From Candidatus Gastranaerophilales bacterium (GTDB lineage: Bacteria > Cyanobacteriota > Vampirovibrionia > Gastranaerophilales > Gastranaerophilaceae), in NCBI GenBank assembly GCA_947585605.1, contig CANPXC010000006.1, forward strand, positions 1 through 32,101: a DNA stretch of 32,101 nucleotides. The letters are read 5' to 3'. Of the stretch, positions 1 through 32,101 are shown in pieces. The notes under the pieces were generated by a model that worked only from the letters and a program-made list of their open reading frames with translations, did no database searches and was not told where the DNA came from. The first letter of the stretch is position 1. Every line of letters starts with the position of its first letter. The position numbers were made by a program, and so were the translations under genes.

Positions 1-358
1 CTATAACTCCGGTACCTTGTGAAGCCGGTTTTAACATTACACTGCCTGCTCCGCTGCGTCCTGTTATCGGATGAGGAATTGTTGTTTTGTATATAGGTAC
101 GTTTATTAAGTTCTTTCTTCCGTCTGCTACTGCTTTTTGTATTGCAATAATTACTTCTGCAGCTTTTGCACAGCCAACGCCTACTTGTCCGTTCTTATTT
201 CCGACAACGACTATTGCTCTGAAACTTAATTTCTTACCGCCTTTTACAACTTTTGTTACTCTTCTGACCTGTATTACTTGTTCTTTCCATTCACTTTGTA
301 CAGGTTCTGTAGTCGTTTCTATCTTTCTTTTTTTAGACTTTGTTTTAGTTTCTTCCAC
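1..358 (-). CDS. rpsE: 30S ribosomal protein S5, N-terminal part; runs off the left edge of the window
   Basis: Manual reverse translation from GTG at 358: (M)[118 protein letters not shown]. Diagnostic S5 motifs [18 protein letters not shown] and [19 protein letters not shown] ribosome-binding site at 367-375. Absent from the ORF track, probably because no stop lies within the window. Confidence 0.95.
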
Positions 359-390
359 GTTAATTGCCTTTCTTTAAGTTATTAATCCTA

Positions 391-448
391 AAAAATAAAA
401 AAACATAACATTAAAACTGACTTATTTTCTAAGCCTTATTATGTTATG
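391..448 (-). terminator. Hairpin followed by U-tract upstream of rpsE (intrinsic terminator or leader attenuator)
   Basis: Minus strand: CATAACAT-AATAA-GGCTTA-GAAAA-TAAGTC-AGTTTTA-ATGTTATG-TTTTTTTATTTTTT. Outer 8-bp perfect stem (404-411 / 441-448), inner 6-bp stem with one G-U pair, then a T-rich run. Confidence 0.55.
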
Positions 449-511
449 GGTTTGGATTTTAATTTTCTGACATTATTTATATTATTATATAAATTTTATT
501 TTTCAAGTGTT

Positions 512-1360
512 TTATAATTTCTTTTCAATTTTGAGATATTTTGAATCTTTCCAAGATAAATCAATATATTTAATTTCAAAATTAATTTTTTTGACTTCAT
601 TAAGTATTGCCGATATCGGTTTTATTCTTTCGTATAAATCAATATCTGTTTCCCCAAGTCTTACTTTTGCGCTCTCTAACTGTGCATAAGCGTCATGCGG
701 AGTTCTTAAATCAATATACTCTACCTTTTCACCTGAATATTCCTGCAAAAGTTTGTATAATTTGTATAAATATTCTATTTTTTCTTTATCCCATTTTTTA
801 TAATCGTCGCCTTTTGTTCCGTAACTTAAAATCTTTACGCTGTCTGTTTTGTATTTAAAAGGTAAATATTCCCGCTCAATAAATTCTCCGCTGTGGGCCA
901 TTGCAGCTATTTCCGGAGCATTTTCAGAAGGCGCAATCGTTATTGCGGGAGTTACTTCTTCTAACATTACAACATATCTTGCCGGCAACCAAAATCTTCT
1001 TACATAAGCTCTTTTTACAGGAGTTAATTTCTCTATTTGTTCTGCCATCTTGGCAGGATTTATTTTGTATACGGGTTTATTTTCATTGGGAATTTTTTTC
1101 ATTGCGTTAATTATTTTTTCGGAAGGAACAATATTATTTCCTAAAATTTCCAATGAGGCGCCTTTCGGATTTTTATATATGTCGCTGCTGATGTACCAAT
1201 AATGTGTATTTCCAAGTCTGTATACGATATAAAACATGGATAAAATTATTAAAAAGCGCACTAACTTATATAATCTTCTTAATGCAATTTCGCCTCTGCG
1301 TGCTTTTCTTTTTAATTTTTGTTGTTTTATTCGTCTTTCAACCGTATAGTCATTTGACAT
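512..1360 (-). CDS. ftsQ: Cell division protein FtsQ/DivIB-like (TM segment plus POTRA-like domain)
   Basis: Basic N-terminus, single TM segment (LVRFLIILSMFYIVYRLG), POTRA-like region (LEILGNNIVPSEKIINAMKK...VKRAYVRRFWLPARYVVMLEEVTPAI). Directly downstream of murC-murB-ddl. Confidence 0.85.
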   Translation of the reverse strand: MSNDYTVERRIKQQKLKRKARRGEIALRRLYKLVRFLIILSMFYIVYRLGNTHYWYISSDIYKNPKGASLEILGNNIVPSEKIINAMKKIPNENKPVYKINPAKMAEQIEKLTPVKRAYVRRFWLPARYVVMLEEVTPAITIAPSENAPEIAAMAHSGEFIEREYLPFKYKTDSVKILSYGTKGDDYKKWDKEKIEYLYKLYKLLQEYSGEKVEYIDLRTPHDAYAQLESAKVRLGETDIDLYERIKPISAILNEVKKINFEIKYIDLSWKDSKYLKIEKKL

Positions 1361-2314
1361 TTATTTATTTAATCCTGCGTTATTCAGTATAAGTAATACC
1401 AAATTATCGTATGTAATTCCCATAGCTTTTGCCTGTGCCGGTAAATCACTAATATCTGTCATCCCGGGACTTGTATTTATTTCTAATAAATATGGTATAT
1501 CTTCCTTCATCATAAAGTCAATTCTTGATACTCCGCGGCATCCTGCAGTTTTAAATGCTTCCACCGCCATTTGTTTAACACGATTTGTAACACTTTCAGG
1601 CATTCTTGCAGGTACTATAAAATCTGACATCCCGCTTGTGTATTTTGCTTCATAATCATACCATTCGGTTTTAGGACGTATTTCAAGTATTTCTGTTGCA
1701 AAAGGTTCGTTGTTTTTTTCTAAAACACCTACAGTTACAAAATATCCGTCTACAAATTCCTCGGCAAGTACGTCATCATTATATTTTATTGCTGTGTCAT
1801 AAGCGGATTTCAATTCCTCTTTTGTATTGACTTTTGTCATTCCAAAACTTGAACCTTCGCTTACGGGCTTTGTAAATAACGGATATTTTAAATTTTGTGT
1901 CTTTTCGTATATGTCATCACCTTTTTGTATAAAAGCTGATTTTGCCATAATTATGTTTTTATTTGTTGATAATATTCTCTTTGTATATTCTTTATTCATT
2001 GTAATTGCACTGGACATTACACCGCAGCCCGTGTATTCTATTTTTAAAAGTTCCAGTATTCCTTGTATGCACCCGTCTTCTCCGTATTTACCGTGCAGTG
2101 CATTATATGCAACGGCTATTTCTTTTTCTTTTAATACATTTGCTATATTCTCATCAACAATTATTTTTTCAACATTTGTATATCCCAGTCTTTTTAATGC
2201 CTCATAAACATTATTGCCTGAACGCAGTGAAACTTCGCGTTCGCTGGATAATCCGCCGCATAAAACAGCTATCTTTGTATCATTTTGATATTTTCTTAAT
2301 TCATTTTTTTCCAT
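1361..2314 (-). CDS. ddl: D-alanine--D-alanine ligase
   Basis: IAVLCGGLSSEREVSLRSG, ALHGKYGEDGCIQGILELLKIEYTGCGVMSSAITMNK, CRGVSRIDFMM, YLLEINTSPGMT: canonical Ddl/ATP-grasp motifs. Confidence 0.97.
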   Translation of the reverse strand: MEKNELRKYQNDTKIAVLCGGLSSEREVSLRSGNNVYEALKRLGYTNVEKIIVDENIANVLKEKEIAVAYNALHGKYGEDGCIQGILELLKIEYTGCGVMSSAITMNKEYTKRILSTNKNIIMAKSAFIQKGDDIYEKTQNLKYPLFTKPVSEGSSFGMTKVNTKEELKSAYDTAIKYNDDVLAEEFVDGYFVTVGVLEKNNEPFATEILEIRPKTEWYDYEAKYTSGMSDFIVPARMPESVTNRVKQMAVEAFKTAGCRGVSRIDFMMKEDIPYLLEINTSPGMTDISDLPAQAKAMGITYDNLVLLILNNAGLNK

Positions 2315-3192
2315 AGTTTTTCTTCTTCCGTCTCTTTATTTCCGATATATATAATTTCCGGATGCAGTTCTATTGTATATTTTTCTTTAACTTTTGTATA
2401 CATTTTGTACATCAAACTTATAACATCAGATGATGTTGCATTGTTCTGATTTAAAATAAAATTGGCATGTTTATCAAAAACAACGGCTCCGCCCTCTTTT
2501 TGAGATTTCATATCACATAAATCAAGCAATCTTCCTGCTGAATCATTTTGCGGATTTTTAAAAATACTTCCCGCATTGCCTGTGCTTAATGACGGCTGCC
2601 TTAAACGTCTGAACTCAATATTCCTCGACATTATTTCGTTAATCTTTTCCGAGTTTTCCGGTATTAAATCAAATTTAACATCAATAACTATATAGTTTTT
2701 GTTTTGAATTACGGAATTCCGGTATGAAAAGTTCATTTCTTCTTTTGATAATTCGATAATAGTATTGTTTTCCTTGTCAAACACCCTTGCTGATTTAAAT
2801 GTATCAGATATGGATTGGTTATGTGCCGAAGCATTCATACACACCATACCTCCGAAACTGCCCGGAAATCCTATTAAAAATTCAAATCCGCTTAGTGAAC
2901 GATTGGCGCATTCTTTTGATATATACGGCCCTTTTGCCCCGCATTCAACGTACAATTCGTTTTGATTGAATGAAAAATTTTTTAAGTTTTTTGTAAATAT
3001 TATTTTTTTATCTATGTCATTTGAACTAAATAATACATTGGAACAGCCGCCAAGAACTATATCATATTCATTTGATTTTAACAGTTCGATAAAATCCTCG
3101 ACAGAATCGGGGAACGCAGCCTTCTTTATCCTTCCGCCAATCTTAAAGGTTGTATCATTTTTTATATCATAATTTTCAGCAATTTTAGTCAA
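2296..3192 (-). CDS. murB: UDP-N-acetylenolpyruvoylglucosamine reductase
   Basis: NDTTFKIGGRI, LGGCSNVLFSS, GFEFLIGFPGSFGGMVCMNASAHNQSI, RQPSLSTGNAGSIFKNP, NQNNATSSDV: MurB FAD-binding and active-site motifs. Overlaps the start of ddl by 19 bp. Confidence 0.96.
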   Translation of the reverse strand: MTKIAENYDIKNDTTFKIGGRIKKAAFPDSVEDFIELLKSNEYDIVLGGCSNVLFSSNDIDKKIIFTKNLKNFSFNQNELYVECGAKGPYISKECANRSLSGFEFLIGFPGSFGGMVCMNASAHNQSISDTFKSARVFDKENNTIIELSKEEMNFSYRNSVIQNKNYIVIDVKFDLIPENSEKINEIMSRNIEFRRLRQPSLSTGNAGSIFKNPQNDSAGRLLDLCDMKSQKEGGAVVFDKHANFILNQNNATSSDVISLMYKMYTKVKEKYTIELHPEIIYIGNKETEEEKLWKKMN

Positions 3193-4588
3193 TATTACCG
3201 GCCTTTTCGTATTCTTTTTTTATTAATCCGCCAAGCTTAGTTATGGTTCCGGCACCTAATGTTATTACTATATCATTTTTCTTGAGAAGCGGATAAATCT
3301 TTTTTGCGCATTCTTCCATAGTACCTGAAATATAAACGGCATTTTTGTGATTTACTTCTTTACAGAATTTTTCGGAATTTATTCCTTCTATTTTATCTTC
3401 TCCTGCGCTGTATACGTCTGTTACAATCAGCGAATTGCAATTTTCAAAAGCATTTTTAAAGTCATTCCATAAGCTTTTAAATCGTGTATATCTGTGCGGC
3501 TGAAAAACGGCAACAATGTTTTTTGTTTTACCTGCTGCTTTTTGCGCTCCTTCTAATGTTGTTTTTATTTCGTGCGGATGATGTGCATAGTCGTCATATA
3601 TAACAGTATTATTAAATTCGCAAACTTTTTGAAATCTTCTGCCCATACCGCTGAATTCTTCAAAATATTTTGTATACTCATTGGCGTTAATTTTTGCTGT
3701 TTTTAATGCGGCATATACAGCTAATGCATTATATACGTTGTGTTTCCCGGGAATTGACAGCTTTATATGAGCTTCTTTTTCACCTTTGAAAATAATATCA
3801 AATTCAGAGCAAAGTCCGTGGTATTCAATATTTTTAACGGTATAATCTCCGCAATTAAGTGAAAATGTAGTGTAATTATAATTCGGATACATTTTCATAA
3901 ATTCTTGATTGCCTTTACAATCTAAATTTATAATTACATTTTGTTCGGGTTTATTTGAAATATATTTATTAAATGTTTTTGCAATATCCGAAAATCCGTT
4001 TTTATAGTAGTCTAAATGGTCTTCTTCCATATTGTTTATAACGGCAATATCAGTTGAATATTTTTGAATTGTGCCGTCTGATTCATCCAGCTCTGCGATA
4101 AAGTACTTATTACCATTAAATTGCGCATTAGTATTTATATCGGGAATTACGCCGCCTACGCAAAATGAAGGTTTTAAGCCTGCATTATACAATATATAAG
4201 AGCATAATCCGCTTGTTGTTGTCTTTCCGTGTGTTCCCGAGAAACCTATAAAATAAGAATTATTGCTTTCCGAGTATTCTTCCGAAATCATCTTAAGAAT
4301 ATCCGACCTGTGGCAAATACGTAAACCAAGTTCTTTTGCTCTCATCAATTCGGGATTATTGTCTTTTATGGCGCTGCTTGCAACAATTATCATATCATTA
4401 CTGATTAAATCGGAATTGTGACCTATATTAATATTAATACCGATATTTTCAAGTAAATTTGTATATTTGCTTTCTTGTATGTCTGAACCTGAAACAGTTG
4501 CTCCTCTTTCCTTAAGGTACTTTGCAAGTCCGCTCATTCCTACTCCGCCGATTGCTATAAAATGAAATTTTTTATCCCTAATCTCCAT
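3185..4588 (-). CDS. murC: UDP-N-acetylmuramate--L-alanine ligase
   Basis: HFIAIGGVGMSGLAKYLKERGATVSGSDI, GFSGTHGKTTTSGLCSYIL, VYDDYAHHPHEIKTTLEGA, VFQPHRYTR: MurC motifs. Overlaps the start of murB by 8 bp. Confidence 0.97.
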   Translation of the reverse strand: MEIRDKKFHFIAIGGVGMSGLAKYLKERGATVSGSDIQESKYTNLLENIGININIGHNSDLISNDMIIVASSAIKDNNPELMRAKELGLRICHRSDILKMISEEYSESNNSYFIGFSGTHGKTTTSGLCSYILYNAGLKPSFCVGGVIPDINTNAQFNGNKYFIAELDESDGTIQKYSTDIAVINNMEEDHLDYYKNGFSDIAKTFNKYISNKPEQNVIINLDCKGNQEFMKMYPNYNYTTFSLNCGDYTVKNIEYHGLCSEFDIIFKGEKEAHIKLSIPGKHNVYNALAVYAALKTAKINANEYTKYFEEFSGMGRRFQKVCEFNNTVIYDDYAHHPHEIKTTLEGAQKAAGKTKNIVAVFQPHRYTRFKSLWNDFKNAFENCNSLIVTDVYSAGEDKIEGINSEKFCKEVNHKNAVYISGTMEECAKKIYPLLKKNDIVITLGAGTITKLGGLIKKEYEKAGNID

Positions 4589-4704
4589 GTGTTATTCTTC
4601 CAAAAATCTTTGACATGTCTATTTTATTATAAAATTATAAATAGTTGAATTATTCTTAAAATAATTGTACAATTAACTCAATTCAATATAATTAAGAGGT
4701 TAAT

Positions 4705-6069
4705 ATGAAATTACACGTACAAACATTATTTGTTGCCATAGGTCTTGGTATAAAAAGGAATTGGCATATATTTTTAGCTATTATTGCCGGAGTTATTTTC
4801 GGTAATTTTATTTTCGGCATTTGTAAAGGTGAAATGTCTGATTTATATACTTATAATTCTAAATTATACCACTTTATAAGTATTTTAAATATTGTGGGAC
4901 AAGCTTTCCTTAGAATAATACAAATGGTTGTTATTCCCCTTGTTTGCTCTGCCATAGTTGTTGGTATATCAAGTATTGGCGACAGTAAACAAATAGGTAA
5001 ATTCGGTAAAAAAATGCTGCTGTACTATGGTATTATTACTGTACTGGCAGTTATAATCGGTGCTGTTTTGGTATTGATTATTAAACCGGGTATCGGAGTT
5101 CAATCAATTATTAGTGCTACCGCTAATGTTGATTTACAAACCGTTGTTGATAATGCATTTAAAGAACAACAAGGAAATATAGGTAATTTGTTCTTAAGTA
5201 TGATTCCTCAAAATCCTTTGGAATCGCTTGCAAAAGGTGATATGATTCCTATTATTTTCTTTGCTCTTATATTCTCGTTAGCACTTGCTAAAGTCGGCGA
5301 AATAAACAGACCTATTGTTTCTTTCTTTGAATCTATATTCGCGGCTACAATGAAAGTTACAGACTGGATTATGGTTTTTGCAGCTCCGGGTATTTTTTCA
5401 TTGACTGCTTGTGTGGTTGCTACTCACGGATTAGTTATATTTAATACTATTTCAAAGTTCTTTGCGGTTGTTCTTATAGGCTTTTGCATTCAGTTCTTTG
5501 TTATTTATCCTTTAATATTAAAAGTATTCAGTAAAGTTCCGATAGGTAATTTCTACACGGCTATTATTGAAGCTTTGTTAGTAGCTTTCGGTACCGCAAG
5601 CAGCAGTGCTACATTACCTTTAACTATTGCTTGCTGTGAAAAACGCGGAATATCTCACAAGGTATGCAGCTTCGTTCTTCCGCTGGGTGCTACTTTGAAT
5701 ATGGATGGAACTGCCCTGTTCCAGACTGTTGCAGTTATATTCCTGACACAAGCATACAATGTTTCTCTCGATCCGATGCAGATAGTAATGATTATGGTTC
5801 TTGCTATAATAGCTTCAAGTACTTGTGCAGGTATCCCCGGTGCGGGTCTTATTACAATTGCTTTGGTTCTGAACGGTTTAGGCTTGAAACAAGACCAGCT
5901 TGTTGAAGGTTTTGCATTCTTGTTTGCTATTGACAGAATTATTGATATGATTAGAACAACTGTTAACGTTGCAAGTGACGCTGTCGTTACAGCTGTTATT
6001 GCAGATAATGAAAATGAAATTAATTATGACTTATTAAATAATACTGATGAATATAAAGAAATTATTTAA
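4705..6069 (+). CDS. Sodium/proton:dicarboxylate (glutamate/aspartate) symporter, DAACS family
   Basis: Multi-TM protein with GTASSSATLPLTIACCEKRGIS, LPLGATLNMDGTALFQTVAVIFLTQ and ASSTCAGIPGAGLI, the DAACS signature segments. AAGAGG ribosome-binding site upstream. Confidence 0.93.
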   Translation: MKLHVQTLFVAIGLGIKRNWHIFLAIIAGVIFGNFIFGICKGEMSDLYTYNSKLYHFISILNIVGQAFLRIIQMVVIPLVCSAIVVGISSIGDSKQIGKFGKKMLLYYGIITVLAVIIGAVLVLIIKPGIGVQSIISATANVDLQTVVDNAFKEQQGNIGNLFLSMIPQNPLESLAKGDMIPIIFFALIFSLALAKVGEINRPIVSFFESIFAATMKVTDWIMVFAAPGIFSLTACVVATHGLVIFNTISKFFAVVLIGFCIQFFVIYPLILKVFSKVPIGNFYTAIIEALLVAFGTASSSATLPLTIACCEKRGISHKVCSFVLPLGATLNMDGTALFQTVAVIFLTQAYNVSLDPMQIVMIMVLAIIASSTCAGIPGAGLITIALVLNGLGLKQDQLVEGFAFLFAIDRIIDMIRTTVNVASDAVVTAVIADNENEINYDLLNNTDEYKEII

Positions 6070-6090
6070 TTAATTAATAATTTTAGTCAA

Positions 6091-6120
6091 AAAAAACGCT
6101 CCCAAACGGGAGCTTTTTTA
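6091..6120. terminator. Bidirectional Rho-independent terminator between convergent genes
   Basis: AAAAAAC-GCTCCC-AAAC-GGGAGC-TTTTTTTA: 6-bp GC-rich stem, 4-nt loop, A-run on the left and T-run on the right, so it can work on both strands. Confidence 0.9.
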
Positions 6121-6135
6121 TTATACATATTTTAA

Positions 6136-6354
6136 CTAATCTACCAAAATTTGTTGAATTTCAACATTTGGTTTTCCCAATACTCTCACTAATTCTAATA
6201 CAGACGCTTTCATCTGGCATTTTTGTGATGTACCGTTAAAAAAGTCTGTATAGAAACATCCTTCGCAAACGCAGCCTCTTTTATAGCATTCTAACGCGGT
6301 GTTAGTCCACCTTCTGACTGCAATCGATCTACCCATATCTCTGCTTCTAAGCAC
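6136..6354 (-). CDS. Small Cys-rich protein (72 aa), possible metal-binding or regulatory protein, function unknown
   Basis: GTG start with AAGGAGG at 6363-6369 (8-nt spacer), a good promoter upstream and a terminator downstream. Cysteines C23-x4-C28-x-C30-x2-C33-x12-C46. Confidence 0.88.
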   Translation of the reverse strand: MLRSRDMGRSIAVRRWTNTALECYKRGCVCEGCFYTDFFNGTSQKCQMKASVLELVRVLGKPNVEIQQILVD

Positions 6355-6362
6355 TAGAAATT

Positions 6363-6369
6363 CCTCCTT
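6363..6369 (-). promoter_or_regulatory. Ribosome-binding site AAGGAGG for the small Cys-rich CDS
   Basis: Consensus Shine-Dalgarno 8 nt upstream of the GTG at 6354. Confidence 0.85.
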
Positions 6370-6436
6370 GAATTAATCCCCAAATGATTTTGTAATGTAT
6401 TTTTCTTTAGCATGTACATTCCTTAATCATATTATT

Positions 6437-6464
6437 ATTATATCCTTTTAGTTTTCTATTTCAA
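6437..6464 (-). promoter_or_regulatory. Sigma-70-type promoter for the small Cys-rich CDS
   Basis: Minus strand TTGAAA-N16-TATAAT (-35 at 6459-6464, -10 at 6437-6442), about 80 nt upstream of the start codon. Confidence 0.7.
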
Positions 6465-6551
6465 GAATTTTTATTCAATTATTACGTTATGATACAATTC
6501 TTAATAATATATACATTCGTATGGTACATGTATTTGTTGTATATATCCGCA

Positions 6552-6577
6552 TAAAAAAAGCAGGATTTAATTCCTGC
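6552..6577 (-). terminator. Rho-independent terminator of pheT
   Basis: Minus strand GCAGGA-ATTAAA-TCCTGC-TTTTTTTAT directly after the pheT stop codon. Confidence 0.88.
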
Positions 6578-6578
6578 C

Positions 6579-9032
6579 TTATCTGTAGCTTATTGTTTGG
6601 AACTTCTTCATTAATCCGGTTTTTATATTAGAAATTTCCTTATCTATTATTTCATCAGTAAGAGTTGCTTCTTCATCCTGAAGCGTAATTCTGTATGCAA
6701 GGCTCTTATAGCCTTCTTGAATATGCTCGCCTTCATATATATCAAATAAATTTGCACCCTTAACTATTTTACTGTCAGCACATTTCTTAAATGCCAGCAT
6801 TATTTCCTCGTTTGTTACATTCTTTTCTATAGAGAATGATATATCTCTTTGAACTTCAGGAAATTGTGCAAGCGGTTTGAATTTTGCAGTTTTATTATTA
6901 GCGGCTTGAAGTAATTTACCAAGATTTATTTCAAACAAAAATATATCTTGATTAATTTTCAGTTTATCTTTAAATATAGGATAAATTTCACCAAAATATC
7001 CGATTATCTCGGGTGTCTTTCCTAAAAGTTTGACTTTCGCGCTTCTTCCCGGGTGTAAGTAGCTGCAATCGTCTGCGGGTGATAATTTTACCCTCGATGA
7101 TATGTTTAGAAGTTCAAATAAACTTTCCAATATGCCTTTTACAAAATAGAAATCAGTTTTATTTTGTTTCTTCCACAAGTTTTGATTAGTATCACCCGTT
7201 ATTACACCCGATAGTGTCAAATTTTCTTCAACACCGCTGTCTGTTTGCGTTGCAGGTGATTTTATAAAATATGTTTTTCCTATTTCATAAAGCCAAACAT
7301 TTTTTTGACCGTTATCAAAATTTGATTTTAAAGTTGAAAGTATGTTAGCAATTAATGTTTGTCTGAGCATTGTATGCTCATCCGACTGCGGATTTTGTAC
7401 AAATACCGCCTGTTCTTTGTTATAGGTCAAGCCGAATTGATTTAATAACGGTTCACCAATTAATGATGAAGTCATGGCTTCATTAAAACCGCAGCCTAAA
7501 AACAAATCATTAATTTTTTTCAACAGTTTTGCTTCATTTGATATTTCAGGTGAACACGTCTTATTGGGAAGTTTAGGTTCAATTTTATTATAGCCGTATA
7601 TTCTTGCTATTTCTTCTATTAAATCAACTTCTTGTTTAACATCGTTAATTCTGAAAGAAGGTATTTTAAATTTAGCAGCGGCAGGATTTTTTCCCACTAA
7701 TTTAAACCCTAAATTTTCAAGAATATTTATACATGTTTCAGCGTCAATATCACTGCCAAGAATACGTTTTACTTGAGCATATCTTAAAGTAATTTCTTCA
7801 TCCGGCAGTTTATTATTTCCTGTTTCCGCAATACCGTCAACTTTTGCGTCAGCATATTTTATGAGTAATTCTATTGCCCGAAGAAGTGCAGGTTTTGTTG
7901 CTTCGATGTCAACTCCTCTTTCAAATCTTGCGCAAGCTTCGCTTCTGTAGCCGATACTTCTTGAATTTTTTCTGTTTGTATGAGGGGTAAAATATGCAGA
8001 TTCAAGAACTATATTTTTTGTATTGTCGTCAATCTCTGAATTTTCGCCGCCGAATACTCCTGCAATACATACGCCCTTTTCTTTTGTAGCGCATAAAACA
8101 GAATCATTATTAAGAGTTCTTTCAACACCGTCAAGGGTTGTAAGTTTTTCACCTTCTTTTGCTCTTCTTACGCATATATAACCGTTTAATTTGTCTTTGT
8201 CGAAGGCATGCAGAGGCTGACCGTATTCGAGTAATACGTAATTTGTTATATCTACTACATTATTGATTGAACGTATTCCCGATACTTCAAGTCTTCGTTT
8301 CATCCAAAGCGGTGACGGCTTTATTTTTACATCATTTAAAATCCCTGCGGAATAATAACAGCAAGTATCTTTATCTATAATTTCCACTTTAAACTTGTCT
8401 GTTGCTGGATAATTAGCATTATCATTTTTTGCTATATTTAATTTTTTGTTAAATAGTGAAGCAATCTCTCTTGCAACGCCGATAACAGACATTTCATCCC
8501 CTCTGTTTGGCGTCGGAGATACATCTATAACCGTATCTTCTTTTATATTTAACAAATCTTCCAGTTTTGTTCCTAATTTTATATCGTCATAAATCCTGTT
8601 AAGTATTAATATTCCGTCTTCATCCTGCATTTTTTCAAGTCCGAGTTCATCTTGAGAACATAACATTCCTTGAGATACAACTCCTCTGATAACAGCAGGA
8701 GTAAGCTCATACGCCTCGCCCGTTTTCCTTGAAAGCACGATTGAGCCTACTGAAGCATAAGGAATTATCTGACCCTCTTTTATATTTTGAGCGCCGCATA
8801 CAACCGTTTTTACTTCTGTTCCTAAATCTACATCCACTAAATGCAGCTTATCTGCGTTCGGGTGCTGTTTTATTTCTTTAATTTGTGCTGTTATTATATT
8901 TGTAAACTTTGCACCTTCTTTAATAACTTCTTCAACCTCTAAACCGCTCATTGTAAGCTCATGTACAATTTGTTCCACGGTTAAATCACTGATATCTACA
9001 AATTCATTCAACCATTCTAATGATATTTTCAT
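6579..9032 (-). CDS. pheT: Phenylalanine--tRNA ligase beta subunit
   Basis: MKISLEWLNEFVDI start, tRNA-binding domain (ITAQIKEIKQHPNADKLHLVDVDLG), SPTPNRGDEMSVIGVAREIA, C-terminal FDX-ACB region (LAQFPEVQRDISFSIEK...SLAYRITLQDEEATLTDEII). The start is set at the ATG at 9032 (GAGGGATTTAAA upstream), not the ORF-track start at 9089. Confidence 0.97.
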   Translation of the reverse strand: MKISLEWLNEFVDISDLTVEQIVHELTMSGLEVEEVIKEGAKFTNIITAQIKEIKQHPNADKLHLVDVDLGTEVKTVVCGAQNIKEGQIIPYASVGSIVLSRKTGEAYELTPAVIRGVVSQGMLCSQDELGLEKMQDEDGILILNRIYDDIKLGTKLEDLLNIKEDTVIDVSPTPNRGDEMSVIGVAREIASLFNKKLNIAKNDNANYPATDKFKVEIIDKDTCCYYSAGILNDVKIKPSPLWMKRRLEVSGIRSINNVVDITNYVLLEYGQPLHAFDKDKLNGYICVRRAKEGEKLTTLDGVERTLNNDSVLCATKEKGVCIAGVFGGENSEIDDNTKNIVLESAYFTPHTNRKNSRSIGYRSEACARFERGVDIEATKPALLRAIELLIKYADAKVDGIAETGNNKLPDEEITLRYAQVKRILGSDIDAETCINILENLGFKLVGKNPAAAKFKIPSFRINDVKQEVDLIEEIARIYGYNKIEPKLPNKTCSPEISNEAKLLKKINDLFLGCGFNEAMTSSLIGEPLLNQFGLTYNKEQAVFVQNPQSDEHTMLRQTLIANILSTLKSNFDNGQKNVWLYEIGKTYFIKSPATQTDSGVEENLTLSGVITGDTNQNLWKKQNKTDFYFVKGILESLFELLNISSRVKLSPADDCSYLHPGRSAKVKLLGKTPEIIGYFGEIYPIFKDKLKINQDIFLFEINLGKLLQAANNKTAKFKPLAQFPEVQRDISFSIEKNVTNEEIMLAFKKCADSKIVKGANLFDIYEGEHIQEGYKSLAYRITLQDEEATLTDEIIDKEISNIKTGLMKKFQTISYR

Positions 9033-9066
9033 TTTAAATCCCTCTTTAATATATAGTTTTATTCTA

Positions 9067-11553
9067 TTATAAAGATATTTTAATGTCATCAGAAGATTTT
9101 CGCTTGTAAAATCTTACTTCTTTAATGCCCTTTATAGGTTTATTTGTTTTGATTGTAATTGTTTTAATTGACTTATTTAAAAGCCATGAGGGAAAATTAT
9201 CCGTGGGTATTAATATATTAGCACCAATTTTGGTATCACATTGTATTTGTGATTTTGAATTATTTATTTCTATTGAATAATGCCTATTTTTATGGGGATT
9301 TTCCGCTGAAATGTAAATTAAATCAGTTTCATCTCCGTTTATCGGTGAATTAAATATTATTTCCAGTTCATTATCGCTTATTTTATTCAGCGTAAATTCT
9401 TTTTTTATTTCGTATACCGGGAGTGTATTAATTGAGTTTGCCCATACTTCAGGCAGATATTTTAAATCATACTTCCCGAGAATTTTATCCATTTTCACTA
9501 AATCATCTTCTGAATATTTAGCGTTCTTTGATTTTATTAAGTATGAAATGTTGTAATCGTTCTTAAATTCGTATTCTCCGGACAAAATTAAATATCTGTA
9601 TATCGGATTTATTCTTATTGACGGTTTTATATTATCCGTAAAGCTTGAAAAATCGACATTTATTATTACAATTTCAGGTTTATTTTTTATTATTTTTTCA
9701 AGCATTTTTAATGATTGATTTGTCGATATCATATTATAAAAAGAAGTAAACATAATCGGAATTCTCTTATTTAGATACATATAGAGCATTCCGTTATTTG
9801 TTAAATCAAGAATGGTATCATCTTTTTTTTCATTTTCATCAACAAATTTTTTAATTTCCTCTTTTTGTTTTTTTTCTAAATACGGAATTTTAATATTACC
9901 GACGTTTTCCAGGCTTGTTTTATTCATATTTTCATTAAAACTATACTTATATACGGGTTTAAATATCAGAAAATTAATAAAAGTATAAATTATTATTGCT
10001 ATCATGATAATTTGAAAAATAAATTTTATTATATTATCTGTGCTTTTAGGGAATTTTAAGCAAATGTAATACGGAATAACAACTGCAATATTTGATAAGG
10101 ATATTTGTGAAATTCTTGAATACAGTTCTCCGTCTATTCTTCCTAAAGTATAATTAAGTGAAATCAGCGGTATCAGCGAGAAAAATGCGTAAAATAATAT
10201 TCTTTTTGTTTTGTTTGTATCCGTAGTATAAGTATTGTTTGAATTAACTTCATCTGCAGACTTTTTCAGGTTATCCCCGTTAAAAACTTCATTTATAAGC
10301 TCCAAAATAAAAAATGGAACTGCTATTATGCTGAAAAGATTAATAAATACGGTTGTTAATGCGCCCAAATTCAGATTATATTGAGGAAAACAGTTCCCAA
10401 ATGCGTATATGTTGCCGGCTATGTAATCTTTTGAAAAATCAATATAATTTTTAATAAATTGAAGATTTTTTATTATAATAATAAAAATAATACCAGCAAT
10501 AGTAAGTAATTTAACTGCTTTGAACTTATTGTCTGATTTAATCAGCTTAAATAAGATATAACAAAATGCCGGAAATGCAGCTATCAGCTGAAAAGTTCCC
10601 ATTGTAGTCCAGGTCGTAATAAATATATATGAAATTAATATGTATAAAATAAGCCATAAAAAAGGTTTAGATAATATTTTATCTTTTAAAAAAAGTATGT
10701 AGCTTGAAAAAAAGATTAATGACATATGAGCTTCAAGCATAAATACTAATGAAGCGAAAATATAACAGCTTGAAAATACATATAAAGCCATAACGGATGA
10801 AGCCAAATACAGTAAATTACTAAAAAGTCTTTCGCCAAGTGTGAATGAATAAACCGTTAATTCATTAAAGAAAAATTTTCCAATAAAGCCGGGGATAATA
10901 TCGTAATATCCATGAACAAGCGCAATATCTTTGTAATACTGCAAATTAAACTTATTATGCATAAAAAATGCCGCAAATCTTTCTCCGTAGTGATGATCAT
11001 CCAACGGAGCATATTCAACATTATACGGCTGCAGAAAAATTAACAGTAATATCGGAGCTATTGCCCAAGGAGAAAATGATTTCCCTTTCCTTTTGTATAT
11101 GTCAAAGGCGGATATTGCCATTAAAATCAAGATTAATAAAACTAATTTTGGGTATATTTTGCCGTCGAACGGATGGAGAAAAACATATCCAATCAGCATT
11201 ACGTATTGGTACTTATATAATATTTTCTGAAAAGGCAGGGATATTGGTTTTACATTTAATAAAAAGTTCCTAATCTTTTCTGATTTTTCTTTTGAAAAAA
11301 TCAAAGATATTTTGTTAATCAGAGCATTTATTATCGGGAAAAGAGTGAAAAACAGCAGTAAATATAAAAAATAGAGTAAGATATCAAAAAATTTATTATA
11401 ATTTAAAAAAATTGAAGTTCCGCAATATAGGTCGGGTAAATTTGTGTAAAAAGTATATTCGGATAAATTATAATGGAGTAAAATGCAAATAAATAGTGCT
11501 GCAAGCATTGTTAAAAGTATACTTATAATATTATAATTTTTATAAATATGCAT
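9067..11553 (-). CDS. Large polytopic membrane protein, possible GT-C-fold glycosyltransferase, unassigned
   Basis: 828 aa, many TM segments, an acidic motif PLDDHHYGE in an early loop, and a soluble C-terminal domain. No motif I recognise as a specific family. Confidence 0.6.
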   Translation of the reverse strand: MHIYKNYNIISILLTMLAALFICILLHYNLSEYTFYTNLPDLYCGTSIFLNYNKFFDILLYFLYLLLFFTLFPIINALINKISLIFSKEKSEKIRNFLLNVKPISLPFQKILYKYQYVMLIGYVFLHPFDGKIYPKLVLLILILMAISAFDIYKRKGKSFSPWAIAPILLLIFLQPYNVEYAPLDDHHYGERFAAFFMHNKFNLQYYKDIALVHGYYDIIPGFIGKFFFNELTVYSFTLGERLFSNLLYLASSVMALYVFSSCYIFASLVFMLEAHMSLIFFSSYILFLKDKILSKPFLWLILYILISYIFITTWTTMGTFQLIAAFPAFCYILFKLIKSDNKFKAVKLLTIAGIIFIIIIKNLQFIKNYIDFSKDYIAGNIYAFGNCFPQYNLNLGALTTVFINLFSIIAVPFFILELINEVFNGDNLKKSADEVNSNNTYTTDTNKTKRILFYAFFSLIPLISLNYTLGRIDGELYSRISQISLSNIAVVIPYYICLKFPKSTDNIIKFIFQIIMIAIIIYTFINFLIFKPVYKYSFNENMNKTSLENVGNIKIPYLEKKQKEEIKKFVDENEKKDDTILDLTNNGMLYMYLNKRIPIMFTSFYNMISTNQSLKMLEKIIKNKPEIVIINVDFSSFTDNIKPSIRINPIYRYLILSGEYEFKNDYNISYLIKSKNAKYSEDDLVKMDKILGKYDLKYLPEVWANSINTLPVYEIKKEFTLNKISDNELEIIFNSPINGDETDLIYISAENPHKNRHYSIEINNSKSQIQCDTKIGANILIPTDNFPSWLLNKSIKTITIKTNKPIKGIKEVRFYKRKSSDDIKISL

Positions 11554-11632
11554 TATTATTATCCCTAACGATTTTAGTATACACAGTTGTTAAGTTTTTT
11601 ACAAATTTTGGCTAAAAAGATAAAATTATATT

Positions 11633-13597
11633 ATGAATAAAAATTTTACATCAAAACTGATATTGGTCATTGTGCTGTTCTTTATAACGGCATTAATGTA
11701 TGTGCTGTCATTAAATTATATTGATGACAAGGCTAATGATTTTTGTACAAAAATTATAACAAATGTTTTTAATAAAAAATCATCGGATAATGTCGTAATT
11801 GTTGCAATAGACAGTAAATCAACCGATAAAATCAAGTGGCCATGGCAGCGGGATTTATTTTCGGATATTTTTGATTATTTAGAATATTATGCCGGCGCTA
11901 AAGCAATAATTTTTCATAATTTAGTTTTGTATCCCGACTCATATTATCCGCAAAAGGATTTAATTTTCTATAATCACATAGCAAAAAATAAAAGACTTAT
12001 AAACAGCTATATATTGGTAAATTCAGCATTCGCGGGTGATGTTCTGCCGGGAGAATTTTTAAAAGAATTTGATAAAAAAAATAATTTAAATATAATCGAC
12101 AAAAGGCATAACAGTATTATTATTCCATATAAGGCAGTCATAAATTTACCAAAAGACTATCTGTTAAATGTAAACAATCTCGCCTCTTCTATTTTATCGG
12201 AGGATAAAGACGAAATATTAAGAAACTATATGCCGGTTGTTTTTTTGAACGATAAAATATACCCTTCAATAGCTCTCAGTGCATATTCTATGTATACGGG
12301 AATAAAAGATTTTGTGCTTTATGATGATTACTTATGTTCCTCAGATAATTGCAAAACCCTTAAAATTCCGATTAAAACACTCCAGACAAGAGATAGTCTC
12401 GGTAATACGATTGAAGGACTATACACAAAAATTGATTGGTATAAACCTCAGAGCGATTATTACATGCATAAAACATATTCCGCCATTGATGTTTTAGTTT
12501 CATATTATGATGTAAAACGAGGAAGTGTGCCTAAAATACCTTTTGAAGCCTTTAAAGATAAAATAGTCATTATTGGGCTTAATGCTGATAAAAGCGTTTG
12601 GGAACAGTTGAGCGAAACTCCGGTTATGTATAAACAAGCAGATATTGATGTACATGCTTCATTTATAAGCAATATGCTCGCTAATTCATTTCAAAAAAAT
12701 TCTCAGTTTGACGCTACTTTAATTATTACTGTTATATTTTCCATGTTTGTTATATTGGGATTTAGACGGTTTAAATATAATATGATTTTAGCAACTTCTC
12801 TTTCCGTATTATATTTTTCCTATTATTTAGTTCAATACAAATTAAAAATTATAATACCGCCCGTTACTCCAATTATAACGATTTATTTATCGGCGTTAAT
12901 GAAGCAATTGTATTCATTAATTACAATTGACAAAACGGTTGATATGATTAAGCGGGCAATGGGCAAATATGTTTCTAAAGATGTAATGAAAAGTGTTTTA
13001 TCAAATTTAGATAAATTAAAAGTCGGCGGTTCAAGAGCTGTTGTTACAATCTTGTTCGTTGATATAAGAAATTTCACGGGGATATCCGAAAATCTTTCTC
13101 CGCAAGATGTTACAATTGTACTTAATGAATATTTTTCTACGATTGAACCGATAATAGCAAAATATCACGGAATTATTAATAAATATATGGGTGATGGTGT
13201 TCTTGCCATATTCGGTGAACCGATAAAGCAAGAAAATCATGCAATAAATGCCGTTAAATGCGCTATGGATATTATGGAAGCAGTAAAACTTTTAAGAAGC
13301 AAATTTATTATGGAGGATAAGCCTAAAATAGAAATAGGAATAGGTATTAATACGGGTGAAGTGTTTGCGGGTAATATCGGTACGGATGAAAGGCTTGAAT
13401 ATACCGTAATTGGTGATAATGTTAACCTTGCATACAGAATTGAGTCTTACAACAGACTTTTAAAAACATCATTTTTAATAAGTCAATATACATACGATTA
13501 TGTTAAAGACTATGTTGATTGTGTTAAACTCAGTCAGGTCGATATTAAAGGTAAATCTAAACCGATAGATATTTATGAAGTTTTAAATATAAAATAA
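11633..13597 (+). CDS. CHASE2-domain adenylate/guanylate cyclase (class III)
   Basis: N-terminal TM, CHASE2-like region (VVIVAIDSKSTDKIKWPWQRDLFSDIFDYLEYYAGAKAIIF), three TM segments, then the cyclase catalytic domain (TILFVDIRNFTGISE, NKYMGDGVLAIFGEP, GIGINTGEVFAGNIG, EYTVIGDNVNLAYRIES). Confidence 0.92.
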   Translation: MNKNFTSKLILVIVLFFITALMYVLSLNYIDDKANDFCTKIITNVFNKKSSDNVVIVAIDSKSTDKIKWPWQRDLFSDIFDYLEYYAGAKAIIFHNLVLYPDSYYPQKDLIFYNHIAKNKRLINSYILVNSAFAGDVLPGEFLKEFDKKNNLNIIDKRHNSIIIPYKAVINLPKDYLLNVNNLASSILSEDKDEILRNYMPVVFLNDKIYPSIALSAYSMYTGIKDFVLYDDYLCSSDNCKTLKIPIKTLQTRDSLGNTIEGLYTKIDWYKPQSDYYMHKTYSAIDVLVSYYDVKRGSVPKIPFEAFKDKIVIIGLNADKSVWEQLSETPVMYKQADIDVHASFISNMLANSFQKNSQFDATLIITVIFSMFVILGFRRFKYNMILATSLSVLYFSYYLVQYKLKIIIPPVTPIITIYLSALMKQLYSLITIDKTVDMIKRAMGKYVSKDVMKSVLSNLDKLKVGGSRAVVTILFVDIRNFTGISENLSPQDVTIVLNEYFSTIEPIIAKYHGIINKYMGDGVLAIFGEPIKQENHAINAVKCAMDIMEAVKLLRSKFIMEDKPKIEIGIGINTGEVFAGNIGTDERLEYTVIGDNVNLAYRIESYNRLLKTSFLISQYTYDYVKDYVDCVKLSQVDIKGKSKPIDIYEVLNIK

Positions 13598-13600
13598 AAT

Positions 13601-16006
13601 ATGAGTGAAAATATATTAACTAAAGAAGAATTAGAGCATATTAAGCGCGCAATTGACGTCGAAGAAAAATATAAATACATTAATATTCACGGCCGTGAGT
13701 GCGTTTTTTCGGATTTCATTTTAAATAATTTAAGAGTTATTTATAAAAAGTCAAAAAAAAATGTTAAGTGGCTTCCTATTATTGAGGCTTTTGAACATTA
13801 TCCAATGGAAAATCCGCTTCAACGTAAGAAATCAGTTATAAGATTTATAAATCTCTTAAAAGAAGATTTAACAAAAACTGATAAAAACAACAATAATAAG
13901 CAGTTTAATAAAGATATTTATAATTCCGATGTTATTATGCTTAAAGGCGTCGGCCCAAAATTCGGATATCTGCTTAATAAACTCGGTATTTTCACCGTAT
14001 TTGATTTAATCAGCTATTACCCTAAAAAATATTTGGATTACTCATCAAGATGTACAATATCATCTTTAAAAGAAGGTATATCGGTTACTGTTTACGGGGT
14101 TATATCATCTCTTAAAACGTTTACCACAAACAAAAATTTAACAATAATAAAAGTCGGTATTTCTGATTCCACAGGAACTATTGAATTAAACTATTTTTAT
14201 AATAAACTCAACCGCTATTCAATAGAACGGTATAAATCTCAATTCCCTAAAGGTTCACCAATTATGGTGTCAGGTGTTGTGAAAAAAGATAATTATACCG
14301 GTAAATACACAATTGATAAACCACAGCACCAATTGGTAAGCGGTGATAATTTCGATAATGATAATTTAAACATGGGGAGAATTGTTCCCGTTTATCCGCT
14401 TGTTGAAAATCTTAATATTAAAGCTCTGCGTAAGGCCGTAAAAAATGCCGTAGATGAATATTCACATATGATTGAAAATATTTTACCGGATGAAATCATA
14501 AAAAAATACAATATGCCAGAGAAAAGAGAAGCAATAAAAACTATTCACTTTCCCTCAAATGAAGATGATTTGGAAGCTGCAAGATTTTCATTAATTTATG
14601 AAGAATTATTTTTGCTTCAGGTTAAATTATTCTTTTTGAAAGAGCGAAAAAAACATACATATAAAACTGTTTCGCTTGAAATAAAAAATGACGGACTTGT
14701 AAATAAATTCATAAAAAGTCTGCCTTTTGAACTGACCTCTGCGCAAAAACACGCAATCAATGAGATACTGAACGACATTAATAAAAATGAGCCTATGCAA
14801 AGGCTTCTTCAAGGAGATGTCGGAAGCGGAAAAACAGTTGTTGCGTGCATTATGCTTCTTGCCGCTATCGAAAATAATTTTCAAACGGCAATAATGGCTC
14901 CGACTGAAATTTTAGCACAGCAGCATTTCAATAATTTTGTTAAATGGCTGACCCCTTTTGGTATAAATGTTGCACTATTTACTTCTTCTAATTCTAAAAA
15001 GCTGAAAACTCAGCTGGAACGCGATTTAAGAAACGGTCAAATTAATATTGCAATCGGTACTCATTCATTAATTCAAGATAATATTGAATTTAAAAATCTT
15101 GGGGCAATTGTTATTGATGAACAGCACCGATTTGGCGTTAAGCAGAGAAATATATTAAAAAACAAAGCGGATATACCGCAAATGCTTACAATGACAGCAA
15201 CACCAATTCCGAGAAGCCTTGCTTTAACCGTTCATGGAGATTTGGATTTAACGGTTATTGACGAATTACCGAAGGGAAGAAAACCCGTAAAAACTGCCTT
15301 ATTGAAGCTTTCGCAAAGAAAACAGGCTCTTGATTTAATTAAAAATGAAGTGAAAAAAGGACATCAGGCTTATATTGTATTTCCGTTAATTGAAGAATCC
15401 GAAACATTATCCGCAAAAGCGGCAACAAAAGAAGCTAAAGAACTGCAGGAAGGATATTTCTCTGATTTAAAAGTCGGATTGCTCCACGGAAAAATGAAAA
15501 CTGACGAAAAAGACAAAATAATGTCGGATTTTAAAAATAAAATGTATGATGTACTTGTTGCCACTACGGTTGTTGAAGTAGGTGTCGATGTTCCTAATGC
15601 AACAGTTATTGTTATAGAAAATGCCGAACGTTTCGGTTTATCCCAATTACACCAGTTAAGAGGCAGAGTCGGAAGAAATTCACTTCAATCATATTGCATT
15701 CTTGTTTCTTCAACAAGAAATGAAGATACTCTGCACCGCCTGAATGTACTTGTACAAACAAATGACGGCTTTGTTATTGCGGAAAAAGATTTGGAAATAA
15801 GAGGTCCGGGTGAATTTTTAGGAGTTCGGCAAAGCGGTTTAGTCGAACTAAGACTTGCCGATTTGACAAGGGATTTACCTATTTTGGAAAAAGCCAGAGA
15901 GGACGCAAAAGAGTATCTCTGCTCTCATAATACGGATGAATTGCCAAAATCACTTTTGGATTATATAAAAAATCAATTGCCGAGTTCATCTGAGCTTACG
16001 AACTAA
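13601..16006 (+). CDS. recG: ATP-dependent DNA helicase RecG
   Basis: MLKGVGPKFGYLLNKLGI wedge region, LLQGDVGSGKTVVACIM (Walker A), VIDEQHRFGVKQR, MTATPIPRSLALTVHGDLD, HQLRGRVGRN, DLEIRGPGEFLGVRQSG. About 110 extra N-terminal residues. Confidence 0.96.
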   Translation: MSENILTKEELEHIKRAIDVEEKYKYINIHGRECVFSDFILNNLRVIYKKSKKNVKWLPIIEAFEHYPMENPLQRKKSVIRFINLLKEDLTKTDKNNNNKQFNKDIYNSDVIMLKGVGPKFGYLLNKLGIFTVFDLISYYPKKYLDYSSRCTISSLKEGISVTVYGVISSLKTFTTNKNLTIIKVGISDSTGTIELNYFYNKLNRYSIERYKSQFPKGSPIMVSGVVKKDNYTGKYTIDKPQHQLVSGDNFDNDNLNMGRIVPVYPLVENLNIKALRKAVKNAVDEYSHMIENILPDEIIKKYNMPEKREAIKTIHFPSNEDDLEAARFSLIYEELFLLQVKLFFLKERKKHTYKTVSLEIKNDGLVNKFIKSLPFELTSAQKHAINEILNDINKNEPMQRLLQGDVGSGKTVVACIMLLAAIENNFQTAIMAPTEILAQQHFNNFVKWLTPFGINVALFTSSNSKKLKTQLERDLRNGQINIAIGTHSLIQDNIEFKNLGAIVIDEQHRFGVKQRNILKNKADIPQMLTMTATPIPRSLALTVHGDLDLTVIDELPKGRKPVKTALLKLSQRKQALDLIKNEVKKGHQAYIVFPLIEESETLSAKAATKEAKELQEGYFSDLKVGLLHGKMKTDEKDKIMSDFKNKMYDVLVATTVVEVGVDVPNATVIVIENAERFGLSQLHQLRGRVGRNSLQSYCILVSSTRNEDTLHRLNVLVQTNDGFVIAEKDLEIRGPGEFLGVRQSGLVELRLADLTRDLPILEKAREDAKEYLCSHNTDELPKSLLDYIKNQLPSSSELTN

Positions 16007-17691
16007 GTTTTTACATACACGTACAAAGTCCAATCCCCCGAAGTCGTTATGCTGTCAAGTTTTAATTCTTTTTTAAACGCATACAGTAAATTGTTTTTTA
16101 AACTTGAAAATACTAAAAATATAAAAGGGGTACGTTCATATACGCTGTCATCAGCTGTTATTCGTTTAATATCTTCGTTAGATAAGAAGGATACATTTTT
16201 TAGAATTATAATTCCTACTCTGTCCCCTTTTTTCATTTGTTTTATGTATTTATCATTTACATATTTAATTATTTTTTTATTGGGAATTTCATCAAAATAA
16301 TCTTTGTATATGGTCTTTCCTTGTGAAATAACAATATGATAATCGTTATTATTAAATAATACATTGTTGAAATTATATTTGTTTATAGAGTCAAATTTAT
16401 ATGTGTCATTTTCATTAAAGTATCTTTTAAACTTTTCTAAATCATAATATGTCAAAATTACGGTGTCGTTATGAGTTAATCTTGAATGTTTAATTAATTC
16501 AGTGACTGCCCTGTGACCTTCAGGCCTTGTTCTTCGCTGAACCGCAGTGTCAGAATTATAAATGTAAAACAAATTGAGTAAAATAAGTACGGCAATTAAA
16601 ATATTTTTTAAATTTTTCTTTTGAATACTTTCAATGCCTGAAATTACGGCTAATATCAAAATAGGATAAATTTCTGTTGTATATTTTGTTATTAAAATAA
16701 TTTTACCGGCTAATGCAAAAAAAATCAAAACTGCAAAAAATCCCAAACAAGCACACATCATATAATTTAAAATTTTGTTCTTATTAAAAAAGGATTTAAT
16801 CAATGCCGCAATACAGATTATAGCCGGAATTACAGCGAAAATAATAAATGATATGTTTATTTTTTCGTGTGAATATATATATGTAAGGAAGCTTTCAGGT
16901 GTGTTAATAATATTGGTTTGAATTGGTGAAAAATAATCTACAAATACGCATAAAATTTTTGTATACGAAAAATCAGACCAAAATTGTGATAAATTTTTTG
17001 AAAACGCTATTGATATTAAAAACGGCGATAAAATTAGCATTACCAATAAAAAAGGAAAAATATATTCAATAAATTTATAAATCGGTAATATTTTATCTTT
17101 GCACTGATTATTGTACCTGTACAAATAGGTTAAAAGTGAAATAATAATAAAAAATGAGAATATAATTCCAAGTGTATGAAGCGCGCATAAAATAAAATTA
17201 TAAAATAGAAACAGTATAAAATTACCTTTTGAAGGATTTCTTACAGACCGTACAAAATATAAAGCAATTGCAGCGGATACTAAAAAAATTATGCTGTACA
17301 ATCTTACTTCCTGAGCAAAATATATTAAAAACGAGCTGACGGCAGTAAATAATGCACAGAGTAATCCCGTATTTTTATTATTAAATAACTCTTTTCCCAA
17401 CAGATACATTAAAGGTATTGAAGCGACTGAAGGTAAGACAGATGACCATCTTAAAGATAAATCCGTATCGGGAAATATTAAAAGCCATAATTTAAGATAA
17501 ATATAATACAATGGCATGTGGCAATTTCTGAAAACTAATGTAAGAAATTCCGAAAGATTATTTTTTGCTGCGGTATACCAGGAAACATATTCATCAAACC
17601 ACAAACCTTCCGGTTTATCCAAAAGCCAAATCCTAAAAAATAGTCCGGCTAAAATAATTATAAATAGTTTTAATAAGGTTTTGTTTTTCAT
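16003..17691 (-). CDS. GT39/ArnT-like membrane glycosyltransferase (PMT superfamily)
   Basis: GLWFDEYVSWYTAAKNN (acidic DE motif), RNCHMPLYYIYLKLWLLIFPDTDLSLRWSSVLPSVASIPLMYLLGKELF, QEVRLYSIIFL, multiple TM segments. Confidence 0.78.
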   Translation of the reverse strand: MKNKTLLKLFIIILAGLFFRIWLLDKPEGLWFDEYVSWYTAAKNNLSEFLTLVFRNCHMPLYYIYLKLWLLIFPDTDLSLRWSSVLPSVASIPLMYLLGKELFNNKNTGLLCALFTAVSSFLIYFAQEVRLYSIIFLVSAAIALYFVRSVRNPSKGNFILFLFYNFILCALHTLGIIFSFFIIISLLTYLYRYNNQCKDKILPIYKFIEYIFPFLLVMLILSPFLISIAFSKNLSQFWSDFSYTKILCVFVDYFSPIQTNIINTPESFLTYIYSHEKINISFIIFAVIPAIICIAALIKSFFNKNKILNYMMCACLGFFAVLIFFALAGKIILITKYTTEIYPILILAVISGIESIQKKNLKNILIAVLILLNLFYIYNSDTAVQRRTRPEGHRAVTELIKHSRLTHNDTVILTYYDLEKFKRYFNENDTYKFDSINKYNFNNVLFNNNDYHIVISQGKTIYKDYFDEIPNKKIIKYVNDKYIKQMKKGDRVGIIILKNVSFLSNEDIKRITADDSVYERTPFIFLVFSSLKNNLLYAFKKELKLDSITTSGDWTLYVYVKT

Positions 17692-17748
17692 AAAATTTTT
17701 ACATGCTATTATTATAATAAAATATTAACACATAATAAACATAAAAGT

Positions 17749-18687
17749 ATGAAACTGATAATTCAAATACCTTGTTATAACGAAGAAGTAGCACTGCCGG
17801 TCACACTATCTCAGCTTCCTGAACATATTGACGGTATTGATGAAATTGAAATATTGATTTCAGATGACGGAAGTACGGACAGAACTGTTGAAATAGCAAA
17901 ATCATACGGTGTTCATCACATAGAAACAACCACACACCACAGAGGGCTTGCAAAAACATTTATGGCGGGTATTCAAAGAGCAATAGCGGAAGGTGCTGAT
18001 ATAATTGTAAATACTGACGCCGACAATCAGTACAATGCTGAAGATATAGAAAAACTTGTCCGCCCGATAATTGATAAAAAAGCTGATATTGTAATAGGCG
18101 CGCGTCCTATAAAACAAATAAAAGAGTTTTCAAAGCTTAAAAAGTTTCTTCAATTTGCCGGTTCAAAAATTGTCAGATTGCTAAGTTCAACTGCAACGGA
18201 AGATGCACCAAGCGGTTTTAGAGCATTTTCCCGTGACGCTGCTCTTTCAATTAATGTTTTTGACAACTATACATATACAATAGAAACCGTTATTCAGTCG
18301 AAAACTAAGGGGCTTCATATTATTTCGGTTCCGATAAGAGTTAATTCATCATACAGAAAATCAAGACTTGTTAAAAATATCTTTTCATATATAAGAAAAA
18401 ATTCATTTACAATTTTAAGAATGTTTATTATTTACCGTCCTTTCAGATTTTTTGCTCTAATCGGCGGTGTAATATTCCTTTTCGGTATGGTTTTGATTGT
18501 CAGATTTTTATTATATTACTTTTTTGGCTCGGGAAACGGGCATATTCAATCATTAATTATATCATCAATACTTTTAATTACAGGATTTCAGACATTTATA
18601 TTCGGAGTGTTAGCAGACTTGCTTGCTATTAACAGGAAATTAATTGAAGATGTACAAGTCCGCACAAAGAAACTTGAAAATAAATAG
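17749..18687 (+). CDS. GT2-family glycosyltransferase with C-terminal TM segments (polyprenyl-phosphate sugar transferase-like)
   Basis: IIQIPCYNEEVALPVTLSQLP, ILISDDGSTDRTVEIAKSYG, IIVNTDADNQYNAEDI, DAPSGFRAFSRDAAL; two C-terminal hydrophobic segments. Confidence 0.9.
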   Translation: MKLIIQIPCYNEEVALPVTLSQLPEHIDGIDEIEILISDDGSTDRTVEIAKSYGVHHIETTTHHRGLAKTFMAGIQRAIAEGADIIVNTDADNQYNAEDIEKLVRPIIDKKADIVIGARPIKQIKEFSKLKKFLQFAGSKIVRLLSSTATEDAPSGFRAFSRDAALSINVFDNYTYTIETVIQSKTKGLHIISVPIRVNSSYRKSRLVKNIFSYIRKNSFTILRMFIIYRPFRFFALIGGVIFLFGMVLIVRFLLYYFFGSGNGHIQSLIISSILLITGFQTFIFGVLADLLAINRKLIEDVQVRTKKLENK

Positions 18688-18747
18688 CCTCTCGTTATAG
18701 ATAGAAGGCTAACATAACTTTTTAATAATTTGAATAATAATTTCTAT

Positions 18748-20229
18748 ATGAGAATTATTATTTTATTGTTAATACTAATTACCTCCGATATATATTGTCT
18801 TGCCTCAGAAGTGACTGATTATATAGAATCCTTCACTGATTGCTGTGAAAATGAAAGTTATAAGGCTTTTTCAAAAGTCATTAAAGGTACGGCAAGCATT
18901 TCAGATATAGAAAAACAATTTATTATTGACCGAGAGATATCAAATGAACTTAATTCTCCTTTTATTTATACTGATTTAGAGCAGTGTGTTAAAATTGCGC
19001 TTGAAGATAACTATGATATAAAAATACAAAATCAGTATAAAAGGCAGTACTACTGGTTATACAGAAACGCACAATTTCAATTATTGCCCGATATTTATTA
19101 TAATTTTGATATATCGAACTTGGAAGGTCAATATTTAGTCGGCGGGATTGTCGCAACAACAACGCATGAAGTTCCCATTCAAAGCCTTGCTATTTTGCAA
19201 TGGTCTACAATCAATCAGGGAAAGTATTTCTTTCTTGTCGCGCAAAGTAAAAATCTGTTTAAAGCATACAGAGCAAATTTGGAATTTACAAAAGAACAAA
19301 AAATCAGAGATACCGTTCTTGCTTACTACGATACTTTAGAAAAAAAGATGGAGATTGAAGTCCAAAAAGTTAACTTATACGACAGGCTTGAACAATTAAA
19401 ATACACCGAAGGAAGATATGAAGCAGGAATAGGAACACTATATGACGTAAAAAGAGCGCAGGCGGAACTGGCAGGCGCACAGCAAGATTACACCGAAACA
19501 TTAAATTCTTTGAGATTAAGGCAAGCTGCGCTGGCTAATGTATTGGGGCTTGATATCCTTGACGCCGTGTATCCGTTCGAAATTACCGTTGATCAAAGGG
19601 TATTAGTAAATCCTGATGCGGATATAGAATACTTGTATAAACAGGCACTCGACGCAAGAGAAGATATTAAGGCAAAACGCTCCGAGATTGAAGCATATAA
19701 AGCGCAAAGAAGTTCAAACTACACGGATATTATACCTGAAATAACTCTTTCTTATCAAAACGGGCTTGTGGGAACAAAACGTGCGGGCATGAACCAACAC
19801 AACAGTATTACTCTTGATTTAAGAGCGCATGTCGGTAAAAATTTACTAATGGGAACTATAACACAAATTAAATCCGATACGGCTCTTGTAAAAGCTAAAA
19901 AACTCGAGCTGATTAATTTACAGAGAGAAGTTAAAGAAAATATTTTATCTTCTTACTATGACTCATTAAATGCACTTAAAAAGGTGGAAGCTTCAAAAGT
20001 TGAAACAGAAGCTGCAAATTTAAGCCTTGATTTATCGTTGACAAATATGAAGGCAGGAGAGGCAACTTTTATTGATGTTATTGCCTCTCAAAATTTAAAA
20101 GTACAATCTAATATAAATTTGATTAAAAATATGATAGAATACAATAAAGCTCAAACAAATCTTTTGTTTGAAATCGGGATTTTAAGCCCCAAAAATGTTT
20201 TGAGGGACTATAAACCTAAATTTTACTAA
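18748..20229 (+). CDS. TolC-like outer membrane efflux protein (OEP family)
   Basis: Signal peptide-like MRIIILLLILITSDIYCLA. Long amphipathic coiled coils with EGRYEAGIGTLYDVKRAQAELAGAQQDYTETLNSLRLRQAALANVLGL and a second repeat ending LTNMKAGEATFIDVIASQNLKVQS. ORF track starts at TTG 18730; ATG 18748 is more likely. Confidence 0.87.
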   Translation: MRIIILLLILITSDIYCLASEVTDYIESFTDCCENESYKAFSKVIKGTASISDIEKQFIIDREISNELNSPFIYTDLEQCVKIALEDNYDIKIQNQYKRQYYWLYRNAQFQLLPDIYYNFDISNLEGQYLVGGIVATTTHEVPIQSLAILQWSTINQGKYFFLVAQSKNLFKAYRANLEFTKEQKIRDTVLAYYDTLEKKMEIEVQKVNLYDRLEQLKYTEGRYEAGIGTLYDVKRAQAELAGAQQDYTETLNSLRLRQAALANVLGLDILDAVYPFEITVDQRVLVNPDADIEYLYKQALDAREDIKAKRSEIEAYKAQRSSNYTDIIPEITLSYQNGLVGTKRAGMNQHNSITLDLRAHVGKNLLMGTITQIKSDTALVKAKKLELINLQREVKENILSSYYDSLNALKKVEASKVETEAANLSLDLSLTNMKAGEATFIDVIASQNLKVQSNINLIKNMIEYNKAQTNLLFEIGILSPKNVLRDYKPKFY

Positions 20230-20272
20230 TATTATTATGTTTATTTCTTATAGTTTATCGGAGTGCGGGTAA

Positions 20273-21349
20273 ATGTTTAATTTTTTAAAAAGATTATTTA
20301 TTAAATACAACTCAACAATGGAGAAAGAAATATATGAACAGCCTAAAATAATTGAAGAATTATTAAAAAAATATTTGTTAAAAGATAATGACATTAATAT
20401 TGATATACCGGATAACATAAAAAAAATTGCATTGATAGCAAGCGGTTCATCTTATCATAGTGCGACAATTGCCGCAAATTATTTAAGAGATAATGTTCAT
20501 TGCTATGCTCAATCATATTATGCAAGCGAATTTTCTCTTGTTGAAAATATTGATGTTGATAACGATACATTATATATTTTTATTTCACAATCGGGTGAAA
20601 CTGCAGATACAAATAAAGCGCTAGATATAGTAAAAATTAAAACCGATAAAACACTTGCAATAACAAATACAAAAAATTCCACATTATACAATAATGTAAA
20701 ATACAAAGTTTTAACTAATGCAGGTGCAGAAAAAGCTATTGCTTCAACAAAGGCAATGTCAGCTCAAATGTTTTGCCTCTTCTTAATTGCTGCAAAAATA
20801 ATGAAAACAAGAGGTATTCCTGTAGGCAGTCTTGTTGAAGAACTACAAAAAATTCCTGCGGTTATTAAATCAACATTGGAAAAAAGAAAATTAATAAATA
20901 ATTTTTCAAAAAAGTTAAGCAACTACGAAAATGCAGCCATACTTGCTTCCGGAATGTTTTATCCTCTTGCAAAAGAAGGTGCATTAAAAATAAAAGAAAC
21001 CTCTTATATTAATACAACGGCATATCCTACAGGCGAATTTTTGCACGGACATATTGCTATTTTAAATAAAAAATGTGCAGTTATAGCTCTTGTTAATAAC
21101 AATAATGTTGATTTCACTTTAAAAATTTTAGAAAAAATTAAAAACAATTATTCAACGGATTCCTTTATAATTTCCGCTTTTAATATCAACGTTAAAAAGC
21201 AAAAAGATATTATATGTTTAGAAAGCTATAATGACATTGAATTTTTATTTTCCGCATTAATTATTGAACAAATGCTGGCCTATGAAACTGCTGTTTTATT
21301 AGGTAGAAATGTAGATAAGCCGAGCGGATTATCCAAAATTGTTAAATAA
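20273..21349 (+). CDS. Double-SIS-domain sugar-phosphate isomerase, GlmS-like isomerase module without glutaminase domain
   Basis: LIASGSSYHSATIAANYL, FISQSGETADTNKALDIV, AEKAIASTKAMSAQ, AYPTGEFLHGHIAIL, C-terminal VDKPSGLSKIVK. All parallel the GlmS isomerase domain. Confidence 0.88.
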   Translation: MFNFLKRLFIKYNSTMEKEIYEQPKIIEELLKKYLLKDNDINIDIPDNIKKIALIASGSSYHSATIAANYLRDNVHCYAQSYYASEFSLVENIDVDNDTLYIFISQSGETADTNKALDIVKIKTDKTLAITNTKNSTLYNNVKYKVLTNAGAEKAIASTKAMSAQMFCLFLIAAKIMKTRGIPVGSLVEELQKIPAVIKSTLEKRKLINNFSKKLSNYENAAILASGMFYPLAKEGALKIKETSYINTTAYPTGEFLHGHIAILNKKCAVIALVNNNNVDFTLKILEKIKNNYSTDSFIISAFNINVKKQKDIICLESYNDIEFLFSALIIEQMLAYETAVLLGRNVDKPSGLSKIVK

Positions 21350-21425
21350 ATGTTTATAATTGTAAATATAATTTAAAAACATTGCAATTTATTTCTTTCA
21401 TTTGTTTTAAATTTTTTGGGTAAAT

Positions 21426-22877
21426 ATGCAAATAAGTTTTTTTAACAAAATTAATACGTACAATAATATATTTAAACGTAATCAAGAGTATCCGATTAAC
21501 AACAGATACCCGAATTTAGCACCATTGCCGAAAGATACTGTTTCTTTTACAGGTTCGGCAGAGCTTATTTCTGAATACATGGCTTATGCCCCTTCCGGTA
21601 ATTTGTGCAAAAAATTAGAGGATGCGGCAATTCCTGCGCAAAAATATTTGGAATTTATTCTGGATAAATATTTAAATCCCATAACAAAAGATGACGGAAA
21701 TAAAAAAACAAACAGCATGCCTGTATTAGCACATCCTACCAGAGTAAAAAGCGCACTCAGTATTAAAGAAAAAGTAGTAAGCAAATTCACAAAAAGCTAT
21801 GATGAATATAATTCTAAAGTCAGAGATGCAGTTTTAAAGGAGTTATTTAAATTTTTTAAAATAAATCCTGCGCATTCAAAAGAAGATGTAATAAAGACAG
21901 TTAATGAATATTTAACGCCGCAAAATACCTATTTAACTTTTAAAAATCCAAAAAATGTAATTAGTGATATAGTATCTGTTACAAAAAATTTAAATTTATT
22001 AAACTACGATGATTATTCAAAAGAAGCGGTGGAGAAAAAGCTGAATGCTATAGAAACAATCATTTCATCTATTTATCCCATACCCATATTACCAAATCCT
22101 TCAACATCGGAAGGAATAAAGTTTTTTGCAAATGACATAGTCGGAGGCAGAATTATTTTAAATAAAACAGACAAAAAAAACACTGCAAAGGTTATTAGTG
22201 CATTAAAGTCTGCAGTCAAAGACGGCTATTTAAATATTACATCAATAGAAAATAACATTCCCGATACTAAAAAAATTCCCAAAAATAAAAGTTTGTCGGA
22301 TTTTGATTACATATCTGAAGACGATTTAAAGTCATTAGCAAAACAAGCCAATGCTGAGCTTATTACAAATAAGTCGCACTCCGGATATATAGCTATTCAT
22401 ATAAATGTTGATTTAAGCAATGCTATTTTTTCAAAATATAACGATAAATTTAACGGATATTCCGGCGAAATTCAAATTATGGGGCCGGACATAGAAACAC
22501 TTAAAGAAGTAGAAGACATTTGCTATAAATTAAAAGACAGTAAAAATGCAATAAGTTCAAGGTACAAAGAATTTAAAGAGCATTTTGACAAATATTATAA
22601 AGACGCAAAACAAGCATTTCAGGATTATACTTATAATTTGTATTTATTCCAAAGAATGCTCCCCGACCATAAATCACAATTAAATCAATCATTTCCTTCA
22701 ATAAAAGATATGGGTTACGAAGGAAAAGTTCCGGCGGAATTAGACTATAATTTATTAAGGGAAATTAAAAACAGATGCGATAGGGAATATAAACAGAATA
22801 ATCCTCCGCAGCCTAAAAAAATTACTCCAACCATGAAAAATTTGATACACGAGCTTGAAAGTTACGTTAAAAAATAA
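21426..22877 (+). CDS. Divergent RelA/SpoT-like nucleotidyltransferase-domain protein
   Basis: Ordered motifs like those of the (p)ppGpp synthetase fold: HPTRVKSALSIKEKV (aa 103-117), NDIVGGRIIL (aa 236-245), KSHSGYIAIH (aa 316-325), GEIQIMGPDIETLKEVEDICYKLK (aa 347-370). N-terminal PLPKDTVSFTG. Confidence 0.6.
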   Translation: MQISFFNKINTYNNIFKRNQEYPINNRYPNLAPLPKDTVSFTGSAELISEYMAYAPSGNLCKKLEDAAIPAQKYLEFILDKYLNPITKDDGNKKTNSMPVLAHPTRVKSALSIKEKVVSKFTKSYDEYNSKVRDAVLKELFKFFKINPAHSKEDVIKTVNEYLTPQNTYLTFKNPKNVISDIVSVTKNLNLLNYDDYSKEAVEKKLNAIETIISSIYPIPILPNPSTSEGIKFFANDIVGGRIILNKTDKKNTAKVISALKSAVKDGYLNITSIENNIPDTKKIPKNKSLSDFDYISEDDLKSLAKQANAELITNKSHSGYIAIHINVDLSNAIFSKYNDKFNGYSGEIQIMGPDIETLKEVEDICYKLKDSKNAISSRYKEFKEHFDKYYKDAKQAFQDYTYNLYLFQRMLPDHKSQLNQSFPSIKDMGYEGKVPAELDYNLLREIKNRCDREYKQNNPPQPKKITPTMKNLIHELESYVKK

Positions 22878-22878
22878 T

Positions 22879-23331
22879 TTATTTGTAGCTTCTCATAACT
22901 TTTTGCATAAGGTTTGTAAGCAAAGGAACATAAAAAATTCGTCCAAATATAACACCTGCTATAATATACGCTAAAATTAATATTATTATGAACTGGAATA
23001 TTGACAGCGAAAATACCGGAGGATATGTCGTAATTATCTTAAGTGATATTAAATAATTTAATTTTGCCGCTAAAAGATTAATAAACGGAATAAGTGCCAA
23101 TATTGACATAACAATATTTAAAACCAGTGTTATAATTGTCAAAATTATTGATATTACCATTGATTGGCATATATTATACATAAGAAAAAACCTTAAATTT
23201 CTTTTGCAGATATAAGCAATTATAATCCATATTAAACCGGCTATTCCCATTGTAATATATGATAAAATTGAAATAATTTTTTCTATAAGAAATATTTTAT
23301 TAGTGTTATGCGGCATTGTTTGTATTCTCAT
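22879..23331 (-). CDS. Small polytopic membrane protein, Tic20-like
   Basis: About 4 TM segments. NLRFFLMYNICQSMVISIIL resembles the Tic20 R/F-x-RFNxMQAxLLDI segment, and the C-terminal RIFYVPLLTNLMQKVM resembles the Tic20 C-terminal IPxISDAxxxQ segment. Start uncertain (ATG 23331 or 23316). Confidence 0.55.
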   Translation of the reverse strand: MRIQTMPHNTNKIFLIEKIISILSYITMGIAGLIWIIIAYICKRNLRFFLMYNICQSMVISIILTIITLVLNIVMSILALIPFINLLAAKLNYLISLKIITTYPPVFSLSIFQFIIILILAYIIAGVIFGRIFYVPLLTNLMQKVMRSYK

Positions 23332-24379
23332 CAAGTGTATTATTCTTTATAAATTCTTGAACAATTTCAATATAAACAAGCTTAATTTCATCATTATCAC
23401 TATCAATATCAATTGCTTGTTTGTATAAAGAAATAGCGGAACGCAAATCTTTAAGCATAACATAAGTATTGCCTAAAAGCGTATAAACATTTGAATCCGC
23501 AGGTTCAATTTCAAGAACTTTTTTATATACTTCAGCAGCTTCCTCGTATTTTTTATCAGAAAAATAAAGATTACCCAAAAGGATGTATGCATTTTTAGCT
23601 GAAGGATTAATTTCAATTGCTTTCTGATAAAGATTAATTGCGTCATCCAAATTACCTTGTTCATACTTTGAAATAGCATAGCACAAGTATGATTGGTAGT
23701 ATTTGGGCTTTTCTTTAATTATTTTATCAAAGTAAGAATTTGCTTCCGTGTAATTTTTTGCTGCAGAAAGAGCATTTGCGCAGAATAAAATATATTTAAA
23801 ATTATCAGAATCGAGCGAAAGCGCCTTTTTAAAATTCTCCGCAGCTTCACTGTTTCTTGACATTTTCATTAATATAAAGGCAAGGTTAATATAATTTTCG
23901 GGAACTTTATTATCAATTGCCAAAGCTTTTTCATAATATCTAAGCGCTTCTTCATAATTTTCCCGGTCTTGGTAGAGCATTGCTATTGCTGAATAAACTT
24001 TATAATTATTCTTATCCATGTTTAAAGCTTTAATATAGTTTGACATGGACTGCTTAAAATCGCCTAATTCGGCATAAGCATTACCAAGGTTATAGAATAC
24101 CGAAAAATTATCAACATCAAGACTTGCCGCCCGCGAATAATAATTTATTGCTTTTTTAAAATCATATTTGCAAAAATATATGCTGCCTAAATTTGTCAAA
24201 GCAATATAATTGGAACTTTCAAATTGCAGCAGACTTTCATACACTCCGATAGCTCTGTCATACTCATTATCTGCCAGATATATATTTGCCAGTTTAATAT
24301 AATTATCGGAATTATTCGGATTATCAACAATTGACTTTATTAAATTTTTAATAATTTGATTTTTATTTTCAGCTTCCAT
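23306..24379 (-). CDS. Tetratricopeptide repeat (TPR) protein
   Basis: At least 9 consecutive ~34-aa TPR units (for example VFYNLGNAYAELGDFKQSMSNYIKALNMDKNN, AYILLGNLYFSDKKYEEAAEVYKKVLEIEPAD). Start set at MEAENKNQ (24379) rather than the ORF-track 24415. Confidence 0.92.
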   Translation of the reverse strand: MEAENKNQIIKNLIKSIVDNPNNSDNYIKLANIYLADNEYDRAIGVYESLLQFESSNYIALTNLGSIYFCKYDFKKAINYYSRAASLDVDNFSVFYNLGNAYAELGDFKQSMSNYIKALNMDKNNYKVYSAIAMLYQDRENYEEALRYYEKALAIDNKVPENYINLAFILMKMSRNSEAAENFKKALSLDSDNFKYILFCANALSAAKNYTEANSYFDKIIKEKPKYYQSYLCYAISKYEQGNLDDAINLYQKAIEINPSAKNAYILLGNLYFSDKKYEEAAEVYKKVLEIEPADSNVYTLLGNTYVMLKDLRSAISLYKQAIDIDSDNDEIKLVYIEIVQEFIKNNTLDENTNNAA

Positions 24380-24389
24380 ACAAAATATT

Positions 24390-25541
24390 TTACCAAATAA
24401 TAAATCTGGTAGCAAATAAAATCATATTGGAATCGGGTTTATCGGAATAATTTCTTCTTACAAAATTTAATAAAATCTTCATATTTTTAAACGGAAAGTA
24501 AGTAATTCCGGCGGTATATTCCTGTATATTAGAGTAGACACTGTCCTTATCAGGATTAAAGTAATCATATCTACCCACAATAGATACTTTAGGAAATAAA
24601 TCATAAATGAAGGTTGTGTAAAATCCGTCAGCATGATTATTGGAATGAGCTATACCGTTATATCCGTCAGCGTTGGCATATTCAGCTCTAAAATGTACTT
24701 TGTTGTAGTCATAACCTGTGAAAAACGAATACTGATTGTAACTGTTATAATATTTACCGATATTATAGCTTCCGCCGATACGTAATTTTCCGTATTTTTC
24801 ATTGTTATTGCCGAAAGGTTTTAGCATAACATATCCCGTGAAATCACTTCCATGCCCGAAACTGTTCATATATCTTGTACTGTCATATATGCCGATATCA
24901 TAATCCAGATATTCATAAGTGCCTATATTTCTGACCCCAACGGCATAAGCGTCGCCAAGCGTACGTCCTAATTGTGATTTTAATACCATGTCAAGCTGTA
25001 TTGGTGCTAATGAACCGTTATAGTTAACGGGAATTCTTCGGCCCTGACCTATCAATATTGTTTGATTTGGATTTATGCTGTGCGAAACATATAATCTTGT
25101 AATTTTTTCGGAAAATTTATTATCATACCCCGGCAAATCTCTAAGAATATTGTAATTAAACAATATTTCAGACTTATTTTCATTAAACTTCATACCAACT
25201 ATAGGTTCTACGGAAAAAAATTTGTGTACAGCGCTCGGCGTTTGATTTTCATTAAATGTATATGTAAACCTGTTTTCATGTATATATCCGACTTTTAAGG
25301 AATTAATCGGTGAATTTTTAAATTCTAAACCTTTTTCGGAAAATAATTTTAAAACCGGTGATACACTTTCATACTCTTCAACATTGCCGTAATAAACATC
25401 GGAAAGATATTTAAACAAACTTTGATTTTCAGTCTCCAGCTTAATTTCTTCAATAGCAAAAGCTTGAACATTTAAAAATATTAATAGTAATAATAATATT
25501 TTTATAGATTTATAATTAAATAATATTTTTAAAATATTCAA
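24390..25541 (-). CDS. Putative outer-membrane beta-barrel protein (porin-like)
   Basis: Hydrophobic signal sequence ending ...LNVQAFA, then alternating beta-strand pattern ([68 protein letters not shown]) and a terminal aromatic strand ([11 protein letters not shown]). Confidence 0.75.
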
Positions 25542-26448
25542 TAGTACTTCTTAATCCTTCTTCAATATCTATTTTCGGTTCCCAATTTAATTTTTCTTTA
25601 GCGAGTGAAATATTAGGTTCTCTCTGAACGGGGTCGTCAGATGGCAAAGGTTCAAACACAATTTTAGATTTTGAATTTGTAAGCTTTATTATTAATTTAG
25701 CAAAATCAAGTATGGAAAATTCTAATGGATTACCCAAATTAACCGGCCCTATAAAATTGTTTTCGTTGTTCATCATTTTAATTAATGCGTCAACCATGTC
25801 GGAAACATAGCAGAAAGCTCTTGTCTGCGAGCCGTCGCCATATACTGTAATAGGTTCATTTTTAAGCGCCTGAACAATAAAATTAGATACAACTCTGCCG
25901 TCATTAACTGCCATTCTCGGCCCGTATGTATTAAATATTCTCGCTATTCTTATATCTACTTGATTTTGCCTGTAATAATCCATCATAAGAGTTTCGGCAC
26001 AGCGTTTTCCTTCATCATAACAGCTTCTTATTCCGATTGGATTAACATTACCCCAATAGCTTTCTACTTGAGGATGAATTTTTGGGTCGCCGTATACTTC
26101 GCTTGTACTTGCCTGCAAAATTCTTGCTTTACATCTTTTAGCAAGCCCCAGCATATTTATAATTCCCATTACTGAAGTTTTTATTGTCTTTATCGGATTA
26201 TACTGGTAGTGTATGGGCGAAGCAGGACATGCTAAATTATATATTTGATCAACTTCAGCCAGATATTCATTTATAACATCATGCCTGACCAATTCAAATT
26301 TATTATTACCTATTAAATGTCTTATATTATCTTTTGACCCCGTAAAAAAGTTATCAAGGCAAATAACATCATTGTTATCGTTTATAAGCTTTTCACATAA
26401 ATGTGAACCAATAAAACCGGCTCCGCCGGTAATTAATATTCTTTTCAT
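25516..26448 (-). CDS. NAD-dependent epimerase/dehydratase, UDP-glucuronate decarboxylase (UDP-xylose synthase)-like
   Basis: [131 protein letters not shown]. The YDEGKR context is typical of UXS. Confidence 0.9.
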
Positions 26449-28259
26449 TAAACGCCTGCCTCTTGATTGTTAAACTGCATTTCATATAAATGTTTATAAT
26501 GTCCGTTATGAATTTTAATTAAATCGTCATGGGTTCCTAATTCCACTAACTCACCGTTATTAATAACCGCAATTCTGTCAGCATTTTTAATTGTAGAAAG
26601 CCTGTGAGCGATAACAAAAACGGTTTTGTTCATTATTAAGTTATCCAGTGCTTTTTGAACAATAGCTTCAGATTCGTTATCAAGCGCGGAGGTAGCTTCA
26701 TCCAGTATTATTATAGGGGTATTTTTAATCATTGCACGCGCAATTGCAACTCTTTGACGCTGTCCGCCCGAAAGTGTTAAGCCTCTTTCTCCAAGCACAG
26801 TATCGGCACCGTCTTTTAAAGAATTAATAAGTTCTTCCAGATGTGAATACTTTAATACTGTTTGGAAATCATCTTCCGTGGCACTTGGATTAGCAATCAT
26901 AATATTTTCTTTGATTGTTCCCGTGAATAAAAAGTTGTCTTGAAATACAAATGAAATATTATTTCTTAAATCTTTTAGTTTAAAGTTTCTGATATCTATA
27001 TTATCAAACTTAATTGCACCTTCATTAACATCATAAAATCTTGGTAAAAGGTTAACCAGTGTAGATTTACCTCCCCCTGAATTACCGACGATGGCTATTG
27101 TTTCTGATTTATTTACGGTCAAATTTATATTTTTCAAAACAGGTTGATTTTCAACATATTCAAATGAAACATTTTCAAAAGTAATTGAGTGCTTTAACGG
27201 CTGTATTGCAACGGTATTTTCAGCTTCTTTTATAATGGGTTTATAGTCAAATAATTCAAATACCCTGCCCATTGCCACAAATATATTCTGTATACCGGTA
27301 AGAGTATTTCCGAGTGTTTTAACCGGTTTATATAAAAGCAGTAAAGATGTAACGAAGGAGGCAAAAGAACCTGCAGTCATGCTTCCGCTATAAATTAATT
27401 TAGTGCCGTAGAACAGAACAAAAGCTATACCGAAGGAGGCAATTAAATACATTAAAGGGGACATCCAGCCGACTCTTTTTGTAAGTGAAATTGAAACATT
27501 AAAGCTTTTGTTAATTGCTTCAATGAAATTGTCTAACTGTCTTTTTTGAAGATTGTAAGCTGTTACAACTTTATTTCCCGAATATGTTTCATTCATTGTT
27601 GTAGTAATATCGCCGGTGATAACGGTGTTTTGATTGGATACAGATTTAATTTTTTTTCTTATTAAAAAAACAGGCAAAAAAGCAACCGTTAAAACCCCGA
27701 CTCCGACAACAGCCAATCTCCAGGAACTGTACAGCATAACAACAATTAATGACATAGCACCAAACAAACTTATTATAAAAGTTTTAATTTGTTCAACAAT
27801 ACCTCTTGAAGCTGTATCCGGGTCGGATAAATATCTGCTTAAAATAATGCCTGAAGAATTTTCATCAAAAAATGAAGTATCCATATAAATAAGTTTTGAG
27901 AATAAATCAATTTTAACCGCATTAGTAATTTTAAGGCTCGTCCAATCCGTAAGATAAGAGTTTAAATATCTTAATAGACCTTGAAACGCCGCGAAACCGA
28001 TAATAGCAAAAGGCATTGAAATCGCAAGTATGCTGTAGCTGATTTCAAAACCAAATAAATTTAAATTTTGTTTTCCTACTACATAATCCATATAAGGTTT
28101 TAAAGCAAAGGATACGACCCCATCCAAAAGTCCGACGGGAATTGCAATAATAAATCCCAAAATAACTCTGCCAAGGAACGGCTTTATATATGGAAATATT
28201 CTTTTTAATAACCACCCATATTCAAATGATGTAAGTGCTTCGGTGTTTTTTAATTTCAT
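26448..28259 (-). CDS. ABC transporter, fused permease and ATPase (MsbA-like exporter)
   Basis: ABC exporter TM domain followed by [23 protein letters not shown] (Walker A), [41 protein letters not shown]. 1-bp overlap with the next gene. Confidence 0.95.
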
Positions 28260-28450
28260 TTCTTAATTCTTACCTGCCATAAACTATCTTTTAATATTGT
28301 ATAATGAAATATTGATTTATAATACTTTTTATCTTATCTTAAATAGTAACATGGTCTTATTTGTGTAACAATTTCTTAACATTTATCTAAATTAAAGCAT
28401 TTCCAAATATTTAGGGGATTTAATACATTGTGTTTATAAAGGGGTAAAAT

Positions 28451-31216
28451 ATGACTACAGGTATTTTTGCAAATTACGCTGACAGTAATCTATATTCGAA
28501 GTATAGTTCTGCAAATCAACAAACCGGTACACAGGCGGAAAATAAGAATAAAAATCTTCCGGTTGTTAACAAAAAGGAAAAATTTGTTAAAAAGGCAAAG
28601 GAGATTGCCCCGATAGTACTACCGCTTGTTGCAATTCCCGTAACTGCTCTTGTAACATATAAACTCTCAACAAAAAGCACGCAATCACTAAAAAAAGAAG
28701 TTTCCGCTTTGACCCAAAAGGTGGGAAGTTTGACCGATGAGTTATCAGTTTTAAAAGAATCAGGTGAAAAAGTTAAAAATACTGTTATACAGCAGGCAAA
28801 AGAAACAAGTAAAGCTGACGCAAAAATATGGTCAGTATTATTAACATTATCAGGCATGGCAGGAACATATCAAGCGGGGAAAATGAGTAATGAAGATAAA
28901 AATAATGTTGCTAAAGCCGCTTCAAACAGATTAAATAACATTGAAGAGAGAACAGGACAAGCGCTTAATAATGCAAGTGTTGCACTTCAGGGTGCCGGGC
29001 CTTTAACTGCAAAGTATACAACAACATACAATGGCATTACACTGCTTAGCAATAATACAACTCCTAAAGACACTAAAAAATACGAAACTGCAATTGAAAG
29101 TATTGAAAAAGCCGCTCCGACATATTTATATGAAAGACCGAAAGTTAACCCGATTAATAAAGAAAATCCGGTATTATGGTCTGTAACATCCGAATTTGCC
29201 CCAATGAAAGAAGGCGGGCTTGGAAGTGTTCCCGTTGATATACAATCTAATTTTGAAAAACTTGGAGTTAAAACTCCGACATTCTTACCAATGTATCAGG
29301 AAAGCGGTGTAGCTTCTTTGGTTGAAGAAAACGGAAACTATATTTATAAATACAATGATAACTACTTTGTATTAGATAATGCAGCCACATACAAGGTTGA
29401 TGCATATCAAGACGGAAAGACAAAAGAAGAAAACGTTGATATATTTGTTGTTAAAAAGTCGTTTACCAAAAAAGACATTAAAAATACTATTGCAAAAGAG
29501 TTAGAAGCCGGCAATAAAATCACTGAAGATAAAGCCAAACAAATAATACTTAGTGATAATACAGGTAAATATGATTATGTAAATAAACTAATTCTTGTTA
29601 AGAATGATCATTATTTCAACGGAAAAATATACTCAACGGGAGAAAAAACGGAAGAACCCGAAAAATTTGCATTCTTCTCAAAAGCTGTATATGAATTTGC
29701 GAAAATTAAAGAAGATAAAACAAGCGCTAAAGATTTAAAAATAAATAACAGTGAAGCATTTAATTCAATACCGCAAATGGACGGATTAATATTAAATGAT
29801 TGGCATGCTGCTCCGATTGCAGCTTTGGCAAGATACAAAGCTCCGCTGGAAAATGCTTTCGGACAATTATCAAACGAAGCTTCCGAAAAATTAAGAAATA
29901 TAAATATAATCACTATCGGCCACAACGCTATGTATCAAGGTTCAACAAATTCGAAAAATAATAACGAACAAAGATATCAGGTAACATCAAATATTTTAAA
30001 TACATTATTTGATAATTATGCCGATACAATATACACTCACGCAAAAACAAATGCTTATGAAAGAAATAAATCGGATGAAGGTCTTAAGAATTTAGATAAT
30101 ACTCTGATTATTAATCCTCAAAACGGAAATGAAAATCACACAAACCTTTTAAATATGGGAATTTGCTTAAGTAATTACTTCTGCCCGGTTAGTAAAAACT
30201 ATGCAAAAGAATTAATTTCTCCAAATCACAAGAATTTAGCAGGAGAATTACAATGGGCATTAACGCAGAAGGATAAATCTAAATCAATGGTCGGTATAAT
30301 AAACGGCAATGATTTTAAGAAACTTTCAATAGAAGGCAAAGCCAAAAATATTAAAGATACAACAGATTTAGACTACGAGCTTTACAAACAAAATTCCGAT
30401 ATTTCAGACGTAATGAAAGCCAGAAAAAAGAATAAAATAAATTTCTATAACAATTACATTGTGCCTCTTTCACAAAAAAACAGTGCGCCGGAAGGTGAAA
30501 TGACAGCATTTAAAGATATGACTTCTAATTTGGATTATATTGAACCAAATGAAGAAATAAAATTAACCCAATTACCGGCAGCAGAGCTGGAAGATACACC
30601 AATTATAGCTTCTGTCGGCAGACTTGTCAGCCAAAAGGGTATAAATATTATGGCAGACGCGATTGAAATGTTATACGAAAATTGGGAAACTGATTTCCCC
30701 AATAACGAAAAGAAACCTATATTCTACATTGCAGGTTCTGACGGCGAAGAAGGAAAACAAAGAAAATTTATATACGATTTAAAGAATGAAAAATTAGACA
30801 AAGAAGATTCAAAAAGAGTAATATTTGCTCACGGATTTGCACCGTTTGCGGCAATGGCTGCGGCGTCTGATTTTTTCTTACTTCCGAGTGTTTTTGAACC
30901 GTGCGGATTAACTCAAAGTGAAGCTTTTGCAGTAGGAACTCCGGTTATTGCGAGTGCTGTCGGCGGTATTATTGACACTGTTAACAGAAACAATAAATTC
31001 AACGGTGTTCTTACCGACAAGAATAAAAATCTTACTGCACAAGAGTTGTATGAAGCAATGAAAAAAGGCTTGAAAATATATTTTGAAGATAAAAACAAAT
31101 ATCAAAATATGGTAAAAGACTCTTTGACGGAAGATTTTAGCTGGTATATAAAAGGTAAAGACTGCCCGAGTGTTGATTATCTCAAGCTTGCCGGCATTGA
31201 TGTAAGTAAATATTAA
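28451..31216 (+). CDS. Glycogen/starch synthase-like GT5 enzyme with N-terminal membrane/coiled-coil extension
   Basis: VLWSVTSEFAPMKEGGLGSVPVDI (GlgA KxGGLG motif), LILNDWHAAPIAAL, ASVGRLVSQKGINIMADAIEML, FFLLPSVFEPCGLTQSEAFAVGTPVIASAVGGIIDTV. First ~240 residues are unrelated to GlgA and include hydrophobic segments near aa 52-70 and 126-140. Confidence 0.85.
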   Translation: MTTGIFANYADSNLYSKYSSANQQTGTQAENKNKNLPVVNKKEKFVKKAKEIAPIVLPLVAIPVTALVTYKLSTKSTQSLKKEVSALTQKVGSLTDELSVLKESGEKVKNTVIQQAKETSKADAKIWSVLLTLSGMAGTYQAGKMSNEDKNNVAKAASNRLNNIEERTGQALNNASVALQGAGPLTAKYTTTYNGITLLSNNTTPKDTKKYETAIESIEKAAPTYLYERPKVNPINKENPVLWSVTSEFAPMKEGGLGSVPVDIQSNFEKLGVKTPTFLPMYQESGVASLVEENGNYIYKYNDNYFVLDNAATYKVDAYQDGKTKEENVDIFVVKKSFTKKDIKNTIAKELEAGNKITEDKAKQIILSDNTGKYDYVNKLILVKNDHYFNGKIYSTGEKTEEPEKFAFFSKAVYEFAKIKEDKTSAKDLKINNSEAFNSIPQMDGLILNDWHAAPIAALARYKAPLENAFGQLSNEASEKLRNINIITIGHNAMYQGSTNSKNNNEQRYQVTSNILNTLFDNYADTIYTHAKTNAYERNKSDEGLKNLDNTLIINPQNGNENHTNLLNMGICLSNYFCPVSKNYAKELISPNHKNLAGELQWALTQKDKSKSMVGIINGNDFKKLSIEGKAKNIKDTTDLDYELYKQNSDISDVMKARKKNKINFYNNYIVPLSQKNSAPEGEMTAFKDMTSNLDYIEPNEEIKLTQLPAAELEDTPIIASVGRLVSQKGINIMADAIEMLYENWETDFPNNEKKPIFYIAGSDGEEGKQRKFIYDLKNEKLDKEDSKRVIFAHGFAPFAAMAAASDFFLLPSVFEPCGLTQSEAFAVGTPVIASAVGGIIDTVNRNNKFNGVLTDKNKNLTAQELYEAMKKGLKIYFEDKNKYQNMVKDSLTEDFSWYIKGKDCPSVDYLKLAGIDVSKY

Positions 31217-31257
31217 TATATTTATTAATTCTCAGTCATTGTGATAAAATTATTATC

Positions 31258-32101
31258 ATGAATTCAAGATACAAAGAACTGTCTGATAAAGCTTTCTTAC
31301 TTCATAAAAAAAATCACCTTAAAGAAGCTGAAGAACTGTATAATATTTTGCTGCAGATTAATCCCGAAGACGCAAATATTTTAAATTTGTACGGGTTATT
31401 GTGTATATCAAAAGGCGAAAGCGAGAAAGCTGTTTCATATTTGTCTAAAGCTGTTATATTAAATGAATCTGCTTATACATTATCAAATCTTGCAAAAGCT
31501 TATTCGGTGCAAAATGAATATGATAAAGCTGTCAGTCTGTATAAAAAAGCCGCAGAACTTAACCCTTCCTGCGATATTTATTATTCGCTGGGTATTGCAC
31601 TAAAACAGCAGCATAAGTATGATGAGGCTATAGAAGCGTATAAAACAGCCGTTGAATTAAATCCAAATCATTATTCATCCTTGTACAATTTGGCTTTGCT
31701 GTATAAAGATACGGGTAGAAATCAATCAGCTTTGGATACTGCTAATAAGGCATTTGAAATTAATAGTAATGACGAAGATATTTTAATTTTGATATCTTCT
31801 CTGCACGAATATTTTAAGGATTACGAGCAGTCAATAAAATATTTAGAAGCTGCTGTTAAAATTAATCCTAAACAATCTGTATATTTCTACAACTTAGCGG
31901 TATTAAATACAAAAATCGGGGATAAAGAAAAAGCAGCGCAGTACTATAAGGCTTCATTTAACCTTAAACCGTCGGAAAAAAATACGGCACTGGCTCTTGC
32001 ACATTTATACAGAGATATGTACATGAATGAGGAAAGCATTGAAGTTCTGAAAAAATACTTAGATACCACTCCCGATGATAATGAAGCTGTTTCATTACTT
32101 G
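31258..32101 (+). CDS. TPR-repeat protein, partial; runs off the right edge
   Basis: Manual translation from ATG 31258: MNSRYKELSDKAFLLHKKNHLKEAEELYNILLQINPEDANILNLYGLLCISKGESEKAVSYLSKAVILNESAYTLSNLAKAYSVQNEYDKAVSLYKKAAELNPS... Open to the window end and absent from the ORF track. Confidence 0.9.
   Translation, partial: MNSRYKELSDKAFLLHKKNHLKEAEELYNILLQINPEDANILNLYGLLCISKGESEKAVSYLSKAVILNESAYTLSNLAKAYSVQNEYDKAVSLYKKAAELNPSCDIYYSLGIALKQQHKYDEAIEAYKTAVELNPNHYSSLYNLALLYKDTGRNQSALDTANKAFEINSNDEDILILISSLHEYFKDYEQSIKYLEAAVKINPKQSVYFYNLAVLNTKIGDKEKAAQYYKASFNLKPSEKNTALALAHLYRDMYMNEESIEVLKKYLDTTPDDNEAVSLL

What the first reader, a model, noticed from the sequence alone, without database searches (positions are those of the whole stretch)
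21426..22877. Divergent RelA/SpoT-like nucleotidyltransferase with a large insertion
Seen in sequence: four segments in the order expected of the (p)ppGpp synthetase fold. These are TRVKSALSIKEKV (basic RxKS-type motif, R106/K108), NDIVGGRIIL (D237, the position of the metal-binding Asp), SGYIAIH (Y321/H325, the base-stacking Tyr region) and GEIQIMG (E348/Q350, the second acidic residue region). Between the first and second motifs there are about 120 residues, where canonical synthetases have a short linker. There are no HD hydrolase, TGS or ACT domains. Established: single-domain alarmone synthetases (SAS) and toxic SAS (toxSAS/CapRel) use this fold. Inference: this could be a lineage-specific SAS, a toxSAS-like effector, or a repurposed nucleotidyltransferase. 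No antitoxin-like small ORF lies next to it.
Basis: partly seen in the sequence, partly recalled or inferred. Interest (0 to 1): 0.75.

Follow-up and report, generated by a model that had tools for sequence, protein, structure and literature searches.

The report
Tagged alarmone synthetase in gut bacteria
This gene encodes a previously unrecognised, highly diverged relative of the bacterial starvation-signal (alarmone) synthetases, and its front end carries a conserved address-like tag that also sits on many unrelated proteins of these gut bacteria, which suggests the enzyme is sent somewhere, perhaps out of the cell.

Summary
The ORF at 21426-22877 is real and is a divergent RelA/SpoT-type synthetase. 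Pfam misses it alone, but 19 of 30 relatives match PF04607, a family profile finds B. subtilis SAS2 (E 3e-8), and the model of an insertion-free relative has only alarmone-synthetase-fold proteins as its top 47 PDB hits. K108, S112, K116, D237, Y321, E348 and Q350 are invariant in 59 homologs. The ~95-residue insertion is confined to the window's syntenic group. The gene sits in fixed loci without an antitoxin.

It looks like a sorting or export signal. Related catalytic domains also end giant 1,700-2,500-aa proteins. A flagellar-type export gate is in 146 of 147 family genomes, flagellin in only 58; this is a candidate exporter, unproven.

Best reading: an active 3'-pyrophosphokinase of SAS/EAS type carrying a new N-terminal delivery tag. 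Fold and active site are strongly supported; catalysis, acceptor and export are inferred.

The parts
21426..22877 (+). Divergent RelA/SpoT-type synthetase gene, 483 aa
   Evidence: ORF; 59-member alignment; fold of family
21426..21554 (+). N-terminal leader and tag, residues 1-43, disordered, Asn-rich and acid-depleted
   Evidence: pLDDT below about 57 over residues 1-50; composition; present across 62 homologs
21522..21548 (+). PLPKDTVSF core of the tag (residues 33-41)
   Evidence: D37 and F41 invariant, P33 and L34 at least 90%; shared with unrelated proteins
21738..21776 (+). ATP-side motif TRVKSALSIKEKV (residues 105-117)
   Evidence: K108, S112, K116 invariant; aligns with SRVKSFESIVNK of SAS2
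21798..22070 (+). Helical insertion, roughly residues 125-215
   Evidence: 115-125 residues in the syntenic group versus 10-32 elsewhere; helices in the model
22131..22160 (+). Metal-Asp motif NDIVGGRIIL (residues 236-245)
   Evidence: D237 invariant; aligns with DIAGVRI of SAS2
22380..22400 (+). Base-stacking Tyr motif SGYIAIH (residues 319-325)
   Evidence: G320 and Y321 invariant, H325 at least 90%; aligns with NGYRSLH of SAS2
22464..22484 (+). Second acidic motif GEIQIMG (residues 347-353)
   Evidence: E348, Q350 invariant; aligns with AEIQIRT of SAS2
22500..22529 (+). Family-specific block LKEVEDICYK (residues 359-368)
   Evidence: K360, E363, D364, C366, Y367, K368 invariant
20273..21349 (+). 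Upstream SIS-domain (GlmS isomerase-half-like) gene, part of the conserved neighbourhood
   Evidence: Pfam SIS 1.2e-29; conserved at position -1 in 30 loci
22879..23334 (-). Convergent ~150-aa membrane protein, conserved neighbour, not an antitoxin candidate by orientation
   Evidence: Conserved at position +1 in 27 loci; no Pfam match

Best explanation
The protein is a catalytically competent, divergent alarmone-synthetase-fold enzyme: an ATP-dependent 3'-pyrophosphokinase that most likely moves pyrophosphate from ATP to the 3'-OH of a purine nucleotide. Acceptor-side residues differ from canonical (p)ppGpp synthetases (NGYR to SGYI/M, EIQIRT to EIQIxG), so the acceptor is open. A conserved N-terminal tag of about 40 residues, shared with many unrelated proteins of the same bacteria, directs it to a particular destination, most likely outside the cytoplasm; that would make it an exported, effector-like alarmone synthetase. 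The helical insertion is a group-specific add-on. Shown: fold of the family, conserved catalytic residues, the tag and its sharing, absence of an antitoxin. Inferred: catalysis, acceptor, export.
For: Catalytic residues invariant in 59 homologs; PF04607 in 19 of 30 relatives; PDB profile match to SAS2 at 3e-8; fold matches to SAS2/RelP, CapRel, SAS1, SaEAS. Tag: present in all 62 homologs fetched by a core pattern, four of them with a degenerate form; on 23 body clusters outside the synthetase family; 60 of 60 fetched tag places N-terminal; leader Asp+Glu 1.6% versus 14.9% in the body, Asn 19.7% versus 6.3%, same bias in the unrelated tagged proteins; only one of four phosphoglucomutase-superfamily paralogs of this genome is tagged. 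Effector use of related domains: C-terminal in 1,700-2,500-aa proteins. Exported alarmone synthetases are established elsewhere (PMC12691689). Candidate exporter: FlhA in 146/147 family genomes, flagellin in 58.
Against: No direct evidence of export and no Sec-type hydrophobic segment in the leader. Some tagged proteins look metabolic (phosphoglucomutase, poly(A)-polymerase-head protein), which suits an intracellular destination as well. Neighbouring genes are housekeeping genes. The export gate is nearly universal in the family, so it cannot be correlated with the tag. Best fold matches of the window's own model are weak (no E below 0.001).
Confidence: 0.55

Rival explanations
1. A cytosolic housekeeping small alarmone synthetase of RelP/RelQ type. 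The N-terminal motif is an intracellular docking or localisation motif, not an export signal.
For: Fixed syntenic loci among housekeeping genes and no immunity or antitoxin partner; tagged phosphoglucomutase in this genome; a long Rel that could remove the product is present.
Against: The strongly acid-depleted, Asn-rich leader on nuclease-like and other effector-like bodies looks like a delivery signal; related domains at the ends of giant proteins.
Confidence: 0.3
2. A tRNA-modifying toxSAS/CapRel-like toxin or antiphage effector that works in the cytosol.
For: Family-specific changes at acceptor-side positions and the extra LKxxEDxCYK block; CapRel is the second-best fold match; four of 30 members match the PADLOC candidate PDC-S33, best 6e-8.
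Against: No antitoxin or fused neutralising domain is apparent; fixed, vertically conserved loci; no phage or plasmid copies. The window protein itself has no PADLOC match.
Confidence: 0.08
3. A repurposed nucleotidyltransferase fold without alarmone-type chemistry.
For: Low sequence similarity to characterised synthetases; the protein alone is invisible to Pfam; the insertion lies between two catalytic motifs.
Against: Every tested catalytic position of the synthetase is conserved, and the fold search is dominated by alarmone synthetases.
Confidence: 0.07

Closest known systems
Small alarmone synthetases SAS2/RelP (YwaC) and SAS1/RelQ (YjbM)
   Same: Fold, motif order and catalytic residues (RxKxxxSIxxK, D, GY..H, ExQ); stand-alone synthetase without a hydrolase; no antitoxin.
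   Different: Very low sequence identity; NGYR and EIQIRT changed to SGYI/M and EIQIxG; N-terminal tag; group-specific helical insertion; LKxxEDxCYK block.
Exported alarmone synthetases (EAS: SaEAS, VpEAS, AaEAS; Apk1/Tas1), PMC12691689
   Same: Synthetase domain attached to a delivery-type N-terminus; often without an immunity gene; SaEAS 8vx3 is among the fold matches.
   Different: Delivery parts reported there are Sec signals, LXG/WXG, XopAD, MuF, DUF4157 and Rhs/PAAR, not PLxxDTVSF; this bacterial group is not mentioned in the main text. Export is not shown here.
toxSAS toxins (FaRel, FaRel2, CapRel)
   Same: Fold match, CapRel high in the list.
   Different: No antitoxin partner, fixed loci, no phage or plasmid copies.
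Long RSH enzymes (Rel, SpoT)
   Same: Synthetase fold; full-length SpoT is among the matches.
   Different: No HD, TGS or ACT domain found; the genome's own Rel is a separate 735-aa protein with PF04607 at 2e-45.

Membership tests
RelA/SpoT synthetase fold (PF04607) | Profile match | tested here: met
   19 of 30 relatives match, best 2.1e-10; the window protein itself does not reach E 10; the family profile finds SAS structures
RelA/SpoT synthetase fold (PF04607) | Catalytic motifs conserved in order | tested here: met
   K108, S112, K116, D237, Y321, E348, Q350 invariant in 59 homologs
RelA/SpoT synthetase fold (PF04607) | Three-dimensional fold | tested here: met
   Insertion-free relative: 21 PDB chains at E <= 0.001, all alarmone-synthetase-fold enzymes; the window's own model gives weak hits led by CapRel
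Single-domain alarmone synthetase | No hydrolase or regulatory domains | tested here: met
   No HD, TGS or ACT match
Single-domain alarmone synthetase | Synthesis of (p)ppGpp or (p)ppApp | not testable with these tools
   Needs a biochemical assay
toxSAS toxin-antitoxin module | Adjacent antitoxin gene or fused antitoxin domain | tested here: not met
   No conserved small partner in 62 loci
Exported alarmone synthetase (EAS) | Known export signal or delivery domain | tested here: inconclusive
   None of the reported delivery domains found by Pfam; a new tag with targeting-signal features is present
Exported alarmone synthetase (EAS) | Found outside the cytoplasm | not testable with these tools
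   Needs a secretion assay
Type III (flagellar-type) secretion substrate | Export gate present in the genome | tested here: met
   FlhA in the window genome and in 146 of 147 family genomes
Type III (flagellar-type) secretion substrate | Gate-dependent secretion through the N-terminal signal | not testable with these tools
   Needs a reporter assay

The most novel reading that the evidence does not exclude
PLxxDTVSF(S/T)G is a new N-terminal secretion signal of gut Gastranaerophilales. It routes a large, diverse effector repertoire, including this alarmone synthetase, through a flagellin-independent flagellar-type type III export machine that these bacteria keep even without flagellin.
Probability: 0.25. 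Interest if true: 0.88.

Novelty: new variant of a known kind. Interest (0 to 1): 0.65.

Why it matters
It adds an order-wide family, largely invisible to Pfam, to the alarmone synthetases. Its N-terminal tag marks many otherwise unrelated proteins, so it offers a handle on the unknown sorting or secretion system of common, mostly uncultured gut bacteria. [quoted passage not shown] 2014, PMC4040986).

Tried and rejected
Scans of the window protein alone gave only chance hits such as YfdX at 0.046. The single-sequence genome-contig scan found nothing; the alignment-based scan worked. Viral-contig scans failed twice without an answer, so viral contigs were not examined. Foldseek with the window's own model was weak, so an insertion-free relative was modelled instead. 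The TA-module reading was rejected. A second tagged family of ~410 aa resembles the RelA/SpoT motif order by eye, but profile comparison did not support it (hhalign probability 0.8%; no RelA_SpoT or SAS match); it stays a lead. The first family label was inflated by the shared tag and was redone with a core-only profile. The promoter/terminator scan was uninformative.

Full report
What was checked. The ORF 21426-22877 (+, 483 aa) exists as described, with a stop codon five codons upstream of its ATG. The window is one 32-kb contig of a 1.79-Mb draft genome in 172 contigs. Its named relatives are metagenome-assembled Candidatus Gastranaerophilales, non-photosynthetic relatives of Cyanobacteria, mostly from animal guts.

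Identity. The protein alone has no RelA_SpoT match. Its relatives settle the matter. Of 193 genomes of the order, 73 have a match, and an alignment of 30 shows the RelA/SpoT motif order. Of those 30, 19 match PF04607, the best at 2.1e-10. A profile of the family against PDB sequences returns YwaC/SAS2 6fgk at 3e-8, then other small alarmone synthetases; the alignments pair the RVKSxxSIxEK motif with SRVKSFESIVNK, DIVGARI with DIAGVRI, SGYxAIH with NGYRSLH, and GEIQIxG with AEIQIRT. In 59 homologs K108, S112, K116, D237, Y321, E348 and Q350 are invariant, and R106, R242 and H325 are at least 90% conserved. The window protein models well (pLDDT 87.6, pTM 0.83), but Foldseek gives only weak hits for it, although CapRel is first and SaEAS and FaRel2 are in the top five. 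A 380-aa relative without the insertion (pLDDT 86.3) gives a clean answer: 21 PDB chains at E <= 0.001, and the first 47 matches are all SAS2/RelP, SAS1 or related small synthetases, CapRel, SaEAS, FaRel/FaRel2 or SpoT.

The insertion. Residues 118-230 number 113 here, 115-125 in almost all members of the same syntenic group, only 19 and 22 in two of that group, and 10-32 elsewhere in the family. It is helical in the model. It is a group-level addition and does not define the family.

Distribution and locus. Strong matches are confined to the order; a few weaker ones occur elsewhere in the class. There is no match in the phage or plasmid collections; viral contigs could not be searched. In 30 loci the gene follows an SIS gene, in 29 with a TolC-type gene before that; in 27 it faces the same convergent ~150-aa membrane protein. 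In 21 loci of another group it is followed by a ~407-aa gene that I read as glucose-6-phosphate isomerase. No small co-directional partner is conserved. This argues against a toxin-antitoxin module. The genome also has a canonical long Rel.

The N-terminal tag. The most conserved non-catalytic feature is a disordered N-terminus ending in NLAPLxxDTVSF(S/T)G: D37 and F41 are invariant, P33 and L34 at least 90%, yet pLDDT stays low over the first 50 residues. All 62 homologs fetched with a core peptide pattern, not with the tag, carry it; in four it is degenerate. A degenerate DNA pattern for it matches 33 times in 31 genus genomes, against one match for the reversed control pattern; five of the 30 matches read on are chance hits in short frames. 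A 17-column HMM finds the tag in 123 of 147 family genomes at E <= 0.5. All 60 further places fetched have it near an N-terminus, the Asp typically at residue 35-37. Clustering the bodies behind the tag gives 23 groups outside the synthetase family. With Pfam support these include HNH nucleases, a NUMOD protein, a pentapeptide-repeat protein, a poly(A)-polymerase-head protein and phosphoglucomutases; many have no Pfam match. The leader holds 1.6% Asp+Glu against 14.9% in the body, and 19.7% Asn against 6.3%; the unrelated tagged proteins show the same bias, 3.1% against 14.8% and 17.7% against 6.8%. In the window's genome only one of four phosphoglucomutase-superfamily proteins is tagged, so the tag is an add-on there. 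By composition, position and sharing this behaves like a targeting signal. What it targets to is not shown.

The domain as an effector module. The core profile also hits the C-terminal part of five 1,700-2,500-aa proteins (E 3e-13 to 3e-22), one of which also has a GNAT domain, and the C-terminal half of a 765-aa protein of the window's own genome. Those proteins lack the PLxxDTVSF tag. An enzyme at the C-terminus of a giant protein is typical of delivered toxins (general knowledge), which favours an effector reading of this domain family.

A candidate exporter. The export gate FlhA is present in 146 of 147 family genomes, flagellin in 58 and in none of the seven sampled genomes of the window's genus. 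The best FlhA match is very strong (E below 1e-250) in exactly 57 genomes, all with flagellin, and weaker (mostly about 1e-215) in the other 89, only one of which has flagellin; several flagellated genomes carry both kinds. On two contigs of the window genome I read FlgG-, FlgB-, FlgC-, FliE-, FliF-, FliH-, FlhA- and FliI-like ORFs in order; only FlhA was matched to a family. Soo et al. noted that most Gastranaerophilales genomes then available kept only a subset of flagellar genes (PMC4040986). A flagellin-independent export machine and a widespread N-terminal tag fit each other, but since the gate is nearly universal here its presence cannot be correlated with the tag. This remains a hypothesis.

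Comparison with the known. Exported alarmone synthetases are established (PMC12691689): delivery parts reported there are Sec signals, LXG/WXG, XopAD, MuF, DUF4157 and Rhs/PAAR. The tag described here is not among them, and the paper's main text does not mention this bacterial group. No paper in the held library has both 'small alarmone synthetase' and 'Melainabacteria'. I file the protein as a divergent SAS-fold enzyme (fold membership met), working most like an EAS (not proven), and not as a toxin of a TA module.

Noticed in passing
L222:3195-5489:- (own genome contig C66; also L032:703-3000:-): A 765-aa protein with a glycine/alanine-rich middle and a RelA/SpoT-like C-terminal half (core-profile domains 2e-6 and 9e-10; PF04607 at 0.0002), followed by a 142-aa ORF on the same strand that could be an immunity protein.
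   Followed up: partly
L229:1092-8621:+, L230:2933-8176:-, L231:2105-9148:+, L232:2153-8308:-, L233:2111-7315:-: Giant proteins (1,700-2,500 aa) of related genomes end in a RelA/SpoT-like domain; L229 also carries a GNAT domain. They resemble multi-domain delivered toxins.
   Followed up: partly
L199:755-2035:-, L206:711-1943:-, L183:687-1925:-, L213:110-1336:+ (alignment A3): A second tagged family of ~410 aa whose motif order (K..S...K, DxxR, S.Y.D.Q, E.I..G) resembles a degenerate RelA/SpoT domain by eye; profile comparison did not confirm it.
   Followed up: partly
L220:1916-3376:- (own genome contig C83): A 487-aa protein matching only the C-terminal (cytoplasmic) half of FlhA (PF00771 positions 321-652, 3e-49), apart from the full-length FlhA; similar-strength matches appear in other genomes.
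   Followed up: no
L126:2-1390:- (own genome contig C153): A tagged phosphoglucomutase-superfamily protein; three other members of the superfamily in the same genome have no tag.
   Followed up: partly
L226 upstream ORF, L219:8091-8309:-, L220:1642-1863:+: Other N-termini of this genome look like looser versions of the tag (for example MRISPISFG, NSLAFKG), so the signal may be broader than PLxxDTVSF.
   Followed up: no
window 28451-31216 (+): A protein with a glycogen-synthase-like C-terminal part (by eye) has a long N-terminal extension with a hydrophobic, probably membrane-spanning segment; its relatives in syntenic loci have it too (L046).
   Followed up: no
window 11633-13597 (+): A CHASE2-adenylate/guanylate cyclase protein, another nucleotide-messenger enzyme in the same window (Pfam).
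   Followed up: no
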